DNA from: Pseudobdellovibrio exovorus JSS
Lineage (GTDB): Bacteria; Bdellovibrionota; Bdellovibrionia; Bdellovibrionales; Bdellovibrionaceae
Assembly (NCBI RefSeq): GCF_000348725.1
Contig: NC_020813.1
Coordinates: 434,001-498,000 of the forward strand
Direction of reading: 5' to 3'
Length of the DNA stretch: 64,000 nucleotides
Below are positions 1 through 64,000 of the stretch, one piece after another (position 1 is the stretch's first letter; the number at the start of each line of letters is the position of its first letter). The translations under genes were made by a program, and so were the position numbers. The notes beneath the pieces were generated by a model. The model was not told the origin of the DNA, ran no database searches, and saw nothing but the letters and a program-made list of their open reading frames with translations.

Positions 1-1
1 G

Positions 2-145
2 CTGACAGACACATTGGTTTCGTTACAACATCAGGAAGCCGATATTCGCTATCTAAAAAAGGAACTTAAGTCGTTATTTAGTCATGTTCGCTTTGTTAAA
101 ACAAAAAAAGCATCAAAAATTACGATGCCGCTGATTTTCAAGTAG
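2..145 (+). CDS. C-terminal fragment of an upstream gene (possibly RlmE/FtsJ-like)
   Basis: An open frame runs in from the left edge and stops at TAG 143-145, giving about 47 residues. The tail reads roughly LKSLFSHVRFVKTKKASK. That spacing of aromatic, basic and KxxAS residues is reminiscent of the end of FtsJ/RlmE 23S rRNA 2'-O-methyltransferases (the V-x-KPxASR region), but the canonical KP and SR are not kept. The match is weak and the catalytic core lies outside the window. Only 11 nt separate its stop from oxyR, so the two may be co-transcribed. Confidence 0.4.
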   Translation: MTDTLVSLQHQEADIRYLKKELKSLFSHVRFVKTKKASKITMPLIFK

Positions 146-156
146 AGGTAATTGAT

Positions 157-1113
157 ATGACATTAACTCAGTTGTCGTATGTGGTCGCTGTAGATAAGCA
201 CAAAAATTTCGGAGTTGCAGCTCAACACTGTAAAGTGACTCAGCCTACGCTTAGCATGCAAATTCAAAAGTTAGAAGACGAGCTTGGTGTTATCTTATTT
301 GATCGTACAGAGCAGCCGATCAAAACCACGAAGGTGGGTGAGGCGTTACTGAAGCAGGCAAAAGTGATCTTGCGTGAAGCGCAGAAGTTTGACGAGATGG
401 TTTTAGAAGAAAAAGATGAGTCTCGTGGCGAAATCCGTATTGGGGTTATTCCGACATTGGCTCCTTATTTGATGCCGCTATTTCTAAAAGACTTCACTAA
501 AAATAACGAAAACATTAAAGTGATTGTTGAGGAATTACAGACTCAGCAAATCATTCAAAAATTAGATGATGCTGAACTCGATTTAGGATTACTCGTTACA
601 CCAATTGATCATGCGGGACTACAGGCCGACCCTATTTTTTACGAGCCGTTCATGGCCTACGTTTCGGATAAGTCTCCGCTAGCTAAGCTCAGTAAGGTTG
701 ACCAAAAAGATCTGAACTCAGGTGATCTGTGGCTTCTTAATGATGGACATTGTTTCCGCGAACAGTCTTTATTGATTTGTAAAAACCGCAAAAAAAATTC
801 GGATCAAAATAAGAGTTTGATGTTTGAAAGCGGCAGTCTGGAAACGATTAAAAAAATGATCGATCAGGATTATGGTTTTACACTGTTGCCATATCTAGCG
901 ACATTAGATCTGAAAAACTCAAAACGCCTAAAAGAATTTTCACACCCAGTTCCGACCCGTGAAGTGAGTGTGATTTACAGTAAGTATTTTAGAAAAAATA
1001 AAATCAAAGATAACTTGATTGAAAGTATTCGTCGTCATTTGCCGGAAGGCCTAGACATCGTGGCGAATAAGAAAATCCAAGTTGTAGACCTACCGATCGG
1101 GCAACTGAGCTAG
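157..1113 (+). CDS. oxyR: OxyR-type LysR-family peroxide sensor
   Basis: A LysR-type regulator of 318 residues. The N-terminal winged helix-turn-helix covers about residues 1-60 (TQPTLSMQIQKLE recognition region), followed by a linker helix and a LysR substrate domain. The redox loop reads GHCFREQSLLIC and its cysteines fall at residues 199 and 208, exactly the positions of the E. coli OxyR disulfide pair. This makes a peroxide sensor much more likely than a generic LysR protein. In the family, H2O2 oxidises Cys199 and the protein then activates peroxide-defence genes. An AGAGG Shine-Dalgarno lies 7 nt before ATG 157. It converges with an OsmC-family peroxidase gene, so the two are neighbours by function but not one transcript. 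Confidence 0.9.
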   Translation: MTLTQLSYVVAVDKHKNFGVAAQHCKVTQPTLSMQIQKLEDELGVILFDRTEQPIKTTKVGEALLKQAKVILREAQKFDEMVLEEKDESRGEIRIGVIPTLAPYLMPLFLKDFTKNNENIKVIVEELQTQQIIQKLDDAELDLGLLVTPIDHAGLQADPIFYEPFMAYVSDKSPLAKLSKVDQKDLNSGDLWLLNDGHCFREQSLLICKNRKKNSDQNKSLMFESGSLETIKKMIDQDYGFTLLPYLATLDLKNSKRLKEFSHPVPTREVSVIYSKYFRKNKIKDNLIESIRRHLPEGLDIVANKKIQVVDLPIGQLS

Positions 1114-1126
1114 TCATAGCCCGATC
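1095..1126. repeat. Inverted repeat at the oxyR/osmC convergence
   Basis: GATCGGGC (1095-1102) and GCCCGATC (1119-1126) form a perfect 8-bp stem with a 16-nt loop spanning the oxyR stop codon. No T-tract follows on either strand in the outgoing direction, so a factor-independent terminator is not well supported. It may still block convergent read-through. Confidence 0.5.
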
Positions 1127-1135
1127 TCAAAAAAG

Positions 1136-1543
1136 TTAGACCGTATAACGATACTCGATATCCGCTTGCACTTCGGGGTGAAGTGAGCGTTTTACAGGGC
1201 AATTGTTGCCAGAGGCCTCAAGTTTTTCGCGATAGTCTGTTGGGATAGAGGTTGGTAACTCAATGATCGTCTTTAAGCTAGCGATTTTGCGTGGAGCTGC
1301 TGACATCACCTTTTCCACACTCATGCGCGAACCGATTAAGCTCACGCCGTCTTTTTCGGCCATGATCGCCATAGTGGTTAAAACACAAGTCCCTAAAGCT
1401 GTCGCCACTAAATCCGTCGGAGAGAAGCTCTCTCCGCGGCCTTGATTATCTTTCGGTGCATCTGTATCTAAAAGAGTTTTAGATGGCTCATGTTCAACTT
1501 TACAGTGCTTTTCTCCCAAATACGTGGCTGTCATTCTGACCAT
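1136..1543 (-). CDS. OsmC/Ohr-family thiol peroxidase
   Basis: A 135-residue OsmC-superfamily protein. The family reduces organic hydroperoxides or related oxidants with two cysteines. Here these are Cys53 (in ALGTCVLT) and Cys115 (in NNCPVKRSLHP), the two conserved positions. The ESFSPTDLVATALGTC block is typical of the OsmC/YhfA branch. ATG 1543 has a GAGGAT Shine-Dalgarno 7 nt upstream and lies inside the 3' end of lon, a 44-nt overlap in another frame. This suggests co-transcription with lon. Which subgroup (Ohr, OsmC or YhfA) it belongs to cannot be settled by eye. Confidence 0.85.
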   Translation of the reverse strand: MVRMTATYLGEKHCKVEHEPSKTLLDTDAPKDNQGRGESFSPTDLVATALGTCVLTTMAIMAEKDGVSLIGSRMSVEKVMSAAPRKIASLKTIIELPTSIPTDYREKLEASGNNCPVKRSLHPEVQADIEYRYTV

Positions 1544-3884
1544 AGATTAAATCCTCATTCCAGTTTGATAAGTCCAAGTTCAGGGCTTTGTTCAGAACCT
1601 CATTAATGTGTTCGACAAAGCTGAACTCTATTTGGGATCGTACATCTTCTGGAACATCTTTCAAATCTTTTTCATTACGTTTCGACATGATGATCTTATT
1701 CACGCCGGCACGATGGGCTGCAATGACCTTTTCTTTAATACCACCGACAGGTAAGACTTTACCCCTTAAACTAATTTCCCCTGTCATAGCCAGTCTTGGG
1801 TTAACAGGTATACGGGAAACTAATGAGGTCAAAGATGTCAGCAAAGTCACACCCGCCGATGGTCCATCTTTAGGAATAGCTCCTGCAGGTAAGTGGATAT
1901 GAATATCATACTTACTGAAATCAAATGTCGGAGCGATAAAGTTTAATCGCGCTTTGATAAGCGATTTTGCAATCTGTGCAGACTCTTTCATCACATCACC
2001 TAATTGTCCGGTCAGGATTAAGTCTCCTTTTCCTGGGACCAGAGCTGATTCGATAAAGAGGATGTCTCCGCCTACTGGGGTCCATGCTAGTCCTGTCACA
2101 ACACCGGGTTGAGTCAGTTGATCGGTGACTTCGTAAGTGAATCGTTCGGCTCCGAAAATTTCTTCCACATCGTGAGCTTCGACTTTAATCTTCACTTCGG
2201 TATTTTTTAGAATGTCCTGACATTTGGCGCGGCAGACTTCGCCTAACTTTCTTTGTAAGTCACGAACGCCGGCTTCGCGAGTGTAATGCGAAATCACTTT
2301 TAAAATAGCTTCATCGCTGATGTCGATTTGTTCTAAAGTCAAACCATGCTCGGTGACCTGTTTAGGCCAAAGATGGTTTTTGGCAATATGTAGTTTTTCA
2401 GCCGTAGTGTAACCACTTAGATCAATGACTTCCATACGATCTAGCAGCGGCAAAGGAATTGACTCTAGCGAATTCGCCGTGGCGATGAACATAATATTCG
2501 ACAGGTCAAATGGCGCTTCAAGGTAATGATCCGTGAACGAGTTATTTTGTTCAGGATCAAGTACCTCAAGTAGGGCCGCAGCAGGATCTCCAGAGTATCC
2601 GCGAGCGAGTTTATCAATCTCGTCCAGAACTAAGACGCTATCGTTTTCGCCAGCTTTTTTCAGAGCTGATAAAATACGACCGGGAAGGGCTCCTATATAG
2701 GTGCGTCTGTGTCCTCGGATTTCTGACTCGTCGCGGACTCCTCCTAAGCTGATTCGCTGATATTTCTTACCAAGGGCTTTAGCGATACTTTGTCCCAATG
2801 AGGTTTTACCAACCCCAGGCGGGCCAATGAAAAGCAAGATAGATCCGCGTTTATCCTTTTTCAATTTTAAGACCGCCAAATGTTGTAAGATTCTTTTCTT
2901 AATTTTATCTAAGCCATAGTGATCTTCGTTCAGAACATCTTCTGCATGATCTAAATTAATTTCTGTATTGGCTGAGGATTTATTCCATGGCAATGCGAAC
3001 ATAAAATCTAAATGGGTACGTAAGATTTGATACTCAGGCGATTGTGAGTTCATGTTTTCGAGTCGACTGAGTTGTTGCTCGGCTAAATCAAGAGCTTCAT
3101 CCTTAAGGTTCAATTCGGCTAGTTTTTGTCGATAGGTTTCAATGAGGCTCTGTTCGCCTTTTTCACCGAGTTCTTCTTTAATTGTTTTCAATTGCTCGCG
3201 CAAAATCATATCCCGCTGTGTTTGCCCCAGCTTAGAATTGATTTTTTGATTGATGTCCTGACGGATAATAAGGTTGTCTTTGAATTTTTGCAGAATAGAC
3301 AACAAGATCATCACTCGGTCTTTGATGTTCTGAGTTTCTAAGATCTGCTGTTTTTCTTCCAAAGGAATTTCCGTATTGGCTGCTGCCATATGCGATAAAA
3401 GAGAAATATCATCAAGGGCTTCAACCATTTCTTGAATGGCATCCGTATTCCCCGGAATGACTTCTAAGATTTGTTTAGAAATAGTTTTCAGACTATTAAG
3501 AAGCGCCTCTTCTGTGGTTTTATCGATGTCATAGATGTCATCTAATCTTTCCACATAGGCTTCAAAGATATCAGATTCTGGTTTGAATGAACTCACGCGT
3601 ACGCGGTAATAACCTCGCACCACGATAAAATAACCGGAATCAGCGGTCCCTTTGATAGATTCAACTTTTGATAGAGTTCCTATTTCATGTAGATCATCTA
3701 TATTGTCGATAGGTTTACTGGGATCTTTTTGTGTTAAAGTGACGATCCAATTATTTTTCGTTTTAGAAATATCAACTGCTTTAACGCTTTTATCACGTCC
3801 AACTTTAAGAGCTTGAGTAACACCCGGAAAGATCACGGTATTCTTTAAAGGTAAAACTGAAAACGATCCTGTAGGTATTGACAT
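1500..3884 (-). CDS. lon: ATP-dependent Lon protease
   Basis: A 794-residue cytoplasmic AAA+ serine protease, near the usual Lon length. The N-terminal LON substrate domain spans about residues 7-205, followed by a coiled-coil stretch. The ATPase has Walker A GPPGVGKT (354-361) and Walker B VLVLDEIDK (about 417-425). The C-terminal protease domain carries Ser676 in PKDGPSAG and Lys719 in GGIKEK, the catalytic dyad with the same 43-residue spacing as in E. coli. Lon degrades misfolded and regulatory proteins. On the minus strand an AAAGGGGG Shine-Dalgarno precedes ATG 3884, and a TATAAT-like -10 lies at 3922-3927. The 3' end overlaps the OsmC gene. Confidence 0.97.
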   Translation of the reverse strand: MSIPTGSFSVLPLKNTVIFPGVTQALKVGRDKSVKAVDISKTKNNWIVTLTQKDPSKPIDNIDDLHEIGTLSKVESIKGTADSGYFIVVRGYYRVRVSSFKPESDIFEAYVERLDDIYDIDKTTEEALLNSLKTISKQILEVIPGNTDAIQEMVEALDDISLLSHMAAANTEIPLEEKQQILETQNIKDRVMILLSILQKFKDNLIIRQDINQKINSKLGQTQRDMILREQLKTIKEELGEKGEQSLIETYRQKLAELNLKDEALDLAEQQLSRLENMNSQSPEYQILRTHLDFMFALPWNKSSANTEINLDHAEDVLNEDHYGLDKIKKRILQHLAVLKLKKDKRGSILLFIGPPGVGKTSLGQSIAKALGKKYQRISLGGVRDESEIRGHRRTYIGALPGRILSALKKAGENDSVLVLDEIDKLARGYSGDPAAALLEVLDPEQNNSFTDHYLEAPFDLSNIMFIATANSLESIPLPLLDRMEVIDLSGYTTAEKLHIAKNHLWPKQVTEHGLTLEQIDISDEAILKVISHYTREAGVRDLQRKLGEVCRAKCQDILKNTEVKIKVEAHDVEEIFGAERFTYEVTDQLTQPGVVTGLAWTPVGGDILFIESALVPGKGDLILTGQLGDVMKESAQIAKSLIKARLNFIAPTFDFSKYDIHIHLPAGAIPKDGPSAGVTLLTSLTSLVSRIPVNPRLAMTGEISLRGKVLPVGGIKEKVIAAHRAGVNKIIMSKRNEKDLKDVPEDVRSQIEFSFVEHINEVLNKALNLDLSNWNEDLIYGQNDSHVFGRKAL

Positions 3885-3921
3885 GTGTTGCCCCCTTTAA
3901 TGATACAAGAATGACGCAAGT

Positions 3922-3927
3922 ATTATA
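3922..3927 (-). promoter_or_regulatory. Putative -10 box for lon
   Basis: On the minus strand this reads TATAAT, 38 nt upstream of the lon start codon. No convincing -35 hexamer lies 16-18 bp upstream, so the promoter may depend on an activator or another sigma factor. It is a visual assignment only. Confidence 0.4.
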
Positions 3928-3965
3928 CTGGTGCCATAGGATCAATGTGAGGGCTCATCTGTAAC

Positions 3966-4038
3966 TGTCAAGGTGACAATTTGGACGTACATAAAAAAAC
4001 ATGGAGTCTAGTTGTAACTTATTGTTGCACGTCCAAAT
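3966..4038. promoter_or_regulatory. Nested dyads in the lon/PhnD-like divergent region
   Basis: Two dyads sit side by side between the divergent genes. The first is TGTCA-AGG-TGACA (3966-3978), a perfect 5+3+5 palindrome. The second has 10-bp arms, ATTTGGACGT (3979-3988) and ACGTCCAAAT (4029-4038), 40 nt apart. The first resembles a transcription-factor site. The second could be a long hairpin in the leader of the binding-protein gene or a looped operator pair. No known regulator was recognised. Confidence 0.45.
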
Positions 4039-4082
4039 AGGGGGCGTTATAGCTTTACATGTCGAATTTGAGGTTGAAACCA

Positions 4083-4994
4083 ATGCCACGATTAAAAATT
4101 AAAAATTTACTTTTTGCTTTTCTGACACTTTCTTTAGTGGCCTGTACTCAAAACAAATCTGAACTGGGAAGTAAAAAAAATCCCATCAAATTTTATTTAG
4201 TGCCAGCGCAAGATATCATGACATTAACAGAGCAGGGCAAAGTACTAAAAGAATACTTGGCAAAAGATCTGGGATTAGAAGTCGAGTTGGAGCTACCCAC
4301 GAACTACGTGGCTGTTGTTGAGGCCTTTGGTTCAAAACGCGCTGACGTCGCGATCCTAAATACATTGGGCTATGTTTTAGCCCATGAAAAGTACGGAGCT
4401 GAAGCGAAGTTGAAATTAATCAATCGCGGACGTGATCAATACTATGGGCAAATTATTGTTCGCCATGATGGTCCGAAAACCTTGAAAGAACTCAACGGAA
4501 AGAAATTCGCGTTTGTCGATCCAACCTCAGTATCGGGTTACCTCTTGCCACAACGTCTTTTTAAACAAGAGGGGATTACCATTAAAGAAAGTGTCTTTGC
4601 AGGAAAGCAAGACACAGTGGTGACGGCTGTCTATCAAAAACAAGTAGATGGTGGTGCTACTTTTTATACTCCTCCAGATGACGATGGCACACCGAAAGAC
4701 GCCCGTTGGTTATTGCGTACACAATATCCGGATATTTACGAAAAAGTTAAAATTTTACAGCTTACAGATCCAATTCCCAATAATCCGGTGGTCTTCCGAA
4801 AAGATATACCTGAGGAATTGAAAACTAAAATTATCGAATCTTTAAAAAAGTACATCAAAACTCCTGAAGGGGCTAAAGTCATGATGGACTTGTATCACAT
4901 CACCGAATTCCGTGAAGTTGCGGATAAAGATTATGATATGGTCAGGCAGTATCTAAAAGACGTGGGCATGAAGTCCCACGATTTCGTACAATAA
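4083..4994 (+). CDS. PhnD-like phosphate/phosphonate-binding lipoprotein
   Basis: An exported periplasmic-binding protein of the PhnD/SsuA/TauA type, which captures phosphate, phosphonate or a similar oxyanion for an ABC importer. The signal peptide ends in the lipobox LSLVAC, so it is probably membrane-anchored. Family landmarks include ADVAILNTLGYVLA, KFAFVDPTSVSGYLLP and the NPVVFRKDIP block near the C-terminus. ATG 4059 is also possible, but ATG 4083 has a better Shine-Dalgarno (GAGG, 9 nt) and gives a compact signal peptide (MPRLKIKNLLFAF start). No permease or ATPase gene is adjacent, so the partner transporter must be elsewhere, or the protein serves as a sensor. Confidence 0.85.
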   Translation: MPRLKIKNLLFAFLTLSLVACTQNKSELGSKKNPIKFYLVPAQDIMTLTEQGKVLKEYLAKDLGLEVELELPTNYVAVVEAFGSKRADVAILNTLGYVLAHEKYGAEAKLKLINRGRDQYYGQIIVRHDGPKTLKELNGKKFAFVDPTSVSGYLLPQRLFKQEGITIKESVFAGKQDTVVTAVYQKQVDGGATFYTPPDDDGTPKDARWLLRTQYPDIYEKVKILQLTDPIPNNPVVFRKDIPEELKTKIIESLKKYIKTPEGAKVMMDLYHITEFREVADKDYDMVRQYLKDVGMKSHDFVQ

Positions 4995-5017
4995 TTATTT
5001 AGATTAAGATCAGATTT

Positions 5018-5773
5018 TTAATAACTGCGCAAAAGGGCTTTCACAAGTCCTTTGATTTGCACTTGCTGTGGTTGATACCACATAGATGTCAGGCGCTTAT
5101 TCGCTGGACGAAGTTCGATCAATTTGCCCATTTCAGGTGTCTGTGGATTCGCTTTGTGAAAGAAGCGTTTTACAGTGGCTTCCTGTTCCACGCTGGCGAC
5201 AATTAAGTCTCCGTCACGCGCTGTTGCCTGTGACTGAATAACTAAAGTATCACCATCAAAGATGCCTTCTTCGATCATGGAATCGCCTTCTACTTTTAAA
5301 GCAAAAAGATCTTTGTGGTTTTTAACAAGATTCAAAGGAATATCAATGAACTCATTATCAGTGAGTCGTTCAATCGGAGCACCGGCAGCTACACGGCCAA
5401 GAAAAGGTATTGGCAGAACCTTCATATGATCGTCAAATGCAGAGTTTTTTGGGGAAGACTGATTTGATAGAGAGCCACGTGAAGGTTCTGCCGGAATTTG
5501 TAGTCTTTCAATAAGATCTTTTTGAAAAGCCTCAGCCGAGTGAAGCAATTGAATAGCGCGCTTCTGATTCTGAGCGATGCTGACGTAACCCTTCTGTGAG
5601 AGCTGTTTCAGATAGTTCTGTACGGAGTTAAATGAAGCGAAACCGAAGTGGTCACAGATTTCTTGATATGAAGGCGAAATCCCTTTGTGTAGGAGTTCGG
5701 CCTCAATAAATTGAAGAACTGATTTTTCTTTAGCGGTCAGGGAAGGGAGGGGCTGTTGTTGGTTTCTTTTCAT
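5018..5773 (-). CDS. lexA: LexA-type SOS repressor with self-cleavage domain
   Basis: A LexA repressor. The N-terminal helix-turn-helix (SLTAKEKSVLQFIEAEL... SPSYQEICDHFGFAS) is followed by a long linker and a peptidase S24 domain. The self-cleavage bond is Ala-Gly in RVAAGAPI, the nucleophile is Ser in VEGDSM and the general base Lys is in EATVKRF. At about 251 residues it exceeds E. coli LexA (202), mainly through the linker. Two ATGs are possible (5779 and 5773). The downstream one is preferred because the inferred transcription start lies almost on it, and no Shine-Dalgarno precedes either, so the mRNA may be leaderless. A 31-bp palindrome covers the start, indicating autorepression. Confidence 0.93.
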   Translation of the reverse strand: MKRNQQQPLPSLTAKEKSVLQFIEAELLHKGISPSYQEICDHFGFASFNSVQNYLKQLSQKGYVSIAQNQKRAIQLLHSAEAFQKDLIERLQIPAEPSRGSLSNQSSPKNSAFDDHMKVLPIPFLGRVAAGAPIERLTDNEFIDIPLNLVKNHKDLFALKVEGDSMIEEGIFDGDTLVIQSQATARDGDLIVASVEQEATVKRFFHKANPQTPEMGKLIELRPANKRLTSMWYQPQQVQIKGLVKALLRSY

Positions 5774-5803
5774 ACACATAAATTACAGTGTAATTTATGT
5801 GTA
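5773..5803. promoter_or_regulatory. LexA operator: perfect 31-bp palindrome over the lexA start
   Basis: Bases 5773-5803 form a perfect 15+1+15 palindrome centred on G5788. Its core is TTAC-AGT-GTAA, matching the TTAC-N3-GTAA box I recall as reported for Bdellovibrio LexA. On the minus strand TTGACT (5804-5809) fits a -35, and TGTAAT (5782-5787, 16-bp spacer) or TAATTT (18-bp spacer) a -10. The operator therefore covers the spacer, the -10 and the start codon, a classic autorepression layout. Confidence 0.88.
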
Positions 5804-5838
5804 AGTCAACCCCCTAGACCTTATTTTTTAAGGAAGGA

Positions 5839-6024
5839 TTATTTAATACGTAAATGAGGGTTCACACGATAGCTCACTTCCGTCTTAAGATCTTCTTTCG
5901 TGATCTCACTGGAGCTCGCAACCTTACGCTGGTGAGGACTCGGTGAGCAGTTCTGAAAAAACAGAAGCATAAAAGGGTTTGCGATTAATAGTACTGCCAA
6001 AAAATAACTGCTCTTAGTTGCCAT
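5839..6024 (-). CDS. Small exported lipoprotein with FFQNC lipobox
   Basis: A 61-residue protein. The start at ATG 6024 is supported by a strong GGGAGGG Shine-Dalgarno 6 nt upstream. A longer reading from 6081 would place that Shine-Dalgarno inside the gene. After MATKSSYF comes a hydrophobic segment ending in LLFFQNCSPSP, which looks like a lipoprotein signal with Cys as the lipidated residue. I recall FxNC-type lipoboxes as common in Bdellovibrio exported proteins. The mature part is short (about 35 residues) and polar, with no recognised domain. It lies between lexA and the divergent M14 peptidase. Function unknown. Confidence 0.65.
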   Translation of the reverse strand: MATKSSYFLAVLLIANPFMLLFFQNCSPSPHQRKVASSSEITKEDLKTEVSYRVNPHLRIK

Positions 6025-6079
6025 TCGAGGCCCTCCCGACCTAAGGTCTAGTAAGCTTTTCGGCGGTTCTCTAAAAAAC

Positions 6080-6976
6080 ATGAGGACTTTTTTCAGGACT
6101 TATGGTCAACTTCCCAAAATGCGGCATTTTTTGTGGCTTTTTCTATTCTTGCATGGCGGTATCAGTTCTGCCGAATCAATCAGTTTGAAACAAAAGTGTA
6201 TTCAGGCTTTACAGAACTATAAAAGCTATTATAAAGACCCCTCAGTTTTGGAACGCGTGTGCGCACAAGCCGAGCAAAAAGAAGGCTGTACAAGCAATGA
6301 AGGCGTGCCGATTTTTCACGTCGACAGCAACAGCAAGTCTACCTCTGCAAAAAAAATATTGGTGATCAGTTTAATTCATGGTGACGAAACAGAAGCGGGA
6401 ACTCTTGGACGTTTCTGGATGGAGCGTCTGCAACAGTTAGAATCGTCTCGCAATAGCTGGCGTGTAATTCCTGTGGCCAATCCAGATGGTGTTAAACGCC
6501 TGACTCGCACCAACGCCAATGGCGTGGATTTAAATCGCAATTTCCCTACAAAAGATTGGAATGCAGAAGCCCTTAAGAATTGGGAGCGCCAAGGTAAAAA
6601 ATCCCCTCGCCGTTTCCCAGGTAATGCAGGTGGTGATGAAGTTGAAACCAAGTGTCTTATGGGACATGCCGAAGATTATTCTCCTGATTTTGTAGTTTCG
6701 ATTCACACGCCTTTAAAAGTTTTGGATTTCGATGGGCCGAAACTTAATCGTCGTATTCGCTACGACTATTTGCCATGGAGAAGTTTAGGAAATTTCCCTG
6801 GAAGTTTAGGGCGCTATCTTTGGGTGGAACGTCACACTCCGGTTCTAACAACAGAGCTAAAAAGCACACTGCCCGAAAGCGAAGGCGTTTTCGAGCAGTT
6901 GCAAGATTTAATCGGTTCTTTAATTCAGTCAGATTTAAGTCGACCAAAAGTCACAACAGCCAACGACCACCATTGA
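6080..6976 (+). CDS. Exported M14-family zinc carboxypeptidase (MpaA-like)
   Basis: A 298-residue M14 metallopeptidase with an N-terminal signal sequence (WLFLFLHGGISSAES). Zinc ligands are His100 and Glu103 in IHGDETEAG and His209 in SIHTP. Substrate-binding Arg153 is in DLNRNF and the general base Glu259 in LTTELKS. The order NPDGV...VDLNRNFP is typical of murein-peptide amidase MpaA and related peptidoglycan stem-peptide carboxypeptidases, so cell-wall peptide trimming is the likely role. In a predatory bacterium the target could be its own or prey wall; this is inference. The start is uncertain because neither ATG 6080 nor ATG 6119 has a clear Shine-Dalgarno. Confidence 0.82.
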   Translation: MRTFFRTYGQLPKMRHFLWLFLFLHGGISSAESISLKQKCIQALQNYKSYYKDPSVLERVCAQAEQKEGCTSNEGVPIFHVDSNSKSTSAKKILVISLIHGDETEAGTLGRFWMERLQQLESSRNSWRVIPVANPDGVKRLTRTNANGVDLNRNFPTKDWNAEALKNWERQGKKSPRRFPGNAGGDEVETKCLMGHAEDYSPDFVVSIHTPLKVLDFDGPKLNRRIRYDYLPWRSLGNFPGSLGRYLWVERHTPVLTTELKSTLPESEGVFEQLQDLIGSLIQSDLSRPKVTTANDHH

Positions 6977-7003
6977 TATGATAGTGTTGGCGCTGCAGAC
7001 TCC

Positions 7004-7441
7004 CTAGTGGATCTGTGTATTGTCGCTGGCTTCTTTAATCGCGTTGATACGATCAACAGGATTTTCTATTTCCTCTTGAATCTCAATCAGCTTTTCAATA
7101 AGTCCCTCTTTAGCCATACGAACGGCTTCGAAGATGTCATTGTGGAAAGCTTCGGCTTCAATCGAGGATTCACCATCTTTTAAAACAATGGCCAGACGAT
7201 AACGATAGCTTTCAGCGATAGAGCTGGCTTCTAAGTCAGCATATTCTTCAACTTCTTCGGTTTCGCCCGTGCGCTCGGAAAGATAAGAAACTTGAGGGTC
7301 GCGAGCCACCACCATGACCACTGTCTCGGGAGTGACGAACGGATTAAATTCAAGAATTTGCTGGTAGATATAGGCCTTAACCTCGGGATCTGTTTCCAGC
7401 AAATCAAGGGTGTTTTTCAGAAAGTTTGAATTTTGAGACAT
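7004..7441 (-). CDS. Acidic 145-residue protein, possibly HPF/RaiA-like
   Basis: No firm family recognition. The protein is acidic and predicted mixed alpha/beta. The stretch from about residue 80 to 125 (YRLAIVLKDGESSIEAEAFHNDIFEAVRMA, then a long helix) resembles the beta-strand/helix pattern of ribosome hibernation factors HPF/RaiA, where xxVxIxxxxxxLxAxxxxxDxYxAID precedes the last helix. The basic ribosome-binding residues typical of HPF are largely replaced by acidic ones, so function is doubtful. An AGGCAGG Shine-Dalgarno precedes ATG 7441. It converges with the peptidase gene. It could equally be a lineage-specific protein. Confidence 0.6.
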   Translation of the reverse strand: MSQNSNFLKNTLDLLETDPEVKAYIYQQILEFNPFVTPETVVMVVARDPQVSYLSERTGETEEVEEYADLEASSIAESYRYRLAIVLKDGESSIEAEAFHNDIFEAVRMAKEGLIEKLIEIQEEIENPVDRINAIKEASDNTQIH

Positions 7442-7594
7442 ACTGCACCTGCCTTTCTGAGCATTAGAATTACTTATATTTTAACATTGAGGCCGATTTT
7501 TAAAAAGTCTAATAAATGAGTTTTTAAAAAATTGTCTTAGACTCAACCTATAATGAGATGTGTCTCAACCTAGGTCAGTATATTATATTAACCT

Positions 7595-8263
7595 ATGTCA
7601 CAGATAAAATTGTCTAATAGTTGGCTTGAGTACTTAAAAGGTGAATTCGAGAAAGAGCATATGAAAAAGCTCAAACTTTTTCTGACTCAACAATATCAAA
7701 ATAAAAAAATCATCTTTCCTGCTACACAAAATTATTTTCGCGCTCTGGATCTTGTAGATGTGAAAAAAGTCAGAGTGGTTATTCTAGGGCAAGATCCCTA
7801 TCATGGAGTGGGACAAGCCCATGGCTTGAGTTTTTCAGTTCCTGAAGGTGTGCCTTTCCCACCCTCTTTACAAAATATTTTCAAAGAATTAAAAGAAGAT
7901 TTGAAAATTGATTTGCCGAAATCTGGGGACCTGACTCGTTGGGCAGAACAAGGCGTGCTGTTGCTGAACAGTGTACTTACTGTAGAAAAAGACAAAGCGG
8001 CGTCTCATCAAAATCAAGGATGGGAACTTTTCACAGACAAAATCATTTCTGTCATCAATGAAGAGTGTGACCATGTGGTCTTTGTTTTATGGGGAGCCTA
8101 CGCTCAGAAAAAAGCGGCTTTTGTCGATAAGAAAAAGCATCTGGTCCTTGCGAGTCCGCATCCGTCGCCTCTTTCAGCCCATCGGGGCTTCTTTGGCACA
8201 CGACCTTTTTCGAAGGCGAATGCATGGCTTAAGTCTAAAGGTAAAGAGCCGATTCAATGGTAG
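7595..8263 (+). CDS. ung: Uracil-DNA glycosylase, family 1
   Basis: A 222-residue family 1 UDG that excises uracil from DNA to start base-excision repair. The water-activating motif ILGQDPYHG includes the catalytic Asp, LLLNSVLTV follows, and the DNA-intercalating loop HPSPLSAHRGFFG carries the catalytic His. Length matches E. coli Ung (229). There is no clear Shine-Dalgarno before ATG 7595. TATATT/TATATTA sequences lie 10-16 nt upstream, so transcription may start very near the ATG, as at lexA. It is preceded by a 153-bp gap and appears monocistronic. Confidence 0.96.
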   Translation: MSQIKLSNSWLEYLKGEFEKEHMKKLKLFLTQQYQNKKIIFPATQNYFRALDLVDVKKVRVVILGQDPYHGVGQAHGLSFSVPEGVPFPPSLQNIFKELKEDLKIDLPKSGDLTRWAEQGVLLLNSVLTVEKDKAASHQNQGWELFTDKIISVINEECDHVVFVLWGAYAQKKAAFVDKKKHLVLASPHPSPLSAHRGFFGTRPFSKANAWLKSKGKEPIQW

Positions 8264-8311
8264 GGCATTCCTAGACTACTCAGTGCTGACGTAAATGATT
8301 AAGATGAGCCC

Positions 8312-8848
8312 ATGAAAAAGAAGATAAGTTTTTTATTGGTGTTCTTGGTGGCCGGAGCAGCGCAAGCTGATCTTTCAAAATCAACAGTCTTTTCCCTTAA
8401 CACGATCTACATGGATCGCGACTACGATGACAATGGTGTGAAATCGAAACTGAAAATGACAGATACGGATTTTCGCTTGATGCGTGTAGAAAAAGGTTGG
8501 GCTTATGGTGCTATTTACTCGCTGTCCTCAAACGACTCTTCGGATGCTCAACGTAACAGTGCTGGATTGTCTTTAGGTTATTATTCTCAGAAAGATTTCT
8601 TTATCAATTTGCATTACTACTTAACCAGTAAATATAAAGCAGGTGCTTTAGAGTACACTAAAGGTAATGGGTATGAAGTGGATGTGGGCATGTTGTCCAA
8701 AGTGACCTCCAGTGTTTACATCGGTCTTTTGATGGCACTCAAAAACTTTTCGTACTCAGAGCAAACAGTTAGCGGTGTTACGAGTTCGGCCAGTGCAACT
8801 CATAGGGAAGTGATTCCGATGTTCACTTTCGCCATCGCCTTTATGTAA
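8312..8848 (+). CDS. Exported small beta-barrel-like protein
   Basis: A 178-residue protein with a cleavable signal peptide (MKKKISFLLVFLVAGAAQA, cut before DLS). The mature part alternates polar and aromatic residues (FSLNTIYMD, YGAIYSLSS, AGLSLGYYS, FFINLHYYL, VYIGLLMAL) and ends near FAIAFM. This is the pattern of an outer-membrane beta-barrel of about eight strands. No specific family was recognised. It lies 48 nt downstream of ung on the same strand. Confidence 0.6.
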   Translation: MKKKISFLLVFLVAGAAQADLSKSTVFSLNTIYMDRDYDDNGVKSKLKMTDTDFRLMRVEKGWAYGAIYSLSSNDSSDAQRNSAGLSLGYYSQKDFFINLHYYLTSKYKAGALEYTKGNGYEVDVGMLSKVTSSVYIGLLMALKNFSYSEQTVSGVTSSASATHREVIPMFTFAIAFM

Positions 8849-8875
8849 TTGCGTCTTTAAATTAATAGTGAATAC

Positions 8876-10714
8876 CTAGCGATTATTGAGGCTGAGTTCT
8901 TGTAACTCGGCCTCTTTTTTTTCTAGGTTTTCCATATGCTCTAATAGGATTTCTTCCGTTTGATTGATCTGCTGAGAGACTCCTGAAGATTCGATAGCAA
9001 TCTGTTGGGCCTGCGCCCCTTGTGCGGTTAAGAGCTGATTGTTCAGCTCTTCGAGCTTCTTATTTAAATTGAATAAAATCTCTTCTGTTTTCAAAATCTT
9101 TCGCTGAAGTTCTTTGGCCTCTGAAGAGAGTTTCTTCTGCTGTTCTTTATAGTTAAACTTGGCTTCAGGCTTACTTGTGGTTGGGGACGTGGCTTTCGCA
9201 GCTTCTGCGGCATTGGCGGCAAAGCGCTCTTTGAGGGCGCCTTTTTCCAAACTCCACAAATAGTCTTCATAGCTTCCAGGGTAGATTTCAACAAAGCCAT
9301 CACGAATTTCGATAATACGTGTGGCGACTTTATTGATAAAGCTGCGATCATGGCTGACGACAACCAGCGTGCCTTTGAATTCCGTCAGAGCAACGGCTAA
9401 AGCTTGAACTGTATCGAAATCTAAATGATTTGTCGGTTCATCCATCAGCAGAAATGGTTTTCTTTGCAGCAGAATTTGCCCTAGGGCCACGCGGGTTTTT
9501 TCTCCGCCTGAGAGCACTTTGATTTTTTTGTGAATATCATCACCTGAAAATAATAAAGAGCCGGCGATATTCAAGATCTCTTGTGCTGTGGTGTCGTGAT
9601 AGGCCTTTCTTTGCAAAGAATCCAAGATGGTGTCTTCAGCAAGAAGCTCTTCGGTCAAGTGCTGAGCAAAGTAAGACAACGAGACATTGTGTCCGAGTTT
9701 GTGTTCACCACTTAATAGCGGCAGGCGTTCCGCAATGGATTTTAAAAGAGTGGATTTTCCGGCCCCGTTATAACCTACGACTCCGAAACGATTTCCCCGT
9801 TCAAACGAGAGATTGACGTTTCTTAGAACACAGTGATCACCATAACCTAAGTTGGCTTCACGTAAAGAAGCGACCTCTTTACCTGTGGCAATAGGCTCTG
9901 GCATGTGAATACGCGTGCGCACAGGCAGAGCTTTGATTTCAATCGGCTGCATTTTTTCTAATTGTTTCAAACGGCTTTGTGCCTGCTTTGCCTTAGTGGC
10001 CTTTGCGCGGAAGCGATCGACGAATGACTGCAAATGCTTACGTTTCACTTCTTGGTTTGCCGCTTGCTGGGCTTCCAATTGGCGCCACTCTTCTTTTTGC
10101 TCAAAGTAGTCATCAATATGGCCGGGGAATTTGACGATGTTACCGCTTTCGACCTCGAGTGTGTGTTCTGTGGTTCTTCTGAGGAACTCACGGTCGTGGG
10201 AAATCAGTAAGAAAGCGCCTTTGTAGTCTTGTAGAAATTGCTCTAGGGCCAAGATGCTTTCAAGGTCCAAGAAGTTCGTGGGCTCATCCAGTAACATCAG
10301 GTCAGGCTCAAGACCGATCAGATAGACGAGCTTCATGCGCATGCGATACCCGCCACTGAGCTCAGTTAAAGGGCGCTGGAAGTGCTGTTCTGTGAGGCCG
10401 ATACTTTTACCGATCTGTTTGAGGTCCCAGATAGGCTTAATGCACTTTTCCGCGAGGTACTCTTCCGCCACTTGATTAAGCGTCCAATCGGACTCTTGTT
10501 CCAAGTAGCCAATTCTGAGGTTATGGGCTTTTGTGACCTCGCCTGAATCTAGGGTTTCTTCGCCGGCAAGGACCTTAAAAAGTGTGGTTTTTCCTGCACC
10601 ATTTGGGCCAATAACGCCAATGTGTTCATTCTCGTTCACCGAGAACTGAGCCTGATCAAAAAGCAGCTTTGACCCGTATTGTTTAGATGCATTGTAAAGT
10701 TGAAGAAGATTCAT
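8876..10714 (-). CDS. ABC-F family ATPase (YheS/Uup-like)
   Basis: A soluble tandem ABC ATPase of 612 residues without membrane segments, the ABC-F architecture. Domain 1 has Walker A GPNGAGKT, signature LSGGYRMR and Walker B LMLLDEPTNFLD. Domain 2 has GYNGAGKS, LSGGEKTR and FLLMDEPTNHLD. A charged linker of about 80 residues (EWRQLEAQQAANQEVKRKHLQ) joins them, as expected for the P-site tRNA-interaction motif. The last 100 residues form a coiled coil (EILFNLNKKLEELNNQLL). ABC-F proteins rescue or tune ribosomes and some give antibiotic resistance. The subgroup is uncertain; length and tail fit YheS or Uup. Confidence 0.93.
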   Translation of the reverse strand: MNLLQLYNASKQYGSKLLFDQAQFSVNENEHIGVIGPNGAGKTTLFKVLAGEETLDSGEVTKAHNLRIGYLEQESDWTLNQVAEEYLAEKCIKPIWDLKQIGKSIGLTEQHFQRPLTELSGGYRMRMKLVYLIGLEPDLMLLDEPTNFLDLESILALEQFLQDYKGAFLLISHDREFLRRTTEHTLEVESGNIVKFPGHIDDYFEQKEEWRQLEAQQAANQEVKRKHLQSFVDRFRAKATKAKQAQSRLKQLEKMQPIEIKALPVRTRIHMPEPIATGKEVASLREANLGYGDHCVLRNVNLSFERGNRFGVVGYNGAGKSTLLKSIAERLPLLSGEHKLGHNVSLSYFAQHLTEELLAEDTILDSLQRKAYHDTTAQEILNIAGSLLFSGDDIHKKIKVLSGGEKTRVALGQILLQRKPFLLMDEPTNHLDFDTVQALAVALTEFKGTLVVVSHDRSFINKVATRIIEIRDGFVEIYPGSYEDYLWSLEKGALKERFAANAAEAAKATSPTTSKPEAKFNYKEQQKKLSSEAKELQRKILKTEEILFNLNKKLEELNNQLLTAQGAQAQQIAIESSGVSQQINQTEEILLEHMENLEKKEAELQELSLNNR

Positions 10715-10761
10715 TCCTGTGCCATTCTACCGCAGAAACTAAATACAACAAAGGATCTGAT

Positions 10762-12342
10762 ATGAAAACATTATTAATATCATTGGTAGCTTTAGCTTCC
10801 GTTAAGGCTTTTGCTGCACAAAATTTTGTCTTTTGTATGGAAGGCTCGCCTTCATCATTCAACCCGCAATTGGTTACAGACGGGGTGAGTATGAATTCTA
10901 GCGCCCAAACCGTATTCAATCGCTTGGTTGAATTCAAGTACGGCTCTACAGAAATCGAACCAGGTTTAGCTGAGTCATGGACCGTGTCTAAGGATAAAAA
11001 GACCTACACGTTCAAATTAAGAAAAAATGTACCATTCCACTCAAACGCTTTCTTTAAGCCTACGCGTACATTCAATGCGGATGACGTGCTTTACACGTTC
11101 AAATCGCAGTTGGACAAAAAGCATCCATTAACAGTGCCTGCAGCCAATTATGAGTACTTCCACTCAATGGAATTAGATCAGTTGATTACTGATGTTAAAA
11201 AAGTAGATGACCATACTGTGGTTTTCACTTTGAGTCGTCCAGAAGCTCCATTCTTGGCTAACTTAGCGATGGATTTTGCCAGCATTATGTCTGAAGAGTA
11301 CGCGCAGTCATTGGTTAAATCAGGCCGTGGTTTGAAAACTTTAGAAACAGCTCCGGTTGGAACGGGTCCATTTGTTTTCAGATCTTACCAAAAAGACTCA
11401 GTGGTTCGCTACCGTGGGTTTGATGAGTACTACAAAGGTAAACCAAAAATTGAAAACTTAATATACGTGATCGTAACAGACTCAACAGTTCGTCTACAAA
11501 AGATGAAATCAGGTGAGTGTCACGTTATGAGCGAACCACAACCACAAGATATTGACCAAATCAATGCAGCTAAAAATATCAAATTAGTTTCGACTGAAGG
11601 GTTGAATGTTTCTTATCTTGCTTTCAATACTCAAAAGAAACCTTTTGATAATTTGAAAGTACGTGAAGCGATCTCATTAGCGTTTAATCAAAAATCATAC
11701 ATTGATATTATCTACAGATCACAAGGTGTGGCGGCGAAGAACCCAATTCCTCCAACAATCTGGTCTTACAATAAATCAATTCCTTCACACGAGTACAATG
11801 TTGAAAAAGCTAAAAAGCTTTTAGCAGAGGCTGGTTATGCTAAAGGTTTTGACACTGAGTTGTGGACATTGCCAGTGTCTCGCGCCTATTTGCCAAATGG
11901 TAAAAAGTTAGGTGAGTTGATGCAGGCCGATTTAGCGAAAATCGGTATCAAAGCAAAACTAGTCACTTACGACTGGCCAATCTACTTAGAAAAATCTCGT
12001 CGTGGTGAACACCAGATGTTGCAATTGGGTTGGAACGGTGACAACGGCGATCCAGATAACTTTATGAACGTTCTATTGGGTTGTGCTGCTGTAAAAACGG
12101 GAAGTAACAATGCTCGTTGGTGTGATAAAGAATTTGATTCTTTGATGATCAAAGCCAAAGAAGACTCAAATCAAAAAGTGCGTACAGGCTTTTATGAAAA
12201 AGCACAGGTCATTTTTAACAAACAAAAACCATGGTACACAATCGCTCATTCAAGATTGAATCGTGTTATCTCAGATAAAGTTGTGGGTTATAAAATCGAT
12301 CCATTCGGCCACGAGAACTTCTACAGTGTCGATCTTAAATAA
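10762..12342 (+). CDS. dppA: Dipeptide/oligopeptide ABC transporter binding protein
   Basis: A periplasmic family 5 extracellular solute-binding protein of 526 residues, DppA/SapA type. The signal peptide is MKTLLISLVALASVKAFA. Family blocks include LAESWTVSKDKKTYTFKLR, the GTGPFVF motif and the KVREAISLAFNQ lobe-hinge segment. ATG 10762 has an AAAGGA Shine-Dalgarno 6 nt upstream; the open frame reaches further upstream but that extension runs into the divergent ABC-F gene. The downstream permease gene overlaps its 3' end by 17 nt. It probably delivers di- or oligopeptides, suiting a bacterium that lives on protein hydrolysates. Confidence 0.93.
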   Translation: MKTLLISLVALASVKAFAAQNFVFCMEGSPSSFNPQLVTDGVSMNSSAQTVFNRLVEFKYGSTEIEPGLAESWTVSKDKKTYTFKLRKNVPFHSNAFFKPTRTFNADDVLYTFKSQLDKKHPLTVPAANYEYFHSMELDQLITDVKKVDDHTVVFTLSRPEAPFLANLAMDFASIMSEEYAQSLVKSGRGLKTLETAPVGTGPFVFRSYQKDSVVRYRGFDEYYKGKPKIENLIYVIVTDSTVRLQKMKSGECHVMSEPQPQDIDQINAAKNIKLVSTEGLNVSYLAFNTQKKPFDNLKVREAISLAFNQKSYIDIIYRSQGVAAKNPIPPTIWSYNKSIPSHEYNVEKAKKLLAEAGYAKGFDTELWTLPVSRAYLPNGKKLGELMQADLAKIGIKAKLVTYDWPIYLEKSRRGEHQMLQLGWNGDNGDPDNFMNVLLGCAAVKTGSNNARWCDKEFDSLMIKAKEDSNQKVRTGFYEKAQVIFNKQKPWYTIAHSRLNRVISDKVVGYKIDPFGHENFYSVDLK

Positions 12343-13330
12343 GTTTTTAAAATTACTTTTTTCATTTCTATTTTTAAGTCTGATGAGTTTTTCGATCATC
12401 AGACTTATTCCGGGTGATCCAGTACAGAATCTGATTGGCGAGCGTGGAGCTTCTGAAGAGCGCATAGCCGAAATGAAAAAGAACCTAGGTTTAGACAAAT
12501 CTGTCGTTGAGCAATACCTGATTTTCACTGGTAATGCTTTACGTGGCGAGTTTGGTGAATCGATTGTTTCTAAACAGCCGATCATTAGCGAGTTTAAAGT
12601 TCTTTGGCCGGCAACGTTTGAGTTGGCTTTCTTTGCTATTCTTTGGTCAGCAATTGTCGGGATGATTCTAGGGGTTTTAGCGGCGGTGAAGCGTAATTCG
12701 ATTTGGGATTACGGAGCGGTGAGCTTGTCTACTGTGGGATTTGCCATGCCGATCTTCTGGTGGGCCTTGATCATTATCTTTTTCTTTGCTGTCAGTTTGG
12801 GGTGGTTCCCAGTTTCAGGTCGTATCGGTTTTGAATACGATGTGCCTTATCGAACAGGTTTCTTCTTAATTGATTCTTTATTGTCTGACGACAAAATGTC
12901 TTTCTTTTCGGCGTTGAAACACTTGGTTTTGCCAGCTTTTGTTTTGGGTACGATTTCTTTGGCCTTGATCGTACGTGTAACGCGTTCGTCGTTTATTGAT
13001 ATTCAAAAAGAAGATTATATCCGTACAGCCCGCGCTAAAGGCTTGAAGCCCTACCAAGTGATTTTCAAACACATTTTTAAGAATGCACTTCCGCAAATTT
13101 TAACGGCGTTAGGATTGGCTTTCGGACAGCTTCTAACGGGTGCGATTATGACCGAAACGATCTTTTCTTGGCCGGGCCTAGGGCGCTGGCTTATTAAAAG
13201 TATCGAGGCCCGTGACTATCCAGCGGTACAAGCAGGACTTTTTTATTCTATGTTGATCATCATCGTTATTAACTTATTAACAGACGAAGTTATTAAGTTA
13301 GTAAATCCAAAACTAAAAGAGAGTCTGTAA
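12326..13330 (+). CDS. dppB: Peptide ABC transporter permease, DppB type
   Basis: An inner-membrane permease of about 334 residues. The N-terminus (KFLKLLFSFLFL... RLIPGDPV) and the EAA-like loop (DYIRTARAKGLKP) are typical of DppB/OppB. About six membrane helices are visible. The chosen start is GTG 12326, which overlaps the end of dppA by 17 nt and gives the usual short cytoplasmic N-terminus. The open frame extends upstream into dppA without family similarity. It pairs with the DppC-type permease that follows with a 1-nt overlap. Confidence 0.92.
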   Translation: MSILNKFLKLLFSFLFLSLMSFSIIRLIPGDPVQNLIGERGASEERIAEMKKNLGLDKSVVEQYLIFTGNALRGEFGESIVSKQPIISEFKVLWPATFELAFFAILWSAIVGMILGVLAAVKRNSIWDYGAVSLSTVGFAMPIFWWALIIIFFFAVSLGWFPVSGRIGFEYDVPYRTGFFLIDSLLSDDKMSFFSALKHLVLPAFVLGTISLALIVRVTRSSFIDIQKEDYIRTARAKGLKPYQVIFKHIFKNALPQILTALGLAFGQLLTGAIMTETIFSWPGLGRWLIKSIEARDYPAVQAGLFYSMLIIIVINLLTDEVIKLVNPKLKESL

Positions 13331-14154
13331 TGAAAAAACTTTTTAAGAACAGAAGTTTTTTGATTGGCTTCAGTTTATTTTCATTTTTTGTTTTTGTAGC
13401 CGTGGTTGCTGTTTTTTGGACTCCTTACAGTTACCAAGAGGTTTTTGACGGAGCCTCTTTATTGCCACCTTCGACTCAGTTTTGGTTGGGTACAGATGAT
13501 TTAGGGCGTGATTTGCTCAGCCGTCTTTTGGTTGGAGCCCAGTTGTCTTTGGGTATTGGCGTATTGGTCGGTGGAATCTCGATCGTTATCGGGGCTTCTT
13601 TAGGTGTGATTTCAGGTTACTTCGGTGGCCGCGTGGATCAGACCATCGTTCAAATCATGAGTGCCATTCAAGCGATGCCAAGTTTACTTTTGGCTTTATT
13701 TGTTGTGGCGGTTTTAGGTGGGGGTGTTTTAAATACAATCCTCAGCGTGACCTTGGTGTCGATTCCTTTGATGTACCGATTGGTTCGGAGTGCCGCCCTA
13801 GTAGAATCTAGCAAGGACTATGTGGTTTCAGCCCGAGCCTTAGGTGCTTCAAACTTCCGTATTATCAAATCGCATATTTTTCCAAACTGTACGACGCCTA
13901 TTTTGGTTCAGACCGCGGTCTGTTGTAGTGAGGCTATTTTAAATACAGCAGCGTTAGGATTCTTGGGTTTGGGTATTCCGGCTCCGTATCCTGAGTGGGG
14001 CACAATGCTCAGTGATGCGAAGACATTTATTCAAACGGCTCCACAGTTGATGACAATGCCGGGTATCTGCTTATTGTTATTAATTCTTTCGACGCAGTTG
14101 ATGAGTGATGGATTGCGCGATCAATTAGACCCTAAACTAAGAGGTCGCTCTTAA
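13330..14154 (+). CDS. dppC: Peptide ABC transporter permease, DppC type
   Basis: A 274-residue inner-membrane permease. The DppC landmarks LGTDDLGRDLLSRLLVGAQ, then GYFGGRVD, the EAA-type loop YVVSARALGASNFRII and the FLGLGIPAPYPEWGTML block are all present. The start ATG shares its A with the dppB stop TAATG. It completes a binding protein plus two-permease set. No ATPase gene (DppD or DppF) follows. Instead a hairpin terminator and convergent genes close the operon, so the ATPase must be encoded elsewhere or shared. Confidence 0.93.
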   Translation: MKKLFKNRSFLIGFSLFSFFVFVAVVAVFWTPYSYQEVFDGASLLPPSTQFWLGTDDLGRDLLSRLLVGAQLSLGIGVLVGGISIVIGASLGVISGYFGGRVDQTIVQIMSAIQAMPSLLLALFVVAVLGGGVLNTILSVTLVSIPLMYRLVRSAALVESSKDYVVSARALGASNFRIIKSHIFPNCTTPILVQTAVCCSEAILNTAALGFLGLGIPAPYPEWGTMLSDAKTFIQTAPQLMTMPGICLLLLILSTQLMSDGLRDQLDPKLRGRS

Positions 14155-14170
14155 AGAGCTAAGGACTGAG

Positions 14171-14191
14171 GGAGCCCATGGGGCTCCTTTT
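14171..14191 (+). terminator. Rho-independent terminator after dppC
   Basis: GGAGCCC-ATG-GGGCTCC forms a perfect 7-bp stem with a 3-nt loop, followed by TTTT. It lies 16 nt after the dppC stop. Confidence 0.8.
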
Positions 14192-14194
14192 CGT

Positions 14195-14470
14195 TTAGCT
14201 AGCGGATCTTCCTTCGATTCCTACGAACTGTAATCCTGATATATATTTTCCATCTATAAACGAGCTATGGGTCACATAGGCCAACATACGAATGCTTTCA
14301 TCTTTTTCATTTTTATAAACCAACGAGACATATTTTTTTTGTGGTAAGGCGAAGTCGGTGCTGATGCCAGCTCCCATGCGTGAGAAGTTCAGCATCAGGG
14401 ATTTAACAGCTTTGCCATTCAACAACAGGACGCACGGAGAGTGTAAATCAACTCGTTTAAATTTTCGCAT
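14195..14470 (-). CDS. PilZ-domain protein (c-di-GMP receptor candidate)
   Basis: A 91-residue protein that is essentially a lone PilZ domain. The N-terminal basic RKFKR matches the RxxxR motif and NFSRMGAG the D/N-x-S-x-x-G motif, the two c-di-GMP contacts. The rest gives short beta-strands (KYVSLVYKN, IRMLAYVTH, ISGLQFVGI). Such proteins couple c-di-GMP to motility, surface behaviour or enzyme activity. It converges with the dpp operon and does not obviously share a transcript with its neighbours. Confidence 0.85.
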   Translation of the reverse strand: MRKFKRVDLHSPCVLLLNGKAVKSLMLNFSRMGAGISTDFALPQKKYVSLVYKNEKDESIRMLAYVTHSSFIDGKYISGLQFVGIEGRSAS

Positions 14471-14584
14471 ATCCAGATGTATTGCAATCCGTATTCACAG
14501 GTCCACTTAAGTATAGGCGTTATGAGCGTATCAAATCAGGACTGCGATGTAAGGTTAGGCAGAGGGCGGAAAAATCTTATACAG

Positions 14585-14803
14585 CTAGTAAGGACAGTGG
14601 CGGCAGCCATTGTCACAGCAATAACCACGTCTTTTGAGGTAGTCGGCTGTAAAAACGTAAAGACCATTAGTATCTATGTAATAGTCTTTTTCTGGAATCA
14701 GGGGAGTTTCAGGAGAGCTGTTATCGGGAGGAGCATTTTTTAAGTCGGTCCGAGGGGTGGAACCGACCTGTTTTTTGAAAATCTGGAAAAGTCGTTTAAT
14801 CAA
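14585..14803 (-). CDS. DUF5522-like small cysteine-rich protein
   Basis: A 72-residue protein ending in a conserved block: YYIDTNGLYVFTADYLKRRG then YCCDNGCRHCPY. The GYCCxxGCRHCPY ending and preceding Y-x-x-x-GLxVFT are what I recall for DUF5522, a short domain of unknown function. Four cysteines plus His suggest metal binding. The N-terminal 35 residues are polar and proline-rich. It starts 2 nt after the stop of the upstream exported-protein gene, so it is probably translationally coupled to it. Confidence 0.75.
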   Translation of the reverse strand: MIKRLFQIFKKQVGSTPRTDLKNAPPDNSSPETPLIPEKDYYIDTNGLYVFTADYLKRRGYCCDNGCRHCPY

Positions 14804-14805
14804 GA

Positions 14806-15351
14806 TTAAAGGATTGCCTTAGGCATTACTGGAAGCATGAATTCATTTTGTACAGAGAATACCGCTGTTGCAGATTCAAGTGTTTGGCTAGCAGAAGAAA
14901 TACCTTCAGCTGTGTAAGTAACAGTTCCGATAGAGTTCAAAACCATTTCACAAGTTGAGTTACTGAAGTCTTCAACAATGATTTCTTCGTTAAGACCTTG
15001 AGTCGTTCCGCGTGCGATATATTGTACAGAACATGGAGTTTGTTGGATATCTACGATCGCCAATTTAATTTGCAATGGAGCTGGCATCACTTGGATGCAC
15101 ATCATACCTGGGGCGCAACGAGGCATTGCCTTATTAACAACCAATAAAATTTCTTTTGCGCTCAATTTAACATTGGCACCAGTCACTGATTGAAAGCGAG
15201 GGTTGATCTGATTTAATGTTTTATCGATTGAAGAGACATTCAATTGAGCAAAGACATAAGCTTCGCCACTTTCTTGCATGCGGAAATTATTAGCAGCTTT
15301 AACATTGATAGCTGCAATGGTAACTAAAATTGAAATAAGAACTGACTTCAT
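14806..15351 (-). CDS. Exported protein of unknown function
   Basis: A protein of 181 residues starting at ATG 15351, where GGGGG lies 4 nt upstream and the signal peptide MKSVLISILVTIAAINVKA begins. The longer frame from 15378 adds nine residues without support. The mature part has four cysteines (in MPRCAPGMMC, TPCSV and STCEMV), probably two periplasmic disulfides, and reads as mostly beta-structured. No family recognised. The DUF5522-like gene follows immediately. Confidence 0.65.
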   Translation of the reverse strand: MKSVLISILVTIAAINVKAANNFRMQESGEAYVFAQLNVSSIDKTLNQINPRFQSVTGANVKLSAKEILLVVNKAMPRCAPGMMCIQVMPAPLQIKLAIVDIQQTPCSVQYIARGTTQGLNEEIIVEDFSNSTCEMVLNSIGTVTYTAEGISSASQTLESATAVFSVQNEFMLPVMPKAIL

Positions 15352-15584
15352 AAAACCCCCGACACCTAAGATCATCATTTGTAATGAAGTTTCCTATATC
15401 AAAGTCTGTGCCAAATTGAGCTTTGTTTTAAACGCAATAAAGTGCCGGAAAGCATAACCATCACGGATTTGGCGGTTCCAAAGTGAAATTTCAGTTTGAA
15501 TTTGGGAGTTTCTAAATGGAACTACGCTTATCGGAGTGGAACTGAACTCGTACGATTAACTCATAACAACAAGAGGAGCATCGA

Positions 15585-16022
15585 ATGAATCTTAAAAAAT
15601 TATTAGCTGAAGTTATAGGAACATCATGGTTGGTTCTAGGTGGATGTGGAGCCGCAGTTCTTGCCGCAGCATTTCCTGAAGTCGGAATTGGACTGCATGG
15701 CGTTTCGCTGGCTTTCGGTTTGACCGTTGTCACTATGGCCTATGCGATCGGCTCGGTTTCTGGCTGCCACTTGAATCCGGCAGTGACGATCGGTTTAGCA
15801 GCGGCAGGATTTGCACCTTTGGCTATCGGTTTAGGATTAACTTTAATCCACTTAGTTACAATTCCAGTGACGAACACATCGGTAAATCCCGCACGTAGTT
15901 TAGGGCCAGCAGTCTTTGTTGGTGGATGGGCATTACAGCAAGTATGGTTATTTTGGGTAGGGCCAATTGTGGGTGCGATTATCGGAGCTTGCGCTTACAA
16001 AGTAGTTCACTCAGAAAAATAA
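15585..16022 (+). CDS. Aquaporin Z-like protein with in-frame internal deletion
   Basis: A 145-residue MIP-family channel protein, far shorter than the usual 230 or so. The N-terminus matches AqpZ through helix 1, helix 2 and the first NPA (residues 64-66, [10 protein letters not shown]). Residue 72 onward then jumps to the region normally near residue 155 ([19 protein letters not shown]) and continues through the second NPA (101-103) and Arg104. About 85 residues covering helices 3-4 and the connecting loop are missing, with no frameshift. The filter residues Phe44, His89 and Arg104 remain. A good GAGGAG-type Shine-Dalgarno precedes the ATG. It may be a degraded gene, an assembly error or a minimal derivative; an intact channel is unlikely. 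Confidence 0.85.
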
Positions 16023-16081
16023 TTTAAAGACAGCAGATTCAATTTAAAAAAGATTCTATAAAAAATTGAATGACTAGAAAT

Positions 16082-16110
16082 AAAAAAGCCCTCGTAAAGA
16101 GGGCTTTTTT
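16082..16110. terminator. Bidirectional terminator between the aquaporin gene and icd
   Basis: AAAAAAGCCCTC-GTAAA-GAGGGCTTTTTT: a 12-bp arm including the A/T tails, with a U-tract on both strands. It serves both convergent genes. Confidence 0.92.
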
Positions 16111-16136
16111 ATTGGTTCATGATGAACGCAACTTAC

Positions 16137-17363
16137 TTACAGAGCCATGGCCTTTTTCAAGTTGCTGTCGATAGCTTCTAAGAAAGCCTCAGTGTTCAAG
16201 TATTGGTCTTGAGTCACTTTGTCGCCGTAAATACATACAGCTAAGTCTTTTGTCATTTTTCCAGACTCAACAGTTTCGATACAAACTTTTTCAAGAGTTG
16301 TTACAAACTTATCTAATGCTGGATTGTTGTCTAATTTTGCTCTGTGAGCTAAACCACGAGTCCACGCAAAGATAGAAGCGATTGGATTTGTTGACGTTGG
16401 CTTGCCTTGTTGGTGCATACGGTAGTGACGAGTCACTGTTCCGTGAGCGGCTTCAGCTTCGATAGTTTTTCCATCTGGAGTTACTAGAACAGAAGTCATT
16501 AAGCCCAATGAACCGAAACCTTGTGCTACTGTATCCGATTGAACGTCTCCGTCGTAGTTTTTACAAGCCCATACGAAGTTACCATTCCATTTCAATGCGC
16601 TGGCAACCATGTCATCAATCAAGCGGTGTTCATACGTAATACCAGCTTCATCCATTTTAGCTTTGAACTCAGTTTGGTAGATCTCTTCGAAGATATCTTT
16701 GAAGCGACCATCGTATTTTTTCAAGATGGTGTTTTTAGTTGAAAGATACAAAGGCCATTTTTTTGCTAAAGCTGTATTGAAGCAAGAGCGCGCGAAACCT
16801 TTGATCGACTCATCTGTGTTGTACATAGCCAAAGCCACGCCATCACCTTTAAAGTTGTAAACTTCGTGTTGAATCTTTTCGCCGTTTTCACCTTCGAAAG
16901 TGATCGTCAATTTGCCTTTTCCTTTAGTCACGAAATCAGTCGCGCGGTACTGGTCACCGAACGCATGACGTCCGATACAGATTGGCGCTGTCCAGTTAGG
17001 GACTAGGCGAGGTACGTTTTTGCAGATGATCGGCTCACGGAAAACAGTTCCATCCAAGATATTACGGATAGTTCCATTTGGTGATTTCCACATTTGTTTT
17101 AAGTTGAATTCTTTTACGCGAGCTTCGTCAGGAGTGATCGTCGCGCATTTGATACCAACATTGTATTTCTTAATGGCTTCAGCGGCATCAACAGTAACTT
17201 GGTCGTTAGTTTGATCGCGATATTCCATGCCTAGATCGAAGTATTTAATCTCAAGATCTAAGTAAGGTAAGATCAATTTATCTTTGATGTATTTCCAGAT
17301 GATGCGGGTCATTTCATCGCCGTCTAGTTCAACAACGGGATTGGCTACTTTAATTTTTTCCAT
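16137..17363 (-). CDS. icd: NADP-dependent isocitrate dehydrogenase, type II
   Basis: A 408-residue isocitrate dehydrogenase of the homodimeric type II class, otherwise best known from eukaryotes and some bacteria. It oxidatively decarboxylates isocitrate to 2-oxoglutarate in the TCA cycle and makes NADPH. Landmarks are the N-terminal [13 protein letters not shown], the substrate loop [20 protein letters not shown], the metal-site segment YDGDVQSD and [14 protein letters not shown] with its NADP-binding residues. An AGAGGAACC Shine-Dalgarno precedes ATG 17363. A TATAAT-like -10 sits on the minus strand at 17406-17411. Divergent from the aro operon. Confidence 0.96.
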
Positions 17364-17405
17364 AGGGTTCCTCTCTATAATTTCGCTAGAATTTTGCCTC
17401 TCGAT

Positions 17406-17411
17406 ATTATA
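17406..17411 (-). promoter_or_regulatory. Putative -10 box for icd
   Basis: Minus-strand TATAAT, 42 nt upstream of the icd start. The -35 is poor at a 16-17 bp spacing. Assigned by eye. Confidence 0.45.
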
Positions 17412-17488
17412 GTGTTCAGCTTATATCGGTAAATAGTAGGCCTCTCTGTTGACGCAGACAGGCGCAGAAGAAAAGAGTGAAGGCTTAT

Positions 17489-18556
17489 ATGAGTGCCTAT
17501 ATAAGATCGGCCCCAATTCAAAATACGACGGAATACTTGTCAGTTTTACCAGCACGTAAGCTATTTCCGATTGAAACGGTCTTGGTATTTGACTCTATTT
17601 TGTCTCGTTATCCTGCATTTGCGCGCTGGAGCCAAAGCTTTCGCTACCGTGTGCCCTTGAAGTCAGGCGAAAAGCTAAAAACTTTAGATAGTTTAAACGC
17701 CACATTGAAAAAACTGAATCAGATGCAAATTCCCCAATCCACAGAGCTGACTTTCGTCGCTGTTGGCGGGGGAAGTGTCGGTGACTTTGTTGGTTTTTTA
17801 GCCAGCACCTACTTGCGTGGTCGTCGCTTGATACAAATTCCTTCAACATGGCTTTCCGCTGTAGATTCGGCTCATGGTGGAAAGAATGGCCTCAATTTTC
17901 TAAATACTAAAAATCAAATTGGAACTTTCTATCCTGCACAGAAAATTTATCTGTGTGAAAGCTTATTGAAAACACAGCCGCAAGCTCGATTGACGGAAGC
18001 CATGGGTGAGGTCATCAAAATTGCTTTGCTATCGGATAAAAAATTATTCGAAGAAATTGAAAACCAACATGGAGTTTTAAGTTCCACACAACTTTTTAAG
18101 AAGTTACCAGAAGTTGTGGGGCTGAAATACAAAATCGTACAGCAGGACCCTTTAGAGAAAAAAGGTCATCGTCGTCTTCTCAACTTAGGACACACATTGG
18201 GGCATGTGTTTGAAAGTCACTTCCAGTGGCCCCATGGTTTAGCGGTGCTGATGGGGATGCAGTTTGCTGCCCGTTGGAGTCGCCATCGCGGGCTGTTGTC
18301 AGAAAAAGATTTTTTCCGAATTGCTTTAGTCATTGAGTCTTTAAATCTCCAGATGGATTTAGATCAGGCGTTATCAAAGATTCCTGACCAAAAGATCAAG
18401 GCACTTTTATCTAAAGATAAAAAATTAACATCAGCATCCGAAATGGACTTTATTTTTATTCAAAAAATAGGACGTTGTCTGCGTCAGAAAGTAAAGCTGT
18501 CTGACATTTTACAAGAAGTAAAACGGCAAAGGGCAGTAGCCGATGTTTCACTTTAA
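17489..18556 (+). CDS. aroB: 3-dehydroquinate synthase
   Basis: The second enzyme of the shikimate pathway, converting DAHP to 3-dehydroquinate with NAD+ and a divalent metal. The nucleotide loop VAVGGGSVGDFVGFLAS, the substrate block IPSTWLSAVDSAHGGKNGLN and the metal-binding LLNLGHTLGHVFE are all clear. Compared with typical AroB the VDSSVGGKTGIN motif is altered to VDSAHGGKNGLN. ATG 17489 has GAAGG 5 nt upstream. GTG 17477 is an alternative adding four residues. It is the first gene of a four-gene overlapping operon, its 3' end overlapping aroA by 14 nt. Confidence 0.93.
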   Translation: MSAYIRSAPIQNTTEYLSVLPARKLFPIETVLVFDSILSRYPAFARWSQSFRYRVPLKSGEKLKTLDSLNATLKKLNQMQIPQSTELTFVAVGGGSVGDFVGFLASTYLRGRRLIQIPSTWLSAVDSAHGGKNGLNFLNTKNQIGTFYPAQKIYLCESLLKTQPQARLTEAMGEVIKIALLSDKKLFEEIENQHGVLSSTQLFKKLPEVVGLKYKIVQQDPLEKKGHRRLLNLGHTLGHVFESHFQWPHGLAVLMGMQFAARWSRHRGLLSEKDFFRIALVIESLNLQMDLDQALSKIPDQKIKALLSKDKKLTSASEMDFIFIQKIGRCLRQKVKLSDILQEVKRQRAVADVSL

Positions 18557-19733
18557 GGGCGAAATCATCACCTCTAAGTCATGGCTGAATCGCGCTTTGG
18601 TGATGCAGCACTTCAATCCCACAACACAGTTAACAGCAACGGCAGATTCAGACGATGTACGCTCTTTACAAGGCGCCCTTCGCGACCTGTCTTTGTCCTT
18701 GCACGAATTTGATTTGGGATTAGGTGGTACAAGTTTTCGTTTTTTTTCTTTCCTAGTTTCGCGTTATCAGGGTGAGTTTTTAGTAAAAGCTCACGCACGC
18801 TTACTTGCGCGCCCTCAAGGTGAGTTGTTGCTCATATTAAAACAGTTGGGGGTTCAAGCTGAACTGCGGGACGACGGACTTCATCTGAAATCAAATGGCT
18901 GGTTATTAGATCCACGCACCTCAGTACAGGTGGCGGCAGAAGATTCGAGTCAGTTTATATCGGGGTTGTTATTAAGTGCATGGAACCTCGATCAAGAACT
19001 AAAAGTCGAAGTTAAAAAGCCGCTAACGTCTTTTGCCTATTTGCAAATGACGATTTCACTTTTACAAAAAAGTGGGATGAAGTTGCAAGTGACGGATACA
19101 GCAGACTCTTTACAAATCCTTATACCAGCCAAGCAAAAAGCATCTGTACTTGAGATCGAACCAGAACCAGATGTGAGTTCTGCGTTCTCTTTAGTGGCGT
19201 CAGCAGTTGTTAATGGTGATGTAGAAATTACGAATTGGAATGCGAACTCCACTCAACCAGATCAGATTTTTTTAAAGCTCTTTACGCAAATGGGAATTTC
19301 CTATCAAGAGTCCTTAGGTCAGTTAAAGGTACAAAAACAGCAAACATGGCGGGGAGTCAGTGCAAATCTGAACACATCACCGGACTTGTTTCCGGTTTTG
19401 GCGGTGTTGTGTGCTTTAGCTGAAGGCGAATCTATTTTGTCTGGAGCGGCTCATTTACGTCATAAAGAATCAGATCGCATTGCGAAGACTGCGGAGCTGC
19501 TGCAGCTTTATGGATTCCGTTATGAAGTTTTACCGGATGGTATGAAAATTTGGGGAAGAAGCTCGACGCAAAGTCCACAACAACCGACAGTGTTCAATCC
19601 TGAACATGATCATCGGATGGCCATGGCCGCCGCAGTTTTAAAGCTGGCGGGATATTCTATTCAGATTTCAACACCGGAAGTGGTGAATAAAAGTTATCCT
19701 ACCTTCTGGCGGGACGTGGAGCTGGTCGTATGA
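18543..19733 (+). CDS. aroA: EPSP synthase (3-phosphoshikimate 1-carboxyvinyltransferase)
   Basis: The sixth shikimate enzyme, joining PEP to shikimate 3-phosphate. The sequence is divergent but keeps the key sites: SKSWLNRAL (Lys and Arg of the GSKSxxNR motif), GGTSFRFF for the GNAGTxxR loop, DVSSAFSLVASAVV for GDxSSAAFF, HLRHKESDRIAK for the NxRxKExDR block, HDHRMAM and NKSYPTFW near the C-terminus. It is 396 residues, shorter than the usual 427, mainly by losing the N-terminal strand. It begins inside the aroB end, and its stop overlaps the next start by 4 nt (ATGA). Confidence 0.92.
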   Translation: MFHFKGEIITSKSWLNRALVMQHFNPTTQLTATADSDDVRSLQGALRDLSLSLHEFDLGLGGTSFRFFSFLVSRYQGEFLVKAHARLLARPQGELLLILKQLGVQAELRDDGLHLKSNGWLLDPRTSVQVAAEDSSQFISGLLLSAWNLDQELKVEVKKPLTSFAYLQMTISLLQKSGMKLQVTDTADSLQILIPAKQKASVLEIEPEPDVSSAFSLVASAVVNGDVEITNWNANSTQPDQIFLKLFTQMGISYQESLGQLKVQKQQTWRGVSANLNTSPDLFPVLAVLCALAEGESILSGAAHLRHKESDRIAKTAELLQLYGFRYEVLPDGMKIWGRSSTQSPQQPTVFNPEHDHRMAMAAAVLKLAGYSIQISTPEVVNKSYPTFWRDVELVV

Positions 19734-21490
19734 AGCGTGTATTCATTGGTCATCGGGGCACGGGAAAAACAGCTCTGCTTCAACGTCACAGTCAAATTTT
19801 TAATCAAATTTTCCCACAAATTCCTCACTTGGATTTAGATTTAGAAATTGAAAATTACGTCGGTGAACCACTCAGTGACTATTTCACACGCGTAGGTGAA
19901 GTGAAGTTTCGCCAAGTTGAGCAAGAGGTTTTTCTTCGAATTACAGCCCAACCGAACTTTGTGATTTCTTTGGGTGCGGGCTTTGATGTGAGCATTATCC
20001 CGAATGATATTGAGGTTGTTCTTGTGCGCCGCTTAAGTGATTCCGATGGAAGAATCTTTCTAGATCGTCCCCGTTTAAATACAGACGTGTCGTTATTAGA
20101 AGAGTATTATCAGCGGTATCATCAAAGGGAAAATCGTTACATCGAAGCGGCGGATTGGGTCTACCACATGCCGGAAGGCATAGAAGATGCTGGCCCCGCA
20201 GCTCATGCTATCGAGGGCTCTATTTTACGTCGTGATTTCAATGTCGAAAATGCATATTACACCTTAACGGCACAAGAGCTTCCATTCATCGAACAGCTCT
20301 TACGGAATTTTTCTAAGATAGAGTTAAGAACAGATCTGTTAGAGGCCGAGCAAATTGAGTCTTTGCTAGAGCGTTACCCTTGGCATGAATGGCTGGTATC
20401 AGTTCGTAGTGGTATGGAACTGAATTGGCAGCGTATTCACATGTTGGATACAGATATTCATTATTATCGTGAAGGCAGTCAGATTATTTCTTGTCACGAA
20501 GATCATATTAACTACGCCATTCAGCAGCTAGAGCCTTTTGTCGGTAAAGGGCATTTAAAGTTAAGCTCTTTGGTGGATAGTTTTGACGGACTCATTACGG
20601 GTTATCGTTGGCAGCAAGAGGACCCTGAGAATCGCAGCTTTCTACCGCGTTCAAGCATTGGCAGATGGCCATGGTTTCGTCAGCTATCTTCGTATTGGCA
20701 GAGTTTAAACTTTATTAAAAGTCGTACCGAGATGTCCGATCAGCCCAGTTGGTTTGAGTGGTTAAGTTTACCGCCTGAGGCACCACAGAAATGGGCGGCT
20801 GTTTTAGGACGACCAGTACATGCTTCGCGATCGCCTACGCAGCACCATGAGTTTTTTCATAAGCGGGAAACATTTTTTACGCGTGTGAGTTTGAATGAAG
20901 ATGAACTGTTGCAGCACCACAGTTTTCTATCTGAATTAAAATTGGGATATGCGGCGGTGACGTCTCCATTGAAAGAAATCGCTTTGCAGATTTCTAAGAA
21001 TCCGTCGCCAGTGTCTCAGAAGTTACAGGCTGCGAATACGCTCATGTTGAAAAATGATGGTTGGTGGGCACACAATACGGATCTAGAAGGATTTAAAAGT
21101 TTAACTCGTCAGTTGTCTAATCACGCCAATGTGGCCATTTGGGGTGGCGGTGGAACTCTGCAAATGATGAAAGAAGTTTTACCACAGGCAATCAGCTACT
21201 CGAGTCAGACGGGTAAAGTTCGTGATCCGAATCATTATAAAAACGAACAAGAACCACAGCATCTAGGTGAAGCGACCCAATTTGATGTCTTGATATGGGC
21301 AGCACCGCGCTTAGAAAAGACGTTATTTCCAAGCGAAAAGTTACAGTTTAAAGAAGTTCTTGATTTAAACTATGTTGACCATTCAATGGGGTTAGAGTTT
21401 GCAGTAAATCAGAAGATTCGTTATACCTCGGGACTTGAAATGTTTCGAGTGCAAGCGCTACATCAGCAAAAATTCTGGGAGCAAGTATGA
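19730..21490 (+). CDS. Trifunctional shikimate kinase / type I dehydroquinase / shikimate dehydrogenase
   Basis: A 586-residue fusion of three pathway enzymes. Residues 1 to about 165 are shikimate kinase: Walker A GHRGTGKT (7-14), acidic LDLDLEIE, GEVKFRQVE, SLGAGF, and LDRPRLN. Residues about 180-335 are type I 3-dehydroquinate dehydratase: Glu198-Leu-Arg200, SVRS, His256 in IISCHED, Schiff-base Lys277 in GHLKLSS, and a degraded SxxxG-SR lid (FLPRSSIGRW). Residues about 350-586 are shikimate dehydrogenase: SRSP (366-369), Lys415 in TSPLKE, NTD (449-451) and a glycine loop GGGG at 472-475. The order K-D-E is that of the C-terminal part of fungal AROM. It overlaps aroA and aroC by 4 nt each. 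The dehydroquinase assignment is the least certain of the three. Confidence 0.88.
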   Translation: MKRVFIGHRGTGKTALLQRHSQIFNQIFPQIPHLDLDLEIENYVGEPLSDYFTRVGEVKFRQVEQEVFLRITAQPNFVISLGAGFDVSIIPNDIEVVLVRRLSDSDGRIFLDRPRLNTDVSLLEEYYQRYHQRENRYIEAADWVYHMPEGIEDAGPAAHAIEGSILRRDFNVENAYYTLTAQELPFIEQLLRNFSKIELRTDLLEAEQIESLLERYPWHEWLVSVRSGMELNWQRIHMLDTDIHYYREGSQIISCHEDHINYAIQQLEPFVGKGHLKLSSLVDSFDGLITGYRWQQEDPENRSFLPRSSIGRWPWFRQLSSYWQSLNFIKSRTEMSDQPSWFEWLSLPPEAPQKWAAVLGRPVHASRSPTQHHEFFHKRETFFTRVSLNEDELLQHHSFLSELKLGYAAVTSPLKEIALQISKNPSPVSQKLQAANTLMLKNDGWWAHNTDLEGFKSLTRQLSNHANVAIWGGGGTLQMMKEVLPQAISYSSQTGKVRDPNHYKNEQEPQHLGEATQFDVLIWAAPRLEKTLFPSEKLQFKEVLDLNYVDHSMGLEFAVNQKIRYTSGLEMFRVQALHQQKFWEQV

Positions 21491-22509
21491 GTGCAAATAG
21501 TTTTGGACAAATATTTAAAATGATCAGTTTCGGAGAAAGCCATGGCGTGGCTTTAGGAGTTGTGATTGAAGGCTGTCCTGCCGGAGTTGTTTTTGATCAA
21601 GACCTTTTAGTGCGTAATATGCAACGACGTCGCCCAGGTCAAAGCTCTGTGACAACAGCGCGGAATGAAGCTGATGCTCCAGAGGTTGTCAGTGGAGTTT
21701 TTGACGGAAAAACACTCGGTACGCCAATTTGTATTCTGGTTCGCAATGCAGATCAGCGCTCACAAGATTATGAGTCTATTCAGCACAGTCCACGTATTGG
21801 TCACGCCGACGACACATGGAAAACTAAGTTTCAACATGTAGATCACCGAGGGGGTGGACGCTCATCAGGGCGTGAAACACTGGCGCGTGTATTGGCGGGC
21901 TCAGTGGCGCAGATGTTGTGTCAGCAGTTGCTACCTCAATTGCAGGTGAAATCATTTTCGTCACAGATTGCACATCTTCAATTGACTGAAAATGCAGAGC
22001 AGATTTGGAAAGTGAATGTAGATGAATATATAACTCGTTTGCCACATGAAAAATTAAACAATGAGGCTGTGCAGTTACTCGAGTCAGCGAAAGTAGCTGG
22101 TGAAAGTTATGGCGGCACAGTTCGGACTTTTGTAAAAAATGTTCCTGCAGGATTAGGTCAGCCTGTTTTTCATAAATTTAAATCGGATTTAGCTTCAGCG
22201 ATGCTCAGTATAGGGGCCACCACATCTTTTGAGTTTGGAGCCGGCCATGAAGCCGTTCGCAGTAAGGGTACAGAGTTCCATCAAGATCTGCAGTCGGCTG
22301 TCTATGGCGGTATCCGCGGTGGTTTAACGACGGGTGAGCCTTTAGATTTCAGTGTGGGATTTAAACCGACATCCTCGATTAAAGATACAGCGAAGAAAGG
22401 CCGTCATGATCCCTGCATTGTTCCCCGTGCTGTGCCTGTTGTAGAAGCGATGACATGGTTAGTTTTAGCGGACCATGTGTTGTGGAGTCGTTTAGATCGT
22501 ATTCGTTAA
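21487..22509 (+). CDS. aroC: Chorismate synthase
   Basis: The last shikimate-pathway enzyme, converting EPSP to chorismate with reduced FMN. The three family signatures are present: GESHG near residue 17, the RRRPGQ segment, and DHRGGGRSSGRET. The C-terminal RHDPCIVPRAVPVVEAM block is also canonical. Length 340 is near the usual 350-360. Its ATG overlaps the stop of the trifunctional gene by 4 nt (ATGA), so it is translationally coupled and closes the operon. Chorismate made here would feed the nearby menF. Confidence 0.97.
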   Translation: MSANSFGQIFKMISFGESHGVALGVVIEGCPAGVVFDQDLLVRNMQRRRPGQSSVTTARNEADAPEVVSGVFDGKTLGTPICILVRNADQRSQDYESIQHSPRIGHADDTWKTKFQHVDHRGGGRSSGRETLARVLAGSVAQMLCQQLLPQLQVKSFSSQIAHLQLTENAEQIWKVNVDEYITRLPHEKLNNEAVQLLESAKVAGESYGGTVRTFVKNVPAGLGQPVFHKFKSDLASAMLSIGATTSFEFGAGHEAVRSKGTEFHQDLQSAVYGGIRGGLTTGEPLDFSVGFKPTSSIKDTAKKGRHDPCIVPRAVPVVEAMTWLVLADHVLWSRLDRIR

Positions 22510-22615
22510 GTTATTAATTAAGCTGGAAAATCAGTGAATTAAATCGGAGTCTATTTTCTGTATTCAATTCCGGCCTTGCGCATTTCAAAATTTATCGGCA
22601 TACTCAATTCAAATT

Positions 22616-22785
22616 GTTAGGGAGTAGCCAACTTCTTAGAAGATAAGAAATCGACAAACTGGGTGATGTACCCCGGTTTCTTAGCAGCCTCAAAACTGTC
22701 GGCGAGACTAACTAGAGTCATATTAATATGGCTGTAGTGTCTCGCGTTTCGCAGTACCACAGCCTTAAATTTTTTGGAGGCTGTT
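22616..22785 (+). promoter_or_regulatory. yybP-ykoY manganese riboswitch with switchable terminator/RBS
   Basis: The aptamer shows GTTAG-GGAGTAGC (22616-22628) at its 5' end and GCGAGA-CTAAC (22702-22712) at its 3' end. P1 is the GTTAG/CTAAC pair enclosing the conserved GGAGTAGC and GCGAGA segments of the yybP-ykoY class. Downstream, GGCTGT (22730-22735) can pair with ACAGCC (22759-22764), followed by TTAAATTTTTT, a terminator-like stem. The same ACAGCC can instead pair with GGCTGT at 22779-22784, hiding the Shine-Dalgarno GGAGG (22776-22780). Mn2+ binding is therefore expected to open expression of the downstream exporter. The class is recognised from memory. Confidence 0.87.
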
Positions 22786-23340
22786 TTGGAATCCATAATT
22801 CAATCGTTTTTACTCGTGTTAGCCAGTGAGATGGGGGATAAAACCCAACTCATCGCTTTGGTTTTAGTGGCCCGTTTTCGGAAGCCGTGGACCATTATGG
22901 CGGGCATTCTGGTGGCGACCTTGGCGAACCATGGTTTAGCCTCATTTGCCGGAGAGATGGTCGCCAGTTGGCTGAGCCCGCAAGTCTTAAAGTGGGGACT
23001 GATCGCTCTGTTTGTCGGATTTGGTCTTTGGATTCTGATTCCTGATAAAGAAGAGTGCTTGGATGAAAGAAAAAACTACGGAGCTTTCTTAACCACACTC
23101 GTCGTTTTTTTCTTAGCCGAGATGGGGGATAAAACCCAACTGGCTACAGTGGCATTAGGAGCCAAGTTTAATTCGGTAGTGGCCGTGACGATAGGATCTA
23201 CGCTGGGAATGATGGTGGCCGATGGTTTAGCCGTATTTTTGGGGCCTCGTCTTTTACGTAAAATACCAATGAAAGCTGTGCGTATAACAGCATGTTTCTT
23301 ATTTATTGCATTTGCGATTTTGATTTATTTTCAGATTTAA
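22786..23340 (+). CDS. GDT1/TMEM165 (UPF0016) family manganese exporter
   Basis: An inner-membrane protein of 184 residues with six predicted helices in two repeats. Each repeat carries the family motif E-x-G-D-K-T-Q (SEMGDKTQ near residue 15 and AEMGDKTQ near residue 112). The family includes the bacterial Mn2+ exporter MneA and human TMEM165, and Mn2+/Ca2+ transport is the accepted role. The start is taken as TTG 22786, because GGAGG lies 5 nt upstream; TTG 22774 would bury that Shine-Dalgarno inside the gene. A yybP-ykoY riboswitch precedes it, which independently supports Mn2+ efflux. Confidence 0.92.
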   Translation: MESIIQSFLLVLASEMGDKTQLIALVLVARFRKPWTIMAGILVATLANHGLASFAGEMVASWLSPQVLKWGLIALFVGFGLWILIPDKEECLDERKNYGAFLTTLVVFFLAEMGDKTQLATVALGAKFNSVVAVTIGSTLGMMVADGLAVFLGPRLLRKIPMKAVRITACFLFIAFAILIYFQI

Positions 23341-23356
23341 CTGATGAAGAACAAAT

Positions 23357-23401
23357 GGAGTAGCTAGGACTAGCTACTCCGGTTTCTGTAGAGATTTCTA
23401 C
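23357..23401. terminator. Paired hairpins between the exporter and endonuclease genes
   Basis: GGAGTAGCTA-GGAC-TAGCTACTCC (23357-23380) is a perfect 10-bp stem. GTAGA-GATT-TCTAC (23388-23401) follows. Both sit between convergent stop codons. U-tracts are poor, so intrinsic termination is plausible but not certain. Confidence 0.55.
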
Positions 23402-23403
23402 GA

Positions 23404-24315
23404 CTAATTATCTTCTGGTTCGTAAAAAGAAGCATTAACAGAACGGAAGCTATCGATTTGATCAACAAGGTCCGCGAAGTCGATGAAAGGATTGCGATTT
23501 CCTTGTAGCTCTTCAATCTTATTGTTGCGCTCAAACTCTTCTGCATCCACAGGATCTTCTTTGTCCCATGCACGTAATGCTTCTTCTTCGGCTGCATTGA
23601 TTGAAAGTTTGTAGCGAGTTGCAAAATAGAAAATCGCGCGAGCTGTATTTCCTTTTTGTGTATCAGGAACTTCGAAAACATCTTCGCCACCGCGTTTCCC
23701 ACGACCAACGCGGTTATGAGGGCATTTAAGAGTTTCACGATCATGGATCACATCACCAAAGCGCAATGAGCTACGCGTTGAGTTCATTTGTGAATCAGTT
23801 GGGAATAAGTGATGTAAATCCGCTTTTTGTAGATGTCTGTCGGCGCCACCGAAGCGGCTTTGTGGCCAAGTGTGCTCTGTATTGATGATGTTTCCAGATT
23901 TAGGAAGTTTGTCTGGTCCTAGTGTTGGGGCTCCGCCAAAATCGCGATCTGTAAATATTTTTTCACAATAAACGTCTTCAACAGCATATTCGCCGCTATC
24001 AAGTTGTTCTAGATGAAGTTCTCCGAAAAGCTTTTTACGGGCGCCATCGTATCCCAATGAGCGGTGTTCGCGGCAAGGTGAATCGTGACCGCCACCAGAA
24101 TTACAATTTGGTATAAGCACATCTGGGCGTGAGCCTTGCTTAACGTGACCGCTGCTCATAATACGATAAAGCTCTTGTTTTAGTTCTTGATCGCGTAATG
24201 ATTTTTCATGGTATTGGACTAAGAAGTCTTGTCCGTAATAAAGAGGAAGTTGTTGGGCAGATGCCCATTGGAAGCTGGCAAGGATCACAAACAGAAGCAA
24301 AACATTCGCTCTCAT
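23404..24315 (-). CDS. Exported endonuclease I family DNase
   Basis: A secreted or periplasmic non-specific nuclease of the EndA/NucM (endonuclease I) family. The signal peptide MRANVLLLFVILASFQWASA is followed by a mature protein of about 283 residues. The His-Me active-site region reads NTEHTWPQS and is followed by DLHHLFPTD and, near the C-terminus, GNRNPFIDFADLV, all diagnostic. Six cysteines suggest disulfide stabilisation outside the cytoplasm. An AGAGGGG Shine-Dalgarno precedes ATG 24315. In a predator such an enzyme could digest prey DNA; that role is inferred from lifestyle, not seen in sequence. Confidence 0.93.
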   Translation of the reverse strand: MRANVLLLFVILASFQWASAQQLPLYYGQDFLVQYHEKSLRDQELKQELYRIMSSGHVKQGSRPDVLIPNCNSGGGHDSPCREHRSLGYDGARKKLFGELHLEQLDSGEYAVEDVYCEKIFTDRDFGGAPTLGPDKLPKSGNIINTEHTWPQSRFGGADRHLQKADLHHLFPTDSQMNSTRSSLRFGDVIHDRETLKCPHNRVGRGKRGGEDVFEVPDTQKGNTARAIFYFATRYKLSINAAEEEALRAWDKEDPVDAEEFERNNKIEELQGNRNPFIDFADLVDQIDSFRSVNASFYEPEDN

Positions 24316-24339
24316 AAAACCCCTCTAAAAGCAAATAGA

Positions 24340-25053
24340 TCAGGACGGCTTAACGACCCCGATGTAAATGTAAGCTATACCGAAGCTAACTGGAACGAAA
24401 CTGTATTCAGAAAACGCCCCTGATTTCTTCATTAAATCTAAAAAATTTTCACGGCAAGGAAAGGCTGCAGAGGACTTCTGCAGATAATCATAGGCCTCTT
24501 TTTGGCCTGTGACGATACCCCCAAGGGCTGGCAGTACTTTTTCGGAATAGAGGTTGTACAGATCTTTGATCACCGGAGTGGTCATCTGTCCGAATTCAAG
24601 CACCATAACACGTCCTTGAGGGCGGGTTACGCGGGCCATTTCTTGTAGGGCTTTTACTGGATCGCTCACATTGCGAATACCAAATGAAATGCTGGTAATA
24701 TCAAATTGATTGTCTGGATATTGAAGCTGAGTGACATCTGCTTGTTCAAACTGGATGTCTAATTCTGCCTTTTGAGCTTTAGCCGGAGCACTTTCTAACA
24801 TATCCACACAGAAATCAGTTCCGATCACTTTTCCTGTTGGACCCACTGTTTTTTTGAAAGCGATAGCCAGATCACCAGTTCCTGTCGCGCAGTCTAAAAC
24901 ACTGTCGCCAGTTTTTGCGCCAGAAAGGCGAACTAGTTTTTTTCTCCAGAGGTGATGGATGCCGACAGATAATACCGAATTGGCCCGATCATAATTCGCA
25001 GCAACTTTTGAAAACATCGAGCGAATGATTTCTGGGTTCGGTGATTGACTCAT
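24340..25053 (-). CDS. menG: Demethylmenaquinone / UbiE-type C-methyltransferase
   Basis: A 237-residue SAM-dependent methyltransferase of the UbiE/MenG family, which adds the ring methyl in the final menaquinone step. The family N-terminus FSKVAANYDRANSVLSVGIHHLWR, motif I LDCATGTGDLA and the GIRNVSDPVKALQEMARV block are all present. Its start overlaps the stop of the DAHP synthase gene by 4 nt (ATGA), so the first shikimate step and the last menaquinone step share a transcript. With men genes nearby and no ubi biosynthesis genes here, MenG activity is more likely than ubiquinone work. Confidence 0.94.
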   Translation of the reverse strand: MSQSPNPEIIRSMFSKVAANYDRANSVLSVGIHHLWRKKLVRLSGAKTGDSVLDCATGTGDLAIAFKKTVGPTGKVIGTDFCVDMLESAPAKAQKAELDIQFEQADVTQLQYPDNQFDITSISFGIRNVSDPVKALQEMARVTRPQGRVMVLEFGQMTTPVIKDLYNLYSEKVLPALGGIVTGQKEAYDYLQKSSAAFPCRENFLDLMKKSGAFSEYSFVPVSFGIAYIYIGVVKPS

Positions 25054-25832
25054 GCCTTATTTAGTCCTCTATCAAAAGCGTTTAATACTTTTTCGAGTTG
25101 TTTCATCATTTTGTCAAAGGTTTCGAAGTTAAGTGCCTGATCTGCATCAGATAGAGCTTCTACAGGGTTAGGATGAACCTCAACAATAAGCCCATCGGCG
25201 CCAGCCGCCGCAGATGCATAACAAAGTTGCGGCACAAGGTCCGCAATGCCTACAGCGTGGGATGGATCGACAATAACAGGTAAGCCTGTATGTTTTTTTG
25301 CATAAACAACGGCATTTAGATCTAATGTGTTGCGTGTCGCCGTTTCAAATGTACGAATTCCGCGTTCACACAGAATAACTTGAGCTTTTGCTCCAGCTAA
25401 AACGTAATCAGCGGCTTTTAACCATTCGTCAATAAAAGCTGAAAAGCTGCGCTTTAACAAAACTGGCTTTGGTTGACTGCCCAATTCTTTTAACAGGGCG
25501 TAGTTGTGCATATTGCGAGCGCCGACTTGAAAAGCATCGACAAGATGTGACACTTCTTCGATCTGACGAATATCTGTGACTTCAGAGATTAAAGGCAGTC
25601 CAACCTGCGCTTTGATTTTTTGAATAAATTCAAAAGAATCACTTCCAAGGCCTTGAAAGGATTTTTGAGACGTACGCATCTTCCAGATGCCGCCTCTAAG
25701 AATACTAGCGCCAGAGTCTTTTACTGCATTAGCCGTAGATAAAAACTGGTTTTCAGATTCGATAGAGCAAGGGCCTGCGATCACAGTAAAGCGGGGACCA
25801 CCTATTTGAATTTCACCGATCTGTACTGTCAT
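25050..25832 (-). CDS. DAHP synthase, type I-beta (AroF/KDO8PS-like)
   Basis: The committing shikimate enzyme, condensing PEP and erythrose 4-phosphate to DAHP. The 260-residue protein matches the short type I-beta class: AGPCSIES near residue 20, GARNMHN, LLKRS, ILCERGIRTFE with its metal-site Cys, RNTLDL, VDPSHAVG and DGLIVEVHPNP. There is no fused chorismate-mutase or ACT regulatory domain, so it is probably not feedback-inhibited through such a domain. It is the first gene of a minus-strand pair with menG and divergent from menF. KDO8P synthase is excluded mainly by the GPCSIES and DPSHAVG wording of the DAHPS branch. Confidence 0.92.
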   Translation of the reverse strand: MTVQIGEIQIGGPRFTVIAGPCSIESENQFLSTANAVKDSGASILRGGIWKMRTSQKSFQGLGSDSFEFIQKIKAQVGLPLISEVTDIRQIEEVSHLVDAFQVGARNMHNYALLKELGSQPKPVLLKRSFSAFIDEWLKAADYVLAGAKAQVILCERGIRTFETATRNTLDLNAVVYAKKHTGLPVIVDPSHAVGIADLVPQLCYASAAAGADGLIVEVHPNPVEALSDADQALNFETFDKMMKQLEKVLNAFDRGLNKA

Positions 25833-25838
25833 ACTTCT

Positions 25839-25888
25839 AATTCCAGCCTACTTTTGAACTCCAGATTAATTCCAGATTTAAATTCCAA
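25839..25888. promoter_or_regulatory. Cluster of four AAyTCCAr repeats in the DAHPS/menF promoter
   Basis: AATTCCAG at 25839-25846, AACTCCAG at 25857-25864, AATTCCAG at 25868-25875 and AATTCCAA at 25881-25888. The spacings are 18, 11 and 13 bp. The cluster occupies the 90-bp divergent region and may bind a regulator of chorismate or menaquinone synthesis. No known site was recognised. Confidence 0.45.
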
Positions 25889-25941
25889 AACCCCAGTTTT
25901 CGTATCACAATTAAAACTGAAATATGGTAAGAGAAAGTATC

Positions 25942-27054
25942 ATGACCGCTCAGAACTTGAAAGACTTTTTAGCATGCGGTGCCTTCCTGCAAATAGGGCC
26001 TGATTTGTTTAAATTACTGGTGGGGCCGTTTACACGGCACACGCTGCTGGATATTAAGTCTTCAAAAGAAGCCTCGTGGCTTTATATGCCGAAATTCTGG
26101 GACTTTATGGGCTCAGCTACAATAAATGCACAAAGCGCTCCCATAGAGGATGTCTATCAAGCCCACGCTGCATACATCCTGAGCCGAGAAGAATTTATAG
26201 GTTTTCTTTCTTTGTCTAAGGGCGTCTGTCCCGAGATTCAGTGGAAAAATGTCAACGCAGGACAGTTTCAGGCTCAGTTTGATTGGAGCCAACAAATGTT
26301 TTCTGAAAATAAACTACAGAAAACTGTTCCGATTATACGCCAACAAGGCGATGTGAACTTTTCTGAAGAAAACCTCTTGTGGTGTATGCAAAAGTTGATT
26401 GCGGATCGTATCTTTGGTTGGTCCTACGGCTTTTTCAGCGAGGGACAAGGTTTTGTCGGACATACACCAGAGGTTTTGGTTCAGTGGAACGAAGCGGATT
26501 TGCAATTGAAGACAGTGGCTTTAGCTGGAACTTATCCCAAGACACCGAGAGCTTTTGATGAAATCGTCAATGACCAAAAAGTCATACAAGAACATCAAAT
26601 CGTCATTGATGATATTGAAAGACAGTTGCAAGGGTTAAACTTTCACCCTCAGGTTCTACAGGGGGAAACAGATGTGCTGGAGCTGAAGTACTTGTTGCAT
26701 TTGATGACGGATTTTGAATTAGAAGTTTCCAAGCGTGATCAAGTCTTTGATGTGATTCGTAGTCTTCATCCGACAGCGGCTATGGGATTGTACCCGCGCT
26801 CGGAAGAAGCGTTCACTACATTTAAAAAATTTAGTCTACAACAAGAGCGAGGATACTTTGCTTCGCCTTTTGCCTTAATCGAAGAAGACCAAATTTCATG
26901 TGTGGTCAGTATTCGAAATCTGATGTTCACTAAAACGGGTGTTGAGATTTTCTCTGGTTGCGGAGTGACCTCTGAAAGTCATTACCAATCAGAACTGGAT
27001 GAACTTCAAGGTAAGCGTGATTCAGTGAAGAAAATGTTGGGGTTATTAAATTGA
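25942..27054 (+). CDS. menF: Isochorismate synthase
   Basis: The first committed menaquinone enzyme, turning chorismate into isochorismate. The C-terminal chorismate-binding domain keeps ALAGTYPK, the HPTAAMGLYPR segment, GYFASPFALIE and the end block GCGVTSESHYQSELDELQGK. The N-terminal half is divergent, which is usual. ATG 25942 has GAGAAAG upstream and is preferred. ATG 25924 would add six residues. Its stop overlaps the menD start by 4 nt (TTGA). Confidence 0.92.
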   Translation: MTAQNLKDFLACGAFLQIGPDLFKLLVGPFTRHTLLDIKSSKEASWLYMPKFWDFMGSATINAQSAPIEDVYQAHAAYILSREEFIGFLSLSKGVCPEIQWKNVNAGQFQAQFDWSQQMFSENKLQKTVPIIRQQGDVNFSEENLLWCMQKLIADRIFGWSYGFFSEGQGFVGHTPEVLVQWNEADLQLKTVALAGTYPKTPRAFDEIVNDQKVIQEHQIVIDDIERQLQGLNFHPQVLQGETDVLELKYLLHLMTDFELEVSKRDQVFDVIRSLHPTAAMGLYPRSEEAFTTFKKFSLQQERGYFASPFALIEEDQISCVVSIRNLMFTKTGVEIFSGCGVTSESHYQSELDELQGKRDSVKKMLGLLN

Positions 27055-28604
27055 CGAATTTTGATCTTTCTTTGCATATTTTTTCTTTTCTGAAGCTGGC
27101 CAAAACAGAAACGGTCATCGTGTGTGCGGGGGCTCGTAATGCTCCGATGGTGCTGGCCTTGCAGGGACAAGGGTTTAAGGTCATTAACTTTTTCGAAGAA
27201 AGAAGTGCCGCTTTTTTTGCTTTAGGACTGATTAAATCGCAGAAAAAACCCGTGGCGATTATGACTACATCAGGCACTGCTGTTGCGGAGCTATTGCCAG
27301 CGGCAGTAGAAGCCACTTATCAGTCTTTACCCCTGATTTTGATCACAGCCGATCGCCCTCGTTTCTATCGTGGTAGTGGCGCCCCGCAGAGTATCGAACA
27401 GGTAGGGATATTTTCCCATTACGTTGAATCGACCTATGATCTAGATGTTAAAACACCAGCATTTAACTTTGCTTGGAGTCAGAAAAAACCAATCCACTTA
27501 AACGTCTGTTTTGATGAACCACTAATTGATAAAGCTAGTGGTGGCAAAGTGGAAGTGAAATTAGAGCCTTTTACTGAAGATGTAACGGCTGCCGGATCAG
27601 AGTCTCCTGGTGATCGCATGAAGCAACCACTATTGTTAATCGGTGAAGTGGATGAGCCTTATCGCGAGCAAGTAAAAAACCTTGTGGCTCGTGTGAAAGC
27701 ACCTGTTTACGCGGAATCTTTGAGTCATTTAAGAAATGCTGCGGGTATAGAAAGTTATTTGATTACGTCTTCTGAGCAGCTTTTGAAGAAAGTTTTTAGC
27801 CAAAAGCTATGTGATTCCGTGATCAGAATCGGTGGGGTTCCGACGACACGCTTTTGGCGTGATCTTGAAAAAGAGTTTAAGCATATTCCTGTAATGAACT
27901 ACACGCCGTCTTTGTTTTCTGGTTTAGGACGTAGTTCGGCTTTAGCTAATATTCAAAAAATGACAGCGCCAGCAACATTCCCTTTCGTAAATCTGATTCA
28001 GATTCGTCAATGGGACATGCAGTTGAATCAGACTAAAGAGGATCTTCTTGTAAAGTATCCGCAAAGTGAACAGGCGATGGTCCACCGGTTGTCGCAGGTA
28101 GTAAGACAGAGCCCAGTGTATTTAGGTAACTCGTTGCCGATTCGTCATTGGGATGAATATGCACAAGTTCAATCGACTCAGGTGGCAGCGAATCGTGGAG
28201 CCAATGGCATCGATGGCCAAGTTTCAACTTATTTGGGGTGGTCGCAGACGATGACCAAGTCCTTCTGTGTGATCGGTGATCTGACGGCGATGTATGACTT
28301 AGCCGCATTGGGGCTATCTCCACACCTAGATCGCGGACAACGCAATATCGTGATTATCAACAACAGCGGTGGCCAAATTTTTAATCGCGTTTTCAAAAGT
28401 GATGATTTTATTAATGCGCACAGTGTGCACTTTGATTCATGGGCTAAAATGTGGAACTGGCATTATGAGTTGGTTGCCAACTCTGCAGATATTCGTAAGA
28501 TTGATCGCCTGACGTCTGCAAAAAACATTATTGAATTAGTTCCAGATGCGTCTCAGACCGCGGCTTTCTGGAATGAGTGGGATCAACAGTGTCGTCAGGT
28601 GTAA
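27051..28604 (+). CDS. menD: SEPHCHC synthase (MenD)
   Basis: A 517-residue thiamine diphosphate enzyme that joins isochorismate and 2-oxoglutarate in menaquinone synthesis. The N-terminal pyrimidine domain has CAGARNAPM (the conserved S-R-N/P segment in altered form), FEERSAAFFALGL with the catalytic Glu, TSGTAVAELLPAAVEA and LILITADRPR. The C-terminal ThDP domain has NRGANGIDGQVSTYLG and GDLTAMYDLAAL... NNSGGQIF, which corresponds to the MenD GDLxxxHDxNG motif. The start is TTG 27051, sharing TTGA with the menF stop. An overlap with menH follows. Confidence 0.93.
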   Translation: MTNFDLSLHIFSFLKLAKTETVIVCAGARNAPMVLALQGQGFKVINFFEERSAAFFALGLIKSQKKPVAIMTTSGTAVAELLPAAVEATYQSLPLILITADRPRFYRGSGAPQSIEQVGIFSHYVESTYDLDVKTPAFNFAWSQKKPIHLNVCFDEPLIDKASGGKVEVKLEPFTEDVTAAGSESPGDRMKQPLLLIGEVDEPYREQVKNLVARVKAPVYAESLSHLRNAAGIESYLITSSEQLLKKVFSQKLCDSVIRIGGVPTTRFWRDLEKEFKHIPVMNYTPSLFSGLGRSSALANIQKMTAPATFPFVNLIQIRQWDMQLNQTKEDLLVKYPQSEQAMVHRLSQVVRQSPVYLGNSLPIRHWDEYAQVQSTQVAANRGANGIDGQVSTYLGWSQTMTKSFCVIGDLTAMYDLAALGLSPHLDRGQRNIVIINNSGGQIFNRVFKSDDFINAHSVHFDSWAKMWNWHYELVANSADIRKIDRLTSAKNIIELVPDASQTAAFWNEWDQQCRQV

Positions 28605-29347
28605 AGCCTTTCGTCTTTGCTTTGCATGGCTTTTTAGGTCAATCGTCTGATTGGAATCAAATTCAACAAAAGCTAAAGGACTCTGTCGATTTTCACGCAC
28701 TGGATTTGTTTTCCAAGGATTCGTCTGTGATAACGGATCTGTCGTCGTATACATCAGAACTGGCCGTGCAGATTCAGCAGAGGCAGAGTGAAAGTTTCAG
28801 TACCCAAGATATCAAATCAAGAAAGAGAATTTTTGTGGGATACTCTCTTGGAGGCCGATTGGGGCTTCATTTGCTGTTGAATCACTCGGACTTATTTGAT
28901 GTTTATATTTTCCTTTCGACTAATGTGGGCTTGCCTACAAGTGCCTACGAGGAACGCCAGCAGCGAATTGCGAGTGATCAGCGGTGGGCTCAGCAGATAT
29001 CCGAGTCGTCATGGGATTTGTTTTTGCAGAAGTGGAATGCGCAAGCGGTCTTTGCAGGCTCTCTGCAAGAGCCGGCACGTCACAAGTCTGACTATGATTT
29101 ACAGAAACTTCAGCAAAGCCTTGATCTGTGGTCCGTAGGGCGTCAGCAAAGCTTTGCTGAGGTCGTAAAAGAACATCAACACAAAGTTCATTGGATCGTA
29201 GGTCATCGCGATACGAAATATCTAAATGCTGCTCAAAACTTGCATGAGCAGGGGTGCCTACAGGAAGTCGTACCAATAGATTCAGGTCATCGCGTGTGGT
29301 GCGATAACCCGATAGCTGTGGCGAATTGTATTCGTCAGTCCATTTAG
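28577..29347 (+). CDS. menH: MenH-like alpha/beta hydrolase (SHCHC synthase)
   Basis: A 256-residue alpha/beta hydrolase following menD. It keeps the oxyanion block ALHGFLGQSSDW, the nucleophile Ser in VGYSLGGRLGLHL, the acid in GHRDTKY and the His in SGHRVWCDNP. Both wording and position fit MenH, which eliminates pyruvate from SEPHCHC. The start is uncertain: GTG 28577 and GTG 28589 both lie inside the menD end. menC, menE, menB and menA are not in this window. Confidence 0.85.
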   Translation: MGSTVSSGVKPFVFALHGFLGQSSDWNQIQQKLKDSVDFHALDLFSKDSSVITDLSSYTSELAVQIQQRQSESFSTQDIKSRKRIFVGYSLGGRLGLHLLLNHSDLFDVYIFLSTNVGLPTSAYEERQQRIASDQRWAQQISESSWDLFLQKWNAQAVFAGSLQEPARHKSDYDLQKLQQSLDLWSVGRQQSFAEVVKEHQHKVHWIVGHRDTKYLNAAQNLHEQGCLQEVVPIDSGHRVWCDNPIAVANCIRQSI

Positions 29348-29386
29348 TTACCCAGTCAGATTATTCAGCTAATTTATTCCGATAAT

Positions 29387-30304
29387 TTATTCGGCCAGAG
29401 TTGTATCCGGCAGACTGTTTGTCTGTTGGGATTCGGCATAGGCGTTCAGATCTGCGGACTTTTCTTGAATCCAAGGTAGGAAGGCGATGGTATTGGTGTA
29501 GATACCTTCACGGATACAGCTTTCATTTGTCGTTCCGCGGCTGTTCAATGCGATCTGGACATAGTTACCTGTGCGAGGCTCGCGATAGAAAGCAGGACCA
29601 CCAGAGTCACCTGTGCAGGACCCTTTTTCATCTTCTTTTAAGAGCAGTTCAGAGCCGTCGCTAGATTGTCTGAGGATCTCGATGCCGTTGACGTAGCGAA
29701 GACGTCCGATGTTGGAGTCGCGAATAGTGCGGTCCTCAATAGTTCTGCCATAGCCAACTTGCATAACACGTTTTTGCCCTGCAACCGTTAACTTTGCAGA
29801 TGTGGACAATACGGTCGTGCGAGTGCTTTCAGGAGCATCACTTTCTAACAAAAGAAGGGCGATATCCGCTGCGGTAGAGCGAGAGCCGGGTTGCAAGAAG
29901 TCACGGTGAACCTCTTTGTAAATCACACGTCGAACAAGATCGCTGTTAATTCCTGCGTCGCGCACTTCGGCTACGTCATGTGTGAATAAAGCGAAAATAC
30001 GACCTACAGGGGTTGCTCCATCGGCTACACAATGGGCTGCAGTTAAAACAATACGGCGGCTGATCAGTGAGCCTGCACAGATTTCTGTACCACGCGTGGT
30101 TTCGATAGAAAGAGCCACGATGCCGAGTTTTTGCTGGAAAGATTTATTAGCTTCAGTTCCACCAATAATATTGGTGGCCATTAAAAGATCATCTACATCC
30201 GAAAAATCACGGGACTTCGCACAGCCAAAGGCGGCGATACCAAAAGAAATGGCGCAAATCAGAAGTCGCAGCGTTTTGAATTTTTCTGACTTTTTAAGTT
30301 TCAT
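29387..30304 (-). CDS. Exported trypsin-like serine protease (S1)
   Basis: A 305-residue secreted or lipid-anchored chymotrypsin-fold protease. The signal region ends in FGIAAFGCAKS, a plausible lipobox. The activation site NIIGG, the TAAHC catalytic His, ADIALL catalytic Asp and GDSGGP catalytic Ser are all intact. Six cysteines suggest disulfides. An AGGAGATT Shine-Dalgarno precedes ATG 30304. The residue at the base of the specificity pocket (about six before the Ser) lies in DEKGSCTGDSGG and is not Asp at the usual spacing by eye, so trypsin-like specificity is uncertain. Predatory bacteria often carry many such proteases. Confidence 0.93.
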   Translation of the reverse strand: MKLKKSEKFKTLRLLICAISFGIAAFGCAKSRDFSDVDDLLMATNIIGGTEANKSFQQKLGIVALSIETTRGTEICAGSLISRRIVLTAAHCVADGATPVGRIFALFTHDVAEVRDAGINSDLVRRVIYKEVHRDFLQPGSRSTAADIALLLLESDAPESTRTTVLSTSAKLTVAGQKRVMQVGYGRTIEDRTIRDSNIGRLRYVNGIEILRQSSDGSELLLKEDEKGSCTGDSGGPAFYREPRTGNYVQIALNSRGTTNESCIREGIYTNTIAFLPWIQEKSADLNAYAESQQTNSLPDTTLAE

Positions 30305-30430
30305 TAAACCAATCTCCTGACCTTATGGTGAGCTTTTTATTAGCTCTGCATAAGGTGATAGAGATTTTTATCATAAAACTCAAAGCAATAGAAAATATGG
30401 TAATGATAAGCTGGGCTTATTGTAATTTTT

Positions 30431-31399
30431 CTAGAACTGTCTAAATTTGTCCGTCATAGCCACTAGACATGAACGAGTGCCAGCTTCCCCAGCGGCATGA
30501 CCCGAATCAGGGATAATGTGCAGGTCAGCCTCAGGCCATGCGCGGTGTAGGTCCCAAGCACTACGGGCAGGGCAGACCACATCATAGCGTCCCTGTACGA
30601 TTACAGCCGGTATATGGCGGATTTTTCCCACGTTTTCGATTAGAAAATTATTCGTTTCGAAAAAGGCATTATTAGTAAAGTAATGGCATTCAATACGGGC
30701 GAACTGAAGGGCAAAAGTCGGATCGTCAAATTCTTCGACAGCTTTCAGGTCGACGATCAGGCGTGAGGTTGCGGCCTCCCACTTACTCCAGCGTTTAGCG
30801 GCCTCTAAGCGAATGGCAGGGTCTTCATGTGTCAGGCGCTTATAATAAGCGCTGACAAAGTCATGACGTTCTTGTTCTGGAATAAACTCGGAATAAGACT
30901 CCCAAACATCTGGAAAGATTTCAGAGGCACCAAATTGATAGAACCATTTGATTTCAGAAGGTCTACACAAAAAGATACCACGTAGGATAAGACCTTTTAC
31001 GCGTTCAGGATGAGTTTCTGCGTAGGCCAAAGCCAACGTTGATCCCCAGCTTCCACCGAAGACAATCCAATCTTGAATCCCAAGATGTTCGCGGATTTTT
31101 TCAATGTCTTGCACCAAATCCCATGTGCTATTTTCACGAAGCTCAGCCGCAGGGGTTGATTGACCAGATCCACGTTGATCAAAAAGAACAATGCGATAGT
31201 GTTCAGGGTCGAAGAAGCGGCGGTGATCTGAATTGATGCCGCCACCGGGACCGCCGTGAAGAAAGATCACAGGACGGCCTTTGGGGTTTCCGCATTGCTC
31301 GACATAAAGGGTGTGAAGATCTGAAACCTTAAGGAACTCAGTTTTGTAAGCTTCAATCTCGGGATAAAAATCTCGTCTGTTATTTTCTAAACTTTCCAT
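30431..31399 (-). CDS. pip: Proline iminopeptidase
   Basis: A 322-residue S33 alpha/beta hydrolase that removes N-terminal proline from peptides. The oxyanion segment FLHGGPGGG, FDQRGSGQS, the nucleophile Ser117 in FGGSWGSTLAL, the acid in QGRYDVVCP and the His in DSGHAAGE are all canonical for Pip. It is a cytoplasmic enzyme without a signal peptide. Its start overlaps the end of the adenosine deaminase gene by 13 nt, so the two form an operon combining peptide and nucleoside breakdown. Confidence 0.95.
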   Translation of the reverse strand: MESLENNRRDFYPEIEAYKTEFLKVSDLHTLYVEQCGNPKGRPVIFLHGGPGGGINSDHRRFFDPEHYRIVLFDQRGSGQSTPAAELRENSTWDLVQDIEKIREHLGIQDWIVFGGSWGSTLALAYAETHPERVKGLILRGIFLCRPSEIKWFYQFGASEIFPDVWESYSEFIPEQERHDFVSAYYKRLTHEDPAIRLEAAKRWSKWEAATSRLIVDLKAVEEFDDPTFALQFARIECHYFTNNAFFETNNFLIENVGKIRHIPAVIVQGRYDVVCPARSAWDLHRAWPEADLHIIPDSGHAAGEAGTRSCLVAMTDKFRQF

Positions 31400-32403
31400 A
31401 CACGTGCCTTTTCTTGTTCCGAGATAAATGAGTGTTTGTATGCCGTTGCATTACACTTTTGAAAATCTTCTAAACTAAAATTTTGATAACGATGAGCCAG
31501 ATAATAATCGTCAGATAAAGTCGAAGCAAATAGCCCCGGGTCATCTGAATTCAAAGTCACAGGGACTCCGTGATTGAATAAAAGTCTTAAGGGGTGACTT
31601 TCGTAAGTTGGGAAGGCTTTCGTTAAATAGTTGCTGTGTGGACAAACTTCAAGTGGGATGTCTTTTTCTTTAAGCAATGTCATCAGTTCAGGGTCATGCA
31701 CCGCTTGTACGCCATGGCCGATACGCTCTGCACCGAGTATTTCGATAGAGTCTCGTATCCACTGTGTCGCTTGAGGATTTGGTGCTTCCCCTGAGTGTAC
31801 TGTGACATACAGGCCTGCATTTCTAGCACGGCTGAAAAGATGGGCGAACTTTTTAGGTTCGAAGCCCTCTTCGTTATCGGCCAAATCGAGTCCTAAGAAA
31901 GTGTTCTTGTGATCGATGGCAAACTGGGTGACAGCATCCACTTGTTCCAGAGGAAGAATACGTTGCAAGATACAGATTAAGCCCGCCACCATTGGTAACT
32001 GAGCTTCGGCTTTTTGCAGTCCACGCACAAAAGCTTGGTGTATCTTGTCGAAGTTTAAATGCGAGTGCCCCGAGGCAATAAATGTAGGGGCATAGCGCAG
32101 CTCTAAAATACGAACGCCATCGTTGAAGGCATCTTCGCAAGCTTCATAGGCTAAGCGCTCTAGGATTTCTTCACTGGCTAATACTTTTTGGGCAATAAGA
32201 AATTTGTTTAAAACAGCCTCAAGGTTGACCATTGGTTCTGTCACTAAAAAGTGCTCTTGCTGGGCTTTGATATCAGCAGGGAAGTCGAGTTTTAATGTTT
32301 TCGCGACTTCCAGTAAAGTGCTCCATCTCATCGAGCAGTCAAGGTGTCGGTGTAAATCAATTTTTGGTAAGAGTCTTATTTGTTGGTGAGTTAAATTTTG
32401 CAT
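31387..32403 (-). CDS. add: Adenosine deaminase family enzyme
   Basis: A zinc-dependent deaminase of the Add family, about 338 residues. The metal site DLHRHLDC at the N-terminus, VHSGE, the GHG segment, EVCPHSN and the NSDDPG acid near the C-terminus are all present. It turns adenosine to inosine in purine salvage. Start ATG 32403 is chosen because the open frame upstream, which runs into the divergent transketolase gene, has no family similarity. Adenine deaminase of the same family is an alternative. Confidence 0.92.
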   Translation of the reverse strand: MQNLTHQQIRLLPKIDLHRHLDCSMRWSTLLEVAKTLKLDFPADIKAQQEHFLVTEPMVNLEAVLNKFLIAQKVLASEEILERLAYEACEDAFNDGVRILELRYAPTFIASGHSHLNFDKIHQAFVRGLQKAEAQLPMVAGLICILQRILPLEQVDAVTQFAIDHKNTFLGLDLADNEEGFEPKKFAHLFSRARNAGLYVTVHSGEAPNPQATQWIRDSIEILGAERIGHGVQAVHDPELMTLLKEKDIPLEVCPHSNYLTKAFPTYESHPLRLLFNHGVPVTLNSDDPGLFASTLSDDYYLAHRYQNFSLEDFQKCNATAYKHSFISEQEKARVWKV

Positions 32404-32530
32404 CAAAAATAAGTTTCGCTCGGTCTGGGAAGGCTCGCAAGTAGAATCTGGTCGGGATGCAGAGTGAGATACGCCAGAGCTAAAGAGCTTTTGCTTGTAC
32501 CCCCTGTGCTTCTGGCTTAAAAATACAGGT

Positions 32531-34558
32531 ATGACACAGATTAAAGCACTTGATATCAAAGTAAAACTAGCGGGACACGAAAACAAAAAACCACAGTTCG
32601 CGAAAGACCTACGTCTGCAAGATGGCAGCGTTGTTGCGGCAGTTGATCCCAAGGCCACGCGTGCATTAGTGGCCTTAATGGATATGTACGCAGTTTTAGG
32701 TGGAGCTGCTTGTCACTACGGCGGTCCTGCGGCTTTGGCTGAATTGATGTCAGCATTACATGCCATCGTTTTCCATGAGGCTGAAAAGAAAAATCAACCA
32801 TGGTTCAATGTGGCTCATATCATCAACGATGCAGGTCACTGTGAAAATGGTCTATATGCTTTGAAGGCTAACTATGGAATCGCCGGCTTAGATTTGAATT
32901 CTTTGAAGAAATTCCGTTCGATTGAAAGCGGTTTGACTGGTCATGGTGAAGTTCACTGTTTCCAAGAGGGAGTGTACTTGAGTAACGGCCCATTGGGTTC
33001 TGCCTTTCCTCAGTCTCAAGGTTTAGCTTTAGCCGACAAGTTGGCTGGCCGTACAGAGCGCACGACTTTCTGTGTGTTGTCAGATGGAGCGGCGATGGAA
33101 GGCGAAGCTAAAGAAGCTTTCGCTGCGATTGCGGGGTTAGCTCAAAAAGGAAAAATGGCTCCGTACGTATTGTTGATCACTGATAATAATACGAAATTGA
33201 GTGGCCGTATTGATCAAGACGCATTTTCGATGGCACCAACATTTAACTCGTTGTCAGAATTAGGTTGGAAAGTGATTCGCTTACAAGAGGGCAACGACTT
33301 GCAAGCTTGTGCCGCTGCTATTGAAGAGGCCATGGTTTCAGCTCAACAAAATCCACAACAGCCGGTGGCGATCTGGGCAAAAACAATCAAAGGAATTGGC
33401 ACGAAGAAAACGGCTGATTCTGCAAGTGGTGGACATGGTTTCCCATGTAAATCTCCGACAGAGTTGCCAGAGTTTCTAAAAGAAATTTATGGTGAAGACA
33501 GTGTGCCCACGCTTTTCAATCTTTGGATTGAAGAGTTGATGATTATTGAAAAAGAAATCAAAGCTAAAGCGCAGCCGGATACAGGTGAAAAAATCCAAGT
33601 GGGTATTTCGAAAGCGATGATTCAAGCTTTTAAAAAAGGTTACCCTGTTATTTCGATCACTTCAGATTTACCTGGCTCTACGGGTGTTGCTGGTTTCCGC
33701 AAAGAGTTTCCACAGGCTTCTTTAGATGTGGGTGTGGCAGAAAGTAATATGATTTCAGCGGCAGCGGGTCTTTCTAAAGAAGGTTACATTCCTGTCGTAG
33801 ATACATTTGCACAGTTTGGTGTGACCAAAGGGGCCTTACCACTGACGATGGCGATGTTATCAGAAGCTCCTATTATTGCGGTGTTTTCTCATACAGGTTT
33901 TCAAGATGCTGCTGATGGAGCCTCTCACCAAGCTCTGAGTTATATGTCGATGCTAGCTACTATTCCACATGTGGATTTGTATTCACTATCTTCAAGTGAA
34001 GAGGCGGAAGTGTTGATGACAGAGGTTATTGAAAAATTCGCAGCCGATCGCCAAGCGGGCCGTCATGCTCGTTCGTCAATTTTCTTCTTAGGTCGTGAAA
34101 ATTTCCCGAAGAGTTTCAAAACCGCAGAAAACAACATCCGTTATCAAGCGGGCGTTCCTCAAGTTTTGAAAAATAATCTACAAGATGGCCGTAATGTGGT
34201 TTTACTAACAACAGGTTCTTTAGTGGGTGAAGCCCTAAAAGCCAGTGAAATGTTAAGCGACAGACGTATTGGCTCTGTTGTTGTGAATCAAAGCACTTTA
34301 AATAAAATTGATTTAGCTACATTAAAACCACTTTTACAGAAATGCGAAGGTCGTTTGGTGACAGTGGAAGATCATCAAGTGCTTTTAGGCCTAGGCGCTT
34401 TTGTCACACATCAGTTGGTGCAGTCTGGTGAGTTTGTAAAAGTGAAGTCACTCGGTGTACATGGTGAATTCGGACAAAGCGCTTACAATGCAATCGAACT
34501 ATATCGCAAGCATGGTGTTGATGCGCAATCTATCGTGCAGGCGGCTGAAGCTCTTTAA
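32531..34558 (+). CDS. tkt: Transketolase
   Basis: A 675-residue thiamine diphosphate enzyme of the pentose phosphate pathway, which also supplies erythrose 4-phosphate for DAHP synthase. The N-terminal ThDP region has GHGEVHCFQEG and SDGAAMEGEAKEAF with DNN for the GDG-x(n)-NN motif. The pyrimidine domain has DVGVAESNMISAAAGLSKEG, and the C-terminal domain has VTVEDHQVLLGLG. Wording differs from E. coli Tkt and is closer to the shorter class found in animals and some bacteria. Start ATG 32531 has a weak Shine-Dalgarno. It converges with the next gene with a 4-nt overlap. Confidence 0.93.
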   Translation: MTQIKALDIKVKLAGHENKKPQFAKDLRLQDGSVVAAVDPKATRALVALMDMYAVLGGAACHYGGPAALAELMSALHAIVFHEAEKKNQPWFNVAHIINDAGHCENGLYALKANYGIAGLDLNSLKKFRSIESGLTGHGEVHCFQEGVYLSNGPLGSAFPQSQGLALADKLAGRTERTTFCVLSDGAAMEGEAKEAFAAIAGLAQKGKMAPYVLLITDNNTKLSGRIDQDAFSMAPTFNSLSELGWKVIRLQEGNDLQACAAAIEEAMVSAQQNPQQPVAIWAKTIKGIGTKKTADSASGGHGFPCKSPTELPEFLKEIYGEDSVPTLFNLWIEELMIIEKEIKAKAQPDTGEKIQVGISKAMIQAFKKGYPVISITSDLPGSTGVAGFRKEFPQASLDVGVAESNMISAAAGLSKEGYIPVVDTFAQFGVTKGALPLTMAMLSEAPIIAVFSHTGFQDAADGASHQALSYMSMLATIPHVDLYSLSSSEEAEVLMTEVIEKFAADRQAGRHARSSIFFLGRENFPKSFKTAENNIRYQAGVPQVLKNNLQDGRNVVLLTTGSLVGEALKASEMLSDRRIGSVVVNQSTLNKIDLATLKPLLQKCEGRLVTVEDHQVLLGLGAFVTHQLVQSGEFVKVKSLGVHGEFGQSAYNAIELYRKHGVDAQSIVQAAEAL

Positions 34559-35700
34559 GCTGCGAAAAGACTGCGACATGTGCGCACAGGGCCCGGCGAC
34601 CGCGGTGGTCGGAGCCCGTTGTTGATGAAGTTTTCGAATGTCTGAACTTTCTTATAAAGATTATTTACTGTGCGGTTGTTTTCAAGCCACGTCACAATTC
34701 GCTGCGCATTCGCTAGGGCAATAAGACCGATGGCCCCGTGAACCACAAAAGTTATAATCGGAGTATTTCCATAAATCTGTGGCTGAAGAACCATACTGAT
34801 ACTGGCGAGCTGACACAGAATAATTCCACGGACTTCACCAATCCGTTTCATCATCATCTTAGCCACAGGATTGCGTTGAGCTTCGATCGAGCCATAGAGT
34901 TCAGACCATGCAAAACCTGTTAGAGTTCCGAGGGCGCCGATCTTGACTGCTGTTGTCCAGAAGTCTCCGGTCATAACAGTGCTGCTGATCGTGCTGAGGT
35001 TTAATAGACTCAGACGACTGGCCTGAATCGCTGTGGCTAAGCCCATATTGGCTAAAAACTGAGACGTCAATGTTCCCAGAGGTGATAGACGTGGGCTTGG
35101 TAAAAAGCGATCAAAGACTTTGATTAATTGATTTTTTGTGGGGCGCACTGTCCGTGACCATAAATCACGATCTAAACCGAAAGTGGCGGCCATCACTAAG
35201 TTCATCATGACCATGCTGGTTTTTTGATGAATATCTAAAGACGACGAGTGTAACCAGATCATGGTATCCACACCGACAGTAATAGTCAGGACTGTTAAAC
35301 CAATACGATCATGCATCAATGTGGTTCGTGCATTCTGATAGTATTGTTTGAAGCCAGAAGCTACCGTGTCTCCAGCAGCCGCAATTTTTCCAATGGGAAT
35401 AAAGCGAACTAAGCGTTTATCACCGCGACCTGAAGTGGCTTGGCGGACAGCTTGGATGACTTCATTTTTATCTGTACTGACAAGTAAGTCGGCATTCTTC
35501 GTTTGCTGACTGGCGATCAAAGTTTGAATTTTTTCAGGAGTGGTTTCCGGTAGTTCGGCCACACGGATAATGGCCTCTTTACCTTCAGCTAAAGGTGCTT
35601 TGATTAAAAGCTGTGAGGTATTGTCCTCTAAGATATCACCGGCAAATGCCTGTGATAGCGATAAGAACAGCAGAATACAGACCAGCTTCCATGAACGCAC
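34555..35700 (-). CDS. Exported/membrane protein of unknown function
   Basis: A 381-residue protein with a signal peptide (MRSWKLVCILLFLSLSQAFA). The first 110 residues are soluble and polar. After that come about five hydrophobic segments (IGLTVLTITVGVDTMIWL, TSMVMMNLVMAATFGL, and near residues 255-275, 300 and 325). An N-terminal exported domain followed by a membrane domain is inferred. The C-terminus is arginine/proline-rich (GLRPPRSPGPVR). No family recognised. It may be lineage-specific. The 3' end overlaps tkt by 4 nt. Confidence 0.75.
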   Translation of the reverse strand: MRSWKLVCILLFLSLSQAFAGDILEDNTSQLLIKAPLAEGKEAIIRVAELPETTPEKIQTLIASQQTKNADLLVSTDKNEVIQAVRQATSGRGDKRLVRFIPIGKIAAAGDTVASGFKQYYQNARTTLMHDRIGLTVLTITVGVDTMIWLHSSSLDIHQKTSMVMMNLVMAATFGLDRDLWSRTVRPTKNQLIKVFDRFLPSPRLSPLGTLTSQFLANMGLATAIQASRLSLLNLSTISSTVMTGDFWTTAVKIGALGTLTGFAWSELYGSIEAQRNPVAKMMMKRIGEVRGIILCQLASISMVLQPQIYGNTPIITFVVHGAIGLIALANAQRIVTWLENNRTVNNLYKKVQTFENFINNGLRPPRSPGPVRTCRSLFAA

Positions 35701-35855
35701 GTGTACACCTCTAGTAAGTTATTCAGAGCTTGTCTTTGCAGATGCGAGGCCAATCTCAAAAGAAATAGGGAGCTTTAGAAGTGTCTAACTTCGATACAGT
35801 GCCTTTTAGGGCAAGACAATAAACAGAGGTATGGTGAGGGCAAAACCAACAAGAA

Positions 35856-37088
35856 CTAACGAGATTCGTTAGAGACCACGAACGCATGTTCTGCTGACAT
35901 AAACTTTTCGCGCTCATTCAGCCAGAAAAGAATATCAGCCGCACTCAATTGTTGAGTCAATAAACCCAGCTTTAAAGAAAGCAAAAAGCTTTGATGAAAA
36001 ACTAAAGAGCGCTGCCGACGTTCGCCTTTTTTTAAATAAGCTTCTTTTCTTTGTAGAGGGTAAATGAACTGCATGGCTTGAAAGAAGATGCCCAGTTCCG
36101 CTTTGAAAACACCGAATTCTTCCCTTGCGAATTTATCAAAGGTAACATCTTCAAGTAAGTCGGATATTTTAAATCCGACGGGCTGAGTTGTATAAAGGTA
36201 AGAGGCTAAAATTGCTGGTATCAATTCGTTTGGATCGGCGAAGTTAATATTGCAATAGTGAAAACGACGAATGTAGCTTAAGAAATTTTCCCGTTGTTCC
36301 TCGTCCTGAAAAATTTTATGGAATGAAGGCACAAGCATTTCAAAAACGCCTAGATCGTAAAGCTCCATAAGAGCTAAAGGTGCATTTGAGAGTCTGAAAA
36401 ACTTAAGCCACTCTTCGCGGCGTCTTGGTAAAACAGTTTTTAAAAGCTCTGTTTTCAAATTGACGATTTCAGCACGTAATTGAGGCTCAATAGTGAAGCC
36501 CAATTTCTGAGATAGACGAATGGCGCGCAGAATGCGGACAGGATCTTCCATCAAACGCACTTTTGGGTCGCCGATCATACGCATTGTACGAGTGAAAACG
36601 TCCTCTAGCCCATTACAGTAATCTACAATGTTATGATCAATAGGATCATAGAATAAAGCATTCACTGTAAAATCGCGGCGTTTAGAATCCTCTTCGATAG
36701 TTCCGAAGAAATTCTCTTCGACTAAGTGGCGATCTTCTTGTTCTGTAGTTTGTAATTCTTCATCTGTGGCGGCTCGTCGGAAAGTGGCGATCTCGTAAAT
36801 TTGGTCACCGCGTTTTGCGTGCACGAGTTTAAAGCGCCTTCCGATGATGAAGCTGTAAGAAACTTTTTTCTTCACTTCATTGGGACTAGCATTCGTTGCG
36901 ATATCAAAATCTTTAGGTTTTAAATCGACTAATAGATCACGGACTCCTCCGCCAACTAAATAAGCTTGAAAGTGCAGCTCTTTCAGGCGACGAATGATCT
37001 TCACCGCATGAGTATCGATGTAAGGCTGCATCGAGCTGAGTTTTGAGTTGTAGAGCTCCAATAGTGAAGCCGGATCTGTACTAGACAT
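35856..37088 (-). CDS. pcnB: Poly(A) polymerase / CCA-adding family nucleotidyltransferase
   Basis: A 410-residue class II nucleotidyltransferase. The catalytic head reads AYLVGGGVRDLLVDLKPKDFDIATNASP with the two metal-binding Asp residues, then RRDFTVNALFYDP and the RILRAIRLSQKLGF block. The PcnB wording (ATNASPNEVKK, RRFKLVHAKRGDQIYEIATFRR) favours poly(A) polymerase I over a CCA enzyme, but the two are hard to separate by eye. Polyadenylation marks RNA for decay. Divergent from a hydrolase gene with a 50-bp gap. Confidence 0.9.
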   Translation of the reverse strand: MSSTDPASLLELYNSKLSSMQPYIDTHAVKIIRRLKELHFQAYLVGGGVRDLLVDLKPKDFDIATNASPNEVKKKVSYSFIIGRRFKLVHAKRGDQIYEIATFRRAATDEELQTTEQEDRHLVEENFFGTIEEDSKRRDFTVNALFYDPIDHNIVDYCNGLEDVFTRTMRMIGDPKVRLMEDPVRILRAIRLSQKLGFTIEPQLRAEIVNLKTELLKTVLPRRREEWLKFFRLSNAPLALMELYDLGVFEMLVPSFHKIFQDEEQRENFLSYIRRFHYCNINFADPNELIPAILASYLYTTQPVGFKISDLLEDVTFDKFAREEFGVFKAELGIFFQAMQFIYPLQRKEAYLKKGERRQRSLVFHQSFLLSLKLGLLTQQLSAADILFWLNEREKFMSAEHAFVVSNESR

Positions 37089-37138
37089 AACTTACTTTTT
37101 TAATTGAGCTTCGATTTCAAGTCGAGTACTTAAAGCAC

Positions 37139-37960
37139 ATGCACCTCGATAATTTTCATTATTCAGTCCTAGGTACGAATACAGAACAAAGAATCGTCTT
37201 TGTTCATGGCTTGATGGCTTTTGCCGCTAACTGGAGAAAAATAGCGGGACGCCTTGAATCTGAATATCAGTGCCTGATCTACGATCAAAGAGGGCATGGT
37301 CGATCTTTTAAACCCGAAAGTGGTTATTCTCCGGAAGTTCTTGCTGAAGACTTAGACAAAATCACCACAGAGTTGGGGTGGAATAAGTTCCATCTTGTAG
37401 GGCACTCTATGGGGGCACGTGTAGCGATGGTCTTTGCCAATCGTTATCCTGAGCGTTTACAAACCCTGACTTTAGAAGATATGGGGCCTGATATTCAGCC
37501 TGAGTCTTACAAGTACTATGAAAATATGCTGAATAGAGTGCCAACTCCGTTTGCTTCAAAAGAGGACCTGAAGTCCTTTTTTGATCATGAATTCCTTAAA
37601 GTATTTACTCCTAAAGAGGACCCGAAAGTTTTAGCGGGCTTTCTACAGGCAAATATCGAAGAGAAGCCAAATGGTCAGTATGACTGGAGATTTTCTAAGC
37701 AAGCTATCGTAGATATCGTAAAAGAAGGCCACGTTAAAGACCGCTGGCTTGAGGTGAGTTCTTTCAAGATGCCAGTCCTTTTGGTGCGCGGAGAAAAATC
37801 GCATATTTTCACTCGCGAAGTGTTTGATAAAATGCTTCAAATCAATCCTATGATTACAGGTGTGGAAGTGCCAGATACGGGGCATTGGGTGCATTATGAA
37901 AAATTTGCGGAATTTACCGATGCTTTACGGGATTTTTTAGAGAGTCATAAACAGGGGTAA
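37139..37960 (+). CDS. Alpha/beta hydrolase (YbfF-like esterase)
   Basis: A 273-residue cytoplasmic alpha/beta hydrolase. The oxyanion segment FVHGLMAFAANW, DQRGHGRS, nucleophile Ser90 in VGHSMGAR and catalytic His in DTGHWVHYE are present. The acid is less clear: the usual position reads GEKSHIF, so Glu or Ser may replace Asp. The wording LEDMGPDIQP is similar to the YbfF/abhydrolase-11 esterases. Substrate unknown. The Shine-Dalgarno is weak, so the start is not firmly set. Confidence 0.85.
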   Translation: MHLDNFHYSVLGTNTEQRIVFVHGLMAFAANWRKIAGRLESEYQCLIYDQRGHGRSFKPESGYSPEVLAEDLDKITTELGWNKFHLVGHSMGARVAMVFANRYPERLQTLTLEDMGPDIQPESYKYYENMLNRVPTPFASKEDLKSFFDHEFLKVFTPKEDPKVLAGFLQANIEEKPNGQYDWRFSKQAIVDIVKEGHVKDRWLEVSSFKMPVLLVRGEKSHIFTREVFDKMLQINPMITGVEVPDTGHWVHYEKFAEFTDALRDFLESHKQG

Positions 37961-38047
37961 GCAGCTAACTACGCTGCGCGCCATGTGGGATGCAAAGGGC
38001 TTCCGAGCGTGACACTGTGAGCGCTATCTAATATCACAACAAGAGAC

Positions 38048-39709
38048 ATGAAATACTCAGAACTTAATCTAGATCCTCGCTTAAATACAGCCATTGAAAA
38101 ACTGAATTACGTTGAAGCAACAGCAATTCAAGAACAGACAATACCTCATATTTTATCCGGCAAAGATGTTGCGGGATTAGCGCAAACAGGTACGGGTAAA
38201 ACAGCGGCTTTTTTAATTCCTTTAATTGAGCGCATTTTGCGCACACAAAATGAGCCGACACATGAGCGTGCTTTTAAAGACTGGCATGCACGCAGTTTCA
38301 TTTTGATTTTGGTTCCTACACGCGAACTAGCTGAACAGATCAATGATAATGTGATCAAATTGACTGATGGTTGTGGGCTAAAAAGCTTTCCGCTTTATGG
38401 TGGAACTGGCTACGACAAACAAAAAGAGGCCTTGCAGTCAGGTTTGAGCTTCGTGGTTTCGACTCCGGGTCGTTTAATTGATCTGTATAAAGAAAACCAT
38501 GTGGACTTAAAACAGGTGAAAGCCGTTGTTTTTGATGAAGCTGATCGTATGTTCGATATGGGCTTCAAAGATGACATGAAATATATTTTGTCTCGTATTC
38601 CACGTGAGCGCCAATTCCTCGTTTTCAGCGCGACTTTAAATTTTGACGTTTTAAACACGGCTTATCAGTTTGGTGCAGAGCCTGTTGAAATCAATATCAG
38701 TCGTGATCAAGCTAAAGCTGAAAATGTTAAAGACTACATCATGCACATTGGGCATGAAGAAAAACCTCAAAACCTGTTGTCGATTTTGAAAAAAGAAAAT
38801 CCGAAACAGGCGATGATCTTCACCAACTTCAAACACAATGTGGATCGTATCTCGGCTTTCTTGATGGACAATCAAATTCCAGCAATGGGAATTTCAAGCT
38901 TGATGAGCCAAGGCCAGCGCAACAATGTTATTGAAAAATTTAAAGCTGAGAATGATCAGAATATCTTGGTCGCAACAGACGTTGCGGCCCGTGGATTAGA
39001 CATCAACGGGGTGGATCTTGTTGTGAACTTCGAAATGCCACAGGACGCGGAGTCTTACGTACATCGCATTGGCCGCACAGGCCGTGCAGGTCGTGAAGGT
39101 AAGGCGTACTCGTTGATTTGTGATCGCGACATTGATTCATTGTCTCGGGTTGAAGAGTACACAAAAAAGAAAATTGAAACTGTTTTCTTAGAAGACGAAG
39201 AGTTAATTAAAGAATTTACTCCATTCCGCAGAGAAGAAGCCTCTTTACGTAACCGCTTTGATCGTGCCCAAAAGGGTGGTCGGGGTGGTCCTCGTCAAGA
39301 ACGAGATGCTCGTGGTGGCGATCGCCAAGATCGTCGTCCAAAAGGTGGTAAGCGCTTTGAAGGTCCTCGTCAGGATGCTCCTGCTGGAGCTTCGGCTGCA
39401 CGTGGCCCTGTAGAAGGGGCTCCGCGCGGACATCGTCATAATAATAAAGGCCGCGATCAAAAAGATTTCAGAGGTCGTCAGCATAAAGATCAAGGTGGAC
39501 CAGCAGCACCTCAACATCAAAATCGTCCACCGAAACCGGCACATGCGACTTCACCAGCCGCTTCTGGAAATACAGCGGCTCAAAATCGTATTAAGTTGCC
39601 AAACAAGGGACGCAACTTCCGCAATAATGCACCATCAAAGCGTCAACCAGTGGCACAGACCAGCTTTTCACAAAAAGTAAAATCGTTCTTTCAGAAAATT
39701 TTCGGCTAG
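38048..39709 (+). CDS. rhlE: DEAD-box RNA helicase with long RG-rich tail (RhlE-like)
   Basis: A 553-residue cytoplasmic RNA helicase. The core (1-375) has the Q-motif region, AQTGTGKT, PTRELAEQ, STPGR, DEADRMFDMGF, SAT, ARGLD and HRIGRTGRAGR, wording of the RhlE group. The tail (about 400-553) is basic and low-complexity (GGRGGPRQERDARGG, GHRHNNKGRDQKDFRG) and probably binds RNA non-specifically. It ends in an amphipathic motif SFSQKVKSFFQKIFG. RhlE helicases act in ribosome assembly and RNA turnover. A terminator follows 51 nt after the stop. Confidence 0.95.
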   Translation: MKYSELNLDPRLNTAIEKLNYVEATAIQEQTIPHILSGKDVAGLAQTGTGKTAAFLIPLIERILRTQNEPTHERAFKDWHARSFILILVPTRELAEQINDNVIKLTDGCGLKSFPLYGGTGYDKQKEALQSGLSFVVSTPGRLIDLYKENHVDLKQVKAVVFDEADRMFDMGFKDDMKYILSRIPRERQFLVFSATLNFDVLNTAYQFGAEPVEINISRDQAKAENVKDYIMHIGHEEKPQNLLSILKKENPKQAMIFTNFKHNVDRISAFLMDNQIPAMGISSLMSQGQRNNVIEKFKAENDQNILVATDVAARGLDINGVDLVVNFEMPQDAESYVHRIGRTGRAGREGKAYSLICDRDIDSLSRVEEYTKKKIETVFLEDEELIKEFTPFRREEASLRNRFDRAQKGGRGGPRQERDARGGDRQDRRPKGGKRFEGPRQDAPAGASAARGPVEGAPRGHRHNNKGRDQKDFRGRQHKDQGGPAAPQHQNRPPKPAHATSPAASGNTAAQNRIKLPNKGRNFRNNAPSKRQPVAQTSFSQKVKSFFQKIFG

Positions 39710-39760
39710 GAAATTGTCGTAAAAGGCGCAAGACGAGTGGCGTGAAAATAAAAGAAAATA

Positions 39761-39788
39761 AAAAAGGAGGCTTTCGGCCTCCTTTTTT
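39761..39788 (+). terminator. Rho-independent terminator after rhlE
   Basis: AAAAAGGAGGC-TTTCG-GCCTCCTTTTTT: an 11-bp arm including the A/T tail, with a T-tract. The A-tract on the other side makes it usable by the convergent gene as well. Confidence 0.92.
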
Positions 39789-39829
39789 ATTGGTTGTTGT
39801 TGTGAATTGCTCTTAAGCTGTGAAAGCTT

Positions 39830-42343
39830 TTAAGAGGCGTGTGCACAAAGCTCTGTGCACGGGATCTCAAGGCGTGTGTCATTGTTACCACGTCTTCTTA
39901 AGAACTCATTGAATTTTTCGTCTTCACGAGGCAGACGATTTTGTTCAAGGGTACTTTTCAGAGTATTAATTCCCATTCTTTCATCGCGGCTTTGGACTAC
40001 ATTTTTTTGATTGTAAGCCCATGATGGAACGATAATGGCAAACGCTGAACCTTTGTTATCTAAATCAGTTGAATCTAGAACGCGTGTTCCACTTGTGCCT
40101 TCCCATACGCGCGAGAAGAAACCAAGGTGTGATCTTGGAATATTCGCCATCTGTAAGCTAGCTGTGAAGTTGTTGAACTTTCTAAGCTGATTGATTTGAG
40201 CAGCGGCCTCGCGCATGCCAGAGTTATTATCGGTACCATTGCGGTTGATGGATACTAAAGATACTCCTGAGTTAGCTCCCAAGATACGATTAGCTTCTTG
40301 AGACGCATACTTACCATCAGCCAAAACTAGAACTACTTTTCCATCACGTAGAACTTCGGCGAAAATTTTATCGCGATACTGACGTGTTTGAGAAATAACA
40401 GTATTCCATTCTGTATCTGTGGCACCATCCATTCCAAAAGGAACAGTTTTAATAACAAGATATTGATCGCCAACTCCCATGTCTTGCATCAGACCATGTA
40501 AGTACTGACCACGTGTTCCTGTTAAAGCACGAGATGTTAAGATGTCATCTACTCCGTCTGGATCAGCAAGGATAACTACTTTTGGATTGCTGAACGTTCC
40601 ACGATAGTGACCGAAATCACCTACACAGAAAGGGTGAGTTTTGATGTTGAACTCACTGATTTTTTCAGGAGTACGGCAAGCGGGACTAGCGCTTTTGCCA
40701 TTTTTCATTTTACCAATTTCTGCGATGTTTAAGTTTTCTTTCATGATACGAGCCATTTTATCGCCCGGTCCTAAATCGAAAACATAACGAGTTTCTGCAG
40801 TACGAGGTCTTGCTGAAAACATTTCGTCAGCTGATATTCCAGACGCTGGAGTAGCGCGTGTAGCGGCTTGGATACGAGCTCTGTCGAATGTCGCTTTGTC
40901 ACGAGTTCCGATGATGACCACATTTGGGTTTCCAGTCATACGAGATGCTGAAGAGACAGAAACCATGCGGTTATTCGGAGTTCCGAAGTCATAGTAAGCT
41001 GGTCCGATATCAGCACGGCGGTAGCGGTAAGCTTCACCGGCACTGAATTTATTTGTTTGGCCTTGATCCGGTTGGATTTCCCAGCCATTGCGAACATAAG
41101 GTTTTAAAAGAGCTAACGATCTTTCAACTTTAGCTTCTGCCGCCGTTGTACTTCCACTACTCAGTGCTGTTGGATGTGGGAATTCAGCTACTAAGATATC
41201 CTGACCAACACTTGATCCATCCGATAAGCGAAGACCTTTTAAAGAGATAGTCTTTTTATCATTCACATAGATTTTAGTTAGATCATATCCACCGATTTGA
41301 GCAGGGTGAAGGATACCACTGCCTTGTAATCCACCATTGCTAATCGCTAATTGTGGGTAAACACGATCAATTTGTTCTGCTAACGCTTTTTTAGCTTCTT
41401 GTAATTTAGTCTCAGCATTGGCTAAGCGGGTTGCATCACGGCTACCTAAGTCTGAATAAGGAACGTTATGACCGATAGAGCGGAAGATATCTTGTTCGTT
41501 ACGATCTACGGCTACTGGTAACTCGCGGTTACCACCAGCAGAAACAGATCTTACTAGTGGAACCTTAACTTTTCTTTCTGCTAAAGATTCGACTGTGTAT
41601 TTAGCTCCAACTTGGCCGCCGCGGCTTTCAATAAAGGTTCCGATTGAGTCTTGAGCTGACCCACCAAAAAGAACAATCAACTTCAAAGAGTCTTTGTTAT
41701 TACGGATAATCCAATCAATTAAGCTATTGCGCCATTTAACCATTGGGCTGTTCTGGTCTTGGGCCATAAGCCAAACACCATTGTCGACAACAGATTCATA
41801 GGAAACTTTTTTAGTTCCATTTACTTCTGTGATAACAGGTGCTCCGTATCCTGAGTACTGTCCACGAATAGTAAAGGCAAAGGTATTGATGAATGCCGCG
41901 CTATTTTCAACTCCGAAGTGAGCCGCCATATCTTGGGCGCGACCACCGAAGCCCGCTGTGGCTGTACGACCAGCAGCTTCTGCGATATGAGTTCCATCTT
42001 GGCCGATGAAAAGAATTTTAATGCTGTTAGGCTCTTGTAACATTCTCCAGAGCGTTGGACCGAATGCTGGTCTGAATTTTTGGTCTCCAGTTAGCTCTTT
42101 AGAAATCCCTGGCATATAAGGTTGTGCAGCAACGATATCAATGAGTTCTTTTCCCATTGGAGTTTGAGGAATAGGTCCTGGGTCATAGGCCCAAGGAGTT
42201 GTGGGATCTGGTGCAACACTTGAAATGAAGCGTGATCCACTGTGATTACTTGCTGAATCAGAGTGGCTACATCCTTGCCACACTAATGTCGCTGCTAGCA
42301 TCATGCAAAATTTGCCAGTGCCTATTAACGATAGTTTTCTCAT
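39830..42343 (-). CDS. Large lipoprotein with two uracil-DNA-glycosylase-like segments
   Basis: An 837-residue exported protein. ATG 42343 has AAGGAG 6 nt upstream. The signal ends in the lipobox LVWQGC. Segment 1 (about 108-165) reads ILFIGQDGTH, then GRTATAGFGGRAQDMA and AFINTFAFTIRGQY. This resembles motif A of family 4/5 UDGs (GxxPGxxEd-x-GRPFVGRAG) and the following NxxK region. About 250 residues later comes AEFPHPTALSSG, like UDG motif B (HPSPLS). Segment 2 (about 588-640) repeats the pattern: VVILADPDGVDD, then RALTGTRGQYLHGLMQDMG and YLVIKTVPFGMDG. The second copy lacks an obvious HPS motif. The whole gene seems to be a duplication. Glycosylase activity outside the cytoplasm would be unexpected; a binding or toxin role is also possible. 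Confidence 0.75.
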   Translation of the reverse strand: MRKLSLIGTGKFCMMLAATLVWQGCSHSDSASNHSGSRFISSVAPDPTTPWAYDPGPIPQTPMGKELIDIVAAQPYMPGISKELTGDQKFRPAFGPTLWRMLQEPNSIKILFIGQDGTHIAEAAGRTATAGFGGRAQDMAAHFGVENSAAFINTFAFTIRGQYSGYGAPVITEVNGTKKVSYESVVDNGVWLMAQDQNSPMVKWRNSLIDWIIRNNKDSLKLIVLFGGSAQDSIGTFIESRGGQVGAKYTVESLAERKVKVPLVRSVSAGGNRELPVAVDRNEQDIFRSIGHNVPYSDLGSRDATRLANAETKLQEAKKALAEQIDRVYPQLAISNGGLQGSGILHPAQIGGYDLTKIYVNDKKTISLKGLRLSDGSSVGQDILVAEFPHPTALSSGSTTAAEAKVERSLALLKPYVRNGWEIQPDQGQTNKFSAGEAYRYRRADIGPAYYDFGTPNNRMVSVSSASRMTGNPNVVIIGTRDKATFDRARIQAATRATPASGISADEMFSARPRTAETRYVFDLGPGDKMARIMKENLNIAEIGKMKNGKSASPACRTPEKISEFNIKTHPFCVGDFGHYRGTFSNPKVVILADPDGVDDILTSRALTGTRGQYLHGLMQDMGVGDQYLVIKTVPFGMDGATDTEWNTVISQTRQYRDKIFAEVLRDGKVVLVLADGKYASQEANRILGANSGVSLVSINRNGTDNNSGMREAAAQINQLRKFNNFTASLQMANIPRSHLGFFSRVWEGTSGTRVLDSTDLDNKGSAFAIIVPSWAYNQKNVVQSRDERMGINTLKSTLEQNRLPREDEKFNEFLRRRGNNDTRLEIPCTELCAHAS

Positions 42344-42683
42344 CAAAGTCTCCTTAACTTAATTCCTTGCTTAATGCCTTTATCCGCCAGTTTCTTGTTT
42401 GGGATAAAATCAGATTATGTAGAAAAAAAACTGTTTACAAGGCTGGCCCGACCTTAATTGTGCATTCATTTTTGCAGACACAAACTTAGAGACAAATTTT
42501 GACATTTGTTCAATTGAAATCCTGACAAAAACCTGACACAGCTAAGATCTTGTAAAGGTCCAGCCCGACCTAAGTCATTCGTGTTTTTGTCCAGTTTTTT
42601 TAGAAGAGACCCCCATATTATAGAGATAGCGTCTAATATAAATATTAAGAATAAAATCTGAAATTATTTTTTGGAGTGAGATT
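42344..42683. promoter_or_regulatory. 340-bp divergent region with a repeated CCCGACCT element
   Basis: Two related copies lie 116 bp apart: AAGGCTGGCCCGACCTT (42439-42455) and AAGGTCCAGCCCGACCTAA (42555-42573). The second contains the dyad AGGTC-N6-GACCT. Both are preceded by a TTNTAAA-like string. A third relative (CCCGACCTAAG) occurs at 6036-6046 before the small lipoprotein gene. The region drives two divergent exported-protein transcription units. Otherwise it is AT-rich with a poly-T run; no RNA gene was seen. Confidence 0.4.
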
Positions 42684-43679
42684 GTGAAAATAAATATAAT
42701 TTATTTGATGATGGCTTTTACTTTTGCTGGCTGTGCAAGCCATGAAGTGAGTCATAAAGTAAATCCTGAAACATCTCTTCCACAACCTCCTGCTGAGTTA
42801 GCTGGAAACAATCGTGGCGACAGTCGTCTGTTTGAACGAGATTCTCGTACAGATTCACGTACAGTGGCTTCGCAGCAAGAGTATTTACAAAGCTCCTATA
42901 ACAGTTATTATTCGGGACAAAATTTCTATCAACGTATCGGTAAGTTAGAAAATCTAGTGGCACAATTGCATAGCCTGATGCCAGAAAAGGGGCATGCAAA
43001 AAAAAGACTTTTGGCAAAGCACTTGATGGACATTCGCCAGCAGAAAAAATATTTAGAAAGTCTATCCTCAACGAGTTCAGAAAGCTCTGTGGGTTGGTTG
43101 CCGGCTGCTCGCTCTGGACAGGGAAACTCACAGCATCGAGAACAGTATAGTGAAAAGTTACAGGCTTTAGGAAAAATCGTTGCCTCTTATAAGGTGATGA
43201 ATCAAATGGGTATCTATTTGTCTCAGGTGGGACTCTTCGATGGCGACACCCGTAATGAGGATTTCTATTTGAGCTTATTAAACAAGTCTATTGGTGATAT
43301 TGAAGGTCAATTGAGTCAGTTGCCTACCGCATATCGTGTTGAAACTAAAGAAGCGGCTGAAAACACAGCACGTCTTGAGTATTCACATCATTTAGCCAAC
43401 GGGGTACGCTTCAATCTGCCAAGAGCGCTGCAATCCAACCCGCAAGCTCAGTCTAGAAAGTTGGATGGATTTTTTAAACGAGTCGCGCACGCTGAGAGTT
43501 TATCCCGCATCAAGAGTTTATTAAGAAGTGAAGATGGGCGGTTGGCTCAGCAGACATTGAAAAGCCTACATGTTACGAACTCAGGCGATATTCAAGGTTT
43601 TGAGGACGAGGTGGATCTAACCTTGTCGACAAAGTTTGGTCTGGAAATGATTCAACAACTGGTTGCTTCTGCAAGATAG
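42684..43679 (+). CDS. Lipoprotein of unknown function
   Basis: A 331-residue exported protein starting at GTG 42684, which has GGAG 9 nt upstream. The signal MKINIIYLMMAFTFAGC ends in a clean lipobox (FAGC). The mature protein has a polar N-terminus with many Ser and Arg residues (RGDSRLFERDSRTDSRT), then largely helical sequence with heptad-like stretches (QRIGKLENLVAQLHSL, KRLLAKHLMDIRQQKKYL). No family recognised. It is followed after 7 nt by an exported amidohydrolase gene, so the two are almost certainly co-transcribed and may work together. Confidence 0.8.
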   Translation: MKINIIYLMMAFTFAGCASHEVSHKVNPETSLPQPPAELAGNNRGDSRLFERDSRTDSRTVASQQEYLQSSYNSYYSGQNFYQRIGKLENLVAQLHSLMPEKGHAKKRLLAKHLMDIRQQKKYLESLSSTSSESSVGWLPAARSGQGNSQHREQYSEKLQALGKIVASYKVMNQMGIYLSQVGLFDGDTRNEDFYLSLLNKSIGDIEGQLSQLPTAYRVETKEAAENTARLEYSHHLANGVRFNLPRALQSNPQAQSRKLDGFFKRVAHAESLSRIKSLLRSEDGRLAQQTLKSLHVTNSGDIQGFEDEVDLTLSTKFGLEMIQQLVASAR

Positions 43680-43686
43680 GGAAAAG

Positions 43687-45861
43687 ATGAAAAATTTTGT
43701 AGCGTTGATAATTCTTTTAAGCGTTGGATTTGCAGAGGCTAAGCCACAAACAGCAAAAGTAAAAAATAGCAAAAGAAAGCCAGCTCAAGAGCAAGCTGTT
43801 GCTCCAGATACATTGGTTCTGATTGGTCAGATAGCCGGACGATACTTTGCGGATGCGGACAGTCATAGTTATGTTTTAGGCTACATTGAAATGAAGGATC
43901 GTGTGATCCAAAAGATGGCCAAGATACAAGAGTCTGAAATTGAAAATTATATTCAGCAAAACCCTTCTAAGCAGATTTTAAAATTAAAACGTGCTGGCAG
44001 CGTACAGTACGATGTGATTTATCCGGGACTTATTAATCTACACAATCATACAAAACAGAATAATCTTCCGGTGTGGGAAGATGCTCAAGGACAGTTTGCT
44101 AATCGATTTGAGTGGCGTGAATGGCCTAATTACAAACATGCGGTCAGTGGAAACATGAACCCATGGGTGACCTACGCCAGAGCCATTGAATGCGCCACTT
44201 ACAGATGGTCAGAGTTGAGCGCTCTGGTATTAGGGACAACGTACTTACAGGGACCAAGTTCTTGTGTTGAAAATTTCGGTGTTCAACGAGTCGAAGATGC
44301 ATCGGCCTATGTTTCCGCTAAGGCTGCAGTGCAGGCGCCTACGGATTTAGTTATTCCACAGGACATGGAATTCGTATGGGCCGAATTAGGTCCTGTCATT
44401 CGCAGTGGTAAGACTTATGAATATGCTTTAGCTGAAGCTATAAAAAAATACTGTCCGACCATTCCAGTGACCGAACAAAATATCAATAGCAGTGAAATGT
44501 TGAAAACCTTAAAGGATCAAAAACAATTGGCAGAACTCTGTGTAAAAGAGGGGCTGCCAAATCGCTTTATTCGCTATGTTTATTGGGTTCATCCTACCAT
44601 TGCAGGTCGGAAAAATTATTTCAACAGCACGTCTAAAAAACCAGCGGCTCTTATTGCTCACTTAGCCGAAGGGCGCCGTGACGATGAATACAATAAAAAA
44701 GAGTATGAAATTCTGAAGCTACTAGGTTTAGATTTACCTTTTGTGAATTTGGTCCACGGCGTGGGGATTCCTTCTGAAACTTATCCAGAATTGGCTTCTA
44801 AAAATATCGGTCTGATATGGTCGCCATTTTCAAATTTAATTTTATACAGTCAGACATTAGACATCGCTGCAGCTTACAAAGCTGGAGTTAATTTAGCATT
44901 GGGATCAGATTGGGTGCCAACGGGAACCAAGAGTGTTTTAGAAGAAGTGAAAATTGCACGTAACTACATCTTAAAAGATGTGGATAAAGAAAACTTAGTC
45001 AGCACGTTTACAGGTGGGACTGGTAAAGTTGAAAAGATTGATGAAGAACTCTATAAAATGATGACCGAGAATCCGGCCAAGATGATCAATCACTATGAAA
45101 TCAAGACAGGCCCTGTAACGAAAACGAATCCATCGGGATATGCAGAAGCGGCTGTCGGTCGGTTGGCAGAAGGAGCGATGGGAAGTGTGATCGTTGTGAG
45201 TCACCAGAATGCCAATCCCTACACGAATCTTGTTGTGCATGCGACAGAGAAAGACATCAACCTTGTTGTGATTGATGGTAAACCTTCCTACGGAAATAGA
45301 TCTTATTTGGATGCTTTAGGTTATCAAGGTCGTTACGAGCCACTTCCTGTGGACTCTGCAGATCACTCAACTGTAGCCTTGAAACATGAAATTGCGCAGC
45401 CAGCAGAACCAGATCCAGAGAATCGCTTACAGTTTTTAGCGGCATTGATTAGAAGCTTTAGTGGGACTGAGTTTAAACCGCAGGATAAGTGTGGTTTCTC
45501 AGAAGAAAAAGTCCTTGTGACATCGAATTCAGTTGAAGCCAATGCCGACATGAGATCATTTCGCGAGGCTACAGGCATGGACTTGGATAAAGCACATGAT
45601 TTAACTCGTGTCTTAGCGATCAACATTATGACTCAAAGTCGTAATAAGTTAGATCCCAAAGAAGGTAAACCTGAATATGCTTTAAAATACTTCCCAGCAT
45701 TGTATTCGTGTAACGATTCCAATCACATGAGACGTATCACGAATTTTATCAAGCTAGAGGGCTCTGATGATTTCGAGGCGAATCGTAAGTACAGATCGCA
45801 AGTGATTGAGCGTGATAAGTTGGGACGTATCCCTCAACAACTCGCGGATAAATATAAGTGA
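43687..45861 (+). CDS. Exported ATZ/TRZ-type amidohydrolase
   Basis: A metal-dependent hydrolase of 724 residues with a signal peptide (MKNFVALIILLSVGFAEA). ATG 43687 has AGGGAAAAG upstream. Metal and catalytic motifs are LHNHTKQ (119-121), AHLAEGRRDDE (His325), VHGVGI (His357), WSPFSNLILY and LGSDWVPTG (Asp408), in the order found in ATZ/TRZ, cytosine and guanine deaminase-like enzymes. The last 200 residues form an extra domain with no recognised family. An exported member of this group is unusual because most are cytoplasmic. Its TGA stop is the first three bases of the inverted repeat of the adjacent insertion sequence, so the C-terminus may have been altered by insertion. Confidence 0.8.
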   Translation: MKNFVALIILLSVGFAEAKPQTAKVKNSKRKPAQEQAVAPDTLVLIGQIAGRYFADADSHSYVLGYIEMKDRVIQKMAKIQESEIENYIQQNPSKQILKLKRAGSVQYDVIYPGLINLHNHTKQNNLPVWEDAQGQFANRFEWREWPNYKHAVSGNMNPWVTYARAIECATYRWSELSALVLGTTYLQGPSSCVENFGVQRVEDASAYVSAKAAVQAPTDLVIPQDMEFVWAELGPVIRSGKTYEYALAEAIKKYCPTIPVTEQNINSSEMLKTLKDQKQLAELCVKEGLPNRFIRYVYWVHPTIAGRKNYFNSTSKKPAALIAHLAEGRRDDEYNKKEYEILKLLGLDLPFVNLVHGVGIPSETYPELASKNIGLIWSPFSNLILYSQTLDIAAAYKAGVNLALGSDWVPTGTKSVLEEVKIARNYILKDVDKENLVSTFTGGTGKVEKIDEELYKMMTENPAKMINHYEIKTGPVTKTNPSGYAEAAVGRLAEGAMGSVIVVSHQNANPYTNLVVHATEKDINLVVIDGKPSYGNRSYLDALGYQGRYEPLPVDSADHSTVALKHEIAQPAEPDPENRLQFLAALIRSFSGTEFKPQDKCGFSEEKVLVTSNSVEANADMRSFREATGMDLDKAHDLTRVLAINIMTQSRNKLDPKEGKPEYALKYFPALYSCNDSNHMRRITNFIKLEGSDDFEANRKYRSQVIERDKLGRIPQQLADKYK

Positions 45862-46840
45862 CCCCTCAGTCTGTTGAAAAACCCAGAAAAGGGTCATCAC
45901 TTCAAACTTAAGTTATGATGTAGAACCATCAAAGCAAGATGGTAATCAAGTCTCTCCATCTTTTTAGTCGTATTCCACGTTTTTCGGATTAACCTACTTA
46001 CTCGATATCGAATCATTGCAAATGTATGGTTTATACTAAAGAGTGGATCAAATCCCCCCACCTTAAGTTCGCCTTGACCGATCTCTCGCGCCTGTCTACC
46101 TTTATAGCGTAAATGGATACTTTCAGGAAAAAACTTACTTACATCAGCAATATAATGTGGATTCATATCTGATTTAATTAATGCTCCCTTGGCTATATTT
46201 TTCTGGATGCGTTCAAATAACTTTTTTCTTGCAGAAGCTCTCTTGTCTTCACGCGGGCCATATTTTTTCATTGAAACTTGCGATAAAAGCCCTTTTGCTG
46301 GCATTTGAGCTATTTCATATCCCACAATCCATCTTGAATGACGCTCAACAGCCACCGTTACAGAAAGAGGCTTACACTTAGTGTGTTCAAAGGTTTCAAG
46401 TTCATCGAACTGTAAATCCGTTATTAATGATTTTTGTCTATTCAAAACCTCTAGTTTGATTTTAGCCCTGTCCGCCATAAAAAGAAATTTTCGAACGACA
46501 GTCTTTCGATTAATTTTCATAAGCCGCGCACATTCTCTTAAAGATGTTCCAGAAACCAGTTGTCTTACGACCTTATGATTAATATGACGTTTCTTCTGGC
46601 GATAACAGCGAGATAAGGTGGCAACAGAAAAGTGCAACTTGCAAAGCTTACAGTAGAAGCGCTGCACTTTTTTACGATCAGATGTTCTGTAGAAAGATCC
46701 GAACTTTCGGATGGCTTTGGCTGATTGATTCGTATTACGGATAGAAGCTTTACATTTTGGGCATTTGATTGTCATAAAGACAAGATAGTGCAGAAAATGG
46801 GCGCAGTTTGTTTTTAGTAGAGCTACAGAATAAGGGGGCA
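45859..46840. mobile_element. IS element (about 982 bp) with imperfect 18-bp inverted repeats
   Basis: Left end TGACCCCTCAGTCTGTTG (45859-45876) and right end CTACAGAATAAGGGGGCA (46823-46840) match in inverted orientation at 14 of 18 positions. They flank a single transposase gene. No clear target-site duplication is seen beside the repeats, so the insertion may be old or the ends misjudged by a few bases. It lies between the stop codons of two convergent genes: the left repeat contains the amidohydrolase stop and the right repeat ends 2 nt before the stop of the next gene. Confidence 0.75.
45897..46775 (-). CDS. IS1/IS1595-like transposase with zinc ribbon
   Basis: A 292-residue transposase. 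The N-terminal zinc ribbon has Cys5-x2-Cys8 and Cys42-x2-Cys45, followed by a helix-turn-helix (TSLRECARLMKINRKTVVRKF). The catalytic core has an Asp in LQFDELETF and another in IKSDMNPHY. The C-terminal INHTFAMIRYRVSRLIRKTW block replaces the ExhN segment of IS1 by NHT; I recall this as normal for a group of related bacterial transposases. The frame is intact, so it may still be active. The family assignment is approximate. Confidence 0.8.
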   Translation of the reverse strand: MTIKCPKCKASIRNTNQSAKAIRKFGSFYRTSDRKKVQRFYCKLCKLHFSVATLSRCYRQKKRHINHKVVRQLVSGTSLRECARLMKINRKTVVRKFLFMADRAKIKLEVLNRQKSLITDLQFDELETFEHTKCKPLSVTVAVERHSRWIVGYEIAQMPAKGLLSQVSMKKYGPREDKRASARKKLFERIQKNIAKGALIKSDMNPHYIADVSKFFPESIHLRYKGRQAREIGQGELKVGGFDPLFSINHTFAMIRYRVSRLIRKTWNTTKKMERLDYHLALMVLHHNLSLK

Positions 46841-46842
46841 GT

Positions 46843-47373
46843 TTAGCGCCACGTGAAGGTACCCAAAATCCGATTGCACGTATTCAGCGTCTGATCGAAT
46901 CTCTGTTGGGTGTCAGCACATGTCGCAATAATTAACTTGTCATCTTTATGAAAGAAAACCTGTCTTGAACGGGAGCTATTATTTTTTTGTCGTAAATCGA
47001 CAATAACTGATGGTGTGGCACTTTTATTATGAGACTGTAACCCCATCACTTCGAAACCATATTGGTTATAGTCACGCAAATGCTGACGAACATAGGTTTC
47101 GAGTTTAGTTTTCGCAGTTACTGTTTCTAGGCGAAAAGATAAAAGTGTTTGATCATTGTTTCCAATTTCAAGGACCGGAGTTGTGCTTTCCGTTGAGCGG
47201 GTGTAATTCCAGTTTTCAGGGATGGAATCCAGTGAAAAACCCAACTGAGTGAACGCCATACTGTTCGAGGCTTTATTTATAATAGAAGACCCTGTTAAAG
47301 GATGAGGAGCGGCCAAGGCCATCTGCGACATCAAAAAGAACGGGGTTAATAAAGTAGAGAATAGGGCTTTCAT
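46843..47373 (-). CDS. Exported protein of unknown function
   Basis: A 176-residue protein with a signal peptide (MKALFSTLLTPFFLMSQMALA, cut before APHP). The mature part has an alternating beta-like pattern and two cysteines (ATCADTQ and NTCNR), compatible with a disulfide in the periplasm. No family recognised. The gene lies 15 nt downstream of mutY on the same strand, so they are probably co-transcribed. The IS starts 2 nt beyond its stop. Confidence 0.75.
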   Translation of the reverse strand: MKALFSTLLTPFFLMSQMALAAPHPLTGSSIINKASNSMAFTQLGFSLDSIPENWNYTRSTESTTPVLEIGNNDQTLLSFRLETVTAKTKLETYVRQHLRDYNQYGFEVMGLQSHNKSATPSVIVDLRQKNNSSRSRQVFFHKDDKLIIATCADTQQRFDQTLNTCNRILGTFTWR

Positions 47374-47388
47374 CTTTTCTAGATTAAC

Positions 47389-48357
47389 TCAGTTTTGCAG
47401 TTTTTTCAAAATTTTCGTCATGAGACTTGAAGGATTGATTTTTTTTATCTGGCTGATCTGGACCCAATTTTGTTTTGAGCCTTTTTTAGAGCTATTAGGA
47501 GCTTTTACCTCTTCTAATTGAAGGTAAATACTGTATTTAGTCACAGAGTGCTTCACGTCAAACTTGGTCGGTTTTTGCGGGACTTTTTTTGCCTGTCCGG
47601 GGGGGAACATTAGCCCAGGAAGAAATGGGGTTGCGGTATTCTCTTCTAAGTATACCAAATCTTTACGAGTGCAAACTTGTAGCGTCCACAGCCAAATTTC
47701 CCCTTCAGCTTTGGGTTTAGATAAAGGCAATTGATCAACCATATTTTTTTTCAGAGCTACACAGCCTTTTTTCCATGGGCAAAGAAGACATAAAGGTTTT
47801 TTTGGAGTGCAGACGGTGGCGCCAAGCTCCATCATTCCCTGATTGATTTCAGAGTTGTATTCGCTCTGAGCTAAAGCATCCGCAAGATCTTGAAGTTTTT
47901 GACGCTCTTTTGGCAGCCACCACTGAGTTTTTAATCCATAGACACGGGATAAAATACGGATGACGTTGCCATCAAGAACACCCACTTTTTCATTATAGGC
48001 TAAGCTGGCGACCGCACGTGAGGTGTAAGGACCAAATCCGGGCAGCTCTAGCAACTCTGCGGCGGTGCGAGGGAATCCGTGCTCAGCGATCCACTTCGCG
48101 GCCTTGTGAATATTGCGTGCGCGTGAGTAATAGCCAAGGCCAGCCCACATTTCTAAGACGTCTGCTTCAGGGGCAGAGGCTAACTTGTCCACATTGGGAA
48201 AGCGCTTCATAAACTTTTCGTAATAGGGAATAACAGCGGCCACAGTGGTCTGTTGCAGCATGACTTCCGATATCCAAATGCGATAAGCATCGCGATTTTT
48301 ACGCCAAGGCAGGGGGCGTTGATTTTCGCGGTACCAGTGTAAAAGTTCATTTTGCAT
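47389..48357 (-). CDS. mutY: A/G-specific adenine DNA glycosylase
   Basis: A 322-residue MutY, which removes adenine mispaired with 8-oxoguanine. Catalytic Glu31 is in SEVMLQQT, the helix-hairpin-helix is LPGFGPYTSRAVAS and catalytic Asp129 is in VLDGNV. The 4Fe-4S ligands are Cys183, Cys190, Cys193 and Cys199 (C-x6-C-x2-C-x5-C). The C-terminal NUDIX-like domain is present but reduced. Works with the ung gene of the same window in base-excision repair, though not linked to it. Confidence 0.96.
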   Translation of the reverse strand: MQNELLHWYRENQRPLPWRKNRDAYRIWISEVMLQQTTVAAVIPYYEKFMKRFPNVDKLASAPEADVLEMWAGLGYYSRARNIHKAAKWIAEHGFPRTAAELLELPGFGPYTSRAVASLAYNEKVGVLDGNVIRILSRVYGLKTQWWLPKERQKLQDLADALAQSEYNSEINQGMMELGATVCTPKKPLCLLCPWKKGCVALKKNMVDQLPLSKPKAEGEIWLWTLQVCTRKDLVYLEENTATPFLPGLMFPPGQAKKVPQKPTKFDVKHSVTKYSIYLQLEEVKAPNSSKKGSKQNWVQISQIKKINPSSLMTKILKKLQN

Positions 48358-48433
48358 GATGTTGCATCTTAGTGGATAAACAGTTTGAAACCAAGGTGAA
48401 TATTATCAATAATACGACTGAATTGAGGTGTTT

Positions 48434-49378
48434 ATGGCTAATAATTTTAAACCCATCAGCGGACGCGAGTTTCCGCGTTTTTCAGCAATTAAAACTTTCT
48501 TTCGATTACCGATAGCTGATATTCAACATGACTTTGATGTGGCGCTTTTTGGCGTTCCCTATGACGGAGGAGTTTCTTATCGCCCTGGGGCACGTTTTGC
48601 TCCCACACTGGTGCGCGAGGTTTCAAGCCTTGGTCGCGGTTTTCATATGACTCGTGCTGTTTCTGTTTTCGATCAGATCCGATGTGCTGATGTCGGCGAC
48701 TGTCCTATCGTTCCTATTGATCAGGTTCAAACCTATGAAAAAATTGAATCCTTTGTTTCACAGATCGCACAAGGCGGTAAGCGTTTTATTTCAGTGGGAG
48801 GAGATCATTCCACCACTTTGCCGGTCCTCAGAGCTTTGAAAAAGAAATATCAACAACCGCTTAATTTTATTCATTTCGACGCCCATCTGGATACCTATCC
48901 AGCAGCATGGGGCTGTGAATATCATCATGGGGCCTTCGCCCGTCATGCGGTGGAAGAGGGACTCGTTAATCCAAAAACGATGTTACAGATTGGCATTCGT
49001 GGTCCACTGGCTAGTGGCGATGATTTGGATTTTGTGCAGAAGCACGGAATCATCGTAAAAACTGTAGACGATGTTCGCGAAGGGTCTTTGACGGATTTTA
49101 TAAAAACACTGCCAAAGTTTACGGGGCCGACGTATTTGAGTTTTGATATTGATTGTCTTGATCCTGCTTACGCGCCAGGAACGGGAACACCGGTTCCTGG
49201 TGGCCTGACAACGTATGAAACACAGCGAATTCTGCGCGCTTTGCAAATTGATCAATTAGTGGGTGCGGACATTGTTGAAGTGTGTCCTCCGTTTGATTCG
49301 TCACAAATTACAGGCTTAGCCGCAGTGGATACGATGTTTGAATTGATGTGTTTGATGGCCGGAGGCCGTAAAGCATGA
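48434..49378 (+). CDS. speB: Agmatinase / arginase family ureohydrolase
   Basis: A binuclear Mn2+ ureohydrolase of 314 residues. The metal ligands are in VGGDHS, the FDAHLDTYPAAWG block and SFDIDCLDPAYAPG. The wording GVPYDGGVSYRPGARFAP is that of agmatinase rather than arginase, so putrescine formation from agmatine is the most likely activity. Guanidinobutyrase-type members cannot be excluded. The start is ATG 48434, with GAGG 5 nt upstream. It overlaps msrA by 4 nt. Confidence 0.9.
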   Translation: MANNFKPISGREFPRFSAIKTFFRLPIADIQHDFDVALFGVPYDGGVSYRPGARFAPTLVREVSSLGRGFHMTRAVSVFDQIRCADVGDCPIVPIDQVQTYEKIESFVSQIAQGGKRFISVGGDHSTTLPVLRALKKKYQQPLNFIHFDAHLDTYPAAWGCEYHHGAFARHAVEEGLVNPKTMLQIGIRGPLASGDDLDFVQKHGIIVKTVDDVREGSLTDFIKTLPKFTGPTYLSFDIDCLDPAYAPGTGTPVPGGLTTYETQRILRALQIDQLVGADIVEVCPPFDSSQITGLAAVDTMFELMCLMAGGRKA

Positions 49379-49863
49379 GCGTACAAAAAGCGGTTTTAGC
49401 TGGAGGATGTTTTTGGGGAGTCGAAGAACTTCTACGAAGCTATAAAGGCGTCCTCAACACAGAGGTTGGCTACTGTGGTGGTGATGAAGATGAAGCCAAT
49501 TATAACATGGTAAAGACGGGCACGACAGAGCACGCCGAAGCTATCTTGATTGAGTTTGATGACAGTCAGTTGTCATTTGCAGATCTATTGCGCGCCTTTT
49601 TTAAGTTACACGATCCGACTACGCCCAATCAGCAGGGAAATGATATTGGCCGTCAGTATCGCTCTGTGATTTTTTATCAAAATGAAGAGCAACGGCAAAT
49701 GGCCGAGCAGGTGAAAGCCGAAGTCAATCAATCGGGTAAATGGCGTCGCCCTGTGGCCACTGAAATCGTTCCAGCAGAACCATTTTATCCTGCAGAAGAA
49801 TACCATCAGGACTATCTACAAAAACATCCCGATGGTTATACTTGTCATTACTGGCGTGATTGA
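49375..49863 (+). CDS. msrA: Peptide methionine sulfoxide reductase A
   Basis: A 162-residue cytoplasmic MsrA that reduces methionine-S-sulfoxide. The active-site motif GGCFWG has Cys12 as nucleophile, and GYCGG, HAEAI, FFKLHDPTTPNQQGNDIGRQYRS and PAEEYHQDYLQKHP are canonical. A C-terminal Cys (in GYTCHYW) may act in recycling. It is coupled to speB by ATGA overlap. Confidence 0.97.
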   Translation: MSVQKAVLAGGCFWGVEELLRSYKGVLNTEVGYCGGDEDEANYNMVKTGTTEHAEAILIEFDDSQLSFADLLRAFFKLHDPTTPNQQGNDIGRQYRSVIFYQNEEQRQMAEQVKAEVNQSGKWRRPVATEIVPAEPFYPAEEYHQDYLQKHPDGYTCHYWRD

Positions 49864-49867
49864 TTTG

Positions 49868-49924
49868 TAGGTGCCAGGCCCTATTTACGGACGCACCGTG
49901 TCCGTAAATAGGGCCTGGCACCTA
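49868..49924. repeat. Perfect hairpin with 25-bp arms
   Basis: The left arm 49868-49892 and right arm 49900-49924 are perfect reverse complements (25 bp) around a 7-nt loop GCACCGT. The arm begins TAGGTGCCAGGCCC and ends TTTACGGAC. It fills the space between convergent msrA and lysR, and contains the lysR stop codon. No T-tract follows, so it is not a standard terminator. Its length and perfection suggest a mobile palindromic element of REP or MITE type, or a recent inverted duplication. Confidence 0.92.
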
Positions 49925-50695
49925 GGCTTTATCAACAGCCGTAGTGACTTGCTGCCAAAGGTTTGGACTTAAAATCTCTGAGCCAATCATATAGACCGGT
50001 TCGTGTTCTTTTGCTTTACCACGCTTTGCTTCTGTGGGCATAAAGCCTGTTCCGCCATAGTCGTCGAACCACTCTTTACGAATAGTTAACGAATTAGTCA
50101 CTAACACGTGTTTGAAATCATCAAGATCTTTTTTGTTGGAGCGGCCATATTCGAAATTAGAAAGTAGGGCGTAGTTCTTGTTAGATTGGATTTTCTCTAA
50201 GATCTGGAAGCCCAGCTCATGGAAGTATTTGAACTTTTGTTTCCCAGGGCTTTTTGATGTAAAAATTAAATCCAGATTTCCAGACAGAAAATGAGCTTCT
50301 AATTCATTTAAGTCGTAAATTTCAATGAAAATTTTAGTCACACCGATGTGGTCGAAACAGTGTTTACAGGTCTTCATGGCAAAGCTAGAAAGTCCTTCTA
50401 AAGTTCCAATATGAATTTCACGAACCATTTGGTTTTGACTAAGGCTTTGAAGCTCTGTTTCGAGTCTTTTAATAGATTTTTCAAACATATGCGCTAAACG
50501 AAAGGCTACAGGTGTCCATCCTGATTTTCTTTTAGCCGAGCGATCTAATAGAACAATCTTCAGTTCGTCTTCGATACGTGCGATGATACGTGAAAGCTGA
50601 GGCTGACTTAATCCCACATGTAAAGCGGCACCAGAAAGGTTTTTGAAGTTAACCGCTTTGGCAAGTACGCTGAGTTCATAATAAATTTGCTGCAT
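49922..50695 (-). CDS. LysR-family transcriptional regulator
   Basis: A 257-residue LysR-type protein, shorter than the usual 300. The N-terminal helix-turn-helix reads AALHVGLSQPQLSRIIARIEDEL. The effector domain follows from about residue 90 (REIHIGTLEGLSSFAMKT) but appears shortened. The stop codon lies inside the 25-bp-arm hairpin, so the C-terminus may have been changed by the element. Target genes cannot be inferred from the context. Confidence 0.85.
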   Translation of the reverse strand: MQQIYYELSVLAKAVNFKNLSGAALHVGLSQPQLSRIIARIEDELKIVLLDRSAKRKSGWTPVAFRLAHMFEKSIKRLETELQSLSQNQMVREIHIGTLEGLSSFAMKTCKHCFDHIGVTKIFIEIYDLNELEAHFLSGNLDLIFTSKSPGKQKFKYFHELGFQILEKIQSNKNYALLSNFEYGRSNKKDLDDFKHVLVTNSLTIRKEWFDDYGGTGFMPTEAKRGKAKEHEPVYMIGSEILSPNLWQQVTTAVDKA

Positions 50696-50745
50696 GTAGA
50701 GTCTCCTTTATCCTGTCCTGCAATCTTCAGGGCGCTTTTTAAAGC

Positions 50746-52443
50746 TCACGGTTTTCTAATATAATTAATAAAAGCCACGACACCTAAGCCCGCCGCCATC
50801 AGATAACCAATAAGACTGAATGCCGGCATTCCTGCAATCCTCCATGGTGTCGGGTGAGGGTAGATCAATGAGCTTGCTAAAATCAAAGCGGCGATGATGA
50901 CACCTAAAAACAATAAATTGAAAGAGGCCAAGATACTGCGGCGTAAGTCATCTAAAGATTCGATTTCAATACGTGTTTTATAATTAGGTGAGTTCACTCG
51001 GCGAAGCATCATGTGAAGCTGTCGCGGTAGTACATTCAAGAAGCCGCGCGATTCCCGTAGCAATAAGCTTAACTCATCAATCATCTTCGATGGCTGGAAT
51101 TGATGTTGAGCCACTTCGCCAATCATACTCAGGGTGTATTGTAAAAAGTCGAAATCAGCAGCGATTTTTTGTCCAAGGCCTTCTATAGACACAATGGATT
51201 TGAAGAACATCATCAGCTCTGTTGGCAAGGAAAGACCATGCCGTGCGGCCACACTGGATGAGGACATCAAAATTTTACCGACATTCATGTGTTTCATTGT
51301 CAGGCCGTAATATGGCGAAATTAGGGACTGGAGTTCTTTAGCAAAGATATCCACATTGACCTGCTCTGAAAATGGAGCGATGTCGACGTATTCATAGGCC
51401 AAACGCAAATAGTCCTCTTTGGCTAGAGCGACCAGCATATTGACGATGGACGACTGTGTTTTGGAGTTCAGGCGTCCGACAACACCGAAATCGATCAGAC
51501 CAATGCGATTGTTTTCAAAAACAAAGAAATTACCTGGGTGAAGATCGCCGTGAAAGAAACCATCCATAAAGACCATTTTCAGATAAGCGCGCAGGCCTGT
51601 TTTAATGACCTCTTCAGCCTGTGTATTGACCTGATTTAATGAGTCTTCCTGTGAAAGTCTTTTTCCCAGAAGCTCTTGCATCACCAAAACACGCTCAGTG
51701 ACTAAAGCGAAGTAAATATCTGGAATGATCACTTGCGGTTCTGATTTGAAATTCTCTTTGAACTTACGAATATTATTGGCTTCGACAACAAAGTTAGTTT
51801 CGAGTTCTAAAGTTTTGAAGTATTCGTCCACCATTCCCACAGGATTGAATGGGCGAATCTCTGGGATATACTTTTCTAGTAATTCAGCAATGAAATATAA
51901 TACATTCAGATCATCATTAATCGTTTGAACAATTCCAGGTCTTTGAACTTTGATAACCACCTGTTGACCGCTCACTAAGACGGCACGATGTACCTGTGCG
52001 ATACTGGCAGAGCCTAAAGGTTTCTCATCAACAGATAGAAAGTTTTTACGCCAGTCGGCACCTAACTCTTCTACTAAGACCTGTTCGACCACTTTAAAGT
52101 CTAGGGGTAAAACTTGGTCTTGTAGCAGAGACATCTCTTCGATGAAGTCAGGAGGAACTAAATCCGGTCTAGAAGCTAGAAGTTGTCCGAACTTTACGAA
52201 GGTGGGCCCAAGCTCTTCAAAGCTCAGGCGCAATCGTGTAGCCGTTGAAAGATGTTCATTTTCGTTAGAACTGGAACCTAACGAGCTAGGCAAGAAACTA
52301 CCGAGATTTATGACCTCGACCAGATTTCTGAGACCGTGCTTTGCGAACACCGCCAGAATCGTTTTCAGACGAGCGGCGTTTTTCAGAGTTCTTCCTATTT
52401 TCAGTGGACCTAAAAGCGGGCTTCGATTCTGATTTCGCTTCAT
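50746..52443 (-). CDS. UbiB/ABC1-family atypical kinase
   Basis: A 565-residue ABC1/UbiB protein. The family motif KFGQLLASRPDLVP replaces the usual glycine-rich loop, with PLGSASIAQVHRA, VVIKVQRPG (ATP-binding Lys), FHGDLHPGN and LIDFGVVG as the other kinase landmarks. Two hydrophobic segments lie at the C-terminus (SFNLLFLGVIIAALILA and MPAFSLIGYLMAAGLGVVAF), as in UbiB. The family supports quinone lipid biosynthesis or trafficking; here menaquinone would be the likely quinone. ATG 52443 has GAAAGG upstream. The first 49 codons overlap the end of the RNase R gene in another frame. Confidence 0.93.
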   Translation of the reverse strand: MKRNQNRSPLLGPLKIGRTLKNAARLKTILAVFAKHGLRNLVEVINLGSFLPSSLGSSSNENEHLSTATRLRLSFEELGPTFVKFGQLLASRPDLVPPDFIEEMSLLQDQVLPLDFKVVEQVLVEELGADWRKNFLSVDEKPLGSASIAQVHRAVLVSGQQVVIKVQRPGIVQTINDDLNVLYFIAELLEKYIPEIRPFNPVGMVDEYFKTLELETNFVVEANNIRKFKENFKSEPQVIIPDIYFALVTERVLVMQELLGKRLSQEDSLNQVNTQAEEVIKTGLRAYLKMVFMDGFFHGDLHPGNFFVFENNRIGLIDFGVVGRLNSKTQSSIVNMLVALAKEDYLRLAYEYVDIAPFSEQVNVDIFAKELQSLISPYYGLTMKHMNVGKILMSSSSVAARHGLSLPTELMMFFKSIVSIEGLGQKIAADFDFLQYTLSMIGEVAQHQFQPSKMIDELSLLLRESRGFLNVLPRQLHMMLRRVNSPNYKTRIEIESLDDLRRSILASFNLLFLGVIIAALILASSLIYPHPTPWRIAGMPAFSLIGYLMAAGLGVVAFINYIRKP

Positions 52444-54829
52444 CGTTTGGGCCTTTCTTTCTTTGATCTAAATAATCGGATAACGAGGCATAACGGGGTT
52501 TTGGTGTGTAGTCGCGGCCCGATTCGCTTCTTTCAGAAGAAGAGGAGTTAGAGCGTTCTGTAAAGTTCTTCACTAAAGAACTGATCGAACGGATCTGGCT
52601 TGTAGCACTTTTGTTTTCAGATTCAGGCTTTTGATACGGATCTTTCTGGTAAGACTTCTCTGAATGTTGGTGGCGGGCAGAACGCTGCGGTCTTGATTCA
52701 TAAGACTCGTCAGAGTATTTCTTTTTCCCTTTTTTGGCTTCTGGTGCGCCAGACTTACGTGCGCCTTTTTCTTTAAAGCTGTATTTGTCTTTTTTACCGC
52801 GTCCACCACTAAATTTTTCACCTTTAGATTCTGAACGCTTATCAAAGCCTTTGGATTTTGCTTTGTGTGAACCTTTAGTGGAAGAGTGAGCTTTCGCTGT
52901 TGATTCTGAAGCGGATTTCTCACGGACAAAATTAATCTGCCCTTGTTCGATATCGACCATGCTGACAGTGACACGAATCGTGTCGCCCATTTGGTACTTA
53001 AAGCCGGAGCGTTTTGCAATTAAGGTCAAAGTCTCTTCGTCGAATTCCCACTTGTCTGATCCCAGATCGTCTAGGCGAATAAGTCCGTCGATATTAAATT
53101 CGCGTAATAAAACGAAAACACCAAATTTTGTTACAGAGCTAATAAGGCCTTCGAAAGATTCACCGATAAGGTTTTGCATGAATCGGGCTTTTTTGATGGC
53201 TTGGATTTGGCGCTCAGCTTTTGCCGAACGTTGCTCACAGGCAGACAGCCATGTACCTGCTGTTGTTAAATCCTCTTCTGACATTAAGTTGTAAGAACTA
53301 TTTTTCAGAATACGATTTTTCAATAAGCGGTGAACAATCAAATCTGGATAACGTCTGATCGGCGATGTGAAGTGCGTATAAAAATCAAAACCCAAACCGA
53401 AGTGTCCTAGGTTGTTAGGTGTGTACTTGGCTTGGCTCATTGAGCGCAGGGTCAGGATATGAATGATCTGAGATTCCGGTTTACCCGAGAATTCTTGCAA
53501 AGCGCGAGTCAGGCGTTTTTGTAGTTTTCCGCCTTCAAGCTGAGCTTTGTAGCCCAAGTTTTCCATATACTTTTGTAGGTTCGAGATTTTTTCTCCATCT
53601 GGAACTTCATGGACACGATAAAACGCGGGGATCTCTTGTTTTGCTAGAAATTTGGCTACGGCCACATTGGCTGCCAGCATAAGCTCTTCGATGAGGCGAT
53701 GGGCAAAGAGTCGCTCTGAACGAATCACATCGACAGGATTGCCGGCGCCATCAATAACCAATTCTGTTTCTGGAACTTCTAAGTCTAAAGAGCCCTCTTT
53801 AAAGCGCTTAGCCATTAGAACTTTAGCTAAGTCAGCACAGTGGAAAATGGTCGACTTCACGTGATCGAGTTTCTCGATTTCGGAGCCATCTATAAGTTCC
53901 TGAGCTTCCCCATAGGTCACACGCGCTTTACTTTCGATAACACCTTCGTAAAAAGTGGAAGCGGTCATTTCTCCGGTAAAGTCGAAATGCATGTCGGCAA
54001 CTAAAGCTAGGCGCGGAACGTGTGGATTTAAAGAGCAAAGACCATTACTAAGGCCTTCGGGTAACATCGGGATAACGAAGTTGGGAAAATAAACAGAGGT
54101 CCCGCGTTCGTAGGCCTCTTTATCCATAGAGGACCCCACTTTAACGTAGTGACTGACATCGGCAATAGCTACATAGAGGTGAAAGCCTCTGTCGGTCATT
54201 TCGACAAAAACAGCATCATCGAAGTCTTTGGCTGTCGCACCATCAATAGTGATAATAGGTAAATCGCGTAGATCTTTACGTCCTTTGAAGTCCTTTTCGC
54301 TAGGATTTTTGTCGAAGACAGAGGCCTCAGCTAAAGTTTCTTTTGAAAAATGCTCGGGGATATTGCTACCGATAACGATGCGTTTGATATCATTTAAAGG
54401 GTCTGAAGCATCACCGATGATACTGAGGACTTCACCCTCAAAGTTGCCTTCATCTGGGAACTGAGTGATTTGAGCTTCGACCAATTCTCCGTCTTTTGCG
54501 TTTTTTGATTTATCTAATGGAATACGCAGATCTTTGCCCCAACCGCGTCCTTCATCCTTAATAATGCCCCAGTTATCAGAAACGCGTGTGAATTTACCAG
54601 CAACACGCTTCTGAGCGCGTTCAGTGATACGAATGATTTCTCCGCGCAGGCGACCATCACGCTCTTTTTCGACAGTGATTGTGGCGCGATCATTTGTCAT
54701 GGCCGATTTCATCGCATGTTGGGGAACATAGACATCGGGAATTTCTTTATCGTCTGGAATGAAAAAACCAAATCCATCGGGATGACGTTTAATCAGACCT
54801 TCTAACATTCGGGGCGTTTTTGATTTCAT
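52298..54829 (-). CDS. rnr: Ribonuclease R with long low-complexity tail
   Basis: An 843-residue 3'-5' exoribonuclease of the RNase II/R family. Two N-terminal OB/cold-shock domains (about 10-165) precede the RNB catalytic domain, with the Asp cluster in TIDGATAKDFDDAV near residue 200 and the HFTSPIRRYPDLIVHRLL block. An S1 domain follows (about 575-655, VTKFGVFVLL). The last 185 residues are basic and Ser/Lys-rich (KAKSKGFDKRSESKGEKFSGG and repeats of it). The tail ends inside the ubiB-like gene, overlapping it by 146 nt. RNase R degrades structured RNA and rRNA fragments. Confidence 0.94.
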   Translation of the reverse strand: MKSKTPRMLEGLIKRHPDGFGFFIPDDKEIPDVYVPQHAMKSAMTNDRATITVEKERDGRLRGEIIRITERAQKRVAGKFTRVSDNWGIIKDEGRGWGKDLRIPLDKSKNAKDGELVEAQITQFPDEGNFEGEVLSIIGDASDPLNDIKRIVIGSNIPEHFSKETLAEASVFDKNPSEKDFKGRKDLRDLPIITIDGATAKDFDDAVFVEMTDRGFHLYVAIADVSHYVKVGSSMDKEAYERGTSVYFPNFVIPMLPEGLSNGLCSLNPHVPRLALVADMHFDFTGEMTASTFYEGVIESKARVTYGEAQELIDGSEIEKLDHVKSTIFHCADLAKVLMAKRFKEGSLDLEVPETELVIDGAGNPVDVIRSERLFAHRLIEELMLAANVAVAKFLAKQEIPAFYRVHEVPDGEKISNLQKYMENLGYKAQLEGGKLQKRLTRALQEFSGKPESQIIHILTLRSMSQAKYTPNNLGHFGLGFDFYTHFTSPIRRYPDLIVHRLLKNRILKNSSYNLMSEEDLTTAGTWLSACEQRSAKAERQIQAIKKARFMQNLIGESFEGLISSVTKFGVFVLLREFNIDGLIRLDDLGSDKWEFDEETLTLIAKRSGFKYQMGDTIRVTVSMVDIEQGQINFVREKSASESTAKAHSSTKGSHKAKSKGFDKRSESKGEKFSGGRGKKDKYSFKEKGARKSGAPEAKKGKKKYSDESYESRPQRSARHQHSEKSYQKDPYQKPESENKSATSQIRSISSLVKNFTERSNSSSSERSESGRDYTPKPRYASLSDYLDQRKKGPNDEAKSESKPAFRSTENRKNSEKRRSSENDSGGVRKARSQKSGRGHKSR

Positions 54830-55368
54830 ATAGTATTATATTCAGATTATGAATGATAAAAGTCATGTTGAATTCAGGAGTTAGCCTCGACTGGACCCCT
54901 GAATAGAGCCCCTATTTACGTAACCCCTTGAAGTCCCTGTGCATAAAACTCGACCAAAGTTCTGATGTTGGATTGCATTAATTAGCAATCGCGTCATTTA
55001 TTAGAAGCTGAATGAATAAACAAGAGCGAGGAAGAAATCCACATAGACTGCCTCAAGCAGGGCACTTTAAAAGCGGCTGAATCTTTTTAGAAAGAAGTCC
55101 TTAGCAGAGGGAGTTTTCAGAGTGAAAAATGCAAAAGTCTTCGTAAGACAATTTTTTTCTTCAAATAGAGTTTTGGTTTTGCTTGCTGAAAATCGTAACA
55201 GCACAGGTGATGCCTTTAGTACACACACCTGATGATTTGATGTGAAGCCGAAAACTAGGGGCTTGGGGGCTTTAATTTTTTCGGTTGCGTTTGTGAAAGT
55301 CCATTATTACGATTTGCTCATATAGTTTTAGACAATAAAACCATTTGCACTTAACGAAAGGACGCAAA
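54830..55368. other. 539-bp gene-free region upstream of the major OMP gene
   Basis: No clear gene. A hairpin GTCTT-CGT-AAGAC followed by AATTTTTTT lies near 55137-55157 and resembles a terminator, so a short transcript may end there. A 36-codon frame opens at GTG 55122 after GGGAG and stops at 55230-55232, but nothing else supports it. CAGGTG and CACCTG arms occur near 55204-55231. The rest probably holds the promoter and a long leader for the downstream outer-membrane protein. A small RNA is possible. Confidence 0.35.
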
Positions 55369-56463
55369 ATGAAACAACTACTAGTTATCGCAATCGCTTT
55401 AACTGCAATCAACGCTCAAGCTTCACGCGCTCGCGTAAACGCTTTAGGTGGCGCTGCTCACTTAGTGGACACTGCTACTGTACACAACAACCCAGCTGAC
55501 ATCTTCGCTTTACCAAGCGATTACGTAGCTTTTGAAACAGGTGCTACTGGCGCTTTGGCTCAAACGGCTCAAAACGCTAATGCTGAAGGTATGATCGTTC
55601 GCTCTATGGGCGATTCTAAATTGGGTCTATCTTTAGGTCACCAATCTGTTAACGCAGCTTCTTGGGGCTTACGTGGTGTTGTAACTAATGCTGCATTACG
55701 CGTTAACCAACAAAATCCACTTGAGTTAACTTACGGTGCTAAAGCTGCTGACTTAGCTTGGGCTGGTACTTTAGTTTACTCTAACTACCATGACAAACAA
55801 GCTGCTGGTGCAGTAGTTTCTAAAGAAAGCTCTTTAGGCGCTCGTTTTGGTGTTCGCGCTTCTAACTGGGATGCTGCTTTAAGATTAGGTCTTGGAAGCA
55901 ATGTTGAATTAGCTGACAGTGCTAAATCTGAAGGTAACTTCTCTGCTGGCTTGAACGGTGGATACTGGATGGAAAACATCTACTTACACGGTGCTTTCTC
56001 AACTGCATCTGGTAAAGAAAAAGATAACACTGGTGCTGAATTGTTAAAAGTTAACCAACAACAAATCAGCGTTGGTGCTTTAGCAACTCATAAAAAAGAT
56101 GGTTCTGAGTTATTCTACGGTGTTCAATTGGTTTCAACTGAACAAAAGGATTTCTTTGTTAAAGATCGTAAAACTACTTCTTTAACTTTACCACTTGTTA
56201 TCGGTGTTGAAGTTGATGCAGCTTCTTGGTTAACTTTCCGTGGATCAGTAACTCAAACTACTTTGATCAACGATGCTAAAACAGAAACTGCTGGTGTTAC
56301 TAATGCTAACACAGCTCCTGGCATTCAAAATACAGCAGTTAACTTAGGTGCTGGTTTGAAATTCAACAAATTGACTGTTGACGGTACTTTGTCTACTGCA
56401 ACAACTCAAACAGTTGACACTACAAACTTGTTAGCTCAAGTTGGTGCTACTTACTGGTTCTAA
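55369..56463 (+). CDS. Major outer-membrane beta-barrel protein
   Basis: A 364-residue porin-like protein. ATG 55369 has AAAGGA 7 nt upstream and opens the signal peptide MKQLLVIAIALTAINAQA. The mature part alternates polar and hydrophobic residues throughout and ends in LAQVGATYWF, a typical C-terminal aromatic insertion signal. Codon use is extremely uniform (GCT, GGT, TTA, AAC and ACT strongly preferred), which suggests very high expression. A strong terminator follows. It shares its N-terminus (ASRAR) and C-terminus (LTVDGTLxTATTQ) with the next gene, a paralogue. Confidence 0.85.
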   Translation: MKQLLVIAIALTAINAQASRARVNALGGAAHLVDTATVHNNPADIFALPSDYVAFETGATGALAQTAQNANAEGMIVRSMGDSKLGLSLGHQSVNAASWGLRGVVTNAALRVNQQNPLELTYGAKAADLAWAGTLVYSNYHDKQAAGAVVSKESSLGARFGVRASNWDAALRLGLGSNVELADSAKSEGNFSAGLNGGYWMENIYLHGAFSTASGKEKDNTGAELLKVNQQQISVGALATHKKDGSELFYGVQLVSTEQKDFFVKDRKTTSLTLPLVIGVEVDAASWLTFRGSVTQTTLINDAKTETAGVTNANTAPGIQNTAVNLGAGLKFNKLTVDGTLSTATTQTVDTTNLLAQVGATYWF

Positions 56464-56490
56464 TTTTTCTTAACAGAAAAGTTAAACTTG

Positions 56491-56520
56491 AAAAAGCCTC
56501 GGGAAACCGGGGCTTTTTTT
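56491..56520 (+). terminator. Rho-independent terminator after the major OMP gene
   Basis: AAAAAGCCtCGG-GAAA-CCGgGGCTTTTTTT: a GC-rich stem with a GAAA tetraloop and an A-tract and T-tract. One T/G mismatch interrupts the stem. Confidence 0.92.
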
Positions 56521-56560
56521 ATTTCTACTGATCTTATCTAGATTCATGTATAACGAGGGA

Positions 56561-57682
56561 ATGAAACTCGTTGCCGTTTGTATACCTCTTGTCTTTTCTA
56601 TCTTTTTTTCTGCCACGTCAGAAGCCAGCAGAGCTCGATTACAAAGCTTAAGTCACTCTTATCATGTCAACGATCCCTATCGGATCTATACGGACGTGCT
56701 TCAAATTCATTCGGCAGGCTCTTTAGTTCTGATTGAAAGTGGAGCCACTAATGCAGTTTCGGGTACAGATCAGGCTGAGGCCTTGCTGACGTATACCTTG
56801 GAAGAAAATAGGCGTTTAGCGTTCGGAATAGGTCACCAACACTCATCGGTCAGTGAAAGCAGACGAATCGCCAATGCTCTTCGAGGAGTAGCTACGTTTG
56901 AACTGTCTCAGAACCCCGTGTATTTAGCCTATGGCTGGAAAACACAGGATATCTGGTATGCCCTAGGGATGTATTATTCTCATCGTAGTGACAAGGTGAG
57001 TGGGGATGATGAAAGTACGGCTGGCCTCACGTGGGGTGCTGAACTGGGACGTTTTCAATTATACTTTGATTCGACTTTCTTAAATCGCGCACAAGTATCA
57101 GGAAGAACTTTTAACAGCGAGGCGTACTTCAAAGGAACTGCTAATTACGTAGCTGACAATACGGTTTTTTATTTCGATTTCAAAATTCAAGATATCGGGA
57201 TTCAGTTAGGCGCAGTCGAGGAAGAAAAACATCAGTTACAAGAATTCCGCCTAGGGTTAGTGGACTGGCGTAGCCGTCAACGCAATGAAAGCTTTTGGGG
57301 CATGGAAGTTATTTCGACAGAGCTAAAGTGCCGCACACGTCTTTCTGCTGAGTGTGATCAGAAGGCGAGCCGTGTAATTCTGCCGGTTTGGTTGGGTTTT
57401 GAATTACCAGCAGCTGAATGGTTGATGTTTCGTGGATCAATCAATCAAACTGTATTCGTGAATAAAACAAAAGATAAAGTAGGTTACCCTGTAGGTGTGA
57501 TTGGAAACTCGAATGGAGTTGTTTCTGAGTATGATAATGGACCTAATTCGACACAAGTGGCTCTAGGGGCGGGTTTGCGCTTCAATCGTCTAACGGTGGA
57601 TGGAACCTTAGCGACAGCAACCACTCAAGTTTTAGACTCAAGCCAGTTGCTATCGCAGGTTGGGATTACTTACCGATTTTAG
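56561..57682 (+). CDS. Paralogous outer-membrane beta-barrel protein
   Basis: A 373-residue paralogue of the preceding porin-like protein. The signal peptide MKLVAVCIPLVFSIFFSATSEA leads into ASRARLQSL, and the C-terminus LRFNRLTVDGTLATATTQ with terminal TYRF mirrors its neighbour. Codon use is ordinary, unlike the upstream copy, so expression is probably much lower. ATG 56561 gives the cleaner signal peptide, while ATG 56546 is possible. The end overlaps the convergent TolC-like gene by 17 nt. Confidence 0.8.
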   Translation: MKLVAVCIPLVFSIFFSATSEASRARLQSLSHSYHVNDPYRIYTDVLQIHSAGSLVLIESGATNAVSGTDQAEALLTYTLEENRRLAFGIGHQHSSVSESRRIANALRGVATFELSQNPVYLAYGWKTQDIWYALGMYYSHRSDKVSGDDESTAGLTWGAELGRFQLYFDSTFLNRAQVSGRTFNSEAYFKGTANYVADNTVFYFDFKIQDIGIQLGAVEEEKHQLQEFRLGLVDWRSRQRNESFWGMEVISTELKCRTRLSAECDQKASRVILPVWLGFELPAAEWLMFRGSINQTVFVNKTKDKVGYPVGVIGNSNGVVSEYDNGPNSTQVALGAGLRFNRLTVDGTLATATTQVLDSSQLLSQVGITYRF

Positions 57683-58931
57683 AAAGCACGTGTGATTTCG
57701 CTAATTGGAAGTCACGAATGATTTCAAGGTGTCGGTTACGAATGTCGTAAAGCTTTTCAGCAGCACCTAAAACATCCGGAGAGTTCTTCACTCCGCGAGC
57801 GTACTCAGACTGTGATAACTTATAGTACTTTTCTGCGCGCGAGATATTTTCTTCTGCCGCGTGAACCTGATCATGCAAAAGACGAAGCGAGGCTATTTCA
57901 TTTGAAATATGATTTTCGACTTCTTTTCTTTGCAGATCAGCTAAAGTACTGGCACTCAGAGCCTCTTGTCGTAAAGAGCGGGCTTCGCGTTGACTGTTAA
58001 AAAGATTCTGTAGGCTCAGAGTGAGCTTCACTCCGACAACAGACTCGGTACGGTCTTTGGCATCTGCTGGGTCTTCTTGGCGCTGGTTATACTGGTTGTA
58101 AGCAGCATAGGCATCCAATTTGGGTACCCACGAACGCGTTTGGCGTTTGGCCTCAAGACCTTTAACTTCCGAGAGCAATGCATTTTCTTTGTATAGAAAC
58201 TCATGATCTGCAGCCGAATGTTCTAGGGCTTTTTCAAAATCGTGTTCGTGATCAAGTGCTTGAGGGAAACTCAAGTCCACTTCGTTATCGTATCCCAAAA
58301 TGATGGCTAAATCGCGCTTATCTGACGTCAGTTGAACTTTTGCTTGGGCAAGGTCTTGCTCTAGCTCAACACCTTTCATTTGAAAGAGCACGCGATCTGA
58401 ATCAGTGGCTACGCCACTTTGAATACGTCGGTCAGCCGCTCTTAGGTTTTGTGCATTTACCTGTTGTGTCGACTCTAATAACGAAATTCTCTGTTGCGAG
58501 TACAGAATGTTCCAGTAAAGACTTCTAGCTTTTTCAAGTTCTTCTGCTTGGACTCTTCTGAACTGATAGCTTTTTTGTTGTATCTGCAGGTCGTATTGAT
58601 CTGACAAAAGAAGATCGCGTCCGCCATTAAATAGGTTCAATGTGGCCTGAGCACCGTAGGCTGGTTGAGTTTTTTGATCGAGCTGTCCTTTTTTGAAGTT
58701 CTCTTGCTGCCCATAAATTTCAACATCTGGTAAAAAAGATCTACCAAATGAGCCTCTATAGGCACGTGCCGCTTCTACTTCTAAAGAAGCTGCACTGATG
58801 CGAGCACTTTTGCTTTCCAATAAAGAGCGCAGATTGCTCGCATTAACCTCTACTGCAGAGCCCGTTGAGGCCGCATGTGAGTAGGCTCCAAAAAGGGTCA
58901 GACTTGAAATCACTAATGTGATTATTTTCAT
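57666..58931 (-). CDS. TolC/CzcC-family outer-membrane efflux protein
   Basis: A 421-residue outer-membrane factor. ATG 58931 has AAAGGACA upstream and a signal peptide ending YSHA. Two long repeats of about 170 residues are helical, with the family stretch NLFNGGRDLLL near residue 100 and many Gln/Ala heptads. It should form the trimeric channel partner of the RND pump encoded just upstream. It belongs to an apparent operon with the His-rich protein (19-nt gap) and the pump. Confidence 0.88.
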   Translation of the reverse strand: MKIITLVISSLTLFGAYSHAASTGSAVEVNASNLRSLLESKSARISAASLEVEAARAYRGSFGRSFLPDVEIYGQQENFKKGQLDQKTQPAYGAQATLNLFNGGRDLLLSDQYDLQIQQKSYQFRRVQAEELEKARSLYWNILYSQQRISLLESTQQVNAQNLRAADRRIQSGVATDSDRVLFQMKGVELEQDLAQAKVQLTSDKRDLAIILGYDNEVDLSFPQALDHEHDFEKALEHSAADHEFLYKENALLSEVKGLEAKRQTRSWVPKLDAYAAYNQYNQRQEDPADAKDRTESVVGVKLTLSLQNLFNSQREARSLRQEALSASTLADLQRKEVENHISNEIASLRLLHDQVHAAEENISRAEKYYKLSQSEYARGVKNSPDVLGAAEKLYDIRNRHLEIIRDFQLAKSHVLSKIGK

Positions 58932-58950
58932 ATCTTGTCCTTTGTTAGAT

Positions 58951-59370
58951 TTATTTACGTGGTTCAATAACAAACTTCAAACTGTCAGCGTGATCTTCTT
59001 TCGGATCCTTGATGTCCAGTTCAAGAGTGTAGCGATGTACTTTTTTTGCATCATAGTCAGCCTCAAGAAGATCTTTGCTGGCTTTAAAGGTAATGCTGTC
59101 GTGTTGTTTCACACGGGGTTTAACTGCCTTAGCCGTTACTTTATATGTAGTCGCATCTTGTGGTTTTAAATCTTTATCATAGAAGTAAACTTTAAGATTT
59201 TGCCCTTTGGCGACAACCTCAACGTAGCTTTGTTCTAAAGATTTAATAAGTCCACCTTTTGGGGCCACGACTCCTTTAGGAGCATCATGGTCGTGTCCTT
59301 CGTGGGCAAAAGCTGTGATCGCAAAAAGTGATAAAGTCATAGCGATAAAAATATTTTTAATTGTGTTCAT
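58951..59370 (-). CDS. Small exported His-rich metal-binding protein
   Basis: A 139-residue protein with a signal peptide ending FA before HEGHDHD. The mature N-terminus is a likely metal-binding cluster. The rest (GGLIKSLEQSYVEVVAKGQNLKVYFYD, then KPQDA) resembles the N-terminal domain often found ahead of the adaptor core in CzcB/CusB-type membrane fusion proteins. The adaptor core itself is absent. It may deliver metal to the pump as a periplasmic chaperone. It lies between the OMF and RND genes with 19- and 10-nt gaps. Confidence 0.72.
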   Translation of the reverse strand: MNTIKNIFIAMTLSLFAITAFAHEGHDHDAPKGVVAPKGGLIKSLEQSYVEVVAKGQNLKVYFYDKDLKPQDATTYKVTAKAVKPRVKQHDSITFKASKDLLEADYDAKKVHRYTLELDIKDPKEDHADSLKFVIEPRK

Positions 59371-59380
59371 AAATGTCTCC

Positions 59381-62300
59381 TTAAATAGTTTCTTTTGTTA
59401 ATTGTTCATTTAATTTTGGGTTTACATAGGCTTCAGCCGATTTACGACCGAAACGATAAAAAAGTGTTGGTGTGACGATGATATCCAAAAGCGTTGAGCT
59501 TAAAAGTCCACCGACAATAACGACAGCTACTGGATGTAGAATCTCGCTACCAGGTTGCCCTTTAGCAAAGACGAGGGGAAGAAGCGCTAAAGAGGCCACG
59601 AATGCTGTCATCATCACAGGTGATAATCGCTCTTGAGAGCCACGAATGATCATGTCCATGCTGAACTTTTCATTTTCGTATTTCATCAGATGTAAATAGT
59701 GGGAAATCATCATAATCCCGTTACGTGAGGCGACACCGCACAGAGTGATAAAACCCACAAGGCTGGCCACTGTAACCGAACGATCTGTAAAGAACAGCAA
59801 GACGATACCACCTATAAAAGCTAAAGGAATTGTCGCCATAATCTGGGCGGTAATAGCTTGAGATTTAAAGTGGCTATAAAGTACTAAGGCAATTCCCAAA
59901 ATCGAAATGATGCCGAAAAGTAAGATATTGCGAGTCGCTTGCTGCTGACTTTCAAACTGTCCACCATAGATAACGTAATAACCTTCAGGAAGTTTTACAT
60001 CTTGTTGTACACGCTGTTGAATGTCGGAAACAAGACTACCTAAGTCTCGACCGCTGACGTTGGCGCTAATGACAATACGGCGTTGATTATTTTCACGATT
60101 GATTTCATTAGGGCCATACGTTTCATAGACATCGGCAACATCTTCTAGAAAAACTTTTCTACCATCGGGCATGATTTTCAGAACAGTTTTCTGCATGGTC
60201 TCAATGGATGTTCTAGAGCTTTGATCAAACTGTAAGAAAACATCGTAGATACGTGTTTCTTCCATAATCTGCGCTACAGTTTTACCATTGAAAGCGGATT
60301 CCAGAAGGTGAGTGACTTCACCGGCACTTAAGCCGAACTTGGCGGCTTCATCTCGTAGCACTTGGACTTTTACCTGTGGAATGAGTCCTTGTTGCTCAAT
60401 TCGTAAGTCCACAAGGCCATCAATGTCTTTAATAGCCTCCTGCAATTCGATTGATTTCTCTCGCAAAGTGACAAGATCAGGCCCGAAAATTTTGATCGCT
60501 AATGCAGACGTCACACCCGAAAGCATATGATCAATTAAGTGTGAAATGGGCTGGCCGACATTGATGCCAGCTTCTGGCATTGCGGCTTTAAGTTTGTCAC
60601 GGACATCATTTAAAACAACATCGCGTGAGCGTCCATCGCCTTTGAAATCCACATCCAGCTCGCTGACATTAACGCCCATAGCGTGCTCATCCATCTCAGC
60701 ACGTCCAGTACGGCGTGAAACAGATTTGATTTCTGGAATTTCTAAAAGAATTTTTTCCGCTTTTAAACCCATGGCATTGGATTCTGTAAGACTAATTCCG
60801 GGAGGAGCCACCAGCGAAATCATGGCAGTACCTTCATTAAATTGAGGAAGAAAGTCTCGCCCCATAAACGGAATTAAGGACAAAGCACCGACGAGTAAGA
60901 CCACGCTGCCACCTAAGATCGCATTTGAACGAGGCAAAGCCCATTGCAAAATTTTACGATCTACATTTTTTAAAAATGTTAGAAAAGCAGTGTCGTGATG
61001 TTCTTTTTTTTCATCAATTTTTAAGAAGTACGAACACAGAACAGGAGTCAGTGTCAAAGACACGATAAGTGACGAGATCAATGCGGTTAGGTAAGCAATC
61101 CCCAACGGGGCAAACAGACGACCTTCAAGTCCTGTTAAGTTAAATAGCGGTAAAAACACTAAGGCGATAATAACGGTAGCCAAAACAATGGAATTTCTAA
61201 CTTCACTTGAAGCTTCAAAAATCACTTTGAGCTTTGGTAATGGATTCGCACTTTTTGCATTTTCACGAAGCCGGCGGAAAACATTTTCCACATCGACGAT
61301 AGAGTCATCGACGAGCTCACCGATAGCGATGGCAAGGCCTCCCAGAGTCATGGTATTAACGCTTAAGCCAAAGTATTTAAAAATAATGGCCGTCGCTAGA
61401 AATGAAACAGGAATGGCTGTTAAGGTAATCGCCGACATTCTGAGGTTTGCTAGGAAAATAAATAGAATAACAAAAACCAATACGGTTCCCATTTTCAATT
61501 TTCCTTGAATACCTTTAATAGAGTTTTCAATAAAGTTAGCTTGTTTGAAAACATCCGGATTGATTTTTACACCGGCAGGCATAGCGGGTTGTAGCTCTGC
61601 AATGGCTTTTTCGACGCTTTCCGTAATTTTAACAGTATCGGCACCGGGTTGTTTTTGAACCGTCATGATAACAGCAGGATGACCATTAAAACTACCATCA
61701 CCACGTTTCAAACGGGGAGCCTCTTGGACATCGGCAATATCACTGACTAAGACAGGGCGTCCAAAATGCATTCCCACCAGTGTTTGCTTGATATCATCTA
61801 CATCGTTAACCACACCGATATTACGAACTAGAAACTCTTGTCCTTCTTTTTCAAGGAAGCCACCCGTCGTATTCTGACTGATCACTGTCAGCTCTTTATC
61901 GAGATCTTCAATGGTTAATTGATAGCGATTCAGCTTTTCAGCCGAGACTAAAATTTGATACTGCTTTAAACCACCACCAATCGAAATAATTTGTGAAACA
62001 CCTTGGATCGTCATCAGTCGAGGGCGAATAACCCACTCGGCTAGATTACGTAGCTCCATCGGCGACACTTGCTCGCTTTCAGTGGTGACGGCGATTTGTT
62101 GAATTTGTCCCATCAATGACCCGATAGGACCCATGATGGGCTTAACTCCTAAGGGTAGTTGCTCTTGTGCAAGATTCAATTTTTCTTGTACAAGCTGACG
62201 ATTACGATAGATGTCAGTGCCCCACTCAAACTCAACATAAATGACCGAAAGACCTATACCAGACTGTGAACGCAAGCGCTCAACACCAGGGATTCCATTT

Positions 62301-62518
62301 AAATAACTTTCAATAGGATAGGTAACGCGTGTTTCGACTTCTTCCGGAGCCATCCCATGACCCTCAGTCATAATGGTGACTGTGGGCTTTGTGATATCGG
62401 GGAAGACATCAATTGGCAGATTTAAGACGCTGATACTGCCATAGACAATCAGCAAAGCGGTCAACGAAACGACCAATAGCCGATGGTTCAGCGAAAAACG
62501 AATAATAGAATTTAACAT
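59381..62518 (-). CDS. Heavy-metal efflux RND transporter (CzcA/CusA family)
   Basis: A 1045-residue inner-membrane pump of the HME-RND class. The N-terminus MLNSIIRFSLNHRLLVVSLTALL, the DVFPDITKPTV block, the transmembrane-helix-4 motif GELVDDSIVDVENVFRRL (proton-relay acids) and a second FITLCGVASRNGIMMISHY repeat are canonical. Twelve transmembrane helices and two large periplasmic loops are expected. The metal (Co/Zn/Cd or Cu/Ag) cannot be told from what was inspected. It is transcribed with the His-rich and TolC-like genes. Confidence 0.95.
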   Translation of the reverse strand: MLNSIIRFSLNHRLLVVSLTALLIVYGSISVLNLPIDVFPDITKPTVTIMTEGHGMAPEEVETRVTYPIESYLNGIPGVERLRSQSGIGLSVIYVEFEWGTDIYRNRQLVQEKLNLAQEQLPLGVKPIMGPIGSLMGQIQQIAVTTESEQVSPMELRNLAEWVIRPRLMTIQGVSQIISIGGGLKQYQILVSAEKLNRYQLTIEDLDKELTVISQNTTGGFLEKEGQEFLVRNIGVVNDVDDIKQTLVGMHFGRPVLVSDIADVQEAPRLKRGDGSFNGHPAVIMTVQKQPGADTVKITESVEKAIAELQPAMPAGVKINPDVFKQANFIENSIKGIQGKLKMGTVLVFVILFIFLANLRMSAITLTAIPVSFLATAIIFKYFGLSVNTMTLGGLAIAIGELVDDSIVDVENVFRRLRENAKSANPLPKLKVIFEASSEVRNSIVLATVIIALVFLPLFNLTGLEGRLFAPLGIAYLTALISSLIVSLTLTPVLCSYFLKIDEKKEHHDTAFLTFLKNVDRKILQWALPRSNAILGGSVVLLVGALSLIPFMGRDFLPQFNEGTAMISLVAPPGISLTESNAMGLKAEKILLEIPEIKSVSRRTGRAEMDEHAMGVNVSELDVDFKGDGRSRDVVLNDVRDKLKAAMPEAGINVGQPISHLIDHMLSGVTSALAIKIFGPDLVTLREKSIELQEAIKDIDGLVDLRIEQQGLIPQVKVQVLRDEAAKFGLSAGEVTHLLESAFNGKTVAQIMEETRIYDVFLQFDQSSRTSIETMQKTVLKIMPDGRKVFLEDVADVYETYGPNEINRENNQRRIVISANVSGRDLGSLVSDIQQRVQQDVKLPEGYYVIYGGQFESQQQATRNILLFGIISILGIALVLYSHFKSQAITAQIMATIPLAFIGGIVLLFFTDRSVTVASLVGFITLCGVASRNGIMMISHYLHLMKYENEKFSMDMIIRGSQERLSPVMMTAFVASLALLPLVFAKGQPGSEILHPVAVVIVGGLLSSTLLDIIVTPTLFYRFGRKSAEAYVNPKLNEQLTKETI

Positions 62519-62572
62519 AAATTTGTCCTCAATAGATTAAACAAAAACTAAAAATAGAGAGCGTGATTTTGT

Positions 62573-62947
62573 TTAAGCTCGAGGTGGCTGAAATGGGCCT
62601 TCAATAAACGGAGAAGGCGGCACTGACTTATTTGAAAAAGAGTTATCTAAAGGTTGGTGTAAAGACACAACAGTAAAATCAGTTGTTGGGAAAAAGTATT
62701 GAAAAGCCGACGTATGGCATTTGTAGTGTGCCGGACAAGCATCTTGCGACGAAGTCTCTGTTGTTGTACTTTTCTGTGAAATTGATTTCGCTGCCGTTTT
62801 CGAATCATGGTCCGTATGATCGTGTGACCATTCGCTATGATTTGAACAGTGAACCATCATATCTAAAATAGTGAAATGACTTGTGATAACAAGCGAGAAA
62901 ACAAGTCCTAGTAGTAAGAGCTTTTGAAGCCTTTGAATGGTAGCCAC
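62573..62947 (-). CDS. Small His/Cys-rich exported protein (CzcI-like)
   Basis: A protein of about 125 residues starting at GTG 62947 (a TTG at 62986 is the alternative). A hydrophobic segment (LLLLGLVFSLVITSHF) is followed by a metal-binding-like cluster CSNHSEWSHDHTDHD and CPAHYKCH, and the C-terminus reads PFIEGPFQPPRA. Small His-rich proteins with such endings are known at the head of czc-type operons as CzcI-like regulators. It lies 54 nt upstream of the RND gene. Confidence 0.65.
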   Translation of the reverse strand: MATIQRLQKLLLLGLVFSLVITSHFTILDMMVHCSNHSEWSHDHTDHDSKTAAKSISQKSTTTETSSQDACPAHYKCHTSAFQYFFPTTDFTVVSLHQPLDNSFSNKSVPPSPFIEGPFQPPRA

Positions 62948-63085
62948 TGTGGCCCCATCGTAAAGTATCAGGCGAAAAAATTCCAATGGTTTCTTGTAGT
63001 TTCTTAAAAAACCACAAAAGAGAACAGTCAGATTAAAACTGTTCTCTCAAGTCTTCTATATTTCCGGATAAGGTACGGCCTACCT

Positions 63086-64000
63086 TTAGAGATAGTCTGG
63101 CTTAATAAAGTCCGGAGTAAACGGATACTGGTAGCTTTTATAGGCCTTTAGATCAGGACTTCCGGCGGACTTGTAAATCTCATCCCAGAAGTGGGCCAGT
63201 AGATAACTAGAACGGGCCATTTGTTTGACTAACAGAGGTTCCATTTTTTTGAAAGCTTCTGCTGGTGGGCGGCGCTTCGCTGGAGTTCTTAAGCTCATGC
63301 CTTTTTCGATACGTAAATTAGACGGAGTTGTAACTGGATCTAACTTAAGGACATCTTTCACTTCACTAGATGTGACTTCACTTAGAATTCTCATGTTATC
63401 AATAACAGTTTTTTGCTGAGTGAATGTCTGAGACTTCCACGAGCGAGCTCTTTTTACTATTTGTCCCACAATATCGGCATCAAATTCACCGACAAGGAGT
63501 TCTTCATAGTAAGCATGAATTCCACCATGGCCAGCAGAGTAACCATCGTAATCAGCGGTGCTGTGAAAAGGTTGCCCATTATCACCTACAAAGTGTCCCA
63601 TAAGGCCCATGTTCACGAACATGTCATAGACTGCTTTATTATAAGCTAAAGAATTATCTTGTTCTTCTTTCGAGCCCTTTGGTTTGTCAGCTGATTTGAT
63701 GGACTGAGCGCCTTGCAGAGCTAGGCGATAAAACTGATCGGCTCTCCACCAATTTGAACCTAACTCATCGGGTATTGAAAAAAGTGTTTGGGCTTCATTT
63801 TGCTTGTTGGGTTTTCCTGTATACGTTTCGATTATTTTTTTGTAGTCAGCGGGAAGATCTTTGAACGAGACACCGATTTTTTCGACATTGATGTAATGGC
63901 CTGGGTCACCAAGTTTGCGACTCTCTGATGAAAGTGATTTCCAGTAGATGTCGGGAATGTTGCACAGATGTCCCATGGTGTGCGGGCGGTGTAAAAGAAA
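63086..64000 (-). CDS. S1/P1-type nuclease-like protein (5' end outside the window)
   Basis: At least 304 residues, still open at the right edge. The motif GHFVGDNGQPFHSTADYDG followed by GHGGIHAYYEE matches the zinc-ligand region of S1/P1 nucleases and related phospholipase-C-fold enzymes, though GN-x-HxxWD is replaced by GG-x-HAYYE. DPGHYINVE near the start is also typical. The gene begins beyond position 64000, since the frame continues upstream without a stop and the signal peptide is missing. It probably acts outside the cytoplasm. Confidence 0.75.
   Translation of the reverse strand, partial: FLLHRPHTMGHLCNIPDIYWKSLSSESRKLGDPGHYINVEKIGVSFKDLPADYKKIIETYTGKPNKQNEAQTLFSIPDELGSNWWRADQFYRLALQGAQSIKSADKPKGSKEEQDNSLAYNKAVYDMFVNMGLMGHFVGDNGQPFHSTADYDGYSAGHGGIHAYYEELLVGEFDADIVGQIVKRARSWKSQTFTQQKTVIDNMRILSEVTSSEVKDVLKLDPVTTPSNLRIEKGMSLRTPAKRRPPAEAFKKMEPLLVKQMARSSYLLAHFWDEIYKSAGSPDLKAYKSYQYPFTPDFIKPDYL

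Follow-up and report, generated by a model that had tools for sequence, protein, structure and literature searches.

The leader of a GDT1-family exporter gene in the 64,000-nucleotide stretch of Pseudobdellovibrio exovorus JSS DNA analyzed here (the window) raises the question of how the gene is regulated. The initial annotation described a riboswitch in which one segment pairs either with an upstream segment as a terminator or with a downstream segment that hides the Shine-Dalgarno (SD) sequence, so that transcription and translation could both be controlled. Our analysis supports a different use of the same segments. With a probability of about 0.82, the leader is a yybP-ykoY riboswitch that Mn2+ turns ON and that controls translation of the GDT1-family Mn2+ exporter. 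Judged from sequence comparison, the upstream pairing is most likely an anti-sequestor rather than a terminator. The gene, its probable promoter and the aptamer between them are located as follows.

22576..22604, + strand: probable sigma-70-type promoter (TTGCGC 22576-81, 17-nt spacer, CATACT 22599-604)
22616..22712, + strand: yybP-ykoY Mn2+ aptamer, putative ligand from the family
22616-20/22708-12 and 22627-29/22701-03, + strand: aptamer helices P1.1 and P1.2, respectively
22621-26, + strand: aptamer loop L1, GGAGUA, with GAGA 22704-07
22632-42, 22644-83 and 22684-99, + strand: aptamer P2, P3 (with L3, ACAAACU) and P4, respectively
22656, + strand: putative Mn2+-contacting A, counterpart of A41 of L. 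lactis, matched by loop position
22786..23340, + strand: gene of a 184-aa GDT1/UPF0016-family exporter with two E-x-G-D-K-T motifs, starting with TTG

The gene product matches PF01169 in two stretches (E 6e-46), which bears out its earlier assignment as a GDT1-type exporter. The TTG at 22786, also proposed there, aligns with the ATG, GTG and TTG starts of relatives. The promoter scores below the 9/12 cut-off of our promoter scan, which listed none. Most relatives have, by eye, TTGAC or TTGC and an A/T-rich -10 element at a similar distance before GTTAG. Transcription from this promoter would probably begin just ahead of the aptamer. Past the GDT1 gene, and before an endonuclease I gene convergent with it, lies a symmetric 11-bp hairpin (23356-23381) that is flanked by T-rich sequence on either strand and is probably a bidirectional terminator. 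Elsewhere in the neighborhood, a 586-aa protein (19730-21490) adjoining chorismate synthase carries a shikimate kinase and a shikimate dehydrogenase N-terminal domain on a single chain, and looks like a fused shikimate-pathway enzyme.

The identity of the aptamer is well supported. The initial annotation had proposed a covariance-model search as a check. The Rfam model RF00080 gives 28.2 bits on the leader (E 4e-6 in 351 nt), below its gathering score of 45 bits. With the window left out of its training set, a covariance model has the window aptamer as its sole match in the 64 kb, at 79.1 bits (E ~3e-23, E-values being rough). The published Mn2+ riboswitch of E. coli mntP (L185 468-558) scores 44.9 bits with RF00080, also just under the cut-off, so a low score with Rfam does not speak against membership of the window. 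The window-free model gives E. coli mntP 65.7 bits.

To describe the fold, GDT1 homologues and RF00080 matches were gathered from related genomes, and 16 leaders were aligned. A conserved element, GTTAGGGAGTAG...CGACAUACUG...CGAGACU, is found upstream of the GDT1 genes of relatives; in the window, GTTAGGGAGTAG begins at 22616. The consensus fold of the 16 relatives (RNAalifold) contains P1.1, P1.2, P2, P3 and P4, with changes on both sides in 24 of 35 pairs. The same fold is present in the window: P1 with L1 GGGAGUAG, P2, P3 with a CAUACU-type L3, and P4; docking of L1 and L3 is predicted. L3 reads CAAACU in the window and in G048, and CAUACU in most relatives. The L3 adenosine is invariant in the alignments of relatives and corresponds to A22656. 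The whole leader folds better than 200/200 shuffles (z -4.1). The Rfam alignment places the last aptamer helix at 22684-90/22729-35. We consider this a misalignment, since P1.1 is GUUAG:CUAAC and P4 is small in the comparative fold. The window leader is an ordinary and genuine member of the yybP-ykoY (RF00080) family, as the initial annotation had recognized. Mn2+ is the likely ligand by analogy with the family.

The aptamer is widespread among relatives. A lineage model built from the 16 relatives finds it in 43/141 genomes of the order and 46/291 genomes sampled from the phylum. The curated Rfam cut-off is reached in 1/61 genomes of the family, and most Bdellovibrionota aptamers are missed. 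Betaproteobacterial GDT1 leaders found with the first lineage model are mostly above the cut-off with RF00080 too. Both models therefore describe one family. Three canonical-looking outliers (G314, G296) aside, the genes following the collected leaders encode GDT1 or MntP (PF02659). The G-C pair of P1.2 (GGGAGUAG/CGAGAC) is often A-U (GGGAGUAA/UGAGAC) in MntP leaders, and it is U-A in G306. The pair is invariant in the first, 16-leader alignment, but covaries once the MntP leaders and G306 are considered. This compensatory change falls where the aptamer is most conserved. GGGAGUAA and UGAGAC replace GGGAGUAG and CGAGAC in L061, L062, L063, L068, L069, L077, L087 and L096, which are mostly MntP leaders. 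No aptamer was detectable before the GDT1 genes (61-68% identical) of the close relatives L002 (G008), L004 (G003) and L012 (G001); within this genus it has apparently been lost or replaced. Cobalamin riboswitches are found near GDT1 in two relatives (L002 1281-1453 and L003 2858-3020, both - strand).

Downstream of the aptamer, the expression platform contains the following elements.

22703..22744, + strand: anti-P1 hairpin (OFF state), CGAGAC 22703-08 with GUCUCG 22739-44, seen in OFF folds of the window and relatives
22730..22735, + strand: segment 2, GGCUGU, in the anti-P1 hairpin or paired with segment 3
22759..22765, + strand: segment 3, ACAGCCU (ACAGCC 22759-64), pairing with segment 2 as the anti-sequestor (proposed ON state) or with segment 4 as the sequestor (OFF state)
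22765..22775, + strand: UUAAAUUUUUU, more likely an unstructured A/U-rich stretch ahead of the SD than a terminator U-run
22776..22784, + strand: SD GGAGG 22776-80, overlapping segment 4, AGGCUGU 22778-84 (GGCUGU 22779-84)

Segments 2, 3 and 4, the SD, the aptamer start and the start codon are all present where the initial annotation placed them. The anti-P1 hairpin, which ties the segments to the ligand, was missed in that reading. It excludes P1 by using the P1 3' strand, and it also holds segment 2. The helices therefore form a chain of exclusive pairings: the anti-P1 hairpin and P1 share the P1 3' strand, the anti-P1 hairpin and the 2:3 helix share segment 2, and the 2:3 and 3:4 helices share segment 3. 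In the OFF fold of the window, 22777-84 is mostly paired (P_unpaired 0.05).

The claim that one segment is common to two mutually exclusive stems held up well. When 22713-22790 is dinucleotide-shuffled, a 6-mer with its complement on both sides arises in 2/20,000 cases; among 78-nt tiles of the window, 0/1,640 contain one. We compared the platform in 46 Bdellovibrionota leaders, the window and 45 related ones. The 2:3 helix is paired in 94.9% of cells, with both-side changes in 4/6 pairs and 15 compensatory cells; sliding its partner lowers the pairing to 24-47%. The anti-P1 hairpin (18 pair columns) is paired in 87.9% of cells and has both-side changes in 10 pairs. The 3:4 helix, between segment 3 and the SD region, is 72.0% paired, and its register in the window is shifted relative to the consensus. 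Together, the OFF hairpins are 83.4% paired with 16 pairs changed on both sides, and slid versions reach at most 54%. Where segment 2 is variant, the leader's own segment 3 is a better pairing partner than the others are on average, in 18/18 leaders. In permutations, the observed mean was reached in 0/5,000 cases for both helices. The relatedness of the leaders inflates the covariation counts; double changes are found in several lineages (the window, G006 and G120; G016 and G007; G306/G325 and G239), so in our judgment they go beyond one or two events. These computations directly show the aptamer, the alternative helices with their conservation and covariation, and the gene. As in a translational platform, two conserved helices exclude each other and one of them contains the SD.

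These helices suggest how the switch may operate. At low Mn2+, the P1 3' strand (GAGAC) would pair with the downstream GUCUCG to form the long anti-P1 hairpin, holding segment 2. Segments 3 and 4 would then pair and hide the SD (OFF). When Mn2+ is docked between L1 and L3, P1 would be held and the anti-P1 hairpin blocked. Segment 2 would take segment 3 once it is transcribed, leaving the SD open long enough for a ribosome. Folding of nascent RNA is consistent with this order: with the RNA end at 22765-22777, the 2:3 helix is ~100% populated if P1 is held, and the anti-P1 hairpin dominates if it is not. The direction of the switch (ON with Mn2+) and the kinetic nature of the ON state are inferred.

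Similar behavior is reported for known members of the family. Control by yybP-ykoY has been reported in 328/333 screened strains with a UPF0016 gene (PMC7380456). The E. coli mntP riboswitch is translational and ON with Mn2+, and its ribosome-binding site (RBS) is inaccessible without Mn2+ (PMC11647493). It shares the aptamer class, direction and level of control with the reading proposed for the window. However, mntP encodes another exporter family behind a longer leader; the sequence comparison with it covers the aptamer. In L. lactis, P1.1 is the switch helix and competes with a downstream terminator hairpin (PMC11087558), and A41 in L3 gives its N7 to Mn2+ (PMC9190785). The window likewise sets P1.1 against a downstream hairpin and keeps the aligned counterpart of A41. 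Unlike the transcriptional L. lactis switch, its hairpin has no U-tract, and the proposed model acts on SD accessibility. Betaproteobacterial and myxobacterial GDT1/UPF0016 leaders carry the same aptamer upstream of GDT1. By eye, betaproteobacterial leaders (L134, L126, L129 and others) also have a similar anti-P1 hairpin and palindromic GGCCGG-type segments. The segment sequences of both groups differ from those of Bdellovibrionota, and many of these leaders pass the Rfam cut-off, whereas those of Bdellovibrionota mostly fail.

The L. lactis case raises the possibility that the anti-P1 hairpin itself terminates transcription without Mn2+, with 3:4 pairing as a second OFF layer. Evidence for this comes from one genus, g6, which is probably Bdellovibrio. 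In 8/9 GDT1 leaders of this genus, a UUUCUUUUU-type tract directly follows the anti-P1 hairpin, and T there averages 7.1/9 in the nine g6 GDT1 leaders versus 3.1 in other GDT1 leaders. The g6 leaders listed with UUUCUUUUU-like tracts are L079, L080, L065, L071, L076, L082, L070, L088 and L089. Across the 46 leaders, T after the hairpin is 4.57 per 10 nt, part of which is a T paired inside the hairpin. Since U-tracts follow the anti-P1 hairpin in g6 and T is not enriched after segment 3, any terminator in the group would be the anti-P1 hairpin, formed without Mn2+. A simple terminator scan of two Bdellovibrio-like leaders did not report this hairpin. The scan accepts no long loops or interrupted stems, which may be the reason; the evidence for termination in g6 is therefore the U-tract. 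On these sequence grounds, the g6 hairpin is probably an intrinsic terminator that acts alongside the RBS sequestor, and control at both transcription and translation is plausible there. The dual control claimed initially may thus hold in g6, but through the anti-P1 hairpin, and not in the window, where the hairpin is followed by GUUUCGCAG and no U-tract. The enrichment comes mostly from one genus, and so from few independent events. For the window, termination at this hairpin is unlikely.

It is still less likely that the 2:3 stem acts as an intrinsic terminator while 3:4 hides the RBS, so that one segment would provide both levels of control. The stem and a six-U run do exist in the window, where 7/10 nt after segment 3 are T, above nearly all relatives. 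However, an intrinsic terminator is a stem with an immediate U-tract, and this run, described initially as following the stem, begins 5 nt past it (CC-UUAAA-UUUUUU). The terminator scan of the window did not report the 2:3 stem with the U-run. Among the 46 leaders, T after segment 3 is 2.80 per 10 nt, versus 2.82 expected. In addition, if 2:3 terminated and 3:4 hid the SD, neither state would be ON. The Mn2+-bound (P1) state frees segment 2 for 2:3 pairing, so a terminator there would shut the Mn2+ exporter off by Mn2+. To our knowledge, all published yybP-ykoY cases work in the opposite direction. Together, these points leave the terminator reading unsupported.

The argument for an anti-sequestor is weakest at the ON state, which would be kinetic or ribosome-assisted. 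In models that include no Mn2+, tertiary or ribosome energy, full-length window RNA at equilibrium favors the anti-P1 state by ~14 kcal/mol, and 3:4 still beats 2:3 by 3 kcal/mol with P1 forced. Whether P1 was held or not, folding at equilibrium failed by itself to reproduce the ON state in the window or across 50 leaders, where holding P1 opened the SD in 18 and closed it further in 9. The CAAACU form of L3, the shifted 3:4 register and the near relatives whose gene has no detectable aptamer also count against the proposed switch. Since the energies favor 3:4 in the finished RNA, the ON state must arise during transcription and then persist because strand exchange is slow or because the ribosome maintains it. 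An intact aptamer before a constitutively weak RBS, with 3:4 always winning and regulation elsewhere, such as Rho-dependent termination of the untranslated leader, would suit this preference and the cooperation of Rho and riboswitch at E. coli mntP (PMC11647493), but is very improbable, as it leaves the compensatory conservation of 2:3 purposeless and any Rho effect would still hang on the same translational switch.

The leader belongs to a known riboswitch class, and the mechanism is corrected: most likely, the shared segment switches the SD between a hidden and a free state, controlled by the anti-P1 hairpin. We tentatively suggest that Bdellovibrionota put one four-segment platform to two uses, though this broader picture is less likely than the reading of the window itself. 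It would be a translational kinetic switch in most leaders. In a single genus, probably Bdellovibrio, acquisition of a U-tract may have made the anti-P1 hairpin a terminator, so that the exporter is turned off at two levels. The window lineage would be single-layer, with a shifted, stronger sequestor, and ON only during transcription. The lineage-tuned model, with its 43 genomes of the order against the single genome of the family at the Rfam cut-off, fills an annotation gap. The ~50 leaders form a natural series for comparing translational and possibly transcriptional platforms of the same switch. For predatory bacteria, in which inducible tools are scarce, the leader is also a candidate element for Mn2+-inducible control.
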